This document shows positions 1-64,000 of a stretch of 64,000 nt of DNA, one piece after another. Made by a program: the position numbers and the translations under genes. Under the pieces are notes generated by a model, which made no database searches, was not told where the DNA came from, and saw only the letters and a list, made by a program, of their open reading frames with translations. Source of the stretch: Burkholderiales bacterium RIFOXYD12_FULL_59_19 (GTDB lineage: Bacteria; Pseudomonadota; Gammaproteobacteria; Burkholderiales; Burkholderiaceae_C); the NCBI GenBank assembly GCA_001771065.1, contig MESQ01000007.1:1-64000 (forward strand), read 5' to 3'. How positions within the stretch are numbered: position 1 is the first letter of the stretch; each line of letters starts with the position of its first letter.

Positions 1-202
1 ACTGTGTCACGCCACAAGACACGGCAATGATCTCGGTGGCGACGCCTTTTTCTCGCAAACGCACGGCTTCTTCGATGGCGATTTCGTCGAACGGGTTCAT
101 GCTCATTTTGACGTTGGCCAGGTCAACGCCGCTGCCATCACTTTTGACGCGTACCTTGACGTTGTAGTCCACCACACGTTTGACTGCGACGAGTATTTTC
201 AT
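1..202 (-). CDS. etfB: Electron transfer flavoprotein beta subunit, N-terminal part
   Basis: The gene is cut by the window edge; only the first 67 residues are present. They begin [17 protein letters not shown] and contain the [18 protein letters not shown] stretch typical of EtfB, the AMP-binding ETF subunit. With EtfA it accepts electrons from acyl-CoA dehydrogenases, including glutaryl-CoA dehydrogenase, and passes them to ETF-ubiquinone oxidoreductase. It lies 19 bp downstream of the glutaryl-CoA dehydrogenase gene on the same strand, so co-transcription is likely. The start is the ATG whose complement is at 200-202. The identity is clear even from the fragment. Confidence 0.93.
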
Positions 203-221
203 TTCAAAGGCTCCAGAATTA

Positions 222-1412
222 TCAGAATGCGGCAATGCCGGTGATGGCGCGGCCCAAAATCAGGGCGTGGATGTCGTGCGTGCCTTCGTAGGTGTTGACA
301 ACTTCCAGGTTGACCAGGTGGCGGGCCACACCGTATTCGTCGCTGATACCGTTACCACCCATCATGTCGCGCGCCAGTCGGGCAATGTCCAGCGACTTGC
401 CGCAGCAGTTGCGCTTCAGGACCGAGGTGATTTCCACCGCTGCCGTGCCCTCATCCTTCATGCGGCCCAAGCGCAGGCAGCCCTGCAGGCCGAGCGAAAT
501 TTCGGTCAACATGTCGGCCAGCTTCTTTTGAATCAATTGGTTGGCCGCCAGCGGTTTGCCAAACTGTTTGCGGTCCAGCACATACTGGCGGGCGCGGGTA
601 AAGCAGTCTTCGGCCGCACCCAGGGTGCCCCAGGCAATGCCGTAGCGGGCGCTGTTGAGGCAGGTGAACGGGCCCTTGAGGCCTTGCACCTCGGGGAAAG
701 CGTTTTCCTCGGGGCAAAACACACTGTCCATGACAATCTCGCCGGTGATGCTGGCACGCAGGCCCACCTTGCCGTGAATGGCCGGAGCGCTCAAGCCCGC
801 CATGCCTTTTTCCAGCACGAAGCCGCGGATGGGACCCACTTGGCCAGATTCGCTCACCTCTTTGGCCCAGACCACAAACACGTCGGCGATCGGGCTGTTG
901 GAAATCCACATCTTGCTGCCCGACAGCTTGTAGCCGCCGGCCACTTTCTGGGCGCGCGTCACCATCGAGCCGGGGTCGGAGCCGTGGTCGGGCTCGGTCA
1001 GGCCGAAGCAGCCAATCCACTCGCCGGTGGCCAACTTGGGCAGAAATTTTTGGCGCTGGGCCTCGGTGCCGAATTCAAAAATGGGCACCATCACCAGCGA
1101 ACTTTGCACACTCATCATGGAGCGGTAGCCACTGTCCACGCGCTCCACTTCGCGGGCAATCAAGCCGTAGGCCACGTAGTTCAGGCCGGGGCCGCCATAG
1201 GCTTCGGGAATGGTGGGGCCAAGCAGGCCGAGTTCACCCATTTCGCGGAAGATGCCGGCGTCGGTCGTGCCATTTCGAAAAGCCTGTGTCACGCGGGGCA
1301 GCAGCTTGTCCTGACTGTAGGCGAAGGCGGCATCGCGCACCATGCGTTCGTCATCGCTGAGTTGCAGATCCAGCAGAAAAGTGTCTTGCCAGTTGAATGC
1401 GGCGTGCGCCAT
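222..1412 (-). CDS. gcdH: Glutaryl-CoA dehydrogenase
   Basis: This 396-residue FAD enzyme oxidises and decarboxylates glutaryl-CoA to crotonyl-CoA. Its length is normal for the family. It has the acyl-CoA dehydrogenase core motif ([12 protein letters not shown]), the [13 protein letters not shown] segment seen in glutaryl-CoA dehydrogenases, and the catalytic Glu in TYEGTHDIH near residue 376. It lies just beyond the terminator of the ABC importer operon and directly ahead of etfB, its likely electron acceptor. In this setting it fits the lower part of pimeloyl-CoA breakdown, where beta-oxidation of the C7 diacid gives glutaryl-CoA. It could equally serve lysine or aromatic-acid catabolism. 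Confidence 0.93.
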
Positions 1413-1443
1413 GAGAGGTCTCCGATTGAAAACAAAAAATACA

Positions 1444-1469
1444 GAAAAAGTCCTCCCTCGCGGGAGGAC
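1444..1469 (-). terminator. Rho-independent terminator after the ABC importer operon
   Basis: A perfect 8-bp stem (GTCCTCCC / GGGAGGAC, positions 1450-1457 and 1462-1469) closes a 4-nt loop. Read on the minus strand it is followed by a run of five T (complement of 1445-1449). It lies immediately downstream of the substrate-binding protein gene and upstream of gcdH, separating the importer operon from gcdH-etfB. Confidence 0.85.
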
Positions 1470-1479
1470 ATACAGTCAA

Positions 1480-2667
1480 TTACATCTTGCACAAAGGCGA
1501 TGCGGGCGGGGTCAGTGAGGTATCAAAAGTCTGCTCGACCACCTGGCGCAGCGCGCCGTCAACTGATTTGACACGGCCCACATAATTGGGGAGTACCAAC
1601 TGGTTGTCGGACGCGCGTAAGGCCACCTTGCCGTAGATGGTGTCGAGGGTGACGTTTTGACGCAGGGCATTGGTCACGTCGGCGGGCTTGACACTTTTGG
1701 CCAGCTTCACACCTTCAAACATGACCTGGATGCCGTTGTATGCCTGGCCTTCCACGTCGGTCGGCAGGCGATTGAACTTGGCCTTGAACGACTTGACAAA
1801 GTCCTTGTTACGCGGGTTGTCCAGGTCAGGCGAGTAGCCCAGGTTGCCCGGCACACCTTCGTAGAACTTGCCGACGGCATTGATCATGAAGTTGGACAGC
1901 ATGGCGTGGGTGAGCAGCGGGGTTTTGAGGTTGAACTCTGCCGACTGCTTCATGAAAGCGATGGCGTCGCGGCCGACCTCGGCCACCCAAATCGCGTCCA
2001 CGTTGGCCGCCTTGAGTTGTGCCAGATAGGGTGAGAAATCCTTGGTGCCCAGCGGGACATACAGGCTCAGCGGCACTTTTTTGCCCTGGGCTTCCACCGC
2101 TTTCTTGAACGATTCGGCCGAGTCACGGCCCCAGACGTAGTCGGCACCAAGGGTGGCAAAGGTGTTGCCCTTGATGGTCTTGGCCCACTCCTTGATCATG
2201 GCGATGTCCATGGCATCCGAGTGGTTGGTGCGGATGGCGCGCGCCTTGCAACTGTCGGTGGTGATCTTGTCAGACTTGGACGCCTGCACAAAGTAGGCAG
2301 CGTCCCAACGGTCCAGGTTCTGCATGATGGCCAGTGATACCGACGACGGCACCGCGCCAATCAGCAGGTTGTAGCCGTCGCGGGACAGCTTTTCGGCCAT
2401 ACGGCGCCCAGCATCGGGTGTGCTCTCGTCGTCAGCCTCGGACAGCTCGACCTTGCGGCCATCAACACCACCTTTTGTATTGGCTTCTTCAATGGCGAAC
2501 CTGATGGCGTTGATGACTTCACCGCCCTGCTCGGCGAAAACGCCGGACTTGGACGACACCAGGCCGACCTTGACCGGGTCTTTGGCTTGGGCCTGTGCCG
2601 CCATCGGCAAGGCAGCGGCCAGGGTCAGCGCGGCGAGAGTGCGTTGTAGGGGTTTCAGTTTGAACAT
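1480..2667 (-). CDS. ABC transporter substrate-binding protein, Leu/Ile/Val-type family
   Basis: This 395-residue periplasmic binding protein belongs to the LivJ/LivK-like (type I periplasmic binding fold) family. It starts with a signal peptide: a basic N-terminus, a hydrophobic stretch, and a probable cleavage after AQA near residue 27. The mature protein begins with a VKVGLVSSKSGVFAEQG strand-turn typical of the family. It is the last gene of the importer operon, 72 bp after the second ATPase gene and just before a terminator. Because the operon starts with a cyclohexanecarboxyl-CoA ligase gene, an alicyclic or aromatic acid is a more likely ligand than an amino acid; that is an inference from context. 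Confidence 0.85.
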   Translation of the reverse strand: MFKLKPLQRTLAALTLAAALPMAAQAQAKDPVKVGLVSSKSGVFAEQGGEVINAIRFAIEEANTKGGVDGRKVELSEADDESTPDAGRRMAEKLSRDGYNLLIGAVPSSVSLAIMQNLDRWDAAYFVQASKSDKITTDSCKARAIRTNHSDAMDIAMIKEWAKTIKGNTFATLGADYVWGRDSAESFKKAVEAQGKKVPLSLYVPLGTKDFSPYLAQLKAANVDAIWVAEVGRDAIAFMKQSAEFNLKTPLLTHAMLSNFMINAVGKFYEGVPGNLGYSPDLDNPRNKDFVKSFKAKFNRLPTDVEGQAYNGIQVMFEGVKLAKSVKPADVTNALRQNVTLDTIYGKVALRASDNQLVLPNYVGRVKSVDGALRQVVEQTFDTSLTPPASPLCKM

Positions 2668-2739
2668 GTTGTTGTCTCCAGATGGATATAAATTGCCGGA
2701 ATCGGTCCGGTCACCGCTACTTTCACGAAAAAATTCGGG

Positions 2740-3444
2740 TCAAACCATGATGTGGCTCTCAAGATTGAGCAGGCTCTCGCGGGTGTTCTCAACCCGCCCT
2801 TGCGCCACCACGGCGCCTTTGGTCATGGCGCAATAACGCTCGGCCACACGCATCACCAGGCTCATGTTTTGCTCAATCAACAACAGCGCGGTGCCCTGGG
2901 TTGCGACCTGGTTGAAGATGTCGGCCAGCTGGTCCACGATCACCGGGGCCAGGCCCTCGGTGGGCTCGTCCAGCAAAATCAGACTGGGGTTGGCCATCAG
3001 CGCCCGACCGACGGCCAGCATCTGCTGCTGACCGCCTGAGAGCGCCGTGCCGGGGGTGTGGGCGCGCTCTTGCAGAATGGGAAACAGCTTGTAGATTTCG
3101 GCCACATTCCAGGGGCCTTTGCGGCCGACCGCAGCACCAAGCTGCAGGTTTTCCTCGACTGACAAATTGGCCACAATGCGCCGGCCTTGCGGCACCACCA
3201 CCACGCCGTGCTGCGCCGCCATATAAGGGCGCGGCTTTTTCAAAGCGTAAGAACCCAAATGAATCTGTCCGCTACGCAGTGTGGCCAGCCCAAAAATGGT
3301 GTTGACCACCGTGGTTTTGCCAACACCATTGCGGCCAATCAGGGCCACCCGCTCGCCGGCATTCACCGTCAAGTCAAGGTCGTACAAAATGTGCGCCGAA
3401 CCATAAAAGGCGTTGACTTGCTCAAGCTTTAATAAAGCCGTCAT
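2740..3444 (-). CDS. ABC transporter ATPase, LivF type
   Basis: This 234-residue ATPase is the length expected of LivF. Walker A is GRNGVGKTTVVN, the signature is LSGGQQQMLAVGRAL and Walker B is LILLDEPTEGLAP, all intact. Its start overlaps the end of the LivG-type gene by 4 bp, so the two are translationally coupled. It should form the nucleotide-binding pair with that protein and power uptake through the two permeases upstream in the same operon. Confidence 0.9.
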   Translation of the reverse strand: MTALLKLEQVNAFYGSAHILYDLDLTVNAGERVALIGRNGVGKTTVVNTIFGLATLRSGQIHLGSYALKKPRPYMAAQHGVVVVPQGRRIVANLSVEENLQLGAAVGRKGPWNVAEIYKLFPILQERAHTPGTALSGGQQQMLAVGRALMANPSLILLDEPTEGLAPVIVDQLADIFNQVATQGTALLLIEQNMSLVMRVAERYCAMTKGAVVAQGRVENTRESLLNLESHIMV

Positions 3445-4172
3445 GCTGCGCTCCCGAGATAAGCGGTGCGCACCCTGGGGTCAGCCCGCACCGTGGCGGG
3501 TTCGCCCGTGGCAATCACGCGACCGAGTTCAAATACCGTCACCACATCAGAGATGCCAAACACCACGTCCATGTCGTGCTCGACCAGCAGCACCGAGACG
3601 TCCCAGCGTGAAGTCAAGGCCTGCAGGTGTTTGGCCAGATCGTGTGACTCTTTTACCGACAGGCCGGCCATGGGCTCGTCCAGCAGCAAGACTGCCGGGC
3701 GGCCCACCAGCGCCAGCGCCAAATCCAGGCGACGCTGCTCGCCATAACCCAGATCTGCCGCCACGGCGTGGCTCAGGTGCATCAGGTCAAGTTCCCCCAG
3801 GATGGCGTCGGCGTCGGCGCCCGAATCAACCACCCCCATCTTGTACGAGGCCAGCTCCACCTGCTGGCGTACCATCATTTGCCCAAAAATACTGGTGCGC
3901 TGAAAGCTCCGCGACAAGCCGCGTTGCCTGCGCTCGGTCGGGCCCAGGTCGGTGACGTCAACACCCGCCAGCAACACCTTGCCCCGGGTCAGTCGCACAC
4001 GGCCGGTGAAGGCATCAATGACAGTGGATTTACCGGCACCGTTGGGCCCGATCAGCCCGTGAATCTGGCCGCGCTTGAGGCTGATGTCCACGCCGTCGAC
4101 CGCCTTGACACCACCGTAGTGGATAGCCACATCCTGTGCATCCAGCACCAGTTCCTTATCTGACGTGTCCAT
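3441..4172 (-). CDS. ABC transporter ATPase, LivG type
   Basis: This 243-residue ATPase has Walker A GPNGAGKSTVIDAFTG, an ABC signature region in which the usual LSGGQ is replaced by LGYGEQRRLDLALAL, and Walker B VLLLDEPMAGLS. LGYGEQ-type variants are common in LivG-like proteins. It overlaps the LivF-type gene by 4 bp and abuts the LivM-type permease gene with no gap. It is one of two ATPases of the importer. Confidence 0.9.
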   Translation of the reverse strand: MDTSDKELVLDAQDVAIHYGGVKAVDGVDISLKRGQIHGLIGPNGAGKSTVIDAFTGRVRLTRGKVLLAGVDVTDLGPTERRQRGLSRSFQRTSIFGQMMVRQQVELASYKMGVVDSGADADAILGELDLMHLSHAVAADLGYGEQRRLDLALALVGRPAVLLLDEPMAGLSVKESHDLAKHLQALTSRWDVSVLLVEHDMDVVFGISDVVTVFELGRVIATGEPATVRADPRVRTAYLGSAA

Positions 4173-5150
4173 TCAATGCCCCAATGTCTTGGCCAGCGCG
4201 CCGGGGGCAGACTTGCCTCTGACCAATTTCGCCAGCGCCCCGGCAATGCCGGTCGGTGAAAATACGATGACCACGATCAAGGTGATGCCGAAAATGGCCA
4301 TCCAGTGGCTGGCATAGTGGCCCAGGATGTCCTTGGCCAAAAAGTACACCACGGCGCCCAGGGCTGGTCCCCACAACACCTTGTGCCCGCCCACGACCAC
4401 CATCATCAGCGCCACCCCGGACAGGCTCCAGTGCAGGTTTTCTGGCGAGACAAAACCGGTGTTCAAGGCTGACAACAAACCCGCCACACCGGTCACAGTG
4501 GCCGACAGGGCGTAGACCACAGCCCGTGGCAGCAAGGTGCGGATACCGATGAAGCGGGCCCGCTCCTCGTTGTCACGGACGGCTTCGGTGATGCTGCCAA
4601 AACGGGTGCGCAGCAGCAGCGACAGCAGCAGCAACACCACGACCAGGGTCACCCAGCAAATCAGAAACATCATGTCCGGCTTGACCAGTTTTGACATTGA
4701 TACGCCAAACAGCGTGGCCGGCCACTCAATGCTCATGCCATCGGCACCGCCAGTGAGGCCGCGTGAACGCGAAGCAGTGAGGTAGAACATCTGGCCAATG
4801 GCCAGCGTCAACATGCCAAAGGCAATGCCTGGCACCCGCACAATCACCAAGCCCATGACAAAGGCCATCAAGGTCAAGGCCAGCAGAGTGACCAAAATGG
4901 CCGCTTCGGCGGGCATGGTGTTAAGTTGCAGCAGGATGCCAATAAAGTAGCCCGCCGAGCCAAAAAACAAGGCGTGGCCAAAGCTGACCATGCCGTTTTG
5001 CCGCAGCAGCAGGCCGATGCCGATGGCAAACACCGCGTAAATGATGGCCTGCGTGAGCAGGGACAACAGGTTGGCAGAACCACCCAGTGCCACACTGCCC
5101 CCCACCGCCAGCGCGATGGCGGTACTTAGGCCAATTCGTTGAATAGACAT
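4173..5150 (-). CDS. ABC transporter permease, LivM type
   Basis: This inner-membrane permease of about 325 residues has around nine hydrophobic segments. It carries the family signatures GLLLRQNGMVSFGHALFFG near the N-terminus and the RDNEERARFIG loop that contacts the ATPase. The ATG at 5150 is preferred because AAAAGGG lies about 10 nt upstream. A TTG at 5168 would add six residues and overlap the previous gene. It pairs with the LivH-type permease. The family normally carries branched-chain amino acids, but related systems carry aromatic and alicyclic acids. Confidence 0.88.
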   Translation of the reverse strand: MSIQRIGLSTAIALAVGGSVALGGSANLLSLLTQAIIYAVFAIGIGLLLRQNGMVSFGHALFFGSAGYFIGILLQLNTMPAEAAILVTLLALTLMAFVMGLVIVRVPGIAFGMLTLAIGQMFYLTASRSRGLTGGADGMSIEWPATLFGVSMSKLVKPDMMFLICWVTLVVVLLLLSLLLRTRFGSITEAVRDNEERARFIGIRTLLPRAVVYALSATVTGVAGLLSALNTGFVSPENLHWSLSGVALMMVVVGGHKVLWGPALGAVVYFLAKDILGHYASHWMAIFGITLIVVIVFSPTGIAGALAKLVRGKSAPGALAKTLGH

Positions 5151-5164
5151 GATGGGCACCCTTT

Positions 5165-6016
5165 TCAAGTACGGCTGCCGGCCAGCCCGGCCGGCTTCCA
5201 GATCAGGATGGCGACCATCAGCGCAAAGGGGAGCATGGCGGCAAGGTCAGGCAAATACACCGCGCCCACCGCCTGAATCATCCCCAGCACCATCGCCGCA
5301 ACAAAAGCGCCAGCCAGCGAGCCTAAGCCCCCGATCACCACCACCACAAACGAATCAATGATCACGTCGCTGCTCATGGACGGCGACAAGGACAGGAAGG
5401 GTGCCGCAACCACACCGGCCAAACCGGCCAGGGCGGTGCCCAGCCCCACCACACCGGCGCTGAGCAGGTCGGTGTTGACACCCTGCATGGCGGTGGTGGT
5501 GGGGTCGGTGCTGGCGGCGCGCACAAACAGGCCCATCTTGGAATAACGCAGCCACAGCGTCAGACCCAGGGCGACCAGGGCACCCATGCCAATCACCGCA
5601 ATGCGATACGCCGGCACCGGGGTACCGAACAAATCCACCGTGATGTTGAGCGCCTCTGGCGCCGACATTGAAAAGTTGCTTTTTCCCCAGACTGTCAGCA
5701 CAAAGTCTTCGATGACCAGCAGCAGGCCAAAAGTGACCAGCACCACGCTCAAGGGGTCACGGTCCTGCAGCAGCCGAAAACCATAGCGGTCCAGCAGCAC
5801 ACCCAGAACGGCCATGATGGCGGGGGCTGCCACCAGCGCCACCCAGAAGTTGCTGTAGCCAGCAATCGAATAACCAAGGTAGGCCCCCAGCATGTAAAGT
5901 GAGCCGTGGGCGAAATTCACGACCCGACGCAGGCCATAGATCAAGGCTAGGCCCGAGCACATCACGATGAGCAATGCGCCATAGACCAGGCCGTTGAATA
6001 GATTGATAGTTAACAC
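5165..6016 (-). CDS. ABC transporter permease, LivH type
   Basis: This 283-residue membrane permease has the LivH-type N-terminus (NGLVYGALLIVMCSGLALIYG) followed by RRVVNFAHGSLYMLGAY, and a C-terminal VIGGLGSLAGAFVAA block. It is the first transporter gene in the operon, 29 bp downstream of the short-chain dehydrogenase gene. It should form the translocation pore together with the LivM-type protein encoded next. Confidence 0.9.
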   Translation of the reverse strand: MLTINLFNGLVYGALLIVMCSGLALIYGLRRVVNFAHGSLYMLGAYLGYSIAGYSNFWVALVAAPAIMAVLGVLLDRYGFRLLQDRDPLSVVLVTFGLLLVIEDFVLTVWGKSNFSMSAPEALNITVDLFGTPVPAYRIAVIGMGALVALGLTLWLRYSKMGLFVRAASTDPTTTAMQGVNTDLLSAGVVGLGTALAGLAGVVAAPFLSLSPSMSSDVIIDSFVVVVIGGLGSLAGAFVAAMVLGMIQAVGAVYLPDLAAMLPFALMVAILIWKPAGLAGSRT

Positions 6017-6045
6017 AGTGTGTCTCCTTGTTTTTAATGGAAGGT

Positions 6046-6861
6046 TCAGGCTGAAGCCAACTCGGTCACGGGTCGCAACGAAGAGTCAGGGCCACCAAAT
6101 GCCGTCCAACCGCCATCGACTGGTAGCACCGCGCCCGTGATGTAACTGGCCCTGCCGGAGCCGAGGAAAACAATGGCTTCGGCAATTTCCGCCGGGGTCG
6201 CCATACGCCCCAGTGGGGTCCGGTGCGCGATTGCCTTGGCATCCAGCGCACCTTTGCGTTCAAGCGCGTCGATCAGGTCCGTGCGCACATAACCCGGTGC
6301 TACTGCGTTGACACGGACGCCGTCGCGCGCCCATTCACTCGCCATGGCACGCGTCATGCCCACAATGCCGGCCTTGGCCGCGCTGTAGGCGTTGCGTGCG
6401 GACAGGCCGGTGCTGCTGGCAATGGAGCCCAGATTGACAATGCTGCCGCGCTCGCCGGTGGCAGTGGGTGTGGCCTGGAGCATGACGCGTGCCGCGGCCT
6501 GGCTCATCAGAAAAGTGCCGCGCAGGTGCACCGCCAGCACCCGGTCAAATGCCTCGACGTTTTGTGCCACGGTCGGGCCAGTCTGGTCACCAATGCCCGC
6601 GTTGTTCACCAAAACGTTGATGCGACCAAAGGCAGATATCACTGCCGCAATCGCCGCTGCCACGCTGGATTCGCTCGCCACATCACACGCCAGGCCAATG
6701 TGCGGCTGCCCCAGCTCGGTGGCGCGTGCCTGGACGGCATCAACGTTCAGGTCAAGCAGCGCCACGCGGTAGCCCTCTTGCGCCCATCTTTGTGCAGTGG
6801 CCCAACCGATGCCGTTGGCGGCACCGGTGACCACAGCCACCTTGTTCATTGGTGCGTGCAT
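6046..6861 (-). CDS. Short-chain dehydrogenase/reductase in the CHC operon
   Basis: This SDR of about 271 residues has the nucleotide-binding motif TGAANGIG, the NNAG motif, and the catalytic Ser...YSAAK set, ending [11 protein letters not shown]. The ATG at 6861 is chosen because AGGAA stands 9 nt upstream and this leaves a normal 19-bp gap after the ligase gene; a longer frame would overlap it. It lies between aliA and the importer genes. It probably oxidises a hydroxyacyl-CoA or hydroxylated ring acid with NAD(P). It is a second candidate, beside BadH, for a ring-hydroxyl dehydrogenase. The substrate is not evident from sequence. Confidence 0.8.
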
Positions 6862-6880
6862 GCTTGTTTTTTCCTGGTGA

Positions 6881-8503
6881 TCAGGCAGCAAACGTTTTGG
6901 CCGACTCACGCAACTTGAACTTTTGCAGCTTGCCGCTCGGAGTCTTGGGCAGGTCTTCCATGAGTTCCAGGCGCTCCGGGTGGTACTGGCGCGTCACCTG
7001 GTTGTCGGACAGGTAACGGCTCATTTCTTCCATCGAGAAGCTGTGGCCGGGCTTGACCGTGACAAAGGCGCAGGCTTTCTCACCCAGGCGCGCATCGGGG
7101 TAACCCACGATGGCAACCATGGCCACGGCCGGGTGTTTGTAGAGCAGGTTTTCAACTTCCATCACCGGAATGTTTTCACCGCCTCGGATGATGATGTCCT
7201 TGCTGCGGCCATTGATACGCACATAACCCTCATCGTCCAGGAAAGCCATGTCACCGGTGTCCATCCAGCCGTCCACATCGGTGGCGTTCAGGTGTGGGCG
7301 TTTCAGATAGCCTCCAAACAGCGAGCTGCCGCGTACCAGCAGGCTGCCAGTTTGGCCGTTGGGCAAGGGCTGGCCGTCGACATCGACCACTTTGAGTTCA
7401 ATACCGGGCAAGACGCGTCCGTCGGTACAACCTGATTTTTCGTTGGTGCGACTGGGCTCGGTGATGGTCACTGCGCCGCACTCGGTCATGCCCCAGGCTG
7501 AGCTGACTGCCAGGCCCAGGACGCGGCGGGCGCGCTCGATCAGCACCGGCGGAATCGGCGCGCCAGCACAGCAGAAGTTGGCAAACTGCGGCGACACCGG
7601 GGCACCCGCTTCCGCAGCATTACACATGTCGACCACAAACGGGCTCGACGCCATGCTGAAGGTGATGCCCTCATTGCAAATCATTTCTAGCGCCTGCTTG
7701 GGTTCCCAGATGTCCTGCAGCACTGTGGTGGCGTTTAAGATCAGCGGCACCATGGACAGATAGCCAAAACCGGTCAGGTGCGCCATGGGCGATGCGCCCA
7801 GGATCACGTCTTTTTGTGTCAGACCATAGGCTTCAATGAAGCCATGGAGGTTGGCAAAAAGTGTGTTGGAGGTATGCATGACGCCCTTGGGCTCACCCGT
7901 GGTGCCGGATGTGTACATCAATAGCACCACGTCATCGGGGGCCAGGCCTGGGCCGGTCAGCACCGGCGAGTCGTCGCGCTGTAGCATTGCCTCAAAACTG
8001 TTGGCGCCTTCACCACCCAGCACCACCAGATGCTGCAGAAAGGGCAGGTCGACACGCATGCCGCCCAGCATGGCTTCGTAGTCAAAGCCTTTGTAGGTCT
8101 TGGGCACGATGAGGACCTTGGCTTCACCAAAGTCGAGCATGAACTTGAGCTCGCGCTGGCGGAAGATCGGCATGATCGGGTTCGCCACGGCACCAATGCG
8201 CGCACAGGCCAAGGACAGTGCAATGAACTCCCACCAGTTGGGTAACTGCCAGCTCACCACGTCGCTGTGACCCACGCCGAGTGCCTTCAGGCCACGCGCA
8301 ATGCGATCCACCTGCACATCGAGTGCCCGGTAGCTCAGCCGCAGCGGTTGCGCCAGGTCACTGCGGTAAGCCACCACGGCGGTGTGGTCCGGGCAATTTT
8401 GCAGCGCCTGGTCCAGAAAATGGTTGATGGTCTGGTGGCGCCAAAAACCCGCGGCGGTCATGGCGGTCTGCCGTGGTGGAATTAAAACGGGATCGAATTG
8501 CAT
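6881..8503 (-). CDS. aliA: Cyclohexanecarboxylate-CoA ligase (AMP-forming)
   Basis: This 540-residue acyl-CoA synthetase of the ANL superfamily activates a carboxylic acid to its CoA thioester with ATP. It shows the P-loop [11 protein letters not shown], the WGMTECGA A5-type motif, the hinge [14 protein letters not shown] and a C-terminal Lys in [13 protein letters not shown]. The ATG at 8503 follows AAGGAGA with good spacing, whereas an upstream in-frame extension of 60 residues is AT-rich promoter DNA. It heads the operon with the importer and is divergent from aliB. The N-terminus ([12 protein letters not shown]) agrees with what I recall of Rhodopseudomonas AliA. The exact substrate is an inference. 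Confidence 0.82.
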
Positions 8504-8557
8504 GGGGTGTCTCCTTGGGTCAAGCAGGCTGCTCTTGCCATCCTGCTTGGTGCCTAA

Positions 8558-8571
8558 AAAATTGCGATGTA
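8558..8571. promoter_or_regulatory. Upstream copy of a direct repeat in the aliA-aliB promoter region
   Basis: The 14-mer AAAATTGCGATGTA recurs with one mismatch at 8654-8667, 96 bp away. The 278-bp divergent region (8504-8781) is clearly AT-richer than the genes around it. Such spaced repeats are plausible operators for the locus regulator; no binding is shown. Confidence 0.4.
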
Positions 8572-8653
8572 CGACAATGTATTTCCATAAGTGTAATTTT
8601 GCAAGACGTTTTTTGAAGAAATTCACTATTTTCTTACTAGGGATTTCCCTAAT

Positions 8654-8667
8654 AAAATTGCGATTTA
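8654..8667. promoter_or_regulatory. Downstream copy of the direct repeat, overlapping an inverted repeat
   Basis: AAAATTGCGATTTA matches the copy at 8558-8571 in 13 of 14 positions. It overlaps a TTGC-N8-GCAA inverted repeat at 8658-8673, the sort of dyad a dimeric regulator could bind. It lies between the divergent aliA and aliB genes. Confidence 0.4.
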
Positions 8668-8722
8668 TTGCAAATTTCTGCAAACATGGTGTAATCCTTG
8701 GAAATTATTTTGAGTAAATATA

Positions 8723-8752
8723 TTGACATGATTTGAATTTCCTTCTTAAACT
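8723..8752 (+). promoter_or_regulatory. Candidate sigma-70 promoter of aliB
   Basis: A consensus -35 box TTGACA (8723-8728) is followed after 18 bp by TAAACT (8747-8752), 4 of 6 matches to the -10 consensus. It ends about 30 bp before the aliB start, leaving a short leader that contains the AGGAGA ribosome-binding site. Confidence 0.5.
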
Positions 8753-8781
8753 GCAGTCACTGGATTAACAAGGAGATTGCA

Positions 8782-9930
8782 GTGGATTTCAATCTGAATG
8801 ACGATCAGCAGGCACTGGTTGATAGCGCCCACCGTTTTGCGGTGCAAAAGCTGGCCCCCGGTTACAAGGTGGGTGACAAGACCGGTCGTGTCGACCGTGC
8901 CATGGTGAAGGCCATGGGTGACATGGGCTTTCTGGGCCCGGAGCTGCCTGAGGCCTATGGCGGGTTGGGCGTGGACTGTGTTACCTGCGGTTTGCTGCTG
9001 GAGCAGATTGCCTATGGCGACTTCAACATGTCGTACATCAACCTGCTGACTTCACTGTGCGGGCAGATCATTGCCACCCACGCCCAGGAGTATCTGAAAG
9101 AGCGCTGGCTCAAGCCCATCCTGGCGGGCGACAAGCTGGTGGCCATTGCCCTGACCGAACCCAGCGCTGGCTCGGACGCCGCCCGCCTCAAGCTCAAGGC
9201 CGTGCGCGACGGTGACCACTTTGTCATCAACGGCGAAAAAACCTCGATTTCTCTGGCCGACCAGTCTGATGTGGCGGTGGTGTTTGCCCGCACCGGCGCC
9301 GACCAGGACGGCGCCAAAGGCATCAGCGCCTTTTTGGTGCCCATGGATTTGCCCGGTTTGACGCGCACCGCGTTTGACGACGTGGGCACCCGCGCCGTGG
9401 GCCGCGGCTCGATCTTTTTTGACAACGTGCGTGTGCCGGCCGACCACATGCTGGGTGATGAGGGCAAAGGTTTTATCCAGGTGATGCAGGGTTTTGATTA
9501 CAGCCGAGCGCTGATTGGCTTGCAGTGTCTGGGTGTGGCACGTGCCTCGCTGGATGAAAGCTGGGAGTACGCCAAGACCCGCGAAACCTTTGGCCTGCCG
9601 ATCATCGAGCGCCAGGGCGTGAGTTTTCCGCTGGCTGAAGCCGAGACCTACCTGGAATCACTGCGCTGGCACTGCCTGCGCACGCTCTGGCTCAAGGACA
9701 ACCACAAACCCCATACCGCTGAGGCGGCCATGTGCAAATGGTGGGGTCCCAAGCTGGCCTGCGAAATCATTCACCAGTGCCTGCTGACGCATGGCCACGG
9801 CGGTTACGCCAGCGACTACGCCTTTGCGCAGCGCTACCGGGACGTGATGGGCCTGCAGATTGGCGACGGCACGGCGAACATCATGAAGATGATCATTGCC
9901 CGCGAAAAGTCCGGCATGCGCCTGACCTGA
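8782..9930 (+). CDS. aliB: Cyclohexanecarboxyl-CoA dehydrogenase-like acyl-CoA dehydrogenase
   Basis: This 382-residue acyl-CoA dehydrogenase begins at a GTG five bases after AGGAGA. It has the family FAD/substrate motif ALTEPSAGSDAA. Where most family members have a catalytic Glu (YEGT), it has Asp in IGDGTANIM near residue 362. It is divergent from aliA and next to badR-badH-badI, which fits oxidation of CHC-CoA to cyclohex-1-ene-1-carboxyl-CoA, with electrons going to ETF. The family is certain; the specific name rests on context and on similarity recalled from Rhodopseudomonas AliB. Confidence 0.78.
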   Translation: MDFNLNDDQQALVDSAHRFAVQKLAPGYKVGDKTGRVDRAMVKAMGDMGFLGPELPEAYGGLGVDCVTCGLLLEQIAYGDFNMSYINLLTSLCGQIIATHAQEYLKERWLKPILAGDKLVAIALTEPSAGSDAARLKLKAVRDGDHFVINGEKTSISLADQSDVAVVFARTGADQDGAKGISAFLVPMDLPGLTRTAFDDVGTRAVGRGSIFFDNVRVPADHMLGDEGKGFIQVMQGFDYSRALIGLQCLGVARASLDESWEYAKTRETFGLPIIERQGVSFPLAEAETYLESLRWHCLRTLWLKDNHKPHTAEAAMCKWWGPKLACEIIHQCLLTHGHGGYASDYAFAQRYRDVMGLQIGDGTANIMKMIIAREKSGMRLT

Positions 9931-9939
9931 TGCCCGCGT

Positions 9940-10449
9940 CTAGAGCTTGGACATGTTGGTTTGCAATTTGGTGAAGTAATGGATAAACGCCAGCCGGTCG
10001 TCAAACGACAGGTCTTTCAGGGCCGCGTCGTAAAAGTTGTGGATGGGGTCTTGCAGCTTGTTCCACAACGCTGCGCCCTCGGCACTGAGCTTGACCTTGC
10101 GCGAGCGCCGGTCGTCTTCGCTGGTGGCGCGCTCCAGCAGGCCATCACGCTCCAGGCGAGACAGCAGGCCGGTCAGGTTTTGACGGCTCACCAGCAGAAA
10201 GCGCGACAGGTCGCCAATCGACATGCCATCAGCCACCTGCGGCCGCGACAAGGCCCCCAGCACCGACCACTGTTGTGTGGTCACGCCAAATTCTTCAATC
10301 GCCTGGGTGCCCTTGGTGTGCAGCGTGTTGGCCACCTGAAACAGGCGAAAGAACAGACGGTTGTTGATCTCTTTGATGGCATGGCTTTTTTCGGTCTTCA
10401 GGTCAGGCATGGCGCGGGTCAGCAGTGTGATAGCGAGTTGAAACGGCAT
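9940..10449 (-). CDS. badR: MarR-family transcriptional regulator (BadR-like)
   Basis: This winged-helix regulator has up to 169 residues. The recognition-helix region reads SIGDLSRFLLVSRQNLTGLLSRLERDGLLER, followed by the wing EDDRRSRKVKLSAEG, both typical of MarR proteins. It lies between aliB and badH and is divergent from badH. In Rhodopseudomonas palustris BadR represses the badHI genes and responds to a CoA thioester, and the position here supports the same job. The start is uncertain: ATGs at 10449 and 10410 both lack a good ribosome-binding site. A perfect dyad lies just upstream of the longer start. Confidence 0.8.
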   Translation of the reverse strand: MPFQLAITLLTRAMPDLKTEKSHAIKEINNRLFFRLFQVANTLHTKGTQAIEEFGVTTQQWSVLGALSRPQVADGMSIGDLSRFLLVSRQNLTGLLSRLERDGLLERATSEDDRRSRKVKLSAEGAALWNKLQDPIHNFYDAALKDLSFDDRLAFIHYFTKLQTNMSKL

Positions 10450-10450
10450 T

Positions 10451-10464
10451 CATCGTAAACGATG
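10451..10464. promoter_or_regulatory. Candidate BadR operator between badR and badH
   Basis: CATCGT-AA-ACGATG is a perfect 14-bp dyad. It sits immediately before the longer badR start and about 47 bp before badH, where one dimer could control both divergent promoters. The size and symmetry suit a MarR-type site. Confidence 0.5.
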
Positions 10465-10510
10465 CCAATGAAATGACGGTATTTTTTAAATTTTTAACAG
10501 GAGAAAAGTA

Positions 10511-11278
10511 ATGCGTGGATTGAAAGACAAAGTGGTTTTGGTTACCGGCGGCGCCGGCGGCATTGGTGCTGCCACCTGCCGGCGTTTTGGCGAGGAAGGC
10601 GCTGCCGTGGCCGTGGTGGACATCAAGCTTGCAGCAGCTGAAGCCGTGGCCAAAGAGATTGCCGCAGCCGGCGGCAAGGCCCAGGCCTTTGCCGTGGACC
10701 TGACCAACCAGGCGCAGGTGATTGCCACTGTCGCCGCCATTGAGGCAGCACTCGGCCCGATTGATGTGCTGGTGAACAACGCCGGCTGGGACAAGGCGGG
10801 CCCTTTCCTCAAGACAGAGAAAGCGTTGTGGGAACAGATTGTGGCGATCAATCTGTATGGTTCCCTCTACATGCACCATGCGGTGCTCAAGGGCATGTCC
10901 GAGCGCGGTCGCGGCCGGGTGGTCAATGTGGCATCTGATGCGGCTCGCGTCGGTTCCACCGGCGAAGCGGTTTATGCGCTGTGCAAGGGCGGCATGATTG
11001 CTTTCAGCAAAACCATGGCCCGCGAGCTCTCGCGCAAACAAATCAACGTCAACGTGGTCTGCCCCGGCCCGACTGACACCGCGCTGTTTGCCGACTTTGC
11101 CGGTGAAGGCGAAGGGGGTGACAAGCTGCGTCAGGGCCTGACACGCGCCATTCCGTTTGGCCGCCTGGGCCAGCCCGCTGACCTGCCCGGCACCATTGCC
11201 TTTTTGGCCAGCGACGACGCGGCTTTCATCACCGGCCAGGTCATCAGCGTGTCTGGCGGCCTGACCATGGTCGGTTGA
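10511..11278 (+). CDS. badH: 2-Hydroxycyclohexanecarboxyl-CoA dehydrogenase-like SDR
   Basis: This 255-residue short-chain dehydrogenase has the cofactor motif TGGAGGIGAATC, NNAG, and the active-site set with YALCKGG. It ends ISVSGGLTMVG. An ACAGGAG ribosome-binding site precedes the ATG. It stands between badR and badI, the same arrangement as in the R. palustris benzoate/CHC locus, where BadH oxidises 2-hydroxycyclohexanecarboxyl-CoA to the 2-keto compound with NAD. Family assignment is certain and the specific role is well supported by its neighbours. Confidence 0.83.
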   Translation: MRGLKDKVVLVTGGAGGIGAATCRRFGEEGAAVAVVDIKLAAAEAVAKEIAAAGGKAQAFAVDLTNQAQVIATVAAIEAALGPIDVLVNNAGWDKAGPFLKTEKALWEQIVAINLYGSLYMHHAVLKGMSERGRGRVVNVASDAARVGSTGEAVYALCKGGMIAFSKTMARELSRKQINVNVVCPGPTDTALFADFAGEGEGGDKLRQGLTRAIPFGRLGQPADLPGTIAFLASDDAAFITGQVISVSGGLTMVG

Positions 11279-11329
11279 GTGGGCATGAATCTTCCTATTG
11301 CGCGTGCCGATCTTGCCTCTGCGGTGCGC

Positions 11330-11347
11330 GCCGTACGGGAGTACGGC
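11330..11347 (+). other. Intercistronic hairpin between badH and badI
   Basis: GCCGTAC-GGGA-GTACGGC forms a perfect 7-bp stem with a 4-nt loop in the 151-bp gap between badH and badI. There is no T tract, so it is more likely an mRNA-stability or processing element than a terminator. Confidence 0.4.
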
Positions 11348-11429
11348 TGTGCTCCTCGAAACAACCTCGACCCGCTCGCGACGGAATCTTCACGCCCTCT
11401 CTTCGTTTAACTTACACAAGGAAATCAAC

Positions 11430-12227
11430 ATGGAACTCACAAAAGCGGTCTATACAGACATCCTCTACACCAAGGCCGATGGCATTGCCACCATCACCAT
11501 CAACCGGCCCAAGGCCTACAACGCCTTCACCGCCAACACCTGCGAGGAAATGATCCACGCTTTCAAGGACGCCGACTTTGACCGCGGCATTGGTGTGGTG
11601 GTGCTGACCGGCGCGGGCGAAAAAGCTTTTTGCACTGGCGGCGACCAGGGCACACAAGACGGTGGCTACGGCGGCCGTGGCGTGATCGGTCTGCCGATTG
11701 AAGAGCTGCAAAGCGCCATCCGTGACTGCAACAAACCGGTGATTGCGCGTGTCAACGGTTTTGCCATTGGCGGCGGCAACGTGCTGGTCACCATTTGTGA
11801 CCTGGCCATTGCGTCCGAGAACGCGCAACTTGGCCAGGCCGGCCCGCGCGTTGGTTCGGTCGACCCAGGTTTTGGCACGGCCTTGCTGGCCCGTGTGGTG
11901 GGCGAAAAGAAAGCCCGCGAAATCTGGTACCTGTGCCGCCGCTATACCGCACAGGAAGCGCTGGCCATGGGCCTTGTCAACTGCGTGGTGCCCATGGATC
12001 AGCTCGATGCCGAAGTGCGCAAGTGGTGCGACGAGATTGTCGAAAAGAGCCCGACTGCCATTGCATTGGCCAAAAAGTCCTTCAACGTCGACACTGAAAT
12101 GATCCGCGGCATGGGTGGTCTGGCCATGCACGCCCTTAAGCTGTACTACGAAAGCCCGGAGTCCGCTGAAGGTGGCAACGCCTTCCGCGAAAAGCGCAAA
12201 CCCGAGTTCCGTAAACACGTCAAATAA
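11430..12227 (+). CDS. badI: 2-Ketocyclohexanecarboxyl-CoA hydrolase
   Basis: This 265-residue protein of the crotonase family is close in length to R. palustris BadI. It opens the alicyclic ring by hydrolysing 2-ketocyclohexanecarboxyl-CoA to pimeloyl-CoA. Visible features are the N-terminal ITINRPKAYNAFTANT block, the oxyanion-hole region GGDQGTQDGGYGGRG, and GFAIGGGNVLVTICDLAIA. The AGPRVGSVDPGFGT segment resembles 1,4-dihydroxy-2-naphthoyl-CoA synthase (MenB), as expected for BadI. The ATG at 11430 is preceded by AAGGAA; a 44-residue upstream extension is not credible. It follows badH and precedes an acyl-CoA dehydrogenase that could start beta-oxidation of the product. Confidence 0.88.
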   Translation: MELTKAVYTDILYTKADGIATITINRPKAYNAFTANTCEEMIHAFKDADFDRGIGVVVLTGAGEKAFCTGGDQGTQDGGYGGRGVIGLPIEELQSAIRDCNKPVIARVNGFAIGGGNVLVTICDLAIASENAQLGQAGPRVGSVDPGFGTALLARVVGEKKAREIWYLCRRYTAQEALAMGLVNCVVPMDQLDAEVRKWCDEIVEKSPTAIALAKKSFNVDTEMIRGMGGLAMHALKLYYESPESAEGGNAFREKRKPEFRKHVK

Positions 12228-12250
12228 GCCCTCAGCCACCGGAGACCACC

Positions 12251-13405
12251 ATGATCAGAGACCCAGAAACCCTCACCCTCTTGCTCGACACCATCAGCCG
12301 CTTTGTGCGGGAGAAGCTGGTGCCGCAAGAAGCCCATGTGGCTGAGACGGACCAGATTCCGATTGATATCGTGCAGGACATGAAGGAAATGGGTCTCTTT
12401 GGCATGTCGATCCCGGAAATCTACGGTGGCATGGGCCTGACCATGGAAGAAGAGGTTTTGGCAGGCTTTGAGGTGTCCAAAACTTCGCCCGCCTTTCGCT
12501 CGCTGTTCGCCACCAACAATGGCATTGGCGCGCAAGGCATTGTGCTGGATGGCACCGAGGCGCAAAAGCAGTATTACCTGCCGAAAATTGCCACCGGCGA
12601 GATCATTGGCTCGTTTGCCCTGACCGAACCCGACAGCGGCTCGGACGCCGCCAGCCTGCGCACCACGGCCGCGCGTGACGGCGACTTCTACGTCATCAAC
12701 GGCACCAAACGCTACATCACCAACGCGCCCGAGGCCGGCATCTTTACCGTGATGGCGCGTACCGACAAAGACCGCAAGGGCGCCAGCGGCATCTCGGCCT
12801 TTATTGTTGAAAAGGGCACGCCGGGTTTGTCGCTGGGCAATATTGACAAAAAAATGGGCCAAAAAGGTGCCCATACCTGCGACGTGATTTTTGAGAATGT
12901 GCGCATTCCTGCAAGCAACCTGATTGGCGGCATCGAGGGCGTGGGTTTCAAGACCGCCATGAAAGTGCTGGACAAAGGCCGCCTGAATATCGCCGCCGCC
13001 AGCACGGGCGCGGCCGAGCGCATGCTGAGCGATGCGCTGCGTTATGCCCGCGAACGCAAGCAGTTTGGCAAAGCCATTGGCGAGTTTCAACTGATCCAGG
13101 CCATGCTGGCCGACAGCCATGCCGACATTTATGCGGCACGTTGTATGGTGATTGATGCCGCCCGCAAACGCGACGAAGGCCGCGACGTGGGCACCGAGGC
13201 CGCCTGCGCCAAGATGTTTGCCAGCGAAATGTGTGGCCGCGTGGCGGATCGGGCGGTGCAGATCTTTGGCGGTGCGGGTTACCTGGCCGAATACGGCATT
13301 GAGCGCTTTTACCGCGACGTGCGCCTGTTCCGTATTTATGAAGGCACCACCCAGATTCAACAACTGGTGATTGCCCGCAACCTGCTGCGCGAAGGCGGGC
13401 AGTAA
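12251..13405 (+). CDS. Acyl-CoA dehydrogenase of the CHC/pimeloyl-CoA operon
   Basis: This 384-residue acyl-CoA dehydrogenase has a canonical active site: FALTEPDSGSDAA for FAD/substrate and catalytic Glu near residue 364 in IYEGTTQIQ. The catalytic residue position matches short- and medium-chain enzymes. It starts 23 bp after badI with a GGAG site. Its place directly after the ring-opening enzyme suggests oxidation of pimeloyl-CoA or a later intermediate, although a second CHC-CoA dehydrogenase is also possible. The 3' end overlaps the next frame. Confidence 0.85.
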   Translation: MIRDPETLTLLLDTISRFVREKLVPQEAHVAETDQIPIDIVQDMKEMGLFGMSIPEIYGGMGLTMEEEVLAGFEVSKTSPAFRSLFATNNGIGAQGIVLDGTEAQKQYYLPKIATGEIIGSFALTEPDSGSDAASLRTTAARDGDFYVINGTKRYITNAPEAGIFTVMARTDKDRKGASGISAFIVEKGTPGLSLGNIDKKMGQKGAHTCDVIFENVRIPASNLIGGIEGVGFKTAMKVLDKGRLNIAAASTGAAERMLSDALRYARERKQFGKAIGEFQLIQAMLADSHADIYAARCMVIDAARKRDEGRDVGTEAACAKMFASEMCGRVADRAVQIFGGAGYLAEYGIERFYRDVRLFRIYEGTTQIQQLVIARNLLREGGQ

Positions 13406-13970
13406 ATTGCCACTGCCAGCGCCCCAAGCCAGAACCCCACTGCACACCCGCACCACCGTGTTTCGGGGCTACCGGCGCGACGACCAGCTGTGGGACATCG
13501 AAGGTGAATTACTCGACACCAAGGCCAAATTGCTGCCGGTTCCCGGCGAAGAGGCCATTGCCCCCGGTGAGCCGTTACACGGCATGGCGATCCGGGTCAC
13601 GATTGACAACCACTTTGTCGTCCAGGCCATCGCAGTGACGATGGATGCCACCCCACACCGCGAATGCCCGCAGGCGCTGGCCAGCATGCAATCCATGGTG
13701 GGCAGTACCATGAACCGGGGCTGGCGTCAGGCCATCGAGCGTAACCTGGGTGGCATTTGCGGCTGTACCCACCTGCGCGAACTACTTTTCAACATGGCCA
13801 CCGCCGCCTTCCAGACACTGGCGCACGAGTTGGCCGAAGACAACCCGCTGCACCCGCCATCGTACTTTGGCACATGCAGCACCTGGGATTTCAACGGTCC
13901 GGTGGTGGCGCGGCTTTACCCACAGTTTGTGGACTGGCCACGCCAGAGCAAGAAAAACGCTACTATTTAA
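13371..13970 (+). CDS. DUF2889 family protein
   Basis: This protein of up to 199 residues has unknown biochemical function. It contains the features I associate with DUF2889: an LHTRTTVFRGYRRDDQLWDIEG block near the N-terminus, DTKAK, and a GGICGCTHLRELL motif with two cysteines near residue 126. The ATG at 13371 overlaps the dehydrogenase gene by 35 bp. A TTG at 13407, right after the dehydrogenase stop, is an equally plausible start and gives 187 residues. Tight linkage suggests a role tied to the CHC operon, but the sequence does not say what. Confidence 0.72.
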   Translation: MPATCCAKAGSKLPLPAPQARTPLHTRTTVFRGYRRDDQLWDIEGELLDTKAKLLPVPGEEAIAPGEPLHGMAIRVTIDNHFVVQAIAVTMDATPHRECPQALASMQSMVGSTMNRGWRQAIERNLGGICGCTHLRELLFNMATAAFQTLAHELAEDNPLHPPSYFGTCSTWDFNGPVVARLYPQFVDWPRQSKKNATI

Positions 13971-14080
13971 GTAGCTGCTTGCGCATGTTTTACTTGGTCT
14001 AGAGGCTAAAAATGTCTTCTTTTTTGGTGCAAAAGCGCCTGAATGCAGAGTTTTTGGACCGATTTCAGCATCTGGAGCCC

Positions 14081-15115
14081 TTACGCCGTCAAGTTCAGCG
14101 CGATTTTTCCGAACTGCTGACCTGACTCCAGGCGGGTCAAAGCGTCATGAATTCGGTCAAGCGGAAACTCACTGTCGATCACTGGCTGGATTTGGCTCTT
14201 CTCCACAAACGACAACAGGGCCCGAAACTCAGAAAAATCACCATGGGTCGAGCCGAGAATCTGCAACTGGCGAATGAAAATTCGACGCAAGTCGGCAGGG
14301 GGTTGGTCGCCGGTTGTCGCACCACAGGTCACAAGCCGCCCCCCACGTACCAAAGATTTCATGGCCATCGACCAGACGGCCTCGCCCACGTTCTCAATCA
14401 CCACATCAACGCCACGGCCGCCGGTATATGACAGCACCGCTGTCGCCACATCCTGCGTCTGGCTGTTGATGCCGCACTCAGCGCCCATGGCCAGAGCACG
14501 CTGCAGTTTTGAATCCTCCCGCGAGGTCACAATGACCTTGACACCAATAGCCTTGGCGAGTTGCATAGCCGCCAGTGATACGCCACCACCAATGCCAAAA
14601 ATGAGTGCAGTTTCCCAAGGCTTGATCTGTGCCTTGGTGAACAACATGCGCCACGCCGTGAGGTAATTGACCCCCATGGCGGCAGCTTGCGCAAAGCTGA
14701 GTCCTTGCGGCATGGGGAAGACGTTCTGAGCCGGCACACTGATCCATTGCGCGAAAGTTCCGTCGCGATGTTCGCCCAGCAATTGCATCTTCGTGCACAG
14801 AACGCCCTCGCCGCGTTGGCAGAACTCGCAGCGGCCACAAGTGATGCCAGGGTGAACAACCACCGACTGTCCGACCTTCAACACTGCTTCAGAAGCATCC
14901 ACCTCCTCAATGACACCTGCTGCATCCAAGCCCATGATCTGGGGTAACCGATGCGTGATACCAGCGCCGCTGTTTCGCATGTACAAGTCAACCTGATTGA
15001 GGGTTGCCGCTTCCACGCGGATAAGCACCTCCCCCGGCTGGCGCATAACACGCGGACACGCTCTGACTTCAACCACCTCGTTACCACCGTGACCGGTGAT
15101 GAATGCTGCTTTCAT
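14081..15115 (-). CDS. Zinc-dependent medium-chain alcohol dehydrogenase family protein
   Basis: This MDR oxidoreductase has about 344 residues. The structural-zinc motif CGRCEFCQRGEGVLC is present near residue 90, and the cofactor-binding loop reads FGIGGGVSLAAMQLAKAIG. ATG 15115 is preferred because AGAGGAGA lies just upstream; a longer frame of 23 extra residues has no such site. It stands alone between the CHC operon, with which it converges, and a toxin-antitoxin pair. The substrate is unknown; alcohols, quinones and enoyl compounds are all handled by this family. Confidence 0.8.
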   Translation of the reverse strand: MKAAFITGHGGNEVVEVRACPRVMRQPGEVLIRVEAATLNQVDLYMRNSGAGITHRLPQIMGLDAAGVIEEVDASEAVLKVGQSVVVHPGITCGRCEFCQRGEGVLCTKMQLLGEHRDGTFAQWISVPAQNVFPMPQGLSFAQAAAMGVNYLTAWRMLFTKAQIKPWETALIFGIGGGVSLAAMQLAKAIGVKVIVTSREDSKLQRALAMGAECGINSQTQDVATAVLSYTGGRGVDVVIENVGEAVWSMAMKSLVRGGRLVTCGATTGDQPPADLRRIFIRQLQILGSTHGDFSEFRALLSFVEKSQIQPVIDSEFPLDRIHDALTRLESGQQFGKIALNLTA

Positions 15116-15264
15116 TGGTTCTCCTCTTAAATAACTGATGTTACGCAGTGCTTTCGCGACTGCTTGCATGCCCGAGCGCAACATCCAGCTTGTCTTTCAG
15201 CGTACCCACCACCTGATCACCCACTGATTTTTTGCCAGGCAAACATGGCATTTGGTGAAGGCGA

Positions 15265-15549
15265 TCAAGCGACAGGCTTCTGCCTTTGTCTGTACCAGCG
15301 TTGAACCCGGATTTGGTCGCGCATCAGCCGATAGTCAAAGCTGTGGCCGGTTTTGGGTACGGCGTAGGTTCGCACACCTGCTGTAGGGGCCGAAACACCC
15401 ATTTCTGGGGAGTCGCATAGAAGTGTGAGCGACTTGTTCACCCGTTGAAGCACCATCTCCGCACTCAGGGGGTCTTCTTTGGCGATGTACGTGAGCGTGG
15501 CGATAAATTGATTTCGCGCTTGAACCGACCAGACAACAGTCAAGGTCAT
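15265..15549 (-). CDS. Type II toxin, RelE/ParE family
   Basis: This 94-residue basic protein starts VVWSVQARNQFIATLTYIAKEDP, the helix-rich N-terminus typical of ParE/RelE toxins. It has the central LCDSPEMGVSAPTAGVRTYAV segment and an RLMRDQIRVQRWYRQRQ C-terminal strand region. The gene overlaps the preceding small gene by 4 bp, the usual antitoxin-toxin coupling. RelE members cut mRNA at the ribosome and ParE members poison gyrase; the sequence does not decide between them. Confidence 0.8.
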   Translation of the reverse strand: MTLTVVWSVQARNQFIATLTYIAKEDPLSAEMVLQRVNKSLTLLCDSPEMGVSAPTAGVRTYAVPKTGHSFDYRLMRDQIRVQRWYRQRQKPVA

Positions 15550-15806
15550 GTAGCCGTTTGGGCCTGCTGCTTTGCCTGATGTACTGTGCTCAGCGCATCC
15601 CGCATGACATCGGCGTGTGGCACCGTGGCACCGGCTGCAAACTGTTCATCGGCCTGAGCGTTTTCTTTGATGCTGAGTTCCACCGCGTCAAAACCGTCAC
15701 GCAGCACGAAGCGCAGCATGGCTGCCGGGCTGCGCCCCGATGCGTGTGCCAGTTGGCTGATTCTGGTTTGAGCGACTTTTGGCAGTTGAATTTCAGTGGT
15801 GGTCAT
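15546..15806 (-). CDS. Antitoxin of the RelE/ParE-type pair
   Basis: This 86-residue protein has an N-terminal ribbon-helix-helix-like segment (TTTEIQLPKVAQTRISQLAHASGRSPAAML) followed by an acidic, flexible C-terminal half. That is the layout of an antitoxin with a DNA-binding head and a toxin-neutralising tail. GGAGAA precedes the ATG, and its stop overlaps the toxin start by 4 bp. It is divergent from a second toxin-antitoxin pair and shares 101 bp of intergenic DNA with it. Confidence 0.75.
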   Translation of the reverse strand: MTTTEIQLPKVAQTRISQLAHASGRSPAAMLRFVLRDGFDAVELSIKENAQADEQFAAGATVPHADVMRDALSTVHQAKQQAQTAT

Positions 15807-15859
15807 GGCAGTTCTCCAAAGCTATGAGCATCCTAGCCCATTTCGGCAATCTTGCTTTA

Positions 15860-15873
15860 ATCTCAAATGAGAT
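15860..15873. promoter_or_regulatory. Palindrome between two divergent toxin-antitoxin modules
   Basis: ATCTCA-AA-TGAGAT is a perfect dyad near the middle of the 101-bp gap between the two antitoxin genes. Ribbon-helix-helix antitoxins normally repress their own operons at such dyads. It could serve either module or both. Confidence 0.45.
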
Positions 15874-15907
15874 ACACAATTCGAGCCTTAACTCTGTAGG
15901 CATCACC

Positions 15908-16189
15908 ATGAGCGCACAAACTTCAATGCTCCACATTCGGGTGGAAGATGACATCAAAGAGCAAGCCACACAGGCATTGACCGCCATGGGCCTGTCGGTG
16001 TCGGATGCGGTGCGCTTGTTTCTGCGTCGCGTGGTGATCGACCAGGCATTCCCCCTCGAACTCAAGGTGCCCAACGCGGAAACCCGTGCCGCGATGGAAG
16101 AGTCCCGTGCCATGATGGCAGCACCTCGCGCCCGTTTTGCCTCTGCTGACGAACTGTTTGCTGATCTTGAAAAAAACAGCAGCCAGTAA
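15908..16189 (+). CDS. Antitoxin, RelB/DinJ family
   Basis: This protein has 93 residues from the ATG at 15908. The N-terminal half (MLHIRVEDDIKEQATQAL, then GLSVSDAVRLFLRRVV) is a typical RelB/DinJ ribbon-helix-helix domain. The C-terminal half is more charged and should wrap the toxin. An upstream in-frame extension reads through the promoter region and is not supported. The following toxin gene overlaps its end. Confidence 0.85.
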   Translation: MSAQTSMLHIRVEDDIKEQATQALTAMGLSVSDAVRLFLRRVVIDQAFPLELKVPNAETRAAMEESRAMMAAPRARFASADELFADLEKNSSQ

Positions 16190-16481
16190 ACGCGCGGTGC
16201 TGCCACGGGCCGCCGATTATGCAAAGGCGTTTCTGAAAGATTGGCAGCGCTTGTCTCACTCGGGGCGGTTTGATATGGTGCGACTCAAGGAGGTGATGCT
16301 GCTGCTCATTGCCAATGATGCGCCTCTGGGTCCTGAATGGCAGGATCACAACCTGAAGGGGGAGTGGGCAGACCACCGTGAGTGCCACATCGGTGGCGAT
16401 TTTTTGCTGATCTATCAGCTTGAGGCCAACTGGATCAACTTTGTTCGCGCAGGCACACATTCCGAGCTCTTTGGCAGTTAG
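16167..16481 (+). CDS. Type II toxin, YafQ family
   Basis: This protein has about 104 residues. The C-terminal half carries the YafQ signature: DHNLKGEWADHRECHIGGD, then FLLIYQLE, and a final RAGTHSELFG with the conserved His. YafQ toxins are ribosome-dependent mRNA endonucleases inhibited by DinJ. No in-frame ATG exists before the conserved core, so a TTG is needed. TTG 16167 gives the usual length and a 23-bp overlap with the antitoxin, and TTG 16137 is an alternative. Confidence 0.82.
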   Translation: MKKTAASKRAVLPRAADYAKAFLKDWQRLSHSGRFDMVRLKEVMLLLIANDAPLGPEWQDHNLKGEWADHRECHIGGDFLLIYQLEANWINFVRAGTHSELFGS

Positions 16482-16493
16482 CTGAATTCAAAC

Positions 16494-16520
16494 CGGGTCT
16501 GTATGGTTGCAAAAGACCCG
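16494..16520 (+). terminator. Stem-loop after the YafQ-type toxin gene
   Basis: CGGGTCT and AGACCCG (16494-16500 and 16514-16520) form a perfect 7-bp stem around a 13-nt loop, 12 bp after the toxin stop. Only TTCC follows, so it is a weak or factor-assisted terminator at best. Confidence 0.4.
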
Positions 16521-16640
16521 TTCCGGTCGTCCATACGGTGCTTCCGTAAGTCGCGTACGCAGCGGGAGCAGACATTCGAGGGCGCGGTCCATTGACTGGA
16601 CTATAGTACGGCAACATCAAACGTCGACAGAGCAAAATAG

Positions 16641-16709
16641 GCCCAATCCGGCAGTCCACGCGGACGCTGCGCGATAAAGTCGCGCAGGCGCCTCAACTTT
16701 ACGTCAGGT
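16641..16709 (+). repeat. attC-like site A
   Basis: The 3' half closely resembles site B at 17,670-17,757; the two share GGACGCTGCGCGAT and an RAAGYCGCGC continuation. CTGCGCGA (16667-16674) and TCGCGCAG (16680-16687) form a perfect hairpin with loop TAAAG. The site ends ACGTCAGGT, which diverges by one base from the GTTRRRY integron core. The 5' core (GCCCAAT at 16641) is also one base off, and the outer arms do not pair well, so this copy is degenerate. It lies just before the start of an unknown gene. Confidence 0.45.
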
Positions 16710-16715
16710 CTCTCT

Positions 16716-17246
16716 ATGGAACTGCTCGGCTCACACAAAGTAAGTTTCGCTTCTGTGCGCGCATTCGCAATTCAATGTCATGCCTTAGATCTGTCGGCCT
16801 ACGATTTGCTGTTTACCAGCACGCACGTCGACAAAGATGAGAAAACCAAGAACGCATACGAAGAACAATTTACTAGCCAGTTGCTGACGCTTGCTATCGC
16901 TCTCCGAACTAAGTTCTATCAGGGTTACGATCACCGCTCCACGATTCCCTATGTGTCGCATTGCGGGTTCTTGTACAAATACGGTAAGAACGCAGAAGCG
17001 ACCGAACATTTTTCTATCAAAGATGTTTGCGACAAAATTATTCACGCAAACAAAGTGAAGAAATACCTCGAAGCTGGAATCGAGAAACCAACCACTTCGC
17101 TTTGCGGAAAGGCGCAGGATGGATCGTTATGGGAGCTTTCAATGTCGGTTAGCTTGTTCGCAGAAGCAGTCCTAAACTGGGTTCGCGATGTCGAAGAGAC
17201 CTATCCCTCCGGTCAACGCGAGCGGGGAGGGCGGGTTGAAGATTAA
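16716..17246 (+). CDS. Hypothetical protein in candidate integron cassette
   Basis: This 176-residue protein matches no family I recognise. It is soluble, with no signal peptide or membrane segment. Charged segments (THVDKDEKTKNAYEEQF, HANKVKKYLEAGIEK) and a YVSHCGFLYKYGK block are visible. Codon use is AT-richer than in the flanking chromosomal genes. It begins 7 bp after attC-like site A and is followed 32 bp later by a second unknown gene on the same strand. Position and composition suggest acquired cassette DNA. Confidence 0.6.
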   Translation: MELLGSHKVSFASVRAFAIQCHALDLSAYDLLFTSTHVDKDEKTKNAYEEQFTSQLLTLAIALRTKFYQGYDHRSTIPYVSHCGFLYKYGKNAEATEHFSIKDVCDKIIHANKVKKYLEAGIEKPTTSLCGKAQDGSLWELSMSVSLFAEAVLNWVRDVEETYPSGQRERGGRVED

Positions 17247-17278
17247 AGTGGTTTTGGAATTTGAACAGGAGAATTGAA

Positions 17279-17659
17279 ATGCGAAAACATGTTGCGATGC
17301 TGACCCCTTTGGCCGTTGGGCTTCTCGCCTTGTGGTTTATCTCCTGGGTTGCGGGGATGGGCGTGCTGGTCAATTCCATACCAAGTGTTGACGCAAATTT
17401 TCGCTATTGCGAGTACTTCATGGGTGTGTCGATACTGCGAAGGGAATTGCACTCTGACCGCTGCCCCGTTCTTCGCAGCGATGATATAGAGAGGATGTGT
17501 GAGGCAGTTGGTGATCGGGCTTTTTATACTTATGTCCCAGCCAAGAACGTTGAGCTTGATAAAGACCTTGCGACGCCTACATTAAAAGCAGTTTCAGAAG
17601 CTGCATATGCAGAGTGCAAACTCAAATATATATCAGCTAAATGGTTGCCAATTCCGTAG
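17279..17659 (+). CDS. Small membrane-anchored hypothetical protein
   Basis: This 126-residue protein starts at an ATG preceded by ACAGGAGA, a strong ribosome-binding site. Residues about 5-30 are one hydrophobic segment (LTPLAVGLLALWFISWVAG), either an uncleaved signal anchor or a signal peptide. The remainder is hydrophilic and contains four Cys (YCEYF, DRCPVL, RMCEAV, AECKLK), suggesting an exported domain with disulfides. No family is recognised. The attC-like site B begins 10 bp after its stop, as in an integron cassette. Confidence 0.6.
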   Translation: MRKHVAMLTPLAVGLLALWFISWVAGMGVLVNSIPSVDANFRYCEYFMGVSILRRELHSDRCPVLRSDDIERMCEAVGDRAFYTYVPAKNVELDKDLATPTLKAVSEAAYAECKLKYISAKWLPIP

Positions 17660-17669
17660 AGAGGCGATG

Positions 17670-17757
17670 AACATAACATGGCGATCGACCTCGCTCCCTT
17701 CGGTCGCTGGACGCTGCGCGATGAAGCCGCGCTGCGCCGGTCATCTCTACGTTAGGG
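17670..17757 (+). repeat. attC-like site B (59-base-element architecture)
   Basis: The order of elements matches an attC site. TAAC (17674-17677) pairs with GTTA (17751-17754). Inside these, GAT-c-GACC (17683-17690) pairs with GGTC-ATC, leaving one extrahelical base. The core stem GG-a-CGC-T-GCGCG pairs with CGCGC-T-GCGCC (17730-17740) around loop ATGAAGC, with one extruded A and one T-T mismatch. It ends ACGTTAGGG. It directly follows a small gene, where a cassette attC belongs. The core motifs are not perfect, and no integrase gene is in the window. Confidence 0.55.
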
Positions 17758-17759
17758 CA

Positions 17760-17853
17760 CCAAATCAAATGATTTGGATGGCCGCTATCTGTAAATGTGG
17801 CTGTCGGCTAGGGGTCTTCTGAAGTCATTCACGGCCAAAACTCGAATGACTTC
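17760..17853. repeat. Two short perfect inverted repeats in gene-free DNA
   Basis: CCAAATCA-AA-TGATTTGG (17760-17777) adjoins attC-like site B. GAAGTCATTC (17821-17830) and GAATGACTTC (17844-17853) form a second dyad with 10-bp arms and a 13-nt loop. They lie in the 453-bp stretch 17,660-18,112, in which I see no convincing gene. Confidence 0.5.
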
Positions 17854-17932
17854 TGACGCCCCCACCTACCGTTCAATCATCGATTCAGCCCCGCGTCTGG
17901 TCTTCTCATTCGAGTTCAAAAGTCGCTCGCAA

Positions 17933-18009
17933 GCAGGGGATGGGTTGGGGTGGCGGCCGATTTCTGGGCCTTTGACAGTATGAGGCCGCCGCCCCAACCC
18001 ATCCCCTGC
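17933..18009. repeat. Long inverted repeat with 26-bp arms
   Basis: The arms 17933-17958 and 17984-18009 are reverse complements except for one base (T at 17951 opposite a G-pairing position) and enclose a 25-nt loop. They are very GC-rich. The transcript would fold into a very stable hairpin from either strand. It sits downstream of the minus-strand transporter operon and of the plus-strand unknown genes, so it may stop transcription from both sides, although no T tract is present. Confidence 0.75.
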
Positions 18010-18112
18010 CACCCACAATTGCTCCATGGCAGTCAATGACGGGGCATCTAAAACCCCACTCCTTGCCGAAGCTCAAAGCCCGTTATCACAGCAGCTTGTC
18101 TCAAACAAACCC

Positions 18113-19006
18113 TCAATCCCCCCGCGCCAACCGCGACACCTCCCGCATTGTCAGCAGCGTATTCCCCACACCACTGGCCGCAATGACACAAATACCCGCC
18201 CAGGCCCACAGATCAGGCACATGGCCAAACACCAGCCAGCCGCCCAGCATGGCAAAGCCGATCTGGCTGTACAGGTAGGGCGTCAGCACCGGGGCCGAGG
18301 CGCACATGTAGGCGCGGATCAGCATCAGGTGGCCAAAGGTGCCCAAACAACCCACCAGCAAAAACCAGTGCCAGTAGGTCAGCAGCAGCTCAGGGCGCCA
18401 GCCGGTTAACACCAGCACCAGACTCATGATCAGGGCGCCCACCAGGCCGGTGTAAAAGTGCGTGGTGTAGGGGTTTTCTTCACCACTCATGCGGCTGGTG
18501 AGCACCTGAAACCAGGCGTAACTGGTCACAACCCCGACCGGATATACCAGCGCCCAGCCAAACAGCTGGCCGCCGGGGCGCACCACTAGCAGCACACCGA
18601 TCAAGCCGCCCGCCATCAGCCACCAGCGCAGCCGCGCCACATGGGTCTTCAGAAACCAGGCCGACATGGCCGTGGCCACCAGCGGCGACAGCATCATCAT
18701 GGCGGTGAATTCACCCACCGGCAAATGCTGCAGGCCAAAGAACGAACAGCCGGTGGTGATCAGCAGCAGGCCACCACGCAGCAACTGAAAGCGTGGGTTG
18801 CGGGTGTGAAACAGCTCAGCTTTTTGTAGCGGGTAACGCACGGCCAGTGTGCTCAGAACCTGAAAAGCATACCTAAACCACAACAACATCAGCACCGGAA
18901 TGACCTGGGTGACGTATTTGGTGGTGGTGTCCATGCTGGCAAAGGTCAGTGCCGCCAGCACGATCAGAGCGATACCCGCGCCCTGGCGGCTGCGCCAGAA
19001 AATCAT
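18113..19006 (-). CDS. DMT-superfamily (EamA-type) transporter
   Basis: This 297-residue inner-membrane protein has about ten hydrophobic segments in two similar halves, the EamA layout. The first half carries TFASMDTTTKYVTQVIPVLMLLWFRYAF and the second a YSQIGFAMLGGWLVFGHVPD block near the end. The substrate is unknown; family members export or import small metabolites. It starts 5 bp after the 2,4-dienoyl-CoA-reductase-like gene and is therefore the last gene of that catabolic operon. Transport of the operon's substrate or an overflow product is a reasonable inference. Confidence 0.85.
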   Translation of the reverse strand: MIFWRSRQGAGIALIVLAALTFASMDTTTKYVTQVIPVLMLLWFRYAFQVLSTLAVRYPLQKAELFHTRNPRFQLLRGGLLLITTGCSFFGLQHLPVGEFTAMMMLSPLVATAMSAWFLKTHVARLRWWLMAGGLIGVLLVVRPGGQLFGWALVYPVGVVTSYAWFQVLTSRMSGEENPYTTHFYTGLVGALIMSLVLVLTGWRPELLLTYWHWFLLVGCLGTFGHLMLIRAYMCASAPVLTPYLYSQIGFAMLGGWLVFGHVPDLWAWAGICVIAASGVGNTLLTMREVSRLARGD

Positions 19007-19011
19007 GGGGG

Positions 19012-21060
19012 TTAAATCTCCAGCGCCAGGCGGCTGGCTTGCTCGATGGCGCGGCGCGCGTCCAGCTCGGCGGCGGCATCCGCACCCCCCACCACATGCA
19101 CCGGCAAGTTCGGGGCGATGTTTTTCAGTTGGGTTTCAAGCTCACGCACCGGCTCCTGCCCGGCGCAGAGAATGACGGTGTCGAAAGGCAGCGTGACCTG
19201 TCCGCCGTCCTTGGTGGTGTAGTGCAGGCCGGCGTCGTCAATGCGCTGGGTGCTCACACCCGTCAAAATCGGCACGCCAAAACGCAGCACCTTGTCGCGC
19301 CGAATCCAGCCGGTGGTCACGGCCAGTGAGGCGCCGGGGCGTTTGTCGCTGCGCTGCAGCACGGTCAGTTGCCGTCGCGCGGGCACTTGTTCTGGCCGGG
19401 GACTGCGCCCACCGGCAGACTCGGCGCTGATGTCCAACCCGTATTCAGCGGCAAAGTCGTGTACGGCGGGCGGCGTGTGGGGTGCATCACCCAGCAAAAA
19501 CTCCACCATGTCATACGCAATGGCGCCAGCACCAATGATGACCACGCGTTCACCCACCGGGGCCGCGCCCGACAGCGCCTGGTCATAACGCAACACGTCG
19601 GGCCGATGGCTGCCGGGAAACTCGGGCTGGCGTGGCCGGACGCCAGAGGCCAACACAACCGCGTCGAAATCGCCATTGGCAAGCTGCTCGGCCGTCACCG
19701 CGCAGTTCAGCCGAACATCCACGTTTTCCTCGGTCAGTCGGCCTCGGAAGTAGCGCAGCATTTCGTCAAATTCGGTTTTGCCCGGCACCTTGCGCGCCAG
19801 GCACAGCTGGCCACCGGTCTCGGCGCCGGCTTCAAACAGGGTCACCCGGTGGCCACGCTCGGCGGCATTAAAGGCGAAGTTCATGCCCGCCGCCCCCGCG
19901 CCCACCACGGCGATGCGTTTGGCGGGTGCTGCCGGGCGCATGACCCAGTCCAGCTCACGCCCGGCACGCGGGTTCACCAGACACGTGGCAGTTTTGTGGC
20001 GGAAGATGTTGTCCAGACAAGCCTGGTTGCAGGCAATGCAGGTGTTGATGCGCTGGGCCTGACCGAGCCGCGCCTTGCGGGCAAAGTCGGGGTCGGCCAG
20101 CAGCGGGCGCGCCATGGACACCAGATCCGCCTGGCCAGATGCCAGAAGGGTTTCGGCCACTTCGGGCGCGTTGATGCGGTTGGAGGCCATGACGGGGATC
20201 GTGACCACCGCCTTGATCCGGCTCACCGCGTAAGCCCAGCCGGCGCGCGGTACGTTGTGTGACACCGTGGGCACATCAGACTCATGCCAGCCAATGCCGG
20301 TGTTCAGCATGTCGGCCCCGGCCAGCTCGGCGCGCCGGGCCAGTTCCAGCGTCTCATCACCGGTCATGCCGCCTTCGACCAAATCCAGCGCCGAGATGCG
20401 GTAGATGATGGCAAAGTCAGGGCCCACCGCCTGCCGCACGGCTTTGATGATTTCGATGGGGAAACGGATGCGGCCCTCAAAGTCGCCGCCAAATTCGTCC
20501 GTGCGCTGGTTGGTGCATGGCGCGGTGAACTCGTTGATCAAGTAGCCCTCCGACCCCATGATCTCGACGGCGTGGTAGCCGAGATTCCGGGCCATCACAG
20601 CGGCCCGCGCGTAGTCGTCGATGGTTTGCCAAACCTCTTGCGTCCTCAGCGCGTGCGGTGTGAACTTGTTGATGCGCGCCCGCTGGTTGCTGGGGCCGAC
20701 GCAGCCTTCAATTTTTGCGTACCGGCCCGCGTGCAGCAGTTGCAAACAGACTTGGGTGTTGGTGCCGTGCACTGCTTCCACAATGGCCCGGTGCCAGTCC
20801 AGGTCAGCATCAGCCGCCATGACGGGCGCGTCGTCCTCCATGCGACCTTCCAGGTTCGGAGAAACGCCACCCGTGATGATGAGCCCGATCTCGCCCTTGG
20901 CGCGGGCCCGGTAGAACGCTTTGATGCGCTCAACGGGCCGGTCCATGCTCTCCAGGCGGGTGTGCATGGCGCCCATGACCATGCGGTTGCGCAAATGCAG
21001 GTTGCGCACCACCAGCGGTGCCAGCAGCCGGGGATAGCTGGCTTGGGGCGCGCTGGTCAT
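19012..21060 (-). CDS. 2,4-Dienoyl-CoA reductase-like NADH:flavin oxidoreductase
   Basis: This 682-residue protein has the FadH layout: an N-terminal old-yellow-enzyme TIM barrel (residues about 1-370) with FMN and Tyr/His active-site region, a 4Fe-4S motif C-x2-C-x3-C-x11-C (CIACNQACLDNIF then TATCLVNP), and a C-terminal FAD/NAD(P) domain with VVGAGAAGMNFAFNAAERG. FadH reduces conjugated double bonds of dienoyl-CoA esters. The gene overlaps the hydratase gene by 4 bp within an acyl-CoA operon. It could reduce a diene on a ring or chain CoA ester; the exact substrate is not visible. Confidence 0.85.
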   Translation of the reverse strand: MTSAPQASYPRLLAPLVVRNLHLRNRMVMGAMHTRLESMDRPVERIKAFYRARAKGEIGLIITGGVSPNLEGRMEDDAPVMAADADLDWHRAIVEAVHGTNTQVCLQLLHAGRYAKIEGCVGPSNQRARINKFTPHALRTQEVWQTIDDYARAAVMARNLGYHAVEIMGSEGYLINEFTAPCTNQRTDEFGGDFEGRIRFPIEIIKAVRQAVGPDFAIIYRISALDLVEGGMTGDETLELARRAELAGADMLNTGIGWHESDVPTVSHNVPRAGWAYAVSRIKAVVTIPVMASNRINAPEVAETLLASGQADLVSMARPLLADPDFARKARLGQAQRINTCIACNQACLDNIFRHKTATCLVNPRAGRELDWVMRPAAPAKRIAVVGAGAAGMNFAFNAAERGHRVTLFEAGAETGGQLCLARKVPGKTEFDEMLRYFRGRLTEENVDVRLNCAVTAEQLANGDFDAVVLASGVRPRQPEFPGSHRPDVLRYDQALSGAAPVGERVVIIGAGAIAYDMVEFLLGDAPHTPPAVHDFAAEYGLDISAESAGGRSPRPEQVPARRQLTVLQRSDKRPGASLAVTTGWIRRDKVLRFGVPILTGVSTQRIDDAGLHYTTKDGGQVTLPFDTVILCAGQEPVRELETQLKNIAPNLPVHVVGGADAAAELDARRAIEQASRLALEI

Positions 21061-21911
21061 CGGCTAGCTCCGTAGTTCGGCGCGCGCTTTTCACGAAAGG
21101 CGGCCACACCTTCTTTCATGAAGGCTTCAAAACACATGGCCTGGCCGCGGTCTTCCAGCGCCATCACGGTGGCCAGGTTGCTGGTTTCCTGCGCCATGGC
21201 CAAGCCGTCTTTGGTCAGGCGCAGGCCCACCGGCGACATGGCCAGCATTTCTTGCACCAGTTCTTTGGCGGTTTCCGCCAGCTTGTCTTCGGGTACCACG
21301 TCATTGACCAGACCAATTCGCAGTGCGCGCTCGGCGTTGACAAAGCGGCCGGTGTACATCAGCTCGGCGGCAATGGCCGGCCCTACCGCGCGTGGCAAAA
21401 AGTAGCTGATGCCCATGTCACACCCGGTCAAACCGATTTTGGCCATGGCCACGTTCATGCGGGCGTTGGGCGCCGCAAAACGCACATCACAACCCAGCGC
21501 CAGCGCAAACCCACCGCCGCAGGCCGCACCTTGCAACAAGCCAACGATGGGCTGCGGGCAGCGGCGCATGCGCAGCACCACCGCAGAGAGTTGGCGCTGC
21601 AGGCGCAGGCCCTGATCCAGTGACACGGTCAGCTGGTCCACGTCTTCCAGGTCGTAACCGGCACAAAAATGCCGCCCCAAGCCGCGCATCACCACCACGC
21701 GCACATCCTGCCGATCCGGCAGGCTGCCAAAGTAGTCGTACAGCTCCTGGGTCAGCGCCAGATTGAGCGCGTTGAAGTTGTCGGGCCTTGAGAGGCTGAG
21801 CCATTCCACATCACCGTCGCGCTGCACGTCGATGCAACGCCAGGGCTGGCCTGAATCCGTGAGCTTGGGCGCTTGGGTGGTCTGGCTGGCGGTAGAGAGG
21901 GCTTGGGTCAT
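21057..21911 (-). CDS. Enoyl-CoA hydratase/isomerase family protein
   Basis: This crotonase-family protein has 284 residues from the ATG at 21911 (GGAAAG upstream). Oxyanion-hole motifs are HFCAGYDLEDV and LQGAACGGGFALALGCD. The position of the first catalytic Glu of crotonase appears not to be conserved (MAKIGLTGCDMGISYFLPR), so it may be an isomerase, hydrolase or atypical hydratase. The C-terminal FREKRAPNYG resembles the BadI/MenB-like end. It lies between an acyl-CoA dehydrogenase gene and a dienoyl-CoA reductase gene. It is one candidate for the BadK-type step missing at the CHC locus. Confidence 0.82.
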   Translation of the reverse strand: MTQALSTASQTTQAPKLTDSGQPWRCIDVQRDGDVEWLSLSRPDNFNALNLALTQELYDYFGSLPDRQDVRVVVMRGLGRHFCAGYDLEDVDQLTVSLDQGLRLQRQLSAVVLRMRRCPQPIVGLLQGAACGGGFALALGCDVRFAAPNARMNVAMAKIGLTGCDMGISYFLPRAVGPAIAAELMYTGRFVNAERALRIGLVNDVVPEDKLAETAKELVQEMLAMSPVGLRLTKDGLAMAQETSNLATVMALEDRGQAMCFEAFMKEGVAAFREKRAPNYGASR

Positions 21912-21943
21912 GGTGAGGCTTTCCAATGGGTTGTTTGAAGGCG

Positions 21944-23086
21944 TTACAGTGTGCGGGCAATCAGCTCGCGCATGATCTCGTTGGAGCCGCCGTAGATGCG
22001 GTGCACGCGGGCATCGGCAAAGGCGCGGGCAATTGGATATTCCCACATGTAGCCGTAGCCGCCGTGTAATTGCAGGCACTGGTCCAGCACGCGGCCCATC
22101 AGCTCGGTGCACCAGTACTTGGCCATGGCGGCCACCGCTTTGTCTAGCTCGCCATTGCACACCTCGCTCAGGCAGCGGTCAACAAAGGTCTGGGCGATCT
22201 CAATCTCGGTCTTGATTTCGGCCAGGCGAAAACGGGTGTTCTGGTAGTCGGCAATCAGGGTGCCAAACGCCTTGCGCTGGCGGGTGTAGTCCACCGTCCA
22301 TTGCAACGCCGCACTGCTGGTGGCCACCGCACCTACCGCAATTTGCAGCCGCTCCCAGGCCAGTTCTTTGCTGAGCAAGCCAAAACCCTTGTTCTCCTGA
22401 CCCAACATGTTGCGCTGGGTCAGCACCACGTTGTCAAAGTACAGCTCGCAGGTGTCTTGCGCCTTCATGCCGATTTTTTTGAAGTTCTGGCCCCGGGTGA
22501 CACCGGGCATGGAGGCTTCAACCACCCACAGGGTCAGGTCCTTGCCGTCGGGGTCTTTGCTGGACTTGGCCGCCACCACCAGAATGTCGGCGCATTGTCC
22601 GTTGGTGATGAAGGTTTTTTGGCCGTTCAAAATCCATTCGTCACCCTGGCGAATGGCGGTGGTACGGATGGCGCGCAGGTCGCTGCCCGCGCTGGGTTCG
22701 GTCATCACAATCGCGCCAATCAGTTCACCACGCGCCATGGCGGGTAACCAGGCTTGCTGTTGTTCTGGCGTGCCGTAGTTGACGATATACGGTGCAACAA
22801 TGTCCGAGTGGGTCGAGAAGCCCGGGCCGGACAAACCCAGCCGGGCCTGTTCCTCGATCAGGATGGCAGCAAACAGCCGGTCGGCCCCACTGCCGCCGCA
22901 GGATTCGGGCAGGGTGGTGCACAGAAAACCTTCCTTGCCGGCTTTTAACCAGACCTCGCGCGGGGCCACACCGGCGTCTTCCCAGTCGCTGTGGAAGGGA
23001 GCCACTTCCTGCTCAAAAAACTTGCGGGCCGAGTCACGAAAGGCCTCATGGTCGGGGCTGAAGATGTTGCGGGTGAGGATGGTCAT
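21944..23086 (-). CDS. Acyl-CoA dehydrogenase, LCAD/IVD-type active site
   Basis: This protein has 380 residues from the ATG at 23086 (CAGGAGA upstream). FAD/substrate motif is IVMTEPSAGSDLRA. At the usual catalytic position it has IYGGSNEIM with Gly, but Glu-245 in KELAWERLQIA sits where long-chain and isovaleryl-CoA dehydrogenases keep their catalytic base, so it should be active. It is fourth of seven genes in an operon with a ligase and two hydratases. A branched, long or bulky acyl-CoA is a likelier substrate than a short straight one. Confidence 0.85.
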   Translation of the reverse strand: MTILTRNIFSPDHEAFRDSARKFFEQEVAPFHSDWEDAGVAPREVWLKAGKEGFLCTTLPESCGGSGADRLFAAILIEEQARLGLSGPGFSTHSDIVAPYIVNYGTPEQQQAWLPAMARGELIGAIVMTEPSAGSDLRAIRTTAIRQGDEWILNGQKTFITNGQCADILVVAAKSSKDPDGKDLTLWVVEASMPGVTRGQNFKKIGMKAQDTCELYFDNVVLTQRNMLGQENKGFGLLSKELAWERLQIAVGAVATSSAALQWTVDYTRQRKAFGTLIADYQNTRFRLAEIKTEIEIAQTFVDRCLSEVCNGELDKAVAAMAKYWCTELMGRVLDQCLQLHGGYGYMWEYPIARAFADARVHRIYGGSNEIMRELIARTL

Positions 23087-23103
23087 GGGGTCTCCTGATG
23101 GGT

Positions 23104-23862
23104 TCAGTTGCGCGGGGCAAGAAAAGCTTTGACACGGGTCTGGGCTTCGACCGTGGTCACCAGGGTGTGGATGCCATTGAGTTCGGCATCGAACCCTTCG
23201 GCGGCCAGCCTGCCCACCTGTGCCATGCAGCGTTTGGCAAGCTGCAGGGCGGGCGCCGACTGGGCCGCGATGCGCTGCACCAGCGCTTGCGCTTCCTGCG
23301 CTAATTTTTCGGGTGCCACCGCCCATTGCACCATGCCCAACTGACAGGCAGTGGTGCCATCCACCACATCACAGCCCAGAATGATGCGAGCGGCCGTGCC
23401 CGGGCCACACAAGCGGGTCAGGCGCTGTGTGCCACCAGCCCCGGGGATCAGCCCCAGCTTGGCTTCGGGCAAACCGAGTTTGGCACTGGTGGAAACCATG
23501 CGCAGGTCACAGCTGAGCGCCAGCTCAAACCCGCCACCCAATGCGCTGCCGCCAATTTCTGCCAGCGTGACACCAGGCAAGGCTTCAATGCGATCGAATA
23601 ACGCATGAAAACCACGGATGTTTTGCCGCATCATTTCGGCACCGTTGTCCATGGCAAAGCAGCTTTGCACTTGCGCCAGGTCGGCCCCGGCGCAAAAGGC
23701 TTTTTGGTCGCTGCGCAGGTGCAGCACAGTCAGGTCTGTCTTGGCGGCCAGCCCGTCCAGCAGTTGCATGAAACCGGCAACAAATTCTGTACTGATGGCA
23801 TTCACCGGTGCACGCTGCATGGTGACACGCACCACGGCACCGAGGTCTTCAACTTTAAACAT
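23104..23862 (-). CDS. Enoyl-CoA hydratase/isomerase family protein
   Basis: This 252-residue crotonase-family protein has KAFCAGADLAQV and EIGGSALGGGFELALSCDLR forming the oxyanion hole, and LPEAKLGLIPGAGGTQRL carrying the catalytic Glu of true hydratases. It should hydrate a 2-enoyl-CoA to 3-hydroxyacyl-CoA. The start overlaps the end of the AMP-ligase gene by 8 bp. Because the CHC locus has no badK, this canonical hydratase is the better local candidate for hydrating cyclohexenecarboxyl-CoA, but it more simply serves its own operon. Confidence 0.85.
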   Translation of the reverse strand: MFKVEDLGAVVRVTMQRAPVNAISTEFVAGFMQLLDGLAAKTDLTVLHLRSDQKAFCAGADLAQVQSCFAMDNGAEMMRQNIRGFHALFDRIEALPGVTLAEIGGSALGGGFELALSCDLRMVSTSAKLGLPEAKLGLIPGAGGTQRLTRLCGPGTAARIILGCDVVDGTTACQLGMVQWAVAPEKLAQEAQALVQRIAAQSAPALQLAKRCMAQVGRLAAEGFDAELNGIHTLVTTVEAQTRVKAFLAPRN

Positions 23863-25480
23863 GTGTTTTTGCTTCGTTAAGAGTTTTCAGTTCTTCGCGT
23901 AATTTGAATTTCTGAACTTTTCCGCTCGGGGTGGTGGGCAGGGCATCGCGCAGCACCAGGTATTCGGGTAGTTTGAAGCGCGCCACACCCCGCCCCGTGA
24001 GGAACAGCTTCATCTCCTCGAAGCCCAGCGTTTTTCCGGCGTGGCAGACCACCACCGCACAACCAAGTTCCCCCAGTCGTTCGTCCGGAATACCCACCAT
24101 TGCGACCGCTTGACAGGCCGGGTGTTCCAGCAGGATGTCTTCGACTTCGCGGGCTGAAATGTTTTGTCCGCCACGAATGATCATGTCCTTGATACGACCC
24201 ACGATCCGCACCGAACCATCGGCGCCCACCCGCGCGAGGTCGCCCGAGTGGTACCAACCATCGGCATCCAGTGCCTTGGCGGTCAACCCGGGCTCGCCCA
24301 GGTAACCGATGAAGGCATGCGGACCGCGCGACCATTGCTCGCCTTGCTGATCCGGCGGCAAGGGTTTGCCGTCTTCGTCCACCGCGCACACTTCCACGCC
24401 CGGCAGGGCACGGCCGTCAAACTGCCAGGCGGCTTCCACCGGATCTTGCGGCCAGGTGACGGTGTGAGGTGGGCTCTCGGTGGAGCCGTAAATGCTCAGC
24501 ACCCGAACCCCCACCGCCTGCGCCCGGCGCACCACCACTTCCGGGATGGGTGCACCGCCGCACAAAAAGTAACGCAAATCCGGCAGACGCTTGGCCGTGC
24601 GCTCCAGGCTGTCCACCACATCGCTCAGGAACGGCGTGGCGCCCATGGTCCAGGTGGCGCGGCTGGCAAGCATCTGGTCCACCGCCACATCCCCCTTGAA
24701 AATATCGAGCAGCGACACCGTGGCACCGGTCATCAGCGTCATCAAAATGCCGTGCATGAAACCACTGGTGTGGGTCACCGGTGAGGCCATGAAACACACA
24801 TCCTGGTTGTCAAGCTGCAGCGTGCCTGCCAAGGCGCGCTCGCCGTAAATGGCGGTGTTGTGGGTGTGCACCACGCCTTTGGGCTTGGACTCGGAACCAG
24901 AGGTAAACAAGAGCAGTGCCGCATCATCAGCCGCCGCATCGTGACCTTCTGCCAGCAGCGGCCCGCGTAATGCGTCGTCAAAGCTCGTGCCAATGTTGGC
25001 GTTGCCAGCCCCGATCACCACGATGGTCGGTGACACCGTCAATTCGGTGGAAATGCGCAGCAAATGGTCGGTGTAGTCCACGCTGCGAAACCGACCCGGC
25101 ACGATCACAGCCCTGGCGCCGCTTTTGTTCATGATGAACGCCAGGTCTTTCCAGCCATAGGTGGGCGGCAAGGGGTTGATCACCGCGCCCAGCTTGAAGG
25201 CGGCAAAAGTCACGACGGCGGTTTGCCACCAATTGGGCAAGTGCATGGTGACCACGTCCCCCACACCGACCCCACGGGTCTTCAAAAAGCCTGCAAAGCG
25301 GGACGCCTTGTCCTCAAGTTCACGGTAGCTGATGCTGTGGCCGGAGGCATCTGCCACGGCCACTTTGTCAGGATGCGTTGCCACGCTGGCCGCGATCAGT
25401 TGAGCCAAGGTCTGGTGTTGCCAATATCCAGCGTGGTAATAACGTTCGCGTGCGGCGGGGGGTGGTTTTAAATCAATCAT
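23855..25480 (-). CDS. AMP-forming acyl-CoA ligase, CHC-CoA ligase-like
   Basis: This 541-residue ANL-superfamily ligase has the P-loop LLFTSGSESKPKGVVHT (Glu and Ser replace the usual TGTTG core), YGSTESPP, hinge GRIKDMIIRGGQNIS, and Lys in TPSGKVQKFKLREE. It resembles the ligase at 6.9-8.5 kb in length and overall pattern (YYHAGYWQHQTL versus [10 protein letters not shown] near the N-terminus), so the two are probably paralogues acting on related acids. It activates the substrate of the operon that starts with the SDR gene 8 bp upstream. Confidence 0.85.
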   Translation of the reverse strand: MIDLKPPPAARERYYHAGYWQHQTLAQLIAASVATHPDKVAVADASGHSISYRELEDKASRFAGFLKTRGVGVGDVVTMHLPNWWQTAVVTFAAFKLGAVINPLPPTYGWKDLAFIMNKSGARAVIVPGRFRSVDYTDHLLRISTELTVSPTIVVIGAGNANIGTSFDDALRGPLLAEGHDAAADDAALLLFTSGSESKPKGVVHTHNTAIYGERALAGTLQLDNQDVCFMASPVTHTSGFMHGILMTLMTGATVSLLDIFKGDVAVDQMLASRATWTMGATPFLSDVVDSLERTAKRLPDLRYFLCGGAPIPEVVVRRAQAVGVRVLSIYGSTESPPHTVTWPQDPVEAAWQFDGRALPGVEVCAVDEDGKPLPPDQQGEQWSRGPHAFIGYLGEPGLTAKALDADGWYHSGDLARVGADGSVRIVGRIKDMIIRGGQNISAREVEDILLEHPACQAVAMVGIPDERLGELGCAVVVCHAGKTLGFEEMKLFLTGRGVARFKLPEYLVLRDALPTTPSGKVQKFKLREELKTLNEAKTHV

Positions 25481-25488
25481 GGCGGTCT

Positions 25489-26271
25489 TTATCTTTCTGT
25501 GGCCGGGCGACCCGGAATCAGTCCGTGCACGGTGTCCATCAACCCGCCATCGGCCAGTATGTTTTGGCCGGTGACATATGCCGCGTCGGGTCCGATCAGG
25601 AAAGCCACCAGCCCGGCGATGTCAGCGTCCGGGTTGCCAATGCGGTGCAACGGAATCAGGGCTTCGCGTGCCGCTTTGGTCGGTGCATCGGCATACACCT
25701 TGGCGGTTAATGAGGTATGAATCAGGCCCGGTGACACCGCGTTGACACGAATGCCATCTGCTGCCCATTCCTGCGCCAGCGTGCGCACCAACATCAATAC
25801 GGCGGCCTTGCTCGGGCTGTAGGCACCCATGCCCGGGTAGGGCTGAACCCCCGACATGGATGCTACCGAGACAAAGCTGCCACGGCTCTCACGTAGCGCC
25901 GGGTAGGCCGCTTTGGCCAGCAGCCAGGGGGCACGCGTGTTGACAGCCAGCAAAAAGTCCCAGTCCTCCAGGGTCAGATTGACCAACGTCGACGGCCGTG
26001 ACACCCCCGCGTTGGACACCACCGCATCCAGCCCACCAAGCGCAGCCACGGCCTGCTCGACCAGCCGGGCTGGTGTGGCCGCATCAGCCAGATCGCCGAG
26101 CAAAGGCACCACCCGGCCGCCTTGTTTGGCAGCCTCTGCGATGACGGCATCCAGGTCATCGACGTGGGCCGACCCGCAGGCGGCAATCTCCGCGCCCTGG
26201 CTTGCCAGACGCAAGCAAATCGCGCGGCCTATGCCGCGGCTGGCCCCTGTCACTAAAACGCGCTTGGTCAT
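25489..26271 (-). CDS. Short-chain dehydrogenase/reductase, first gene of the second acyl-CoA operon
   Basis: This 260-residue SDR has TGASRGIG, SNAG in place of NNAG, and the YSPSKAA active site, ending LADGGLMDTV. The ATG at 26271 has AGGAAG upstream; a 38-residue extension runs into the promoter region. It heads an operon followed by ligase, hydratase, dehydrogenase, hydratase, dienoyl-CoA reductase and transporter. It is divergent from an AraC-type regulator. Oxidation of a hydroxyacyl-CoA or ring alcohol is likely. Confidence 0.83.
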   Translation of the reverse strand: MTKRVLVTGASRGIGRAICLRLASQGAEIAACGSAHVDDLDAVIAEAAKQGGRVVPLLGDLADAATPARLVEQAVAALGGLDAVVSNAGVSRPSTLVNLTLEDWDFLLAVNTRAPWLLAKAAYPALRESRGSFVSVASMSGVQPYPGMGAYSPSKAAVLMLVRTLAQEWAADGIRVNAVSPGLIHTSLTAKVYADAPTKAAREALIPLHRIGNPDADIAGLVAFLIGPDAAYVTGQNILADGGLMDTVHGLIPGRPATER

Positions 26272-26387
26272 GGCTGACTTCCTGTTGCTGTGAGTTGAAT
26301 GGCTGATTGTTTGTGTGGCAGACTGAAAGTAGTTTGACGATTCGGGCGAGGTACAGCACAATTCGTGCATCTTGAAAAGGATCAAAA

Positions 26388-27287
26388 TTGACCATAAGGG
26401 TTATCCCTAATTACTCGCTTTACGGCGTACAAGCGCAGCCGGGTTGGCAGAGCTTGTTTGATTTTGAATGGATTCCCCAGCGTTCTCGCCCCTACAACTG
26501 GAAAATTCGACCCCATAAGCACGATGCACTGATTCAGATTTTGTATCTCACCCAGGGCGCAGGAGAGGTATTGGTCGACCATTCAAAAGTACGATTCAAA
26601 GCGCCTTGCCTGGTGTTGATTCCGGCACAAACCGTGCATGGCTTTAGTTTTTCAGAAGATGTTGATGGCCCGGTGATTACGGCTGCGCAGCGGCCTTTGG
26701 AAGCGCTTGTGAGCGTGGCAAACACCGAGCTGTTACCCCATTTGCGCAAGCCCTCTGTCATTCCACTTGGTGATGTCAGTGGACAAGCTGAGTTCTTGAT
26801 GCCGCTGTTTCTGGCTGTAGAGCGCGAGACACACATGCAAGCGGCCGGGCAACTCACGGCGGGCATGGCACTGCTTATGGCAATATGCATCCAAATGGCA
26901 CGATTGGCCCGCGTCAACGAGGTCACACCACCTAATGCAGATTCACGCAAATCTGCTCAGATTGAAAAATTCCGCAGCATGGTGGATTCGCATTACAAAG
27001 AGCATCTACCCATTTCGCACTATGCCGAGCAGCTTGGTATTTCCCCGGGCCAGCTGTCACGCTTATGCCGCGAGGTGCTGGGTGTATCGAGCATTGATGT
27101 CGTTAATGCCCGTGTTGTGCACGAAGCACAGCGTGTGTTGGTGTACACCAGCAACAGCATCAAGCAACTTGCCTACGTTCTGGGGTTTTCAGATGAGACC
27201 TATTTCTGCCGATTTTTTCGCAAACATACGGGTGTGAGTCCTCGGGAGTTCAGGACGAAAGCCATGGCAGCGATGATCGATCAGTGA
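26388..27287 (+). CDS. AraC-family transcriptional regulator
   Basis: This 299-residue protein begins at a TTG seven bases after AAAAGG. An N-terminal cupin-like effector domain (RPHKHDALIQILYLTQGAGEVLVD, then LVLIPAQTVHGF) precedes two C-terminal helix-turn-helix motifs (LPISHYAEQLGISPGQLSRL and SIKQLAYVLGFSDETYFCRF), ending HTGVSPREFR. It resembles PobR-type activators of aromatic-acid genes. It is divergent from the SDR-led acyl-CoA operon with 116 bp between them, so it most likely activates that operon in response to the acid or its CoA ester. Confidence 0.85.
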   Translation: MTIRVIPNYSLYGVQAQPGWQSLFDFEWIPQRSRPYNWKIRPHKHDALIQILYLTQGAGEVLVDHSKVRFKAPCLVLIPAQTVHGFSFSEDVDGPVITAAQRPLEALVSVANTELLPHLRKPSVIPLGDVSGQAEFLMPLFLAVERETHMQAAGQLTAGMALLMAICIQMARLARVNEVTPPNADSRKSAQIEKFRSMVDSHYKEHLPISHYAEQLGISPGQLSRLCREVLGVSSIDVVNARVVHEAQRVLVYTSNSIKQLAYVLGFSDETYFCRFFRKHTGVSPREFRTKAMAAMIDQ

Positions 27288-27290
27288 GTC

Positions 27291-29492
27291 TTAGCGATGT
27301 TGCGCAGCAAGCTCCAGCACCACCTGATCCCCGTTGGCCCGCAATTGCAGCGCAATGCAGTCGGCCAACTGCAGTCGGCGCAATAACCAGGGACTGAGGT
27401 CGCCATCGAAGGGGTCGCCCAGCACCGACCATTCCAGCACTGTGGTGGCCGGCTGGTCGGTCTGCGGGGGCAGCGCGACCGCGCCCAGTGCGGCTTCAAT
27501 GGCTTGTGCCGTCCGCTGCAAGGGCAGATCAATCTCATGGGGGGTCAGGCGGCCACGTTGCTGCAGCAGCATGGTCTTGACCGTGGTCAGTTGGGCTAGC
27601 AGCTGGTAACTCAGGGCCAGCAAACGCCCCAGCGGCTCCAGCGGGGGGCGCACGGCACGCGGCTCGGACAAAGAGCGCTGTGTGGCCTGCACCAGCGCAG
27701 ACAGGCTGTCAAAAGCCTCACGCCGGGCCAGCCGCCACTGGATTTCGGGCTCGTTGTCCACCGCCTGCAATTGCCACAAGCCCAAGGCCACACGGGCATG
27801 CCGTGCTTGCGCCGCCAGGGTGCGCGTGACCAGGGCTGCAATTTGGCCACGCTCCCATGAGGGCAGGACATAACTGAAAGCCCAGGCGATGGCGACGCCC
27901 ATCAGGGTATCGAGCATGCGTTCCACCACATCAAACACCGGGCTGGGTCCGGCGTTGAGCATCTGCACCTGCAACAGGCCCAACACCGTGGCGGCCACAG
28001 CGGTCACCAGGTATTTTTTGAGCGCAAAGGCGTGCGCCACCGCCTGCGCCAGCGTGACCACCAGCAGCACCAGCAGTGGGGTGATGTGTGTGTACAGCAG
28101 CAGACCGGCCACAACGCAGCCAATCAGCGTGCCGATGGCTCGGCTGTTGCGCCGCTCCAGGGTTTGGGCCAGGCTACCGCGCAGCACCACCACGATGGTC
28201 ACCAGTATCCAGTAATCATGGCTGCCCCAGGGCAGCGCCAGCGAGACTGCGTACGCCGTGCCAATGGCCAGTGCCGCCCGGATGGCATGGCGCAAGGGTG
28301 GCGCATTCCAGCGCCACAGGGCATAAAAGGGCGCCCAGGACCAGACCGTGGGGCTCACGAACAGTTCCCAGTTGGCCCGCACCAGGCTCACATTGGGCGC
28401 CACGTCACCGCGCGCCAACGTTATCAGGCGCAAGCTGTCGTCATTCATGAGGCCAATGCGGCTTGACATGCCCATGGCCAGGATCGCGGGCGGCGCGCCA
28501 TTGGTTGGCGTCGTGCCGGACTGTTCCCATTGCAGGTTTTCAAGTTGCGGCCGATGGCTGGCAAACGGCAAGGGCATGCGGCCCAGCATCAGGGCATCGG
28601 CCAAGGCATCGATTTCATCCGCCAGCGCCTGCAGAATGTCACGCAGGGCGCTCAGCACTGGTTCATGACCGGAATGGCTTTTGAGGGTGTCGAGGTCAAG
28701 GTTGCAGACCAGCAGGTGGTCGCGCATGTCCAGCACCAGCATCAGCATGTTGGCCAACTGCTGGCGGCGTGTGCTGCTGGGCGACTCCAGCAAAATATCA
28801 CGCGCCGCCTGCAACTGGTCGGCCAGCGCCGCCTGCTGTTGCAGCAGCGTGCCAATCAGTGGGGCTCGTTTGCCTGTTTCAGCCGCTATTTCAGGGCTGA
28901 ATTGCTGCGCCTGGGAGCGCATCAGCTTGGACAAGGCCATCAGCGTGTCGGCCAGCATTTGCACCCGGTAACGTGCGTTGAGTGCCGCGTTGGCAAGTGT
29001 TGCCCAGACCAGGTAGAACACGGCACCCAGCGTGAAATAGAGGCAAGTGGCCAGGTTGGTGGCGCTGTTGGTGTGGTCAGGCACCGCCATCGAAAACACC
29101 ATGGCAAACATGACCGAGATCGAAATGGGCAGTCCCCGCTTGCCCCAGCCCCCCGCCAGAAATGCCAGAAAACTGGCCGGTACCAGCAGCAGGCCCAGCA
29201 GGATGGGGGCGGCGTGTAACACCTGCACCGCCCAAAAAAGTGGTAAGCCAATCAGGAAGGCCGGCAACAGTTGCCAGAACTTGCCACGTTTGGGGGCCGG
29301 TTGATCCGGCGGAATACACACCACCACCCCCACTGACGCGGCGGCAGCGGCGAATTCACCCAACAGCAGGTAAATGCTGCCCGTGATCAGCAACAAACCT
29401 AGCGCCGCCGACAGACCATTGGTGACGTAATGGCTCAGCGCAATGCGCAAGACCTCGCGCTGGTAACGTTCAAAGTTGCTTTGTAGTTGCAT
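27291..29492 (-). CDS. FUSC-family membrane protein (aromatic acid exporter type)
   Basis: This 733-residue inner-membrane protein has two blocks of about five to six membrane segments (residues roughly 20-170 and 400-550), each followed by a cytoplasmic helical region; this is the FUSC/YccS layout. The second block contains PWGSHDYWILVTIVVVLRGSLAQTLERR, typical of the family. Relatives such as AaeB and FusC export aromatic acids. It is divergent from a LysR regulator, as aaeXAB is from aaeR in E. coli, though no AaeA-type adaptor gene is adjacent. It could relieve build-up of ring acids. Confidence 0.82.
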   Translation of the reverse strand: MQLQSNFERYQREVLRIALSHYVTNGLSAALGLLLITGSIYLLLGEFAAAAASVGVVVCIPPDQPAPKRGKFWQLLPAFLIGLPLFWAVQVLHAAPILLGLLLVPASFLAFLAGGWGKRGLPISISVMFAMVFSMAVPDHTNSATNLATCLYFTLGAVFYLVWATLANAALNARYRVQMLADTLMALSKLMRSQAQQFSPEIAAETGKRAPLIGTLLQQQAALADQLQAARDILLESPSSTRRQQLANMLMLVLDMRDHLLVCNLDLDTLKSHSGHEPVLSALRDILQALADEIDALADALMLGRMPLPFASHRPQLENLQWEQSGTTPTNGAPPAILAMGMSSRIGLMNDDSLRLITLARGDVAPNVSLVRANWELFVSPTVWSWAPFYALWRWNAPPLRHAIRAALAIGTAYAVSLALPWGSHDYWILVTIVVVLRGSLAQTLERRNSRAIGTLIGCVVAGLLLYTHITPLLVLLVVTLAQAVAHAFALKKYLVTAVAATVLGLLQVQMLNAGPSPVFDVVERMLDTLMGVAIAWAFSYVLPSWERGQIAALVTRTLAAQARHARVALGLWQLQAVDNEPEIQWRLARREAFDSLSALVQATQRSLSEPRAVRPPLEPLGRLLALSYQLLAQLTTVKTMLLQQRGRLTPHEIDLPLQRTAQAIEAALGAVALPPQTDQPATTVLEWSVLGDPFDGDLSPWLLRRLQLADCIALQLRANGDQVVLELAAQHR

Positions 29493-29564
29493 GGAGAAAA
29501 ATGGATGACTCTGGCGTGCTGCCCATTGTTATTCACATGGCCGAAAAAGTTAAGACCCTGTTCA

Positions 29565-29583
29565 GTATTTGTCGAACAAATAC
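29565..29583. promoter_or_regulatory. Candidate LysR-type operator between the FUSC gene and the LysR gene
   Basis: GTATTTGT-CGA-ACAAATAC is a perfect dyad with 8-bp arms. A second, overlapping dyad of ATACAA (29580-29585) and TTGTAT (29597-29602) follows. Both lie in the 126-bp AT-rich divergent region, where a LysR protein would bind to control itself and the exporter. Confidence 0.5.
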
Positions 29584-29618
29584 AATTTATAAAAATTTGT
29601 ATCAACAATTCACTAAAA

Positions 29619-30542
29619 ATGAACAATGAATGGAGTCTGACCGATTTGCGCGTGTTTTGCCAGGTGGCCAAGCGCTCCAGCTTTGTCGGCGCGGCCACCG
29701 ACCTGGGCATTTCGCCGGCCTACGTCACCAAGCGGGTGGCCAACCTGGAAAAGGCACTTGGCAGCACACTGTTTCACCGCACCACGCGCCGGGTCATCAT
29801 CAGCGACGCGGGCGAGGCTACCTATACCTGGGCGCGCAAGGTGCTCGATGCCGCCGACGAATTGAATCAGGGTGTGGTCGGGGCCAAAACCCTGCCCGCC
29901 GGACCGCTGCGCATCGCCACCAGTCTGCACCTGGGGCGCAACCACCTGGCCCCGATCCTGGCGCAAATGGGTCGCCAATACCCGGCGCTGGAGATCTGGG
30001 TGGACGTGGTGGACCGCCGGGTAGATCTGTTGGGTGAGGGCTTTGACATTGACGTGCGCATGGGCGAGGTGACCGAGCCCAACCTGATTGCGCATCTGGT
30101 GGCCAAAAATGCCCGTGTGTTGTGCGCCGCGCCGTCTTACCTGGTGCGACGTGGTCACCCCAAAACCCTGGCTGACCTGGCCGGACACGACTGCCTGATG
30201 TACCGCGAGCGCCACCAGACCTTTGGTGTCTGGCGGCTTGAAGGTCCCAACGGGTCAGAGTCGGTCAAGGTCACGGGGGCCATGGGCTCCAACCAGAGCG
30301 ACATCGTGCACCAGTGGGCGTTGGACGGCCTGGGCATTATTCCGCTGGCCAGTTGGGACGTGGCAGCGCTGTTGCGCGCCGGTGCGCTGGTGCGTGTGCT
30401 GCCGCAATACCACCAGAACGCCGATGTCTGGGCGGTCACCGCCACCCGACTCGACCAGTCGGCCAAGCTGCGCGTGTGCACGCAGCGCATCATCAACCAG
30501 TTGCAGCAGGGGCCGTATGCGCTGGATACCTCGGTGCGCTAG
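29619..30542 (+). CDS. LysR-family transcriptional regulator
   Basis: This protein has 307 residues from the ATG at 29619. The N-terminal winged helix reads LTDLRVFCQVAKRSSFVGAA then GISPAYVTKRVANLEKALGS. The effector domain includes GPLRIATSLHLGRNHLAPIL. It resembles the DmlR/TtdR-like branch. The upstream part of the longer frame overlaps the promoter and is rejected. It is divergent from the FUSC gene, its likely target. Confidence 0.87.
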   Translation: MNNEWSLTDLRVFCQVAKRSSFVGAATDLGISPAYVTKRVANLEKALGSTLFHRTTRRVIISDAGEATYTWARKVLDAADELNQGVVGAKTLPAGPLRIATSLHLGRNHLAPILAQMGRQYPALEIWVDVVDRRVDLLGEGFDIDVRMGEVTEPNLIAHLVAKNARVLCAAPSYLVRRGHPKTLADLAGHDCLMYRERHQTFGVWRLEGPNGSESVKVTGAMGSNQSDIVHQWALDGLGIIPLASWDVAALLRAGALVRVLPQYHQNADVWAVTATRLDQSAKLRVCTQRIINQLQQGPYALDTSVR

Positions 30543-30550
30543 CCCCAAGC

Positions 30551-31372
30551 TCAGACCAAGGGCACCGTCAACTGCGCGATGACGGTCTGTGTGTCGGGCC
30601 GGGTACCACGCCACCATGCAAAAGCTTCTGCGGCTTGCTCGGCCAACATGCCGACACCATCGGCCAGGTGGCCTGCACCCGAAGCCTGCGCCAAACGCAG
30701 AAACGGTGTGAGTCCTTTGCCATAGGCCAGCTCGTAGGCCAGGCATCCTGGTGCAAAGGCCGTGGCTGGCACGGGCGGCAATTCGCCTCGCAAACTGGCG
30801 GAAGTGGCATTGAACACCAGGTCGAACTGCTGTCCCGCCAGCGCTTCGTAACTGCAGGCGTTCACCGTTGCGTGCGCGGCCACCTCGGCCGCCAGGGTCA
30901 CGGCTTTGGACAGCGTGCGGTTGGCCAGGGTCAGGCTGGCCGGTTGTTCATGGATGAATGGCAGCAAGGCGCCACGGACTGCGCCACCTGCGCCCAGCAG
31001 CAGAACGCGTTTGCCGCGTAGCGCAAAGCCCAGGTTGTGCGTCACATCGCGCACCAGACCCATGCCGTCAAAGTTTTCGCCCAAGACCTCATCACCCTCA
31101 AACTTCAACGCATTGACGGCACCCGCCAAACGCGCGCGCTCGGACAGCGTGGTGGCATAGGCACAAGCCTCCATTTTGAAGGGCACGGTCACATTCAGGC
31201 CACGCCCTCCGTCAGCACGAAACGCGTCCACCGTTTCAGCAAAGCGACCTAGCGGGCCTTCCAAAGCGGTGTAGCGCATGGTTTGCCCGCATGACCTGGC
31301 GTACCAACCGTGGATCAACGGGGATTTGGTTTGGCTGATGGGGTTGCCGATCACGGCATAGTGGTCGCTCAT
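30551..31372 (-). CDS. aroE: Shikimate dehydrogenase family protein
   Basis: This 273-residue protein has both AroE motifs: the shikimate-binding SQTKSPLIHGWY and NVTVPFKMEA (with the catalytic Lys) in the N-terminal half, and the NADP-binding GAGGAVRGAL in the C-terminal half. It interconverts 3-dehydroshikimate and shikimate or a close analogue. Its start overlaps the CoA-transferase gene by 4 bp at the end of an operon with an acyl-CoA dehydrogenase, which is unusual for the biosynthetic enzyme. A second AroE paralogue lies at 36.4 kb across the IclR gene. A catabolic quinate/shikimate dehydrogenase role is likely. Confidence 0.85.
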   Translation of the reverse strand: MSDHYAVIGNPISQTKSPLIHGWYARSCGQTMRYTALEGPLGRFAETVDAFRADGGRGLNVTVPFKMEACAYATTLSERARLAGAVNALKFEGDEVLGENFDGMGLVRDVTHNLGFALRGKRVLLLGAGGAVRGALLPFIHEQPASLTLANRTLSKAVTLAAEVAAHATVNACSYEALAGQQFDLVFNATSASLRGELPPVPATAFAPGCLAYELAYGKGLTPFLRLAQASGAGHLADGVGMLAEQAAEAFAWWRGTRPDTQTVIAQLTVPLV

Positions 31373-32976
31373 GATGCAGTGGAAGTGGCGGTAAACAAGT
31401 CAGACGGCATGACAACCAGATTTTGGGTGATCAAGGGCACAAAGTTCATCTGGTCCAGCACGTCGCGTTGCAGGTCGATGCCGGGGGCAATTTCAAACAG
31501 CTCGATACCCTGGTCCGTGAGCCGGAAGCTGGCGCGCTCGGTCAGGAACAGCACGGTCTGGCCGCGTTTGAGCGCTTCCACGCCACTGAAAGTGATTTGA
31601 TCCACCCGGGACAGCAGCTTTTTGATGGCCCCTTGTTGCAGCACGCGCATCTGGCCGTCACCGGTCAGCAGCTTGACGCCCTTGGCGGCAAAAGTGCCGC
31701 AAAACACCACCTTGCGGGCGTTTTGGGCAATGTCGATGAAGCCGCCCGGCCCCACGGTCAGGCCGCCGAGCTTGCTGACATTGACGTTGCCTTGTGCATC
31801 AAATTCGCCAAAACCCAAAAAGGCGACGTCCAGGCCGCCACCGGCATAAAAGTCAAACTGCGTGGCGGCGTCAAGCATGGCGGTGGCATTGCGGGCATAG
31901 CCAAATAACACGCCGTCCATCAAGGTGCCGCCATACGTGCCATGTTCGATGGTCTGGTAAATGCGGTGCTGTTCGCCGCGTGCTGCAATCAGTTTGGCTA
32001 CGGCGTCGGGTACACCCACACCATAGTTGACGATCGGGCGCGCCTTGCCGGTGTTGAACAACTCAAGGGCAGCACGGCGTGCCACCGCCTGGCGTTCACT
32101 GAAAGCGACATGGGCTGCCGCTTTTTCAACCTCATGGTCGGCAGCCTCACTCAGGTAACGCGCCTCCCCCGTCAACTCGCCGCTCAAGGCGGGATCGAAG
32201 GCGATGTCATAGCTAGATTTTTGCGCCGGATCCACCACGATGGCATCGACCCAGGCCGACGGAATGCGTACCTCGCGCGCCTTCAGCGCCCCATTTGGCA
32301 AGCGTTCCTTGACTTGCACAATGACCTTGCCTCCGCTGTTGCGGGCCGCCAGCGCCAGCGACTGGGCGTCCACGTTGGCGACCTCGTGCTCAAAACTGAT
32401 GTTGCCGTCTTCATCGGCGGCGCTGGCCCGCACCAGGGCCACGTGCACCGGAAACGGTTTGTAGCGCAGGTACTCGTGCCCATCCATTTGCACCACTTCA
32501 GCCAGGTCGTCCCTGGCCGAGGCGTTCATGCGGCCACCACCCAGGCGCGGGTCACACACCGTGCCCAGCCCCACATGGGTGAACAAGCCCGGTCGGCCGG
32601 CGCCGATTTCACGCAGCAACTGGCTGGAAACGCCGCCCGGAAGAATGTAGGCCTCGATTTTTTCATCCAGCGCGAGTTGCTGCAGGGTGGGCGACCAGAC
32701 CCAATGGCCGCCGATGACTTTCTTGACCAGGCCTTCATGGGCAAAACAGTTCATGCCCTTGGTCTTCTTGTCGCCAATGCCCAGGGCGTGCACCACGGTC
32801 AGGTTGCGTGGGGTTTGTGTGTCCAGAAAGCGGGCCTGCACGGCCTCGAACAGGCAGGTGGCTTCCATCAGGCCGCCGCCGCCGCCCATCAGGCCCACGG
32901 TGTCGTTGTCGTTGATGAGGTCTGCAGCCTGCGCCGCCGTCATGAATTTGCTGTGGCTCATGGTGTTCTGCGCCAC
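31369..32976 (-). CDS. Acyl-CoA:acetate/3-ketoacid CoA-transferase family protein
   Basis: This 535-residue class I CoA-transferase has its alpha and beta domains fused in one chain. The alpha half carries GLMGGGGGLMEA near the N-terminus. The beta half contains the catalytic Glu-344 in TIEHGTYGG. It moves CoA from a donor thioester to a free acid. Genes on either side encode an acyl-CoA dehydrogenase (3 bp upstream) and an AroE paralogue (4-bp overlap), so it probably activates the operon's acid substrate or recycles CoA from the product. Confidence 0.87.
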   Translation of the reverse strand: MAQNTMSHSKFMTAAQAADLINDNDTVGLMGGGGGLMEATCLFEAVQARFLDTQTPRNLTVVHALGIGDKKTKGMNCFAHEGLVKKVIGGHWVWSPTLQQLALDEKIEAYILPGGVSSQLLREIGAGRPGLFTHVGLGTVCDPRLGGGRMNASARDDLAEVVQMDGHEYLRYKPFPVHVALVRASAADEDGNISFEHEVANVDAQSLALAARNSGGKVIVQVKERLPNGALKAREVRIPSAWVDAIVVDPAQKSSYDIAFDPALSGELTGEARYLSEAADHEVEKAAAHVAFSERQAVARRAALELFNTGKARPIVNYGVGVPDAVAKLIAARGEQHRIYQTIEHGTYGGTLMDGVLFGYARNATAMLDAATQFDFYAGGGLDVAFLGFGEFDAQGNVNVSKLGGLTVGPGGFIDIAQNARKVVFCGTFAAKGVKLLTGDGQMRVLQQGAIKKLLSRVDQITFSGVEALKRGQTVLFLTERASFRLTDQGIELFEIAPGIDLQRDVLDQMNFVPLITQNLVVMPSDLFTATSTAS

Positions 32977-32979
32977 TTG

Positions 32980-34140
32980 TTAGCGGTGCACATCAAACAA
33001 CACGGCACCTTTTTTCATGGCCATCTTGGCCACCACCGTGCGGTGGATCTCGCTGGTGCCATCAAAAATGCGGTAGACGCGGGCATCGCGGTAATAACGC
33101 TCAATGGGCAATTCCTTGCAGAAACCCATGCCACCAAAAATTTGCACCGCGCGGTCCACCACCTTGCCCAGCATTTCGGCGGCGAAGACCTTGACCATGG
33201 CGATCTGTTCACGGGCATCAAAGCCCTGGTCCAGCATCCAGGCGGCCTGGTACACCAGCCAGCGCGCGGCGTTGATCTCGATCACGCTGTCGGCCAGTTG
33301 TTGCTGCACCATCTGAAAATCGCCAATTTTTTGACCAAACTGTTTGCGCTGGTTGGCGTAGTCCACCATCAGTTCCAGTACATGGCTGGCCTTGCCCACG
33401 GCGCGTGCGCCCACTTGCGCCAGTCGGACCACGTTGAGTGCGCCCATGGCCAGTTTGAAGCCCTGGCCCTGCTCACCCAGCAGGCAAACCGGCTCCAGCA
33501 TCACATCGTCAAAATACAGTTCCAGGTGCGGTGTGCCGCGCAAGCCCATCATCTTCTGGTCTTTGCCAAGGGTGAAGCCGGGCAGGCCTTTGTCAACCAT
33601 GAACATCGAGATTTCCTTGTCGCCGGTCTTGGCGGATACCAGAAAAAAGTCGCTCCACGCGCCGTCGCTGATAAAGCACTTGCTGCCATTGAGCACCCAG
33701 CCTGCATCGGTCTTGCGGGCGGTCGTCTTGATGCCCGCCGCATCGGAACCCGCACCGGCTTCCGTGATGGCAATCGAGCAGGTGCGCACACCTTCCACGG
33801 TGGGTTTGAGCCAGCGATCCACTTGCGCCCCCTTGCATTCCAGCAGGGGCTCATAGACATTGCCAAAGGCACGCCGGATCAGGTAGTCGGAGGTATGGCC
33901 AAACTGTTCCTCGCAAATGATGCGGTCCAGCGCAGACAGACCGCCACCACCGAGTTCGGCCGGCATGTTCAAGGCATACAGGCCCAGGTCTTTGGACTTG
34001 TTGAAAACAGCCAGCGCTTTTTCTTTGGCCAGAAAGCCTTGCTCATCCAGCTCATCCTCCAGGGGATGCAGTTCTTCGGCGATGAAGCGACGCAGGGTGT
34101 CGATCATCATTTTTTGTTCGTCGTTGAGTGAAAAGTCCAT
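32980..34140 (-). CDS. Acyl-CoA dehydrogenase with Asp at the canonical Glu position
   Basis: This 386-residue protein of the acyl-CoA dehydrogenase family has the AITEAGAGSDAAG motif and the C-terminal RIFDGTSEIHRTVV, where Asp-360 replaces the usual Glu. The AliB-like enzyme at 8.8 kb shows the same replacement. Such changes occur in several branches, including enzymes acting on ring carboxyl-CoA esters, so activity on a cyclic substrate is possible. It precedes the CoA-transferase gene by 3 bp, suggesting the transferase makes its substrate. Confidence 0.83.
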   Translation of the reverse strand: MDFSLNDEQKMMIDTLRRFIAEELHPLEDELDEQGFLAKEKALAVFNKSKDLGLYALNMPAELGGGGLSALDRIICEEQFGHTSDYLIRRAFGNVYEPLLECKGAQVDRWLKPTVEGVRTCSIAITEAGAGSDAAGIKTTARKTDAGWVLNGSKCFISDGAWSDFFLVSAKTGDKEISMFMVDKGLPGFTLGKDQKMMGLRGTPHLELYFDDVMLEPVCLLGEQGQGFKLAMGALNVVRLAQVGARAVGKASHVLELMVDYANQRKQFGQKIGDFQMVQQQLADSVIEINAARWLVYQAAWMLDQGFDAREQIAMVKVFAAEMLGKVVDRAVQIFGGMGFCKELPIERYYRDARVYRIFDGTSEIHRTVVAKMAMKKGAVLFDVHR

Positions 34141-34176
34141 GGCGGTGTCTCCGGTTGGTTTCTGATACTTTGCGGG

Positions 34177-35259
34177 TCAGACCACTCGCGCAGCGACGTG
34201 CTCTGACCCCAACTGACCAAGATGAATGGTCTGGCCGGACTTGGCCGCGTCGGCAATGGCTTCGGTGACGCGCAGGTTTTGCAGGCCGTCAAAGGCGCTG
34301 ACCAGGGGCTCTGCCTCACCGCGAATGACCGCACCAAAGTGTTCCAGTTGGTGTTTCAAAGGGTCGTCACGCACCATGCCGACCACACCGACCTCAAAGG
34401 CTTTCCACCACGAGCGGTCTTCCGGGCGGGGGTAGGTCTTGAGGCGCATGGTGGGCACCGACAGGCTGCCGTTGGTGCCGGTGATGACGTAGCAGTCTTC
34501 ATCGTCATAGCTGGCATAAGCCTTGTTCTCTTGCGATGTCTGCTCCCAGCTGCGCGGGCAGGCCGCCGTATCGGACAGCATGAATGTGCCCAGCACGCCA
34601 CTGGCAAAACGCAGGTTGATGGCCACCGTGTCTTCCACCGCAAAGCCGCGCGTGGCGTGGCTGGCAAAGGCCTGTACCGCCACAATGTCGCCGCACAGCA
34701 TGCGCAGGTTGTGCACCTCATGAATCATGTTGATCAAGATCGGGCCCGCGCCCGGTTCACGCCGCCAGGGGGCGCCCTCAAAATAGGCATCCGGCTTCAA
34801 AAACGTGGCGCTGCCCATGACGGCGACCAGTTGACCCAGTTGGCCGGAATCCACCACCTCTTTGGCTTTTCGCATGATGTGGCTGTGGGCGCGGTGGTGT
34901 CCGATCAGCACCCTGGCACCCGTGGCATTCACCACTTTCAATAGCTGTTCGCCTTGCGCGACGGTGGTGGCCATCGGTTTTTCCAGCAGGATCGGCAGAC
35001 CGGCCTCAATACACTGCAGCGCTTGCGGCACATGCAAGTGGTTGGGGGTGGCCAGCAGCACGCCATCAGGGCGGTCGGCAGCCAACAGGTCTTCCAGCGA
35101 GGTAAACAGCGGAACATTCGCCGCCCTGGCGACCGCGACCGCTGCGGGGGACGGGTCAACAAGTGCGCTCAGCGTGCAGCTGGGGCTGCGTTGTGCCACG
35201 GCCATGTGGACCTGGCCGATGGTTCCTGCGCCAGCAATGGCAATGCGGGTTGGGGTCAT
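34177..35259 (-). CDS. Gfo/Idh/MocA-family NAD(P)-dependent oxidoreductase
   Basis: This 360-residue protein has an N-terminal Rossmann fold (IAIAGAGTIGQVHMAVA), the conserved LLEKPMATT motif with the catalytic-type Lys near residue 93, and a C-terminal beta-sheet domain with INMIHEVHNLRML. Members oxidise hydroxyls of sugars, inositols and related polyols. Here it is the first gene after the IclR gene on the same strand, followed by acyl-CoA dehydrogenase and CoA-transferase genes. A polyhydroxylated ring such as quinate or a derivative would fit, but this is inference. Confidence 0.83.
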   Translation of the reverse strand: MTPTRIAIAGAGTIGQVHMAVAQRSPSCTLSALVDPSPAAVAVARAANVPLFTSLEDLLAADRPDGVLLATPNHLHVPQALQCIEAGLPILLEKPMATTVAQGEQLLKVVNATGARVLIGHHRAHSHIMRKAKEVVDSGQLGQLVAVMGSATFLKPDAYFEGAPWRREPGAGPILINMIHEVHNLRMLCGDIVAVQAFASHATRGFAVEDTVAINLRFASGVLGTFMLSDTAACPRSWEQTSQENKAYASYDDEDCYVITGTNGSLSVPTMRLKTYPRPEDRSWWKAFEVGVVGMVRDDPLKHQLEHFGAVIRGEAEPLVSAFDGLQNLRVTEAIADAAKSGQTIHLGQLGSEHVAARVV

Positions 35260-35337
35260 GCGTCTGCCTCTCGTGATGAAGGCTGCAATATACTGTGAGC
35301 ATTAATAAATACAATGCATCAAAGCTAACATTGACAA

Positions 35338-35363
35338 TTCACCAATAATGAATAATTGGTGAA
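35338..35363. promoter_or_regulatory. Perfect inverted repeat upstream of the Gfo/Idh/MocA operon
   Basis: TTCACCAAT (35338-35346) and ATTGGTGAA (35355-35363) form perfect 9-bp arms around 8 nt. On the minus strand a TTGTAT-N16-TATATT promoter-like pair lies between this dyad and the gene start at 35259. It may be an operator, or the stem of a weak terminator after the IclR gene. Confidence 0.45.
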
Positions 35364-35418
35364 AAATGGCCAGTGCCCCGGTGAGGTTAGGCATGGCCCA
35401 GGTGCCAAAACGGCGCGG

Positions 35419-36216
35419 TCAGATCAGATTGCGCATGGCCCGCGCGGTTTCCATCAGTACCGGCAGCACGCGCGACGCCGCGTCTTCGCTGCTCTCATGC
35501 CCCATCGGCATGGTCACGTTGAGCGCGCCCACCAAGTCACCTTTGCGGTCAATCAGGGGTACGGCGACCCCGCGGTAGGTTAATTCTAGCTGTTGCTCAG
35601 AAATCGCCCAGCCGCGCTGGCGGATGCGCGCCAACTCGATGCGCAGGCGGTCCTTGTTGTTGATGGTGTAGCTGGTGTAGGCCTTGAGCTCATGGTGGGC
35701 AAGCCAGTTTTCCAGCCACTCGGGGTCGCGCATGGCCAGCATCAGCATGCCGGCGGCGGTCACCTGCGCCTGCACGCGCGAGCCCAGCACCACACCGGTG
35801 TTCATGGCGCGGGTGGAACCGTTGCGGGCGATATACACCACGTCGTCGCCGTCCATCACACTCACGTAGGCGATCTCCTGTGTGCCGGAGGTGACCCGCT
35901 GCAAAAAAGGCTGCACGATGCGCGGTAGCCGGGCGGATTCCAGGTACGACTGGCCCAGGCGCAACACCCGGGGCGTGAGCCAGAACATCTTGCCGTCGGT
36001 GGCCACGTAGCCCAGGTAGGTCAGCGTCAGCAGGTAGCGCCGCGCCGCAGTGCGCGTCATGTCGCAGCGAACGCCAGCCTGGCTGGCCGTCATGCGCGGG
36101 TTGGCGTCGTCGAAGGCTTCGATGATGGACAGGCCTTTTTCCAAGCCAGCGATCCAGTCACGTTTGTCCAGTGTGGCGCCCGGGGCCACCTTGGGTGAGG
36201 AAACCACGCTGGTCAT
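35419..36216 (-). CDS. IclR-family transcriptional regulator (PcaR/PobR-like)
   Basis: This 265-residue protein has the N-terminal winged helix IAGLEKGLSIIEAFDDANPRMTA followed by MTRTAARRYLLTLTYLGYV, and a C-terminal GAF-like effector domain. The pattern is that of PcaR/PcaU/PobR regulators of protocatechuate and related acids. It is divergent from the aroE-like/tctCBA operon and precedes the Gfo/Idh/MocA operon on its own strand, so it could govern both. Inverted repeats lie on each side of it. Confidence 0.87.
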   Translation of the reverse strand: MTSVVSSPKVAPGATLDKRDWIAGLEKGLSIIEAFDDANPRMTASQAGVRCDMTRTAARRYLLTLTYLGYVATDGKMFWLTPRVLRLGQSYLESARLPRIVQPFLQRVTSGTQEIAYVSVMDGDDVVYIARNGSTRAMNTGVVLGSRVQAQVTAAGMLMLAMRDPEWLENWLAHHELKAYTSYTINNKDRLRIELARIRQRGWAISEQQLELTYRGVAVPLIDRKGDLVGALNVTMPMGHESSEDAASRVLPVLMETARAMRNLI

Positions 36217-36271
36217 GCTTGTCGCTCCGTTGAAATTGAAGAAGGGCAGGCTAAGTATTTACCCGTAATAC

Positions 36272-36307
36272 GTGCGATTGTCATTCAATAAAGTTTATTA
36301 ATCGCAC
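36272..36307. promoter_or_regulatory. Nested inverted repeats, candidate IclR operator
   Basis: GTGCGATT (36272-36279) and AATCGCAC (36300-36307) are perfect arms that enclose a second palindrome, AATAAA-G-TTTATT (36287-36299). The element lies in the 156-bp AT-rich divergent region between the IclR gene and the aroE-like gene, the expected place for an IclR-family site. Confidence 0.55.
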
Positions 36308-36372
36308 AAAGTGCCGTTATTTAGCTAAAAATTCTCATGTCGATTGGATAAAGTTCAGTCAGAAACACGATT

Positions 36373-37332
36373 ATGAACGATCAACGCATTATTGTCCCTG
36401 TAAATCCTGTGCTGGTGCCGCCAGTCAGCGGCAGCACCGACGTCTACCTGATTCTGGGCGACCCGGTGGAGCAGGTGTTGGCGCCCGAGATCTTTAATCC
36501 GCTCTTCGCCCGCTTTGGTCACGATGCCTTGCTGGTGCCGATCCAGGTCGCGCCGGAAAACCTGCACGCTTTCGTGCAAACGGCGTTCCTGGCTAAAAAC
36601 ATCAAGGGTATGTGGGTCACCATACCGCACAAGGTGCCCGTCATGGCGGTGCTCAACCGCAGCAGCGAGCTGGCGCACCTGGCGGGTGCCGTGAATGCCA
36701 TCCGGCGCAATGCCGACGGCACACTTGAAGGTGGCTTGTTTGATGGCGAGGGTTTTGTCAGTTCGCTGGATTATTTTGGCATCCCTTATGCGGGAAAGAA
36801 GGTACTGATTGTGGGTGCCGGTGGCGCCGCCGCCGCCATTGGTGCCTCGTTGGTGCAGTCACGCGCCACGGGCAGCGCCGCTGAAGTGGCCTTGTTTGAC
36901 CCCACGCCCGGCAAGGCAGCCGAAGTGGCTGCCCGGTTGCAGCTTGCCAACACCGCGCGGGTTGCGGCTGTCAGCAGCAGCGCGCCAGAGGGTTTTGATC
37001 TCGTGGTTAATGCCTCGCCCCTGGGTCTGAAGATGACCGACCCGCTGCCCTGCGATGTGGCCCGTTTGGACCCAGGCGCAGCGCTGGTGGACATTGTGAT
37101 GAAAAATTACCCTACGCCCGTGCTGCGTGCGGCACGAGCACGCGGCCTGCACGCCGAGCCGGGCTTTGAGATGCTGATCCAGCAAGCGCATTTGTACATG
37201 GATTTTTTTGGTTTCCATGACATCGCCGCTGTCCTGCGTCAGGATATCCGTACCATTCGTCAGCAAATTTACCCGCAAGCCCTGCTGGACGAGAGAGCAG
37301 AGAATGGTCAAGAATTTTTCGCAACCCCGTGA
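36373..37332 (+). CDS. Shikimate/quinate dehydrogenase family protein
   Basis: This 319-residue AroE-family protein is longer than typical AroE. It has WVTIPHKVPVMAVL with the catalytic Lys and the nucleotide motif VGAGGAAAAIGASL. The usual N-terminal SxS shikimate-binding motif is altered (DPVEQVLAPEIFN in place of a SxSPxxHN pattern), so substrate recognition probably differs from true shikimate dehydrogenase. It opens the plus-strand operon with the TctCBA transporter. Quinate, shikimate or an analogue are likely substrates. Confidence 0.8.
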   Translation: MNDQRIIVPVNPVLVPPVSGSTDVYLILGDPVEQVLAPEIFNPLFARFGHDALLVPIQVAPENLHAFVQTAFLAKNIKGMWVTIPHKVPVMAVLNRSSELAHLAGAVNAIRRNADGTLEGGLFDGEGFVSSLDYFGIPYAGKKVLIVGAGGAAAAIGASLVQSRATGSAAEVALFDPTPGKAAEVAARLQLANTARVAAVSSSAPEGFDLVVNASPLGLKMTDPLPCDVARLDPGAALVDIVMKNYPTPVLRAARARGLHAEPGFEMLIQQAHLYMDFFGFHDIAAVLRQDIRTIRQQIYPQALLDERAENGQEFFATP

Positions 37333-37370
37333 GCACCTGCCCACATTTTTTAAACCAAAGGAGACTTCCC

Positions 37371-38360
37371 ATGAACTTCCGCCGTCAATTGCTTGGTGCT
37401 GCTGCACTGGCCCTGATTTCCACCCTGGGCCATGCCCAGACCTACCCGGATCGTGAACTCTCCGGCATCATCCAGTGGGGCGCAGGCGGCGCCACGGACG
37501 TGGTGGCGCGCTCGCTGGTGCCGTTGGCCGAAGAAGTCCTGGGTAAAAAAATTGTGCTGCAGAACAAGGCCGGTGGCGTGGGTGCCATTGCCACCAACTT
37601 TGTCAACCAGCAAGCCTCGGATGGCTACACCCTGCTGATTGGTGCCGAGAATCCACAGATTCACCCCATCCTGGGCATCAGTGACCTGGACTACTCCAAG
37701 TTTTACCCGGTCAACATCATTGGCCGCGGTAACGTGTATGTGGTCACCACCGTTGACAAACCCTGGAAAACGTTCAAGGACCTGTTGAATGACGTGCAGG
37801 CCAACCCCGGCAAGATCAAACAGGGCTCCACCGGCACCGGCGGTCTGCCATTCACGGTCAGCTCCATGATTTCCACCGTGGCCAAGTTCCCGACCACCTC
37901 GGTGCCTTTTGCCGGTGACGGCCCGGGTGTGACTGCGTTGCTGGGGGGCCACGTGGACTTCATGTTTGTTGGTGTGGGTGCAGCCGCCGAGCACATCAAG
38001 GCTGGTCGTCTCAAAGCCCTGGCCGCCATCAGTGCAGAGCCTTTTGAAGGTGTGCCGCCCATCACCAACGACCTGCCCGGCATTGCCAAATACCTGCCCT
38101 GGGGTCCGTTTTATGGCGTGTTTGTGAAAAAAGACGTGCCTGATGCCGCCAAAGCCAAGTTGACGGCTGCCTTCAAGACGGCCGCCAACGACCCCAAGTT
38201 CGCTGCTTTCATGAAAGACCGTGGCAACGTGATGATGAACATCTCCGGTGCCGAAGCCGACGCATTCCTGAAGAAATGGCAGTCGGTGACCTCCTGGACT
38301 TATCAGGAAGTTGGTGTGGCCAAAGTTGACCCGGCTAGCCTGGGCATTGCAAAGCCTTAA
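37371..38360 (+). CDS. tctC: Tripartite tricarboxylate transporter receptor, TctC/Bug family
   Basis: This periplasmic binding protein has 329 residues from the ATG at 37371, which follows AAAGGAG. A signal peptide ends at GHAQ near residue 23. The mature part has YPDRELSGIIQWGAGGATDVVAR and the conserved GGVGAIATNFV loop of Bug proteins. It captures a carboxylic acid for the TctAB permease encoded downstream. Ring acids such as terephthalate or protocatechuate are known ligands of relatives, and shikimate- or quinate-like acids would fit this operon. Confidence 0.88.
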   Translation: MNFRRQLLGAAALALISTLGHAQTYPDRELSGIIQWGAGGATDVVARSLVPLAEEVLGKKIVLQNKAGGVGAIATNFVNQQASDGYTLLIGAENPQIHPILGISDLDYSKFYPVNIIGRGNVYVVTTVDKPWKTFKDLLNDVQANPGKIKQGSTGTGGLPFTVSSMISTVAKFPTTSVPFAGDGPGVTALLGGHVDFMFVGVGAAAEHIKAGRLKALAAISAEPFEGVPPITNDLPGIAKYLPWGPFYGVFVKKDVPDAAKAKLTAAFKTAANDPKFAAFMKDRGNVMMNISGAEADAFLKKWQSVTSWTYQEVGVAKVDPASLGIAKP

Positions 38361-38387
38361 CATTGCCACGCCTTAAGTCTGTGATAT

Positions 38388-38410
38388 CGGGCAGGCAAAG
38401 CGCCTGCCCG
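38388..38410 (+). other. Intercistronic hairpin between tctC and tctB
   Basis: CGGGCAGGC-AAAGC-GCCTGCCCG makes a perfect 9-bp GC-rich stem 28 bp after the tctC stop. Such hairpins often protect the upstream message or partly stop transcription, keeping the binding protein more abundant than the permease. Confidence 0.6.
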
Positions 38411-38441
38411 GCTTTGCCAGATACCGACAACAGGAGACACC

Positions 38442-38942
38442 ATGCACACAAGCCGTCGCCGACTCCCGGGTGAGTTGGTTTTTTCAATGCTGCTGATCGC
38501 GTTCAGCCTGTTCATGCTGTGGCAGGCCTACAGCATCTCGAAGTTTGAATCGTTCACTTCAGCCGGGTCGTTTCCCATGTTTGCGGCGATGGTGATGTTG
38601 CTCTCCGGTTTGATAGCAGCAGGTGAAACCGTCAAATTGACGCCGCTGCCGGGTGCCGAGGGCGAATCGGCATGGCGCCAGTTTGTGCGGCAAATGACAC
38701 CGGGCATGCTGGTGCAATTTGTGCTGGCCATTGCGGCTTACATGTTCCTGCTGGAGCGCTTGGGCTTTGTGATGTCGTCTTATTTGTTTTTAGTGATTTC
38801 CATGCGGCTGTTGGGCAGTCGCAAATGGGTGCTCAATATCTGGGTCAGTGCCTTGAGTTTGGCCGTGGTCTACCTGGTTTTCAAAACGATTTTTTCAGTG
38901 GTGTTGCCTTCTGGCACGCTGCTTCAGGGGCTGATCAAATGA
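38442..38942 (+). CDS. tctB: Tripartite tricarboxylate transporter small membrane subunit
   Basis: This 166-residue membrane protein has four hydrophobic segments, the TctB layout. It begins after ACAGGAGA. Its stop overlaps the start of tctA in ATGA, so the two permease subunits are translationally coupled. Sequence is poorly conserved in this family, so the assignment rests on size, topology and position between tctC and tctA. Confidence 0.87.
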   Translation: MHTSRRRLPGELVFSMLLIAFSLFMLWQAYSISKFESFTSAGSFPMFAAMVMLLSGLIAAGETVKLTPLPGAEGESAWRQFVRQMTPGMLVQFVLAIAAYMFLLERLGFVMSSYLFLVISMRLLGSRKWVLNIWVSALSLAVVYLVFKTIFSVVLPSGTLLQGLIK

Positions 38943-40438
38943 ATGAAGCTCTGGGTTATTTTTTCATGTCCTGGGTTGACCCCAGGCTGTTGGGCCTGAT
39001 TGCGGCAGGTACCTTTGCCGGCATTTACATTGGCGCCATTCCGGGCTTGTCGGTCACCATGGCGGTGTCGATCCTGATCTCGTTCACGTTCAAGTGGGAC
39101 ATCAATTCGGCGCTGGCCGTGATTGCCGGCATTTACCTGGGCGGTGTTTATGGCGGTTCGCGCAGTTCGATTCTTCTTAACATTCCCGGTGCACCTTCGG
39201 CCATTGCCACCGGCCTGGACGGTTACCCGCTGGCCAAACGGGGTGAGGCCGGCGCGGCCATTGGCCTGACCACGGTGATGTCGGTGTTTGGCGGTTTCAT
39301 CGGCATTTTGGCCCTGGCCATTGCGGCACCTGCTGTGGCCACGCTGGCGCTCAAGTTTGCGCCGCGGGACTATCTGATGCTGGCCATCTGGGGCATTTTG
39401 CTGGTGGGCAGCTTGTCGGGCGGTTCACTGGCCAAGGGCATTTTTGCGGGTGCTGTGGGTGTGCTGATTGGCTCGGTGGGGCTGGACCCGATGACGGCCG
39501 AACCCCGCTTTACTTTTGGCAGCTTGCAGCTCACCGCCGGCATTTCGTATGTGGCGGCCATGATCGGCTTTTTTGGCGTGGCTGAGGTGCTGGTGCAGTT
39601 GCATGAGATGCACCTCAAGGCGGTCAAGCAAAACGTCGACAAGATCATCCCGCCATGGCATCTGGTTAAAAAATACCTGCCACTTGCCGCCCGCACTTCG
39701 GGCATTGGTGTGGTGGTGGGCGCCTTGCCCGGCGCCGGTGGCGACATTGCCGCGCTGATGGCGTACGACCATGCCAAGCGCACCGTAAAAAACCCCTCCA
39801 GCCCCTTTGGCGAAGGTGCGTATGAAGGCCTGGTGGCGCCCGAGTCGGCCAACAACGCGGCTGTGCCCGGCGCTTACATCCCGATGATGACGCTGGGCAT
39901 TCCGGGTGACGCGGTGACCGCCGTCATCATTGGCGCCATGTACATCCACGGCCTCAAGCCCGGGCCCATGCTGATGATCGAAACCCCGCACCTGTTCTGG
40001 TTCCAGGTTGGCGCCCTGACGCTGGCCAACTGCTTCTTGCTGGTGTTTGGCCTGACCGGCATCAAGATTTTTGCCAAGATTGTGGAAACACCCAAGCCCT
40101 TGCTGCTGCCTTTGATTTTGATGCTGTCGGCTGTGGGCGCTTATGCCATCAACAACAACCCGGCTGATGTGTACTGGATGCTCGGTTTTGGGGTGGTGGG
40201 TTACGTCTTCAAAATGTATGGCTTTCAGGTCGGGCCCATCATTTTGGGCATGATTCTGGGGCCGCTGATGGACTCGTCCTACCGCCAGGCCATGATCTCG
40301 GCCGAGGGCAACGTGGGCCAGTTTGCTGGCGAATTTGTCACCTCACCCTTGTCGGCCATCATTCTGGCTGCGTTGACATTCACGATCGTGAGTCAAACTG
40401 CCTGGTGGCAGCGTTTGAGAGGGCGCACATCGGCATAA
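38939..40438 (+). CDS. tctA: Tripartite tricarboxylate transporter large membrane subunit
   Basis: This permease has 499 residues from the ATG at 38939 (4-bp overlap with tctB). It has about twelve membrane segments, the N-terminal GAIPGLSVTMAVSIL motif, YGGSRSSILLNIPG, and the repeated GALPGAGGDIAALMAYDHAKR and GIPGDAVTAVIIGAM motifs characteristic of TctA. It forms the sodium- or proton-driven channel of the transporter. A longer upstream frame runs through tctB and is not real. Confidence 0.92.
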   Translation: MNEALGYFFMSWVDPRLLGLIAAGTFAGIYIGAIPGLSVTMAVSILISFTFKWDINSALAVIAGIYLGGVYGGSRSSILLNIPGAPSAIATGLDGYPLAKRGEAGAAIGLTTVMSVFGGFIGILALAIAAPAVATLALKFAPRDYLMLAIWGILLVGSLSGGSLAKGIFAGAVGVLIGSVGLDPMTAEPRFTFGSLQLTAGISYVAAMIGFFGVAEVLVQLHEMHLKAVKQNVDKIIPPWHLVKKYLPLAARTSGIGVVVGALPGAGGDIAALMAYDHAKRTVKNPSSPFGEGAYEGLVAPESANNAAVPGAYIPMMTLGIPGDAVTAVIIGAMYIHGLKPGPMLMIETPHLFWFQVGALTLANCFLLVFGLTGIKIFAKIVETPKPLLLPLILMLSAVGAYAINNNPADVYWMLGFGVVGYVFKMYGFQVGPIILGMILGPLMDSSYRQAMISAEGNVGQFAGEFVTSPLSAIILAALTFTIVSQTAWWQRLRGRTSA

Positions 40439-40469
40439 TGGCTGTGATTCATTTCTGAGGAAAACCACC

Positions 40470-41366
40470 ATGACGGCAGCCACCCTGATCACGCCCGGCA
40501 GCGACCGTGAGCAAATCGTCGAAGGCGACAACCCGCTCGGACTGGAAGGCATCGAGTTCATCGAGTACGCCACGGCCAAGCCGCAGGCGCTGGGCCAGGT
40601 GCTGGAAACCATGGGCTTCAAACCGGTGGCCCGGCACCGTTCGCGCGAGGTGCTGCTGTACCGCCAGGGTGGCCTCAACATCATCGTCAACGCCCACGCC
40701 AAGGGCTCGCCGCTGAGTGATAAGCCGCTCATTTCGGCCATGGCCCTGCGCGTGCGCGATGCCGCCACCGCTTACCGCCGTGCGCTGGACCGGGGTGCCT
40801 GGGGGGTGCCGACCCATGTGGAAGTGATGGAGCTCAACATTCCCGCCATCCACGGGGTGGGCACCAGCCGCATTTATTTTGTCGACCGGCACCAACAGTT
40901 TTCGATTTACGACGTCGACTTCACCCCCATCCCGGGTGTTGATCAGCACCCGCCGGCCACCGCCGGCTTGCATTTTTTTGGCATCGTGCAGTACATCGGC
41001 AATGACCGCTCGGAGGACTGGACCGAGTTTTACCGCGAGCTGCTGGGCTTCCAGCCGCTGCCGCCAGAGCAGCGTTTTGGCATCCTGCCCAAAGGCTGTA
41101 TTTTGCGCAGCCCCTGTCCGTCGGCGTCGCGTTTTTACATTCAATTGATCGAGCCCGAAGCGGGCGTGCTGGACGTCGAGGACGACGAAGGCCTGCACCG
41201 CATGGGTCTGGGCAGCGCCGACGTGCTGGCGACCGTAGCCGAACTGAGCCGGCGCGGCGTCGAGTTTGTGTCCTCAATCAGTGTGCAGACCAGCGAACGC
41301 GGCGCACTCAGCAAAACCTGGCTGGGCAGTGTCAGCTTTGAGATTGTTCACGATGTGCGCGGTTGA
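40470..41366 (+). CDS. Stand-alone HPPD-like VOC-family protein
   Basis: This 298-residue protein is related to 4-hydroxyphenylpyruvate dioxygenase (HPPD) and to the C-terminal half of bacterial QuiC-type dehydroshikimate dehydratases. Two VOC repeats are visible. The likely metal ligands are kept: His-168 in GLHFFGIVQ, His-243 in GLHRMGLGS and Glu-291 in VSFEIVHD. It lacks most of the HPPD C-terminal tail. It follows tctA by 31 bp and precedes a QuiC N-terminal-like gene. A ring-acid dioxygenase or lyase role is possible; HPPD itself is unlikely from the context. Confidence 0.72.
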   Translation: MTAATLITPGSDREQIVEGDNPLGLEGIEFIEYATAKPQALGQVLETMGFKPVARHRSREVLLYRQGGLNIIVNAHAKGSPLSDKPLISAMALRVRDAATAYRRALDRGAWGVPTHVEVMELNIPAIHGVGTSRIYFVDRHQQFSIYDVDFTPIPGVDQHPPATAGLHFFGIVQYIGNDRSEDWTEFYRELLGFQPLPPEQRFGILPKGCILRSPCPSASRFYIQLIEPEAGVLDVEDDEGLHRMGLGSADVLATVAELSRRGVEFVSSISVQTSERGALSKTWLGSVSFEIVHDVRG

Positions 41367-41371
41367 CTGAC

Positions 41372-42253
41372 ATGAACAGCGCCAACATGAACGATTTCAG
41401 CATGGACAGCCGATCGCTGGCGGGCGCATTGAGTGCCAAACTGAAGGCCGTGCGCGAGGCTGGTTTTTCACAGATCACGCTCTGTGCCGAAGACCTGGTG
41501 GGCCACCCTGACGGGGTAGATGCCGCCGTGGCCAGTGTGCAAGCCAGTGGCCTGGCCGTGACCGGCTTTCAGGCGACTTGTGATTTTGAAGGCCAGAGCG
41601 GCCCGCTGCACGCTTTTAAACTGGACTTGGCCCAAGCCATGCTGTGTTTGTGTCAGGCGCTGCGCTGTCCGCTGTTGGTGTTGCCGGCTTCCCGTTTACC
41701 TTCCGACACTGACGATGCCCACGCCGTGGTGCGCGGCTTACGCCAATTGGCCATGCTGGCGATTCCCTTGAACATCAAAATAGCCTACCAGGGCTGGGCC
41801 GGTGGGGCGCGGGTGCAAACCTATTTGCAGGCCTGGGACCGGGTGTGTGATGCCGATATGCCCAACTTGGGGCTGAGTCTGGATGGTCAGGAGGTATTGG
41901 CTGCCAACACGCCGCAAGACGATCTGCTGGCCGACCTGGAAATGCTTGACCCCGACAGGATTTTTTTGGTGCAATTGACCGACCTGCTGACACATGCAGG
42001 CCAACCCTTGCGTGTGCTCCCCGGTGACGGCGCGCATCATGAGGCACTGGCTGTGCTGGTGACCAGTCTGCACGGCCTGGGTTATCGGGGCAGCTACAAC
42101 CTGGCCGCTTTTAATGCTGACTATGCGGCCATGCCGGCGCAACACGTGGCGCAGCGGGCCAGGGGCTCTGCCCTGTGGCTGGGCCAGGACGTGTTGCAAC
42201 GCTCGGTACCGCTGCCCAACCAAATTCGCTTGCGCAGGTCGCTGACTGTTTAA
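41372..42253 (+). CDS. TIM-barrel protein related to dehydroshikimate dehydratase, altered metal site
   Basis: This protein has about 293 residues from the ATG at 41372; a TTG at 41363 overlapping the previous stop is an alternative. It aligns by eye with the sugar-isomerase-like half of QuiC: GFQATCDFEG, AYQGWAGG, LGLSLD and FLVQLTD. Of four metal ligands expected, Asp-171 and Gln-201 remain, but the first Glu is Gln-140 and the last is Ala-245. It may be inactive, use a different metal arrangement, or act with the VOC protein encoded just upstream. Confidence 0.6.
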   Translation: MNSANMNDFSMDSRSLAGALSAKLKAVREAGFSQITLCAEDLVGHPDGVDAAVASVQASGLAVTGFQATCDFEGQSGPLHAFKLDLAQAMLCLCQALRCPLLVLPASRLPSDTDDAHAVVRGLRQLAMLAIPLNIKIAYQGWAGGARVQTYLQAWDRVCDADMPNLGLSLDGQEVLAANTPQDDLLADLEMLDPDRIFLVQLTDLLTHAGQPLRVLPGDGAHHEALAVLVTSLHGLGYRGSYNLAAFNADYAAMPAQHVAQRARGSALWLGQDVLQRSVPLPNQIRLRRSLTV

Positions 42254-42268
42254 TTTTTTTGGGGTTTC

Positions 42269-43468
42269 ATGAGCAGCCTGTTCGAGAGTTTTGTAGCCAC
42301 CCCGGAGATTTCCGAGGCCTTGGCTGACCGCGCCGTGATCGAGGCCATGTTGCGTTTTGAAGCCGCGCTGGTGCGTGCACACGCCAGTGCTGGTTTGTTG
42401 CCGCAAGCCACCGCCATGTCGATCATTGGCACCTGCAAGGTTGAACTGTTTGATGTGCCCAAATTGGTACGCGAAAGCACCCGCACCCGTTGCCTTGCCA
42501 CGCCGCTGGTGGCCAGCCTGCGCGAAACCGTGGCCTTGTTCAACCCGGAGGCGGTCAGTTGGGTGCACTTTGCTTGCAGCGACCAGGAATTGGTGGATAC
42601 CGCCCTGGTGCTGGTTATCCGTGATGTTCTCAAACGCATCCAAACAGACCTTGCCAAAACCATCGACGTGCTGTTGACGCTGGCGCTGCGCCATGAGGGC
42701 GATGCCATGCTGGCGCGCAGCCCGCTGCATGCTGCCAGCATCACCAGCTTTGGGCTCACCTGCAGCCAGTGGGTGGCACCTTTGGTGCGCAGTCAACAGC
42801 AGTTGCACTCTGCTGCAGACCATGCCTTGCGCCTGCACCTGGGAAGCGCCGTGGCAATGATGGCCGACATGCAGGGCAAAGGCCACCAGGTGATGCGCCT
42901 GATGGCCACCGAGTTGCAACTCAATGCCCCTGCCTTTGCCGGAAATAACGCGCACGATGACACCGTGGCACTGGCGTGTGCTTTGGGACTGTTGACGGGA
43001 AACCTGGGAAAAATTGCCTTGGAGATCGCCCACATGGCCCAGTTTGAGTTGGGTGAGTTGACCCAAGTCAATACCGCCCTTGCCGCGGTGCCTGGTGCCA
43101 AACCGGTACCACCCGTTGCGACCACCCTGTTGTGTATGGTGGCGCAAGTGGCCGCGCAGCGGGTGCCGCAACAGGTGGCCGTGTTGCTGGCCAGTTTGTC
43201 GCAAGAGCATGGCAACGCGCTGGGCAACTGGCAAACCCAACTGGCGCAGTGGCCTGCGCTGCTGGCGGCCAGCCAGAGCATCACCAGCGCGGTGTCCCAA
43301 CTGGTGGCTGGCGTGCAAGCCGACACCCAGCGCATGCGAAGCAACCTGGACGCAGTGCGTACCAGCCTGTCTGCCAAAGAGGGCAAAGCGCGCTTTTCCA
43401 ACGAGTTGGTGCAGCTGGCTGCCGAGTTGACCCGCAGCCAGGTCGAGGCCTTGCGTCAGCCGCTGTGA
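42269..43468 (+). CDS. PcaB-like (carboxymuconate cycloisomerase family) protein lacking the signature loop
   Basis: This 399-residue protein is of the fumarase/argininosuccinate-lyase superfamily and most like 3-carboxy-cis,cis-muconate cycloisomerase in its N-terminal half (RAVIEAMLRFEAALVRA) and in SQEHGNALGNWQ. The superfamily signature SSxMPxKxNP is missing; residues 268-282 read TALAAVPGAKPVPPV. The HWGATSQD block is changed to HFACSDQE at 100-107. Its catalytic chemistry is therefore doubtful or changed. It lies 15 bp after the TIM-barrel gene and overlaps the transporter gene by 4 bp. Confidence 0.72.
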   Translation: MSSLFESFVATPEISEALADRAVIEAMLRFEAALVRAHASAGLLPQATAMSIIGTCKVELFDVPKLVRESTRTRCLATPLVASLRETVALFNPEAVSWVHFACSDQELVDTALVLVIRDVLKRIQTDLAKTIDVLLTLALRHEGDAMLARSPLHAASITSFGLTCSQWVAPLVRSQQQLHSAADHALRLHLGSAVAMMADMQGKGHQVMRLMATELQLNAPAFAGNNAHDDTVALACALGLLTGNLGKIALEIAHMAQFELGELTQVNTALAAVPGAKPVPPVATTLLCMVAQVAAQRVPQQVAVLLASLSQEHGNALGNWQTQLAQWPALLAASQSITSAVSQLVAGVQADTQRMRSNLDAVRTSLSAKEGKARFSNELVQLAAELTRSQVEALRQPL

Positions 43469-44406
43469 TCCAGATCCTGGCCATCACTGGCCCCATCTAC
43501 ATGGCCATTGCGCTCGGGTATGCGACCACTCGCGGCGGCCTGTTCACGCGGGCCGACATGCGCGTGTTTGGTCAGTTTGTCATCAGGCTGGCCTTGCCCG
43601 CCATGTTGTTCAACGCCTTGTCACAACGCCAGATCGGCGAAATTCTGAACCCCAGCTACGTGCTGGCCTATCTGGCTGGCACGCTGGCACTGCTGGGCCT
43701 GTGCCTGGTCTGGGGAAAACGTAGCGGCCTCAGCGCCACAGACAGCGTGGTGGCGGCGATGGGCATGACCTGTTCCAACAGCAGTTTTGTCGGTTACCCG
43801 ATTTTGCTGCTCATGGTGGCACCGGTCGCTGCCGTGGCGCTGGCGCTCAACATGCTGGTTGAAAACGTGTTGGTTATCCCCTTGTTGTTGGCACTGGCCG
43901 AACGCAGCCGCGGGAAAGGCGGTCATTGGACGGTGGTGGTGGGGCAGACCCTGAAGCGGCTGGCCATCAACCCGATCATCATTGCGCTGGTGGCAGGGTT
44001 ACTGGTGTCGGTCATGCGTTGGCAGCTGCCCGAGCCGGTGCTGCGCGCCGTCAACCTGTTTGCGTTGTCCAGTGCCGGCTTGTCCCTGTTTGTGATTGGC
44101 GGCACGCTGGTGGGTTTGCCGCTGGGCGGCATGGGGCGGCAGATCATGCCGATTGCGTTTGGCAAATTGGTGCTGCACCCGCTGGCCGTGTTGGCCGCGG
44201 CCCTGGTTTTGCCGTGGCTTGGCATGGCCGCACTGGCGCCACAACTGCGTCTGGCCGCTGTGCTGTTGGCCGCTGTGCCGATGATGAGCATCTACCCCAT
44301 CCTGGCGCAAAGCTACGGCAGGGAAGATCTTGGTGCCGCTGCCTTGCTGGTGACCACGGTGGTGTCGTTCTTTAGCCTGAGTGGCTTGCTCTTGCTAATT
44401 GCTTGA
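43465..44406 (+). CDS. AEC-family transporter
   Basis: This inner-membrane protein has 313 residues from a GTG that overlaps the preceding stop (GTGA). About ten hydrophobic segments are present. Family features include the N-terminal GYATTRGGLFTRADMRVFGQFVI, TCSNSSFVGYPI in the middle, and a FVIGGTLVGLP segment. Auxin-efflux-carrier family proteins in bacteria carry organic acids. It probably moves a product or substrate of the operon across the inner membrane. A longer upstream frame lies inside the PcaB-like gene and is rejected. Confidence 0.85.
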   Translation: MIQILAITGPIYMAIALGYATTRGGLFTRADMRVFGQFVIRLALPAMLFNALSQRQIGEILNPSYVLAYLAGTLALLGLCLVWGKRSGLSATDSVVAAMGMTCSNSSFVGYPILLLMVAPVAAVALALNMLVENVLVIPLLLALAERSRGKGGHWTVVVGQTLKRLAINPIIIALVAGLLVSVMRWQLPEPVLRAVNLFALSSAGLSLFVIGGTLVGLPLGGMGRQIMPIAFGKLVLHPLAVLAAALVLPWLGMAALAPQLRLAAVLLAAVPMMSIYPILAQSYGREDLGAAALLVTTVVSFFSLSGLLLLIA

Positions 44407-44491
44407 AGGCGGTACCCAGCCGGTGATCTGGTGGCTCGCGTTAACATTCAAGCGCGGCGCCCAGCCGTTTAAAAGAGAGCAACTTGAATTT

Positions 44492-45400
44492 ATGTCCCTT
44501 CCTCAACGCGTCAAACTGGTCGAAGTCGGCCCCCGTGACGGCCTGCAAAACGAGAAGAGCCTGGTGCCGGCCGCCGTCAAGATCGAGTTGGTGCATCGGC
44601 TGCAAGCCGCTGGCCTGAAAGAGATTGAAGTCACCAGTTTTGTGAGCCCCAAATGGGTGCCGCAGATGGCGGACAACGCCGAGGTGATGGCTGGCATCAA
44701 GCGTCTGCCCGGTGTGCGTTATTCGGTGCTGACGCCCAACCTCAAGGGCTTTGAGGCCGCCCTGGATTCAAAGCCCGATGAGATTGTGGTGTTTGCTGCC
44801 GCCAGCGAGGCCTTCAGCCAGAAGAACATCAACTGCAGCATCGCTGAGAGCATCGATCGTTTTGCCCCGGTTGTGGCGGCTGCGCGTGACGCGGACATTT
44901 ATGTACGCGGCGCCATGAGCTGCAGTGTGGGTTGTCCGTACGAGGGCGACATTGCGCCAGAGCGGGTGAGTTATTTGGCCGGGCTGATGAAAGGCATCGG
45001 TGTGCAGCATGTGGGTGTGGCCGACACCATTGGCGTGGGCACGCCGCTCAAGGTGCAGCGCGCGGTGGAAGCCACGCTCAAGCACTTTGACCGCAACGAT
45101 ATTTCGGGCCATTTTCACGACACCTACGGCCAGGCGCTGGCCAACACGCTGATCTGCCTGCAAATGGGCGTCTGGCAGTTTGACACCTCGGTGGCAGGGC
45201 TGGGCGGTTGCCCCTATGCCAGGGGTGCGACTGGCAACGTGGCCACCGAGGACGTGGTCTACCTGCTGCACGGCATGGGCATTGAGACCGGTATCGACCT
45301 GGACTTGTTGATTGATGCTGGCCAGTTCATCAGCGATTTTCTGGGCCGGGCAACGAATTCGCGCGCGGGCAAGGCGCTGTTCACCAAGCGGCAAGCCTGA
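44492..45400 (+). CDS. mvaB: Hydroxymethylglutaryl-CoA lyase
   Basis: This protein has 302 residues from the ATG at 44492. It has the HMGL-like TIM-barrel motifs VEVGPRDGLQNE (Arg and Asp of the active site), SVGCPYEG, HFHDTYGQALAN (metal-binding His pair) and the catalytic Cys loop GLGGCPYARGATGNVATED. It cleaves HMG-CoA to acetyl-CoA and acetoacetate in leucine catabolism. It follows the AEC gene by 85 bp and overlaps the YbaK-like gene by one base, starting a compact conserved set. Confidence 0.92.
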   Translation: MSLPQRVKLVEVGPRDGLQNEKSLVPAAVKIELVHRLQAAGLKEIEVTSFVSPKWVPQMADNAEVMAGIKRLPGVRYSVLTPNLKGFEAALDSKPDEIVVFAAASEAFSQKNINCSIAESIDRFAPVVAAARDADIYVRGAMSCSVGCPYEGDIAPERVSYLAGLMKGIGVQHVGVADTIGVGTPLKVQRAVEATLKHFDRNDISGHFHDTYGQALANTLICLQMGVWQFDTSVAGLGGCPYARGATGNVATEDVVYLLHGMGIETGIDLDLLIDAGQFISDFLGRATNSRAGKALFTKRQA

Positions 45401-45915
45401 TGTGCGGCGCTGAACTCAAACCCCTGCCTGAAGGCATGCAGCGGGTGGCGCGCGCTTTGCAGGACAAGGGCCACCCGCACCCGCCGGTGCTGCTTGACGA
45501 TGCGGCACGCACCGCGCAGCAGGCCGCCGATGCGCTGGGTGTGGCCCTGGGGCAAATTGCCAAAAGCATCATTTTTAAACGCAAGCCCGATGCCACCGCC
45601 GTGCTGGTGATTACCTCGGGTGACCGCCGTGTGGATGAAGCCAAGGTGCAGGCGCTGGTGTGTGTGGCCGGGCAAAAGCTCGGGCGCGCCGATGCAGAGT
45701 TTGTCAAAACCAGCACGGGTTTTTCCATTGGCGGTGTTTCGCCGGTGGGACATGCCGTGGCGCCCGTCACCCTGATCGACCGCGACCTGCTGCGTTTTGA
45801 CGAAATCTGGGCGGCGGCCGGGCATCCGCATGGCGTTTTTAAACTGAAGCCCGCGGACCTGGTGCACCTGACCGGTGCGCCCGTGGTGGATGTGGCGGCA
45901 GGAGAAACTGCTTGA
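45400..45915 (+). CDS. YbaK/ProX-type aminoacyl-tRNA deacylase family protein
   Basis: This 171-residue protein has the YbaK/EbsC fold: AKSIIFKRKPDATAVLVITSG, the GFSIGGVSPVGH active-site loop, and DEIWAAAGHPHGVFKL near the end. Members hydrolyse mischarged tRNAs such as Cys-tRNA(Pro). The ATG overlaps the HMG-CoA lyase stop (TGATG); a later Met at residue 13 could also serve. It overlaps the next small gene by 4 bp. Confidence 0.87.
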   Translation: MCGAELKPLPEGMQRVARALQDKGHPHPPVLLDDAARTAQQAADALGVALGQIAKSIIFKRKPDATAVLVITSGDRRVDEAKVQALVCVAGQKLGRADAEFVKTSTGFSIGGVSPVGHAVAPVTLIDRDLLRFDEIWAAAGHPHGVFKLKPADLVHLTGAPVVDVAAGETA

Positions 45916-46163
45916 GTCCCGACCCCAAAGCCATGAAATTCCTGGCGGCCAGCGCCCGACACATCCGCGCCAGTGCCCAGAGCCATGCCCAGACCGTGCC
46001 ATCGCCCTGCATGTCGGTGTGCCAAATGGACGCGTCAACCGGTTTGTGCCAGGGCTGTTTGCGCACGCTCGACGAAATTGGCCGGTGGGGCAACGCCGAT
46101 GACGTGTTCAAACGCGTCGTCTGGACCAGAATCGAAGCGCGCCTGACCGAGTTTGCACCATGA
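45912..46163 (+). CDS. DUF1289 small cysteine protein
   Basis: This protein has 83 residues from a TTG at 45912 overlapping the previous stop; an ATG at 45933 would shorten it by seven. The DUF1289 signature is complete: SPCMSVCQMDASTGLCQGC followed by RTLDEIGRW. Four closely spaced Cys suggest a metal or Fe-S site. It overlaps the following isomerase gene by 4 bp. Function is unknown. Confidence 0.85.
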   Translation: MSPDPKAMKFLAASARHIRASAQSHAQTVPSPCMSVCQMDASTGLCQGCLRTLDEIGRWGNADDVFKRVVWTRIEARLTEFAP

Positions 46164-46795
46164 AACACATTACTTTTTACCTGGATTTCATATCGCCCTA
46201 CGCGTACCTGGCGTTCGAGCAATTGCCCGAGGCGCTGATGGGCCACAGTACCAGCGTGACTTATAAGCCGGTGCTGTTTGGCGCCTTGCTGAAACACCAC
46301 GGGCAACTGGGCCCGGCCGAGATTGCGGGCAAGCGCGAGTGGACCTACCGCCAGGTGCTGTGGCTGGCGCACCAGCACGGGCTTACGCTGCAGTTGCCCG
46401 CCTCCCACCCGTTCAACCCGCTGGCCTTGTTGCGGCTGGCGCTGGCCTGTGGCGCGCCAGAGCAGCCGAATCGTTATGTCTGTGAGACGGTATTTCGCCA
46501 TGTCTGGCAGGGCGGGCTGGAGGCGGCTGACCCTGTTCGTCTGCAAGTGCTCACCCAGCAATTGAAGCCGGCACACTTGCCAGACAGTGACGAGGTCAAG
46601 GCCCGGCTCAAGGCCAACACTGCCGAGGCGATTGCGCAGGGTGTGTTTGGTGTGCCCACTTTCGAGGTCGATGGCAAATTGTTCTGGGGGTTTGATGCCT
46701 TGCCTATGTTGCAGGCTTATCTGGCGGGCGATGCGTGGTTTGAGGGCGCGTGGTACGCGGCGGCAGCCATTGCGCCAGGGGTGCGTCGTACGTAA
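46160..46795 (+). CDS. 2-Hydroxychromene-2-carboxylate isomerase family protein
   Basis: This 211-residue protein is of the DsbA-like/kappa-GST fold. It opens ITFYLDFISPYAYLAFEQLP with the conserved SPYAY, and has GVFGVPTFEVDGKLFWG near the end with the cis-Pro. Related enzymes use glutathione to isomerise 2-hydroxychromene-2-carboxylate in naphthalene breakdown, but most homologues in such conserved chromosomal sets have no proven substrate. It starts 4 bp before the DUF1289 stop. Confidence 0.87.
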   Translation: MKHITFYLDFISPYAYLAFEQLPEALMGHSTSVTYKPVLFGALLKHHGQLGPAEIAGKREWTYRQVLWLAHQHGLTLQLPASHPFNPLALLRLALACGAPEQPNRYVCETVFRHVWQGGLEAADPVRLQVLTQQLKPAHLPDSDEVKARLKANTAEAIAQGVFGVPTFEVDGKLFWGFDALPMLQAYLAGDAWFEGAWYAAAAIAPGVRRT

Positions 46796-46862
46796 GCCCC
46801 TTTGACCGGGTTTGTCGGGCGGACATCCATAGAATGTTTGCCTCACAAATCGGAAAGCCTTC

Positions 46863-49800
46863 ATGTCACAGGGAACCATCCGCATTCGCGGTGCACGCCA
46901 GCACAACCTCAAAAACCTCGATCTGGACATTCGCACGGGTGAGCTGACCGTGGTGACCGGCCCGAGCGGCTCGGGCAAGTCCAGCCTGGTGTTCGACACC
47001 CTGTTTGCCGAAGGCCAGCGCCGTTACGTGGAGACTTTCAGTGCCTATGCGCGTCAGTTTCTCGACCGCATGGACAAACCGGCTGTCGACAAGGTCGACG
47101 GCGTGCCACCGGCGATTGCCATTGACCAGACCAACCCGGTGCGCTCCAGCCGCTCCACCGTGGGCACCATGACTGAGCTCAACGACCATTTGAAGCTGCT
47201 GTTTGCCCGCGCCGGTGCCTTGTTTGACCGGGTATCGGCCCAGCCGGTGCGCCACGATACGCCGGAGACCATTTATGCCCAATTGCAGCAGCGGGTGGGT
47301 AGCAGCGACGCACGCCTGGCCATCACCTTCCCGGTGGAGTTGCCCGCCAGTGCCACGTCGGCCGAGGTCGAACAGTGGCTGTCGGTGAGTGGCTTCACCA
47401 AGGTGCAGGCCGAGCGTGAGGTGACGGTCGAGACCCACACGGAGGTGGTCAAAAAGAAAGTCGGTAAAACTGCCGCCGAGCCCATTTCCAGGCGCAAGGT
47501 GCTCGACGTGGTGGCGGACCGCTTCCGGCTGGGTACGGCCGAGCGCGCCCGTGCGCTGGAAGCGATTGAAGTGGCGCTCAAACACGGCAGCGGCCGTATG
47601 ACGGTGTACCTGCTGGATGCGCCGCCAGCGGCGGAAGTGTCGGAGCCCGTCATCTGGAAGTTCTCGACCGGTCTGCATTGCCCGGAGAGCAATCTGCGCT
47701 ACACCGATCCGATTGCGTCGATGTTTTCCTTCAACTCGGCTGTGGGCGCCTGTGACACCTGCCGCGGCTTTGGTCGGGTCATCGGGGTTGACTATGGTTT
47801 GGTGATTCCCAACGACAAACTCACCTTGCGCGCTGGCGCCATCAAACCGATACAAACGCCGGCCTGGCAAGAGGCGCAGGACGACTTGATGCGCCATGCC
47901 GAAGCCGAGGGGATTCCGCGCGACACGCCGTGGAACAAGCTGTCGTCTGAGCACCAACACTGGGTGATTCACGGCTCGCCGCACTGGAATGGCAAGTGGA
48001 ACCAGCACTGGTTTGGCGTCAAGCGTTTTTTTGAATACCTGGAAACCAAGTCCTACAAGATGCACATCCGGGTGCTGCTGTCCAAGTATCGCAGCTACAC
48101 GCCGTGTCCGGATTGTGGTGGTGCCAGGCTGAAGACTGAGAGCCTGCTGTGGCGCATCGGCTCCAAAGCCGACGCCGATGTCGTGCTGGCGCCGACGCAA
48201 CGCTTCATGCCACAAGGGGTGACGTGGACCCGTGACCAGCTGGAAGCCTTGCCGGGCTTGTGCTTGCATGATTTGATGCAATTGCCGATGGACCGCTTGC
48301 GTTTGTTTTTTGAGACCATGCAGCTCGCACAGCTCAATCCGGGGGTGTCTGAAGCCGATCAAAAAACCCTCAAGCTGTTGTTTGAGGAAATCAGCACCCG
48401 CTTGAAATACCTGTGCGAGGTAGGTATTGGTTACCTCACGTTGGACCGGCAAAGCCGCACCCTCAGTGGCGGCGAGGTGCAGCGCATCAACCTCACGACT
48501 GCGCTGGGCACGTCGCTGGTCAACACCTTGTTTGTGCTTGATGAGCCCAGTATCGGCCTGCACCCACGCGACATGCACCGCATCATTGTGGCCATGCAGC
48601 GCCTGCGCGACGCGGGCAACACACTGGTGGTGGTGGAGCATGACCCGGCCGTGATGCTGGCCGCTGACCGCATGATCGACATGGGCCCGGGCCCCGGCGA
48701 ACGTGGTGGCCAGATTGTGTTTGATGGCAGCACCGCCGACTTGCGCAACGCCGACACACTCACTGGCGCGTATTTGGGCGGGCGCAAGACCGTGGGCATG
48801 GGCTTCAAGCGCCTGGTCGCCGCCAGCACGCCGCGCTTGGTGCTCGAAGGCGCCAGCGACCACAACCTGAAGCACGTCACGGTCGAAATTCCACTCAATC
48901 GCCTGGTGTGTGTCACCGGCGTCAGTGGTTCCGGCAAATCCACGCTGATCCAGGACACGCTGGCCCCCGCGCTGTTACGCCACTTTGGCAAGGCTACCGA
49001 GACGCCGGGTGCTTTTGAGCGGCTGCTGGGGGCCGAGCAGCTCAGCGACGTGGTGTTTGTGGACCAGTCGCCGATCGGCAAAACCGCGCGCTCGAACCCG
49101 GTGAGTTATGTTGGTGCCTGGGATACCCTTCGCGAGATTTTTGCCAGCGCGCCGCTGTCCAAGCAGCGGGGCTACACCGCCACCAAATTCAGCTTTAACA
49201 ACGGCGACGGCCGCTGCCCCACCTGCGGCGGTTCGGGCTTCGAGCATGTGGAAATGCAGTTCTTGAGCGATGTCTACCTGCGCTGCCCGGATTGCGACGG
49301 CAAACGTTACCGTCCCGAGATTCTGGAAATCACGATTGAACGTGAGGCGCAGCACCTCAACGTGGCCGATGTCCTCAACCTGACCGTTAGCGAAGCCGCT
49401 GCGCTTTTCAAGGCAGACCGTGACGTGTTGCGGGCGCTGCAACCCATCATGGACGTCGGTCTGGACTACGTCAAACTGGGTCAGCCGGTGCCCACGCTGA
49501 GCGGCGGCGAAGCGCAGCGCCTCAAGCTCGCCGGTTTTCTGGCCGAAGCCGCCAAAAGCGCCAGTGCCAGCCGCCAGCCCACGGCCAAGCGTGGTGTGTT
49601 ATTCATGTTCGACGAGCCGACCACCGGGCTGCACTTTGACGACATTGCCAAACTCATGCGGGCACTGCGCAAGCTGCAGGATGCGGGCCATTCACTGCTG
49701 GTGATTGAGCACAACCTGGACGTGATTCGCGCCTCGGACTGGTTGATTGATTTGGGCCCCGAAGGTGGCGACGCCGGTGGCGAAGTGGTGGCCTACGGCA

Positions 49801-52800
49801 CACCCGAAGAGGTGATGCTGCACGCCCATTCGCACACTGGGCAGGCGCTACGCGAGTACGCCGCGCAAATGGGCGTGGTGCATGAGGTGCAAGACTTCGC
49901 TGGTGGGGCTGGGCTTGGTAGGGTCGACTTCAGTCGGCCAGGTCAACCAGGTCGACTGAAGTCGACCCTACAGGGGAAGTCCGTCGAAACGGCAGGGCAC
50001 AGGCGGGCTGTCGCAGCGACCGGCCATGGACACGACAACAGCATCCAGATCATCAACGCGCGCGAGCACAACCTCAAGTCCTTGAGCGTCAATATCCCGC
50101 GCGGCAAGTTCACCGTGGTCACCGGGGTCTCGGGCTCGGGCAAATCGACGCTGGCGTTCGACATCCTGTTCAACGAAGGCCAGCGCCGTTACCTGGAGTC
50201 GCTCAACGCCTACGCGCGTTCGATCGTGCAGCCGGCGGGTCGGCCCGAGGTGGACGCGGTGTATGGCATCCCTCCTACGGTGGCGATCGAGCAGCGCCTG
50301 AGCCGCGGCGGGCGCAAGTCGACGGTGGGCACCACCACTGAGGTCTGGCATTTTTTGCGGCTGTTGTTCGTCAAGCTCGGCACCCAGCATTGCATTCATG
50401 ACGGCACGCCGGTGGCGCCGCAAACGCCCGAAAAGATTGCGGCCCAGTTGCTGAAGAATTTCCGCGGCCAGCACATCGGCCTGCTGGCGCCGCTGGTGAT
50501 GAACCGCAAAGGTGTTTACACCGAGCTGGCCGATTGGGCGCGCCCACGCGGCTTCACCCATTTGCGGGTCGATGGCAACTTTTTGCCCACCACCAACTTC
50601 CCGCGCCTGGACCGCTTCAAGGAGCACACCATTGAGCTGCCGGTGTTCAGCCTCGATGTGTTGCCGGAGCAGGAAGCGCTGTTGCGTGACGCCCTGGCCC
50701 GGGCCTTGCAGCACGGCAAGGGCGTGGTGCATGTGTTGAGCGATCTGAATGGCTTGAGCGAGACCATGCTTTCCGGTGCCCCCACGGCGGGCATTGGGCG
50801 CTTGAGCGCGTTCTCCACCCTGCGCGCCTGCCCGGTCTGCAGCACCAGTTATGCCGAACTTGACCCGCGGCTGTTCAGTTACAACAGCAAACACGGCTGG
50901 TGTCCGGACTGCGTGGGCACCGGTGTCAAGCTCACACGTGAGCAGCGCAAGGTGTTTGACGACTCGGTGCGCGATGACGACAACAAGGGCCGTGAGCAGA
51001 CCTTTGCCGAGCCCGAGGTGGAAGACCTGGTTGATGCCGTGTGCCCGACCTGTCAGGGTACCCGCCTCAACGCGACGGCACGGGCGGTGCGGTTTGGGGC
51101 GAACCTGAATCAGCCTGAATCCCAGGCTGTGGCTGGTTTTCGTAGGGCCGACTTTAGTCGGCCAGGTGGACTGAAGTCCACCCTACAAGCATCACTCGAC
51201 GGCATCGCCATCACCGAACTGGCGCGCCTGAGCGTGAGCGACCTGCGCGGCTGGGTCGAAACAATGCAAGCCCTGGGTCGCCTGAGCGGGCGAGAGCGTG
51301 ACATTGCCCGCGACCTGATCCCGGAGATCAAGGGGCGTCTGGAATTTCTGGAGCAAGTGGGCCTGGGTTACCTGACGCTGGACCGGGGCGCGCCCACTTT
51401 GAGCGGCGGTGAGGCCCAGCGCATTCGGCTGGCGGCGCAACTGGGCAGCAATTTGCAGGGCGTGTGTTACGTGCTGGATGAGCCGACCATCGGCCTGCAC
51501 GCGCGTGACAACCAGATATTACTTGGCGCTTTGCAGACTTTGAGCGACCAGGGCAACACGCTGGTGGTGGTGGAACACGACGTGGACACCATTCGCCACG
51601 CCGACCACATCATCGACATTGGTCCCAGCGCCGGCAAACGCGGCGGGCGTTTGGTGGCCGAAGGGCGGGTAGCGGACATTCAGGGTGCGGCCGATTCACA
51701 GACCGGTCGCTATTTGCTGCACGCGATGAAACACCCGCTGAAACCGCGACGGATGGTGACGGACTGCGAAGAACAACACTGGATTACTGTCACCGGTGCC
51801 ACCTTGCATAACTTGCACAAGGTCACAGCCAGCATTCCCTTGAGCCGACTGGTCGCCGTCACCGGAGTCAGTGGCTCGGGCAAGTCCACTCTGGCGCGTG
51901 ACGTGTTGCTCGCCAACGTGTATGTCGCCGTGCAAAAACGCAGTACCAAGGCCGGGCGTGATGCGTTGGCAGCAGGTGAAACCATTGCCTGGGTTGGGTG
52001 CAACGATGTCACCGGCTTTGAGGCCGTGGACCGCGTGCTGGAAGTCGATCAAACCCCCATCGGTAAAACGCCGCGTTCATGCCCAGCCACCTACATCGGT
52101 TTCTGGGACACCATCCGCAAGCTTTTTGCTGACACGCTGGAAGCCAAGGCGCGAGGTTATGCCGCCAACCGCTTCAGCTTCAACATCGGCGAAGGTCGTT
52201 GCCCGGGTTGTGAAGGGCAGGGCATTCGCACCATCGCCATGAGTTTTCTGCCCGATGTGAAGGTGCTGTGCGAAACCTGCAAGGGTGCGCGCTTCAACCC
52301 TGAGACTCAGGCGGTGACCTGGCGCGGCAAAAACATCGGTGATGTGCTGCAAATGGAAGTGGACGAAGCGGTGGACTTTTTTGCCGCCATGCCGGTGATT
52401 TCCCATCCGCTGCAACTGCTGAAAGACGTGGGCCTGGGATACTTGACCCTGGGTCAGCCGTCACCCACCTTGAGTGGCGGCGAGGCGCAGCGCATCAAGC
52501 TGGTGACCGAACTCAGCAAGGTGCGGGACGACATCACCCGGCGCGGCCAGAAGGCACCGCACACGCTGTACGTGCTGGACGAGCCCACGGTGGGTTTGCA
52601 CATGGCCGATGTGGAAAAGCTCATCAAGGTGCTGCACCGTCTGGTCGATGGTGGTCACAGCGTGGTGGTGATCGAACACGATCTGGATGTGATTGCCGAG
52701 GCCGACTGGGTGCTGGACCTGGGGCCGGAGGGCGGTAATGCCGGTGGCCGCGTGGTGGCTGCGGGCTCGCCCGAAGTGGTGGTGGGCTTAGGCACGCACA

Positions 52801-52835
52801 CCGGGGTGGCGTTAAACGCGGTGTTGAACCGGTAG
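46863..52835 (+). CDS. uvrA: Tandem-duplicated UvrA-type excinuclease ATPase
   Basis: At 1990 residues this is about twice the usual UvrA. It contains four ABC ATPase units, with Walker A motifs near residues 33 (GPSGSGKSS), 685, 1087 and 1666 (each GVSGSGKST) and four LSGGE signatures. CxxC zinc pairs recur, for example CPDCGGARL and CPTCGGSGF in the first half and CPGCEGQG in the second. Each half resembles a whole UvrA. It should bind damaged DNA and act with UvrB, or be a paralogue with another role. Two in-frame palindromic repeats add about 19 residues near 1019-1037 and 15 near 1427-1441, in a linker and a loop. No stop or frameshift is present. Confidence 0.88.
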   Translation: MSQGTIRIRGARQHNLKNLDLDIRTGELTVVTGPSGSGKSSLVFDTLFAEGQRRYVETFSAYARQFLDRMDKPAVDKVDGVPPAIAIDQTNPVRSSRSTVGTMTELNDHLKLLFARAGALFDRVSAQPVRHDTPETIYAQLQQRVGSSDARLAITFPVELPASATSAEVEQWLSVSGFTKVQAEREVTVETHTEVVKKKVGKTAAEPISRRKVLDVVADRFRLGTAERARALEAIEVALKHGSGRMTVYLLDAPPAAEVSEPVIWKFSTGLHCPESNLRYTDPIASMFSFNSAVGACDTCRGFGRVIGVDYGLVIPNDKLTLRAGAIKPIQTPAWQEAQDDLMRHAEAEGIPRDTPWNKLSSEHQHWVIHGSPHWNGKWNQHWFGVKRFFEYLETKSYKMHIRVLLSKYRSYTPCPDCGGARLKTESLLWRIGSKADADVVLAPTQRFMPQGVTWTRDQLEALPGLCLHDLMQLPMDRLRLFFETMQLAQLNPGVSEADQKTLKLLFEEISTRLKYLCEVGIGYLTLDRQSRTLSGGEVQRINLTTALGTSLVNTLFVLDEPSIGLHPRDMHRIIVAMQRLRDAGNTLVVVEHDPAVMLAADRMIDMGPGPGERGGQIVFDGSTADLRNADTLTGAYLGGRKTVGMGFKRLVAASTPRLVLEGASDHNLKHVTVEIPLNRLVCVTGVSGSGKSTLIQDTLAPALLRHFGKATETPGAFERLLGAEQLSDVVFVDQSPIGKTARSNPVSYVGAWDTLREIFASAPLSKQRGYTATKFSFNNGDGRCPTCGGSGFEHVEMQFLSDVYLRCPDCDGKRYRPEILEITIEREAQHLNVADVLNLTVSEAAALFKADRDVLRALQPIMDVGLDYVKLGQPVPTLSGGEAQRLKLAGFLAEAAKSASASRQPTAKRGVLFMFDEPTTGLHFDDIAKLMRALRKLQDAGHSLLVIEHNLDVIRASDWLIDLGPEGGDAGGEVVAYGTPEEVMLHAHSHTGQALREYAAQMGVVHEVQDFAGGAGLGRVDFSRPGQPGRLKSTLQGKSVETAGHRRAVAATGHGHDNSIQIINAREHNLKSLSVNIPRGKFTVVTGVSGSGKSTLAFDILFNEGQRRYLESLNAYARSIVQPAGRPEVDAVYGIPPTVAIEQRLSRGGRKSTVGTTTEVWHFLRLLFVKLGTQHCIHDGTPVAPQTPEKIAAQLLKNFRGQHIGLLAPLVMNRKGVYTELADWARPRGFTHLRVDGNFLPTTNFPRLDRFKEHTIELPVFSLDVLPEQEALLRDALARALQHGKGVVHVLSDLNGLSETMLSGAPTAGIGRLSAFSTLRACPVCSTSYAELDPRLFSYNSKHGWCPDCVGTGVKLTREQRKVFDDSVRDDDNKGREQTFAEPEVEDLVDAVCPTCQGTRLNATARAVRFGANLNQPESQAVAGFRRADFSRPGGLKSTLQASLDGIAITELARLSVSDLRGWVETMQALGRLSGRERDIARDLIPEIKGRLEFLEQVGLGYLTLDRGAPTLSGGEAQRIRLAAQLGSNLQGVCYVLDEPTIGLHARDNQILLGALQTLSDQGNTLVVVEHDVDTIRHADHIIDIGPSAGKRGGRLVAEGRVADIQGAADSQTGRYLLHAMKHPLKPRRMVTDCEEQHWITVTGATLHNLHKVTASIPLSRLVAVTGVSGSGKSTLARDVLLANVYVAVQKRSTKAGRDALAAGETIAWVGCNDVTGFEAVDRVLEVDQTPIGKTPRSCPATYIGFWDTIRKLFADTLEAKARGYAANRFSFNIGEGRCPGCEGQGIRTIAMSFLPDVKVLCETCKGARFNPETQAVTWRGKNIGDVLQMEVDEAVDFFAAMPVISHPLQLLKDVGLGYLTLGQPSPTLSGGEAQRIKLVTELSKVRDDITRRGQKAPHTLYVLDEPTVGLHMADVEKLIKVLHRLVDGGHSVVVIEHDLDVIAEADWVLDLGPEGGNAGGRVVAAGSPEVVVGLGTHTGVALNAVLNR
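49918..49971. repeat. In-frame palindromic repeat, copy 1, inside uvrA
   Basis: This 54-bp element has perfect 19-bp arms (GTAGGGTCGACTTCAGTCG and its reverse complement) around 16 nt. It is 18 codons long, keeps the frame and encodes about GRVDFSRPGQPGRLKSTLQ. It lies in the linker between the two UvrA-like halves. Confidence 0.85.
51142..51186. repeat. In-frame palindromic repeat, copy 2, inside uvrA
   Basis: This 45-bp element runs from GTAGGGCCGAC to GTCCACCCTAC. Its arms are imperfect (four mismatches in 19). It is 15 codons, in frame, and encodes RADFSRPGGLKSTLQ, clearly the same peptide as copy 1. It interrupts a UvrA segment between RFG and DGIAITELARLSV. Confidence 0.82.
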
Positions 52836-52853
52836 GTGATGGCATGACCCATC

Positions 52854-52911
52854 GGAGGCACTTTCGGGTGCCTCCCTGGTCAAGGAGTCAGGCACTTAAG
52901 TGCCCGACTCC
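52854..52911. terminator. Two hairpins between convergent uvrA and rlmJ
   Basis: GGAGGCAC-TTTCGG-GTGCCTCC (52854-52875) is a perfect 8-bp stem 18 bp after the uvrA stop. GGAGTC-A-GGCACTT with AAGTGCC-C-GACTCC (52884-52911) is a near-perfect palindrome that overlaps the end of rlmJ. Together they probably end transcription from both sides; long T tracts are absent. Confidence 0.6.
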
Positions 52912-53786
52912 ACCTCAAACGCATTGTTCTGGTCTTGCGCCAGCACCTGCGCCACTTGCTTCAAGCTCTCCTTCAAGGCGCTTTTCAGGGTGTGCGGCGG
53001 GTTGATGACAAACATGCCGCTGGCGGGCAGGCCCGGGCGGATGACGTCGCCCGCGTCATTGGTGAGCAGCTTGCTGGACTTGACGGTGAGCGTGGCGTTG
53101 AGCCAGGGTTTGCCGGCTTTGGTGGCAAGTGTCCTGAGCTTGCGTGGCAACTGGTGTGCTTCCGGGCGTGGAATGATCGGGTACCAGATGGCATAGGTGC
53201 CGGTAGAGAACCGGGCCAGCGCATCAGCCACCATGTCGACCACGCGGTTGTAGTCGTTCTTGATCTCATAACTCGGGTCGCACAACACCAGGGCGCGACG
53301 TGAGGGCGGCGGCAGGAATTTCTTGATGCCTTCAAAACCGTCTTCGCGCAACACGGCCACCTGTCGGCCTACATCCAGTTGGGCAATATTGGAGGACAGG
53401 GTTTTGGTATCGGTGGGATGGATTTCAAACAACTTGAGCTTGTCGCGCTCGCGCAGCAGGCGCTGGATGATGAAGGGTGAACCGGGGTACACCTTGTGGC
53501 TGTCCGGCGTGTTGAAACTGGCCACCATATCGAGGTAGTCCTGCAGCGCGGGCGTGGGTGTGATGTTGGCGAGTTTCTCAATCAGGCGCAAATAGCCCTC
53601 ACCGGCTTCGCCACTGGTGCTGGCATAGTCGCCATCGAGGCGGTACAAACCAGCCCCGGCATGGGTGTCGAACACGGTAAAGGCCGTGTCTTTGAGTGCC
53701 ATGTGGCGCAGCATGGCCAGCAGCGTGGTGTGCTTGAGAACATCGGCATGGTTGCCGGCATGAAAGGCGTGTCGATAACTGAACAT
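52896..53786 (-). CDS. rlmJ: 23S rRNA (adenine(2030)-N(6))-methyltransferase
   Basis: This 296-residue protein is close to the usual RlmJ length. It begins MFSYRHAFHAGNHADVLKH, the strongly conserved RlmJ start, and has DTHAGAGLY for AdoMet binding and the catalytic DPSYE motif (the family usually has DPPYE) near residue 168. It methylates N6 of A2030 in 23S rRNA. It is divergent from the rplM-rpsI operon, in keeping with a translation-related neighbourhood. Confidence 0.92.
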   Translation of the reverse strand: MFSYRHAFHAGNHADVLKHTTLLAMLRHMALKDTAFTVFDTHAGAGLYRLDGDYASTSGEAGEGYLRLIEKLANITPTPALQDYLDMVASFNTPDSHKVYPGSPFIIQRLLRERDKLKLFEIHPTDTKTLSSNIAQLDVGRQVAVLREDGFEGIKKFLPPPSRRALVLCDPSYEIKNDYNRVVDMVADALARFSTGTYAIWYPIIPRPEAHQLPRKLRTLATKAGKPWLNATLTVKSSKLLTNDAGDVIRPGLPASGMFVINPPHTLKSALKESLKQVAQVLAQDQNNAFEVESGT

Positions 53787-53796
53787 GTTGGCGATG

Positions 53797-53826
53797 TTAA
53801 CCGTTGCCGCGCATTTTTCGTATAAT
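53797..53826 (+). promoter_or_regulatory. Promoter of the rplM-rpsI operon
   Basis: A consensus -10 box TATAAT (53821-53826) follows TTAACC (53797-53802) at 18 bp. It lies in the short gap after the divergent rlmJ start and gives a leader of roughly 115 nt before rplM. Confidence 0.65.
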
Positions 53827-53950
53827 GCACGGCTTTGCAGCGCCTAGTGGCTCCGCGGCAAAGATATTTCACCACCTAAGAGATTCCCATCAGAGGAACG
53901 CCGACCGTGGAAAAGAGCCCTGCAAACCCTCCTTTATAAAGAGAAATCTC

Positions 53951-54379
53951 ATGTCAACTTTCAGCGCAAAACCCGCTGAGGTCGTGCACGAGTGGTTTGT
54001 GATTGACGCGACCGACAAGGTCCTCGGACGAGTAGCCAGCGAAGTTGCTCTCCGTTTACGCGGCAAACACAAGGCCATTTACACGCCTCACGTCGATACC
54101 GGCGACTTCATCATCGTGACCAACGCAGCCCAGCTGCGCGTGACCGGTGCCAAGTCCCTTGATAAGGTCTACTACAGCCACTCCGGTTACCCGGGCGGCA
54201 TCAGTTCCACCAACTTTCGTGACATGCAAGCCAAATTCCCTGGCCGCGCTTTGGAAAAAGCCGTCAAGGGCATGCTGCCTAAAGGCCCTCTGGGCTACGC
54301 CATGATCAAGAAGCTCAAGGTGTACGGTGGTGCTGAGCACCCGCACACTGCCCAGCAACCCAAAGTGTTGGTACTTTAA
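53951..54379 (+). CDS. rplM: 50S ribosomal protein L13
   Basis: This protein has 142 residues from the ATG at 53951, the normal length of L13. The sequence [25 protein letters not shown] and the [11 protein letters not shown] and [12 protein letters not shown] segments are diagnostic. It is co-transcribed with rpsI 10 bp downstream, the conserved bacterial pair. An untranslated leader of about 120 nt precedes it and may take part in ribosomal-protein feedback; I see no specific structure to name. Confidence 0.97.
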
Positions 54380-54389
54380 GGAGCTCTCA

Positions 54390-54782
54390 ATGATTGGTGA
54401 ATGGAACAATGGTACCGGCCGTCGTAAATCAAGCGTCGCCCGTGTTTTCCTGAAAAAAGGCTCTGGCCAAATCGTCGTCAACGGCAAAGATATTCAAAAG
54501 TTCTTTGGCCGTGAGACCTCGATCATGATCTGCAAACAGCCCCTGATGCTGACCAACCACGCTGAAACCTTTGACATCATGGTCAATGTGGCAGGCGGCG
54601 GTGAGTCCGGTCAAGCCGGTGCAGTGCGCCACGGTATTACCCGTGCCCTGATCGACTACGATGCGACCCTCAAGCCCGAGTTGAGCAAAGCCGGTTTCGT
54701 GACCCGTGATGCCCGCGAAGTGGAACGTAAGAAGGTCGGTTTGCACGGTGCCCGCCGTCGCAAGCAGTTCAGCAAGCGTTAA
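54390..54782 (+). CDS. rpsI: 30S ribosomal protein S9
   Basis: This protein has 130 residues from the ATG at 54390, preceded by AAGGAG. It has [19 protein letters not shown] near the start and the invariant basic tail [16 protein letters not shown] that reaches the ribosomal P site. It is the second gene of the rplM-rpsI operon and ends before a strong terminator. Confidence 0.97.
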
Positions 54783-54802
54783 TTTTCGCTTTTTCAAAAA
54801 AG

Positions 54803-54832
54803 GCCGCCGAATGCAAGTTCTGGCGGCTTTTT
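54803..54832 (+). terminator. Rho-independent terminator of rplM-rpsI
   Basis: GCCGCC (54803-54808) pairs with GGCGGC (54822-54827) and is followed by five T. An A run just before the stem lets the hairpin extend. It lies 21 bp after the rpsI stop. Confidence 0.8.
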
Positions 54833-54857
54833 GCGTTCTGATCCCGAGGTCATTGTC

Positions 54858-55586
54858 ATGCGACTGCGTTTATTGCTGCGCCGACTGACGGTCAGTGCCC
54901 CGCGCATGGCGGTGCGCAGCGCCATGCCGTGGCCCTTGCGCTGGGTGCTGATTGCGCTGGTGTTTGGCTTTTGCGCTGCGATTGCGTTGTGGGCGTTTGA
55001 GTTTGGCAAGGACATTGCCGGACTGGAGCGCGGCGTTCACGAGCAATTACAGCAGTCAAAAGCTGAAATCCTGGCCTTGCAGGCTGAAATTTCAAGTCTG
55101 AAAGATGCGCGTAACAAGGCGCAGTCAGTGGCCAATACGGCCGAGACGGTGCTAACGACCGAAAAAATGGCCCAGGAGAAACTTGGGGTACTCAATCAGC
55201 AGTTGGCCTTGGAGAACCAGCGTCTCAAAGACGATCTTGGTTTTTTTGAGCAGCTGATTCCGGCCTCGGGTCGCACCGGGTTGGCAATTCGTCAACTGCA
55301 AGCCGATGCCTTGAAAACGGGTGAAGTGAAGTGGCAGGTTCTGGTGATCCAGGCGGGCAAAAACCCTCCGGATTTCAGTGGCCAATTGGCGCTGACATTC
55401 AGTGGACTGCGCCACGGCAAGCCCTGGTCCACAGATTTGCCTGAGGGCGCCTTGCCCCTCACATTGCGCCAGCATGGGCGATTTCAGGGCGTATTCCAGG
55501 TCCCGGCAGATGTGGAGTTGAAAGGCATCAGTGCCAAAGTGCTGGATGGCAAGGTGGTCAAGGCGGCGTATGCCGTCAAACTCTGA
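54858..55586 (+). CDS. Membrane-anchored coiled-coil protein, DUF6776-like
   Basis: This protein has about 242 residues from the ATG at 54858. One membrane segment (WVLIALVFGFCAAIALWAFEFG, near residues 30-50) is followed by a coiled coil (about residues 60-125, rich in Gln, Glu, Lys and Leu) and a C-terminal beta-rich domain. I recall this layout as DUF6776, common in Burkholderiales; function is unknown. It sits between the ribosomal genes and a bactofilin gene, so a cell-envelope role is possible. Confidence 0.78.
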   Translation: MRLRLLLRRLTVSAPRMAVRSAMPWPLRWVLIALVFGFCAAIALWAFEFGKDIAGLERGVHEQLQQSKAEILALQAEISSLKDARNKAQSVANTAETVLTTEKMAQEKLGVLNQQLALENQRLKDDLGFFEQLIPASGRTGLAIRQLQADALKTGEVKWQVLVIQAGKNPPDFSGQLALTFSGLRHGKPWSTDLPEGALPLTLRQHGRFQGVFQVPADVELKGISAKVLDGKVVKAAYAVKL

Positions 55587-55630
55587 TCGATCCAGCGCTA
55601 TCATTTGCCTGAACTATTTGGAGATAACGC

Positions 55631-56032
55631 ATGTTCAACAAGAAAAAGCAACCGGCCATCAAAAGCTTGATTGCCCAGCAGTGTCAGATTGACGGAAATT
55701 TCACATTTGCAGACGGTATGCGGCTGGATGGTCAGGTCCATGGCAATCTCACGGGGGACATGGTGCGCCCCAGTATTCTGGTGATCTCGGAGTCTGCGTC
55801 GGTCACGGGTGAGGTGCAGGCGGATCACATCATCATCAATGGGACCGTGAATGGCCCGGTCCATGCCCGGGTCATGCTGGAGTTGCAGCCCAAGGCACGC
55901 ATCAAGGGTGACGTGGCGTACAAAGCGCTGGAAATGCACCAGGGCGCCTTGGTCGATGGCCATTTGTGCCCCAACCTGGAGGCCCGCGCCCAAGAAAAAC
56001 CCACACTGAAACTAGCGGCTAATAACGAATGA
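55631..56032 (+). CDS. Bactofilin-family polymer-forming protein
   Basis: This 133-residue protein is of the bactofilin family. A short charged N-terminus ([14 protein letters not shown]) precedes a regular beta-helix of short repeats, with [34 protein letters not shown] and [13 protein letters not shown]. Bactofilins form nucleotide-free filaments that scaffold envelope enzymes. It follows the coiled-coil membrane protein gene by 44 bp, and an M23 endopeptidase is encoded nearby, a combination often seen with bactofilins. Confidence 0.88.
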
Positions 56033-56040
56033 GATAAAAC

Positions 56041-56069
56041 TTGATCAAATTACTGTACCATTTGATCAA
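56041..56069. promoter_or_regulatory. Inverted repeat built from two TTGATCAA palindromes ahead of erpA
   Basis: TTGATCAAAT (56041-56050) and ATTTGATCAA (56060-56069) are perfect 10-bp arms around 9 nt. Each arm contains the 8-bp palindrome TTGATCAA, and the two centres are 21 bp apart, two helical turns. It lies between the bactofilin stop and the erpA ribosome-binding site. Confidence 0.5.
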
Positions 56070-56090
56070 TTCCAATTAACGGAGAAATTC

Positions 56091-56453
56091 ATGAGTGCTG
56101 TTGCTGAAGACATTCAAACCGAAATGCCCGCCCCGATTTTGTTTACCGACAGTGCGGCGGCCAAAGTGGCTGACCTGATTGCAGAAGAAGGTAATCCTGA
56201 CCTGAAACTTCGCGTGTTTGTGCAGGGCGGCGGTTGCTCGGGTTTTCAGTACGGGTTTACCTTTGATGAAATCACCAACGATGACGACACAACCATGACC
56301 AAAAATGGGGTTTCACTGTTGATTGATGCCATGAGCTACCAGTACCTGGTGGGCGCAGAGATTGACTACAAGGAAGACTTGCAGGGTGCGCAGTTTGTCA
56401 TCAAAAACCCCAACGCCACCACCACCTGTGGTTGCGGCTCAAGCTTTTCTTGA
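56091..56453 (+). CDS. erpA: Iron-sulfur cluster insertion protein ErpA
   Basis: This 120-residue A-type carrier has the three conserved cysteines: Cys-49 in [11 protein letters not shown], and Cys-113 and Cys-115 in TTCGCGSSF at the C-terminus. The short acidic N-terminal extension and [15 protein letters not shown] match ErpA rather than IscA. It delivers Fe-S clusters to target enzymes. GGAG precedes the ATG. It converges on anmK with 19 bp between the stops. Confidence 0.93.
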
Positions 56454-56472
56454 CCAACTTGCGCAGACCCGC

Positions 56473-57585
56473 TCAGGCCGGGTAAATCGCACCCAAGACA
56501 CGGGCACCTCGGGTGCCCGTGATGCTTTGCAGGCTCAAAGCTTCGCGCCGAATTGTTTTGCGGGCCAGCCAGGCAAAGGCCGTGGCCTCGACTTGCTGGG
56601 CCGGCAAACCGTGGACATCTGAGGGCTGAACCGCCACACCAGGCAGAAGTGCTTGCAGGCGCGCCATCAGGTGGGTATTGAAGGCGCCGCCGCCGCAAAC
56701 GATCAGTTGTTGGCTGTCGGGCCCAACCATTTTGACCGCCGTGGCACAGGTGCTCGCGGTCAACTCGGTCAATGTGGTCTGAACATCGGCAGGTGCCAGG
56801 TCAGCAAAGCTGATGAGTTGCCGGTCAAGCCAATCCGGGCTGAACAAATCTCGTCCCGTGCTTTTGGGTGGTGTCAAGGCAAAAAATGGTTCAGCCAACA
56901 AGGTCTTGAGCAAGTCAGCTTGCACCTGGCCGGTCGCCGCCCAAGCGCCGCCAGCATCAAAGGCAAGACCCTGATGACGTTGGCACCAGTCATCCATCAT
57001 GGCATTGCCGGGACCGCAGTCAAAACCTCGCACCCCGTCAGTCAGCGCAGGGCTCAGCACCGTCAGGTTCGCCATGCCGCCGATATTGAGCACGCTCATG
57101 ACCTGGCCTGACTGGCCAAATCGGGCCTGGTGAAAAGCGGGCACCAAGGGGGCGCCCTGGCCGCCTGCGGCGACATCGCGGCTCCTGAAGTCAGCCACGA
57201 CGTCGATGCCGGTGAGCTCGGTCAGCAGCGATGGGTTGGCCAATTGCAGCGTGTAGCCGGTGCCGTCGTGCATTTGTGGCTGGTGTCGTACGGTTTGTCC
57301 GTGGGCGCCTATGGCCATGACCTGCTCAGGTGCCAGCGCAGACGTGGCCAGAAGTTGACGGACCACGCTGGCATACACGCGCATCAGCGCGTTGGCGGCC
57401 AATGCGGCACGATGCAACTCGTTGGCCCCAGGTCGGTTAAGTGCCAGCAGCTCGGCTTTCAGACCGGGAGCCAGTGCTGCACTGGCGTGGGCGCGCACGG
57501 TGAGTGGGGTGGTGCCGAAGTCTGCCAAAACGCCATCCACCCCGTCCAGCGAGGTGCCTGACATCAGGCCAATGAATAACTCCAT
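56473..57585 (-). CDS. anmK: Anhydro-N-acetylmuramic acid kinase
   Basis: This protein has about 370 residues from the ATG at 57585. It opens FIGLMSGTSLDGVDGVLADF, the diagnostic AnmK motif that binds ATP, and has DVVADFRSRDVAAGGQGAPLVPAFH and a NIGGMANLT segment. It phosphorylates and hydrolyses anhydroMurNAc during cell-wall recycling. A TTG at 57603 could extend it by six residues. The M23 endopeptidase gene lies 24 bp upstream on the same strand, making a cell-wall pair. Its last codons contain a perfect 10-bp hairpin at 56499-56521. Confidence 0.93.
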   Translation of the reverse strand: MELFIGLMSGTSLDGVDGVLADFGTTPLTVRAHASAALAPGLKAELLALNRPGANELHRAALAANALMRVYASVVRQLLATSALAPEQVMAIGAHGQTVRHQPQMHDGTGYTLQLANPSLLTELTGIDVVADFRSRDVAAGGQGAPLVPAFHQARFGQSGQVMSVLNIGGMANLTVLSPALTDGVRGFDCGPGNAMMDDWCQRHQGLAFDAGGAWAATGQVQADLLKTLLAEPFFALTPPKSTGRDLFSPDWLDRQLISFADLAPADVQTTLTELTASTCATAVKMVGPDSQQLIVCGGGAFNTHLMARLQALLPGVAVQPSDVHGLPAQQVEATAFAWLARKTIRREALSLQSITGTRGARVLGAIYPA

Positions 57586-57609
57586 CACACGCTGAACCAG
57601 CAATGCAAC

Positions 57610-59001
57610 TTATTGTGTGCTACTGACTTCCAGGGTCGCGGCAGCGGCCAATGCCACCCTGGCTTGTTGCGCCAACTGGTCAAAGGCGGGTTTGACAGCG
57701 GCCGTCACTGGCACGGACTCGCTCTGTTTTGCCACTTTCATGGGGTCCTGCTGTACACCGTTGTTGCGCACTTCAAAGTGCAAGTGGGGACCGGTTGCCC
57801 AGCCTGTCGATCCAACCAAACCTATGGTTTGGCCTTGTTCGACGCGCTCTCCCCGGCGCACCAGCAGTTTGCTCAAATGGGCATACACCGTTTCGGTGTT
57901 GCCACGGTGCTTGATAAAAACGACATTGCCATAGCCGTTTTGAACACCTGAAAATGTCACGATGCCGTCGCCGACAGTACGTGCAGGTGTTCCGGTGCTG
58001 GCGGCAAAATCAGTCCCCAGATGGGCGCGCATTTGTTTCAGGATAGGATGAAAGCGCATCGCGAATCCACTGCTGACACGCGAAAAGGCGACAGGTGAAC
58101 TCAAAAATGCGCGGCGAAGACTTTGGCCACCGAGTGTGTAATAGGCACCTTTGCTGCTGGGATTGCCCGACTGCATGCCGCCCGCCGCTTGTCCGGCCAC
58201 GGGTTCGTCAAACCACATGGCTTGGTACGACTTGCCAGCATTGACAAATTCGGCGCTTAGCACGCGACCAGTGCGTAGCGGCTCGCCGTCGCCTTCCAGG
58301 GTTTCATAGACCACGGAAAACCGATCGCCTTTGCGCAACTCGCGGCGAAAGTCAATGTCACCCGAAAAAATCTCGGCCAATTGCACGGCAATCGCATCGG
58401 GAATTTTGGCCTCGTCGGACGCAGCGAACAATGAACTCTGAATGGTGCCGCTGGCCAACTGGCTGCTTGCGCTCAAGGCGGCAGTTTCGATGCGTGTCAC
58501 GAAATGATCACCCTGGCGCTCAATCACCAGTCGTTTGAACTCACCATTGGTGTCGCTGCTCCAGCGGGCTGAGAGTTTGTTCAGCTGCTGGTCATGGGTG
58601 GCTTCGGCCGTAATTTGCCGGCCGCTACGGCCCAGCAACATCTGGTGTGCGCTGCTGTCATTGCGGAGATAGGCTGCGGCTTGCGCATCATCAATGCCCA
58701 GGCGTTTGAGTAGGGTGTCGGCGGTGTCGCTGGTGCGCGTGTGATCGGTGCGGTAGAGCACATACGCAGGCGCAACATCGTGGTTATAGTCAGGCAGTGC
58801 CAGGGGTAGCACGGTTTCCATGATTTCCTGGACAGGCAAATCGGCGGCATCCGGCCCCAGTGAGGCCACGGCAAACGCACCCCCACCGCCACTGAGCAGT
58901 AAGGCGGCAACGATGGCTGTGATGCGTTTGGGATGTTGTTTTAGCCAATGGGCGGCAGCACTCGAAAAAGACTGGCCGCCGACGATGAATTGCTTGATCA
59001 A
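57610..59001 (-). CDS. M23-family peptidoglycan DD-endopeptidase
   Basis: This protein has about 463 residues from a TTG at 59001, which has AGGA upstream; a GTG at 59070 would add 23 residues but lacks a ribosome-binding site. One membrane anchor lies near residues 25-50 (ITAIVAALLLSGGGGAFAVA). A middle domain is followed by the LytM domain with zinc ligands in MRAHLGTDFAAS and GPHLHFEVR. It cuts peptide cross-links to allow wall growth, as MepM does. It is transcribed with anmK and lies close to the bactofilin gene. Confidence 0.87.
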   Translation of the reverse strand: MIKQFIVGGQSFSSAAAHWLKQHPKRITAIVAALLLSGGGGAFAVASLGPDAADLPVQEIMETVLPLALPDYNHDVAPAYVLYRTDHTRTSDTADTLLKRLGIDDAQAAAYLRNDSSAHQMLLGRSGRQITAEATHDQQLNKLSARWSSDTNGEFKRLVIERQGDHFVTRIETAALSASSQLASGTIQSSLFAASDEAKIPDAIAVQLAEIFSGDIDFRRELRKGDRFSVVYETLEGDGEPLRTGRVLSAEFVNAGKSYQAMWFDEPVAGQAAGGMQSGNPSSKGAYYTLGGQSLRRAFLSSPVAFSRVSSGFAMRFHPILKQMRAHLGTDFAASTGTPARTVGDGIVTFSGVQNGYGNVVFIKHRGNTETVYAHLSKLLVRRGERVEQGQTIGLVGSTGWATGPHLHFEVRNNGVQQDPMKVAKQSESVPVTAAVKPAFDQLAQQARVALAAAATLEVSSTQ

Positions 59002-59140
59002 AAGTGAATCCTGAGTTGAGGCTTGTCTGGAAGACACAACAGATGTGAAAAACAGGGCGTTGATGCCCACGTAAAATCACGTTAAAAAACAGCCTTTGAG
59101 TATAAACCCTGCCCCAACTGACGCATCCAGAAAAACCCTT

Positions 59141-60385
59141 ATGACACATGCCAAAACGCCTCAATTTGCTGCTTCCGATCGTGTCAAAGAGGCGTTGGCA
59201 GTCACGCTACGCGGTTGCGAAGAACTGATTCCGCCGGACGAATGGTTGAAAAAACTGGTGCGTTCCGAGGCCTCGGGCAAGCCGTTGCGCATCAAACTCG
59301 GGCTGGACCCCACTGCGCCCGACATTCATATTGGCCACACGGTGGTGCTCAACAAGTTGCGCCAGTTGCAGGATTTGGGCCATACTGTCATTTTTTTGAT
59401 TGGCGACTTCACCACCCTGATCGGTGATCCGTCAGGGCGCAATTCGACGCGCCCACCCCTCACGCGTGAACAAATTGAGGTCAATGCCCAAACCTATTAC
59501 CGCCAGGCTTCCATGGTGCTTGACCCGTCAAAAACCGAGATTCGTTACAACAGTGAGTGGGGCGACGCTTTGGGTTCGCGCGGCATGATTGAGCTGGCTG
59601 CGCGCTACACGGTGGCACGCATGATGGAGCGGAATGACTTTCATGACCGTTTTCATGCCGGCACACCAATCAGTGTGCATGAATTTTTGTACCCGCTGAT
59701 GCAGGGTTATGACTCGGTTGCCCTGAAAAGCGACCTGGAACTGGGCGGTACCGACCAAAAATTCAATTTGCTGGTCGGGCGCCATTTGCAGTCAGAATAC
59801 GGCCAGGAGCCGCAGTGCATTTTGACTATGCCGCTGCTTGAAGGCCTTGACGGTGTTGAGAAAATGTCCAAAAGCAAGGGCAATTACATTGGCATCAGCG
59901 AAGATGCCAACACCATGTTTGCCAAGGTCCTGAGCATTTCCGACGTGTTGATGTGGCGCTGGTACACGCTACTGAGCTTCAGGTCCGAAGCAGAAATTGC
60001 CGCCTTGAAAGTTGACGTGGTGGCTGGGCGCAACCCCAAAGAGGCCAAAGTGGCGCTGGCCAAGGAAATCACCACACGGTTTCACTCCAGCGCGGCGGCC
60101 GAAGCGGCTGAACAAGACTTCATCAACCGCAGCAAGGGCGGTATTCCCGATGAAATTGTCGAATTGGCCTTTGCCCTGGTTCCGGACGGCGCGCCGCTCG
60201 GTATCGCTGCGCTCCTCAAGATGGCGGGCTTGGCGACATCCAGTGGTGAAGGCAATCGTCTGATCGATGGGGGTGGCGTTCGCATTGACTCCGCTGTGGT
60301 GAGTGACAAGGCTTTGAAGCTGGCGGCAGGCACCTATGTTTTGCAAGTGGGTAAACGCAAGTTTGTCCGTGTCACGCTCGCCTGA
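59141..60385 (+). CDS. tyrS: Tyrosyl-tRNA synthetase
   Basis: This protein has 414 residues from the ATG at 59141. It is a class I synthetase with HIGH at residues 63-66 (PDIHIGHTVVL), KMSKSKGN near residue 241, and a C-terminal S4 RNA-binding domain (RLIDGGGVRIDS to FVRVTLA). The length and the KMSKS spacing match the TyrRS group with a separate S4 domain. It is divergent from the M23 gene and followed by dtd, which clears D-Tyr-tRNA. Confidence 0.95.
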   Translation: MTHAKTPQFAASDRVKEALAVTLRGCEELIPPDEWLKKLVRSEASGKPLRIKLGLDPTAPDIHIGHTVVLNKLRQLQDLGHTVIFLIGDFTTLIGDPSGRNSTRPPLTREQIEVNAQTYYRQASMVLDPSKTEIRYNSEWGDALGSRGMIELAARYTVARMMERNDFHDRFHAGTPISVHEFLYPLMQGYDSVALKSDLELGGTDQKFNLLVGRHLQSEYGQEPQCILTMPLLEGLDGVEKMSKSKGNYIGISEDANTMFAKVLSISDVLMWRWYTLLSFRSEAEIAALKVDVVAGRNPKEAKVALAKEITTRFHSSAAAEAAEQDFINRSKGGIPDEIVELAFALVPDGAPLGIAALLKMAGLATSSGEGNRLIDGGGVRIDSAVVSDKALKLAAGTYVLQVGKRKFVRVTLA

Positions 60386-60439
60386 TCGTTCGCTGTTGAG
60401 CCGTTTTAACACGCCAACCAACGCACGGGACACCGGGTC

Positions 60440-60916
60440 ATGATGGCCGTGTTGCAGCGGGTAAGCCATGCGCGGGTTGAAGTTACCGGCCGCAGGGTCG
60501 GCGAAATAGGCCCGGGCCTCCTGGTCTTGTTGTGCGCCGAGCGTGGTGACACCGAGGCGCAAAGTGACAAGCTGCTCGCCAAAATCCTGAAATTGCGCAT
60601 CTTCAGCGACGCCGATGGAAAAATGAACCACAACGTGCAAAACCTGGATGGCCTGGGGCAAATGGGCGGCCTGCTGGTGGTTAGCCAATTCACGCTGGCG
60701 GCAGACGCGTCTGGTGGCAACCGGCCCAGCTTTACCGCTGCAGCTGGGCCGGATGAGGGTCGGCGGCTGTACGATTATTTTGTGCAGCAAGCCAGGTGCG
60801 CTCACCCCGTGGTTGAAACTGGCGAGTTTGCGGCTGACATGCAGGTCCATTTGATCAACGACGGGCCGGTCACGATCCCGTTGCGAGTGGTGCCACTTGA
60901 AGGCACCCCGCGATAA
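60440..60916 (+). CDS. dtd: D-aminoacyl-tRNA deacylase
   Basis: This 158-residue protein begins [15 protein letters not shown]; the first or second ATG may serve. It has the catalytic VSQFTLAAD motif and the Gly-cisPro-type loop [16 protein letters not shown] that selects D-amino acids. It hydrolyses D-Tyr-tRNA and similar mischarged tRNAs. It follows tyrS by 54 bp, a functionally sensible pairing, and precedes rodA by 8 bp. Confidence 0.95.
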
Positions 60917-60924
60917 TTGCGCCC

Positions 60925-62079
60925 ATGTCTCTGGTTTTTGAACGCCCTTCGTTGTTGCGCCGCTTGTCACCCTGGTTTTCGGGTTTTGACGGCCCTTTGG
61001 CCTTTGCCGTCTTTATCCTGGTGGGCGCGGGTTTGCTGAGCATGTTTTCCTCGGGTTATGACCACGGCACACGCTTTGAAGATCATGCCCGCAACATGCT
61101 GATTGCCGGCTTCATCATGTTTGTGGTGGCACAAATCCCGCCGCAGCGATTGATGGCACTGGCTGTGCCGCTCTATCTATTGGGGGTGACGCTGCTGATT
61201 GCTGTGGCGGTTTTTGGTGTCACCAAAAAAGGCGCCAGACGCTGGCTTTATGTGGGTGTCACCATTCAGCCCAGTGAAATTCTCAAAATTGCCATGCCGC
61301 TGATGTTGGCCTGGTGGTTTCAAAAGCGCGAGGGTCAACTGCGGCCCCTGGACTTTTTGGTCGCAGGCCTCTTGTTGGCGGTGCCGGTGGGGCTGATCAT
61401 GAAGCAGCCTGATCTGGGCACCTCGCTGCTGGTTTTGGCGGCCGGGCTTTCAGTGATCTTTTTCGCCGGATTAAGTTGGAAACTGGTGGCTCCGCCGCTG
61501 GTGCTGGTTCTCCTGGGCATCATCCTGTTAGTGGTGTTTGAACCTGAGTTGTGTGCCGAGGGTGTGAGCTGGCCCTTGCTGCGCGAATACCAGCAGCAGC
61601 GTGTGTGCACCCTGCTTGACCCCACCCGAGATCCGTTGGGTAAGGGTTTTCACATCATTCAGGGCATGATTGCGATTGGCTCGGGCGGGTTTTGGGGCAA
61701 GGGTTTCATGCAGGGCACGCAGACCCACCTGGAGTTCATCCCCGAACGCACCACCGACTTTATTTTTGCTGCGTTCTCGGAGGAGTTTGGCCTGTTTGGA
61801 AATTTGTTGCTGATCGCGGCCTTTCTCTTTTTGGTGTTGCGCGCGCTGGTGATTGCACTGGAGGCGCCGACCATGTTCACCCGTCTGTTGGGGGGCGCCG
61901 TGGCGATGATTTTCTTTTGTTATGCCTTCGTCAACATGGGCATGGTCAGTGGCATTTTGCCGGTGGTAGGTGTGCCGCTGCCGTTTATCAGTTATGGAGG
62001 TACCGCCATGGTGACCCTGGGCCTGGGTCTAGGCATTCTGATGTCGATTGCCAAATCCAAAAGGCTGGTGCAATCCTGA
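60925..62079 (+). CDS. rodA: Rod shape-determining protein RodA
   Basis: This 384-residue membrane protein of the SEDS family has about ten transmembrane segments. It shows GARRWLYVGVTIQPSEILKI, MKQPDLGTSLLVLAAG, GFFGKG-like GSGGFWGKGF and PERTTDFIFAAFSEEFG, and ends LPFISYGGTAMVTLGLGLGI, all RodA/FtsW signatures. RodA polymerises glycan strands for cell elongation with a class B PBP. Upstream mreBCD-mrdA genes, often adjacent, are not in the window. Confidence 0.95.
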   Translation: MSLVFERPSLLRRLSPWFSGFDGPLAFAVFILVGAGLLSMFSSGYDHGTRFEDHARNMLIAGFIMFVVAQIPPQRLMALAVPLYLLGVTLLIAVAVFGVTKKGARRWLYVGVTIQPSEILKIAMPLMLAWWFQKREGQLRPLDFLVAGLLLAVPVGLIMKQPDLGTSLLVLAAGLSVIFFAGLSWKLVAPPLVLVLLGIILLVVFEPELCAEGVSWPLLREYQQQRVCTLLDPTRDPLGKGFHIIQGMIAIGSGGFWGKGFMQGTQTHLEFIPERTTDFIFAAFSEEFGLFGNLLLIAAFLFLVLRALVIALEAPTMFTRLLGGAVAMIFFCYAFVNMGMVSGILPVVGVPLPFISYGGTAMVTLGLGLGILMSIAKSKRLVQS

Positions 62080-62139
62080 TGCTTTGTGGAACAGACCAAG
62101 AAAATTTGGCATTTGCGGGACAGATCAAGATTTGCTCTG

Positions 62140-62157
62140 ACCTCAACGAATTGAGGT
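62140..62157 (+). other. Small hairpin after rodA
   Basis: ACCTCAA-CGAA-TTGAGGT forms a perfect 7-bp stem with a 4-nt loop, followed by TTTGCTCTTTC. It lies in the 194-bp gap between rodA and tldD and may be a weak terminator. I see no gene in the rest of the gap. Confidence 0.35.
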
Positions 62158-62273
62158 TTGCTCTTTCATTAACATCTTGTCTGATGTTGGCTGTCTTACC
62201 GGTTGCCGCATGGCGCAAGGGGTTGAGTCGCTCGCCCAACCGCACTTTTGTCCCCAAGCCCTAGAATCGCGCG

Positions 62274-63734
62274 ATGATTTCACGCGAACCCACCCTTGAA
62301 CGCCTGGCTGTTGCCAAGTCCCTGCTGCTTACACCTTTTGGTTTGGATGAATCCCATCTGGCCCGGGCCCTGGCCGAGATCAAGGCGCACAAGGTGGATG
62401 AAGCAGACCTGTATTTCCAGTACACCCGCTCAGAAGGCTGGAGCCTGGAAGAAGGCATTGTCAAGACTGGCTCGTTTTCCATTGATCAGGGTGTTGGTGT
62501 GCGCGCCGTCAGTGGCGAAAAAACGGCTTTTGCCTATTCTGATGATATTTCTGAGGCGTCACTGCTGGATGCGGCACGCACCGTGCGTTCCATCTCCAGC
62601 ATCGCCCAGGTTGGACGGGCGCGCGTACCCAGCAAAAAAATAGCGTCTGCCCGCTCCCTGTACAACGGGCTGGACCCCATTGCCAGCCTGGACAGCACCG
62701 CCAAGGTTAAGCTGCTGGAAAAAGTAGAGCAGTTGGCCCGCGCCAAAGACCCGCGTGTGGCGCAGGTCATGGCGGGTTTGGCGGCCGAATATGACGTCGT
62801 GCTGGTGGCGCGTGCCGACGGCACCCTGGCTGCTGATGTGCGCCCGCTGGTGCGCCTGAGTGTGACGGTGTTTGCGGAGCAACAAGGCCGTCGCGAGGTC
62901 GGGTCGGCCGGCGGCGGGGGGCGTTTTGGTTTTGCCTATTTCGACGATGCGCTGATTGGTCAGTATGTCGATGAAGCTGTATCGGCAGCGCTTACCAATC
63001 TGGAGGCTCGGCCGGCGCCCGCAGGAGAAATGACGGTCGTGCTGGGATCAGGCTGGCCCGGTATTTTGCTGCACGAAGCGATCGGCCATGGGCTCGAAGG
63101 TGACTTCAATCGTAAAGGTTCAAGTGCCTTTAGTGGCCGGATTGGTCAGCGTGTGGCCGCCAAAGGGGTGACCGTGCTGGACGACGGCACGCTGAGCGAC
63201 CGGCGCGGTTCACTCAACGTCGATGACGAAGGAAACGCCAGTGGTCGCAATGTGCTGATTGAAGACGGTATTCTCAAGGGCTATATTCAGGATGCCATGA
63301 ATGCCCGCCTGATGGGTGTCAAGCCGACCGGCAATGGTCGGCGCGAAAGTTATGCTCACGTGCCGATTCCGCGCATGACCAATACCTACATGCTGGGCGG
63401 CGACAAGTCACCTGAAGAAATCGTTGCCAGCATCAAGAGGGGCTTGTATGCCACCAATTTTGGGGGTGGGCAGGTGGACATCACATCGGGCAAATTCGTG
63501 TTCTCGGCGAGCCTGGCCTATTGGGTGGAAAACGGCAAAATTTTGTACCCGGTCAAGGGTGCGACGCTGGTGGGCAGCGGGCCTGAAGTCTTGAAACGTG
63601 TCAGTATGATCGGCAATGACATGAAGCTCGACAGCGGCGTCGGCACCTGTGGCAAAGAAGGGCAGAGTGTGCCGGTCGGTGTGGGGCAAGCCACGCTGCG
63701 GATTGATGGCTTGACGGTCGGCGGCACGGCCTGA
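62274..63734 (+). CDS. tldD: Metalloprotease TldD
   Basis: This 486-residue protein is the usual TldD length. The zinc motif HExxxH is present as HEAIGHGLEGD with the first His near residue 267, and NRKGSSAFSG follows. The C-terminal half has RRGSLNVDDEGNASGRNVLIEDG and YAHVPIPRMTNTYMLGG. With TldE (PmbA) it forms a heterodimeric protease for small unfolded peptides, including microcin and CcdA processing. The partner gene is not in the window. Confidence 0.95.
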   Translation: MISREPTLERLAVAKSLLLTPFGLDESHLARALAEIKAHKVDEADLYFQYTRSEGWSLEEGIVKTGSFSIDQGVGVRAVSGEKTAFAYSDDISEASLLDAARTVRSISSIAQVGRARVPSKKIASARSLYNGLDPIASLDSTAKVKLLEKVEQLARAKDPRVAQVMAGLAAEYDVVLVARADGTLAADVRPLVRLSVTVFAEQQGRREVGSAGGGGRFGFAYFDDALIGQYVDEAVSAALTNLEARPAPAGEMTVVLGSGWPGILLHEAIGHGLEGDFNRKGSSAFSGRIGQRVAAKGVTVLDDGTLSDRRGSLNVDDEGNASGRNVLIEDGILKGYIQDAMNARLMGVKPTGNGRRESYAHVPIPRMTNTYMLGGDKSPEEIVASIKRGLYATNFGGGQVDITSGKFVFSASLAYWVENGKILYPVKGATLVGSGPEVLKRVSMIGNDMKLDSGVGTCGKEGQSVPVGVGQATLRIDGLTVGGTA

Positions 63735-63797
63735 TGACTTCGCGTGAGGCCTGCATTGTCAGTATGGGCTGATGTGACTGTGCTACATTCCAATCTT

Positions 63798-63866
63798 ATG
63801 ACATCAGTGTATTTTTTCTTTAGCTATTTTTGGTTCTCTTGCGCCATAGGCGGTAGAGAGTTCTGA
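63798..63866 (+). CDS. Aromatic amino acid leader peptide
   Basis: This 22-codon reading frame, MTSVYFFFSYFWFSCAIGGREF, contains six Phe, two Tyr and one Trp, with nine aromatic or near-adjacent codons in a row. It ends 30 bp before a terminator hairpin. GGCGGT inside it (63849-63854), just after the aromatic run, can pair with ACCGCC (63900-63905) of the terminator stem. That is the layout of transcription attenuation. No strong ribosome-binding site is visible ahead of the ATG. Confidence 0.75.
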   Translation: MTSVYFFFSYFWFSCAIGGREF

Positions 63867-63895
63867 ACGTACCTGAAACAAACGTCTGATCTCCC

Positions 63896-63925
63896 AAAAA
63901 CCGCCGTCACTCCGGCGGTTTTTTT
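63896..63925 (+). terminator. Attenuator terminator
   Basis: AAACCGCCG (63898-63906) pairs with CGGCGGTTT (63913-63921) around TCACTC, followed by a run of T to 63925. It stands between the aromatic leader peptide and the next gene. The 5' arm can alternatively pair with GGCGGT at 63849-63854. Confidence 0.85.
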
Positions 63926-63961
63926 ATGTGCTTTTGATTCAACTTGATGAGGAACCTGTCC

Positions 63962-64000
63962 ATGACTGCCAAAGCCACTGCTGATAAAGATGCCTGGGGT
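63962..64000 (+). CDS. Start of a gene controlled by the attenuator, probably DAHP synthase
   Basis: Only 13 residues (MTAKATADKDAWG) lie in the window, preceded by GATGAGGA. The short sequence does not identify the family. The Phe/Tyr/Trp-rich leader just upstream points to aromatic amino acid biosynthesis, and I recall a 3-deoxy-7-phosphoheptulonate synthase (aroG) gene after tldD in related Comamonadaceae. A pheA-type enzyme is an alternative. Confidence 0.5.
   Translation, partial: MTAKATADKDAWG

Follow-up and report, generated by a model that had tools for sequence, protein, structure and literature searches.

Two in-frame palindromes within a tandem uvrA gene are REPINs of a dispersed family, probably moved by a transposase, in a Rhodoferax-like betaproteobacterium

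Why would a single uvrA gene carry two related palindromes in frame? The window, a 64,000-nucleotide stretch of contig MESQ01000007.1 from Burkholderiales bacterium RIFOXYD12_FULL_59_19 (a Rhodoferax-like genome of 4.05 Mb in 97 contigs, 95.5% complete), contains a uvrA-like gene whose reading frame passes through both (Table 1). The original prediction described them as related mobile elements of 54 and 45 bp with GTAGGG...CCCTAC ends, resembling the palindromic elements of Rickettsia; coordinates, lengths and ends are as it gave them. Both are REPINs, that is, inverted pairs of 22-nt units, each consisting of a GTAG tag and a hairpin. REPINs were defined by Bertels and Rainey (2011; PMC3116915), who tied them to RAYTs (REP-associated tyrosine transposases) and noted compensatory changes.

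Two REP doublets in a tandem uvrA gene

Table 1. The uvrA-like gene and the parts of its two palindromes, in window coordinates.
Feature	Position	Strand	Basis
uvrA-like gene, two UvrA units in tandem fusion, 1990 aa	46863..52835	+	open frame; Pfam; solved UvrA alignments
Copy 1, REPIN of 54 bp, two inverted REPs, 10-nt spacer, in frame (RVDFSRPGQPGRLKSTL)	49918..49971	+	half-site match; whole-length fold
Left REP of copy 1, GTAG tag and hairpin	49918..49939	+	half-site match
9-bp tandem duplication CCAGGTCAA CCAGGTCGA in copy 1	49938..49955	+	sequence; absent from L087 copy
Right REP of copy 1	49950..49971	-	half-site match
Copy 2, REPIN of 45 bp, 1-nt spacer, two different intact hairpins, in frame (RADFSRPGGLKSTL)	51142..51186	+	half-site match; two-hairpin fold
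Left REP of copy 2, GTAG and GGCCGACTTTAGTCGGCC	51142..51163	+	half-site match; fold
Right REP of copy 2, GTAG and GGTGGACTTCAGTCCACC	51165..51186	-	half-site match; second-stem genome search

The uvrA-like frame has the Pfam domains UvrA_inter, UvrA_DNA-bind and ABC_tran and stays open through both palindromes, which encode the same peptide type, DFSRPG...LKST(L), as had been proposed. Copy 1 encodes residues 75-91 of the query; because these fall between residue 53, to which the C-terminal end of solved UvrA aligns, and residue 109, from which the N-terminal part aligns, copy 1 lies in the linker of the two UvrA units. Copy 2 occupies a loop shortly 3' of the CPTCQGTRLN stretch. A second UvrA of ordinary length is encoded elsewhere in the genome (G000:C35, a 1093-aa frame, 37% identical). 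A short inverted repeat, GGAGTCAGGCACTTAAGTGCCCGACTCC, possibly a terminator, lies 3' of uvrA at 52884-52911 of the window. Our literature search for tandem uvrA in betaproteobacteria, at the level of search results, found nothing.

How are the palindromes built? Four half-sites in the window match GTAGGGYCGACTTYAGTCGGCC at no more than three mismatches, and 100 shuffles gave none. The unit has the layout of a REP, a 5' GTAG or variant followed by a short hairpin: GTAG was unpaired ahead of a 7-bp stem in the folds of two 22-mers, and GTAG or GTGG is present in most of the half-sites listed. Folded as single-stranded DNA, copy 1 pairs along its whole length (-25.6 kcal/mol, z -11.7) and copy 2 forms two separate GTAG-tailed hairpins (-14.8 kcal/mol, z -5.2). 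The length of copy 1 is that of a 45-bp element plus the tandem duplication of CCAGGTCAA and CCAGGTCGA. Its arms had been called perfect, but its REPs differ from full complementarity by one mismatch in 22. Each hairpin of copy 2 is internally perfect. Searching the window at Rfam gathering thresholds gave no match.

A dispersed family and its probable transposase

Is the unit found beyond uvrA? Genome-wide, 119 half-sites match at no more than three mismatches, against 3 for a reversed control, and the second stem type accounts for 54 half-sites (control 0), a set that overlaps the 119. Arrangement was assessed in 51 stretches around listed half-sites and Y1_Tnp genes, plus the window; with a slightly different consensus these hold 141 half-sites in 89 clusters, at least that many being present in the genome. 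The sampled clusters comprise 41 inverted pairs, 37 singles, 4 of three or more units, 3 direct pairs and 4 weak cases, and the spacer of the inverted pairs is 1 nt in 18 of the 41 and 2 nt in 15. Many dispersed copies, largely in inverted doublets, are what a REPIN family presents. Many of the sampled pairs also combine two different stems. Since both its hairpins are intact and such pairs are frequent in the genome, copy 2, which had been thought to be decaying, is not a decayed palindrome.

REPs are crowded in places, with 10 clusters in 34 kb on contig C63 and 11 in 33 kb on C1 (L036-L037); on C63, three units (L083:18209-18734) lie 250 bp apart, as if tandemly duplicated with their flanks. 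Across genomes the family is patchy: 5 of 40, our own included, match at no more than two mismatches. A separate search gave 120 matches in the genome of L087 (a relative with both uvrA copies), 38 in G021, 18 in G003 and 0 in the genome of L089.

Could the palindromes have been born inside uvrA by local fold-back duplication, with no mobile element at all? Local duplication does occur, as in the 9-bp repeat of copy 1, and one hairpin family of Limnohabitans has nearly all its copies inside uvrA (9 of 10 across three genomes). The genome-wide dispersal of the 22-nt unit already contradicts a local origin, however, and REP pairs of like design surround a RAYT gene in a relative, and we regard fold-back as highly improbable.

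What, then, moves the REPIN family? The RAYT in question, in the genome of L087 (L173/L215; relative G040/G067), scores 156 bits against NF047646 (cut-off 80) and is flanked by five REP pairs, GTGGGGCAGGCTTCAGCCTGCC / GGATGACTGAAGTCATCCCCAC. Tag and CTTCAG centre are common to these REPs and the uvrA copies, as is the inner stem GACTTCAGTC in one unit; the whole stems are not, being partly different. Our own assembly contains other RAYT-like genes; the closest relatives of the L173 RAYT among them are only 26-27% identical, and no GTAGGG REP was seen beside any Y1_Tnp gene found there, although for one of these genes the contig ends about 450 bp away. The cognate RAYT may have been lost or may fall in a gap of the 95.5% complete assembly. 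Beside a RAYT-like gene on C54 of this assembly lies a unit of a second family, AATTGGGGTCAGATTCCAATT, which in L169 and L170 lies on either side of a RAYT gene (units near 1423 and 2253). The GTAGGG elements form a REPIN family that, we infer, is probably moved by a transposase.

Hosts read in frame and a forced peptide

How many genes have tolerated an element? We found 54 combinations of an element with an ORF of at least 190 aa, two of them the uvrA copies, and ran 30 ORFs besides uvrA against Pfam. Ten in-frame insertions in nine genes, some of them single REP units, lie inside one Pfam domain or between two; the hosts are hrpA, ygiQ, murF, putA, mdcG-citG, the genes of a DUF2126 protein, a 2-oxoacid dehydrogenase E2 and a metallo-hydrolase, and uvrA (twice). 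The ten leave aside C-terminal cases (MdcG-CitG at residue 647, an FAD oxidoreductase and a glycosyltransferase), and elements close to the N-terminus of an ORF are likewise outside the intragenic count. We attributed a nadA match with 3 mismatches to chance and left it out.

REPs are typically extragenic; at least 10 copies here are intragenic, a location already described for REPs (PMC3733652). As in Rickettsia palindromic elements, the protein continues past the insertion, judging by the hosts' frames, by solved PutA and MurF and by murF and ygiQ relatives: solved PutA is gapped where the element is encoded, and nothing in a solved Mur ligase fusion protein corresponds to the stretch in MurF. 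The likeness to Rickettsia that had been proposed holds for this in-frame behaviour, but not for anatomy, which is that of GTAG-tagged REP doublets. Intragenic CGTC-tagged repeats of R. conorii are RPE-4 and RPE-6 according to Di Nocera et al. (2013; PMC3733652), in whose listing CGTC repeats stand without transposase association; the tag here is GTAG or GTGG, not CGTC, and a RAYT is associated in a relative.

Why does one peptide type recur? The consensus 45-bp element has a single stop-free frame per strand (two of six), giving the peptides RVDFSRPGGLKSAL or RADFSPPGRLKSTL, whereas in shuffled 45-mers a mean of 3.85 of the six frames is open; the 46-bp form leaves two frames per strand free of stops. 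Among 18 real 45-bp pairs, ten are open in the two consensus frames alone and eight in a third as well. Because the consensus 45-bp form has one open frame per strand, the shared peptide type is forced rather than chosen, and surviving consensus copies would for this reason read ..DFS(R/P)PG.LKS.L. Selection for the peptide type was considered and, with two of six frames open against 3.85 after shuffling, is unneeded.

Might the inserted peptide still be useful to UvrA, for instance as a spacer of the fused units, and be kept by protein-level selection? A linker of some kind is present at site 1, the position of copy 1, in all aligned relatives. Moreover, between the window and L087, same-residue codons are identical at 25 of 26 positions within the elements and at 335 of 451 elsewhere (binomial P 0.0044); five other species pairs gave uncorrected P values of 0.016, 0.056, 0.12, 0.13 and 0.22, four of the six pairs thus lying above 0.05. 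Synonymous conservation, however, points to DNA-level over protein-level causes, the peptide follows from the only open frame of the consensus 45-bp form, and the same type occurs in unrelated proteins. In sister species, moreover, these sites encode different peptides derived from different repeats. A peptide retained for its usefulness to UvrA is improbable.

Filled, empty and differently filled sites

When did the elements enter uvrA, and where are they missing? Two sets of UvrA relatives were compared: the best 80 of 581 confirmed matches (81 genes with the window), and the best 30 loci (29 besides the window) from 60 genus genomes, 59 of which match some UvrA. In the first set the element occupies site 1 in the window, L087 and L088 and site 2, that of copy 2, in the window and L087; its absence from site 1 in 78 and from site 2 in 79 of these best 80 relatives contradicts the alternative that both segments are old parts of the protein present in distant orthologues. 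The second set adds L182, with the element at site 1 and one more pair in its locus, and L184, with the element at site 2, while L176 and L179 repeat L087 and L088 and are not extra; five species in all have elements at the UvrA sites. Site 2 is empty in L088, L089 and L181. Ten murF loci include three with the element (G000, G067, G050), one with another repeat (G021), four with none (G072, G051, G074, G004) and two without a usable frame, and of nine ygiQ loci two have the element (G000, G021) and seven lack it, the loop being shortest in G003. The mobility that had been suggested, along with searches for further dyads and for empty sites, is therefore well supported by the dispersed multi-copy family, the in-frame copies in other genes and the insert-free relatives.

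A tree built on 17 UvrA cores places the window with L089 and L181 (86/75), joined next by L088 (91/87). Because these three species are all without copy 2, presence at site 2 appears to have changed at least twice, or the stretch to have recombined; with its only moderate support, the tree favours neither gain nor loss. Copy 1 had been judged recent, but the window and L087, 87% identical in the region, agree in their unusual arms at both sites, as does L184 at site 2. Since the arm variants are common to the window and L087, the uvrA insertions are not recent, and near-perfect arms are no clock.

Do the hairpins act in uvrA DNA or mRNA, through pausing, mRNA stability or altered repair activity (the last a speculation of Di Nocera et al. 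2013, PMC3733652), so that uvr genes keep them? Both copies fold strongly, several families recur in uvrA, and copy 1 of L088 has a paired T-to-G / A-to-C difference in its two arms that keeps the palindrome. Such paired changes can, however, also come from hairpin-templated correction. Copies are found, too, in murF, putA, ygiQ, hrpA, E2 and mdcG-citG, and presence differs between close species; a role of the hairpins in uvrA is thus unlikely.

What occupies the sites in other species? The second family (AATTGGGGTCAGATTCCAATT) is present at the two UvrA sites in L089, L092, L094, L100, L109, L182 and L184, and in L181 at a UvrA site as judged by the peptide; it has 7 to 48 matches in each of 12 genomes (control 0), palindromic copies counting on both strands. 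The same family was seen at L077:3590. CGTC-tagged palindromes occupy UvrA sites in L096, L101, L185 and L192, CCCTCACCC-type palindromes do so in L094, L104 and L177, and a further hairpin family is found there as well. At the ygiQ site G067 has a stretch reading RPEPVEG..STSSARTD, which we take to be a known repeat type, and the murF site of G021 holds a CGTC-type palindrome. From their palindromic sequence and resemblance, the CGTC, CCCTCACCC and RPEPVEG inserts are putative mobile repeats; genome-wide copy numbers are available for the GTAGGG and AATTGGGG families and for the loop of Limnohabitans.

Six repeat patterns had 146 matches in the 53 kb of variable sites of the 81 UvrA genes and 1 in the 399 kb outside, a contrast that measures confinement and not discovery, the patterns having been drawn from these inserts and palindromes possibly counting on both strands. 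By our count, at least one of the six types is present in 34 of the 81 genes. Two different sites of one gene share repeat DNA in 24 of the 81 (14 inverted), against 3-9 genes direct and 0 inverted in ten draws of random segments from the same genes; in our own reading, the direct matches of this control reflect paralogous ABC domains.

Three repeat types have become protein in G021 (L184, L267), with the AATTGGGG family at UvrA site 1, the GTAGGG family at site 2 and the CGTC-type palindrome in the murF linker. The hairpin family in uvrA of Limnohabitans and kin (L137, L149, L155, L157) has a fixed loop, CCTCATACGGCGGGGGTACGCCAAAATCG (for example at L137:3638 and 5420 and L149:1733 and 1894), and long, copy-specific complementary arms, and lies at several sites of uvrA itself; either one arm serves to correct the other, or the target is inverted and duplicated by the element.

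How would a palindrome become part of UvrA? We consider it very probable that a dispersed REPIN family was copied by a RAYT and that tolerated in-frame copies survived, those in uvrA being old and probably near-neutral passengers. The observed part of this account comprises anatomy, copy number, the REP-flanked transposase in a relative, in-frame hosts and insert-free relatives. Hairpin intermediates would have been copied by the RAYT into many places; copies in essential domains or out of frame would have been lost, and survivors would be those that fell into a flexible linker or loop, were read in a phase free of stops and had a net length divisible by three. The uvrA insertions are old and common to relatives, and their palindromy would be upheld by arm-to-arm correction or constraint. 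Against the account stand the lack of a GTAGGG REP beside any Y1_Tnp gene found in our own assembly, the only partial likeness of the L173 REPs to the uvrA stems, the patchiness of the family and the fact that no insertion event was seen. Fewer synonymous changes inside the elements than outside (window against L087, P 0.004) argue against plain neutral passengers.

A further reading, which we offer tentatively and think rather doubtful, is that a few linkers and loops in UvrA, and likewise in MurF and YgiQ, serve as common docking sites for several unrelated families of mobile palindromes across Comamonadaceae, with UvrA collecting more of them than neutral tolerance would account for. Two RAYT-linked REP families, CGTC-tagged repeats and others would be taken up, kept and exchanged in frame, and the Limnohabitans hairpin family, almost restricted to uvrA, would spread from site to site.

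How much of this is new? Intragenic REPs, uvrA doublets included, have been known since 2013: in its passages on such insertions, the study of Di Nocera et al. (PMC3733652) describes GTAG and CGTC REPs in frame in genes, many of them repair genes; its examples include two REP dimers in uvrA of Thioalkalivibrio and, in Opitutus terrae, a double insertion in each of the two uvrA genes. Our family agrees with GTAG REPs and REPINs in its tag, short perfect hairpin, inverted doublets, roughly one hundred copies, in-frame intragenic copies that include uvrA (PMC3733652) and, in a relative, a RAYT flanked by REPs with partly other stems. It differs in being betaproteobacterial, in spacers of mostly 1-2 nt, in many in-frame hosts per genome and in an own assembly in which no cognate RAYT was seen. 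It differs also in that sister species fill the same sites with other repeats, for which those passages of PMC3733652 offer one case, different REPs at about one site in recB of two Xanthomonas species. Our search for REPs in Rhodoferax surfaced, at the level of search results, only small-RNA work in Bordetella, and no description of the Rhodoferax family, its many in-frame hosts or multi-family sites was found in literature consulted mostly at that level. What is new here is that sister species hold different repeats at the same UvrA, MurF and YgiQ sites.

In a betaproteobacterium, then, even such basic enzymes as MurF and UvrA have gained protein sequence from mobile non-coding palindromes. 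With close species whose sites are filled, empty or differently filled, the enlargement of proteins by palindromic repeats becomes testable, as does the question, left unanswered in 2013, of why uvr genes recur as hosts.
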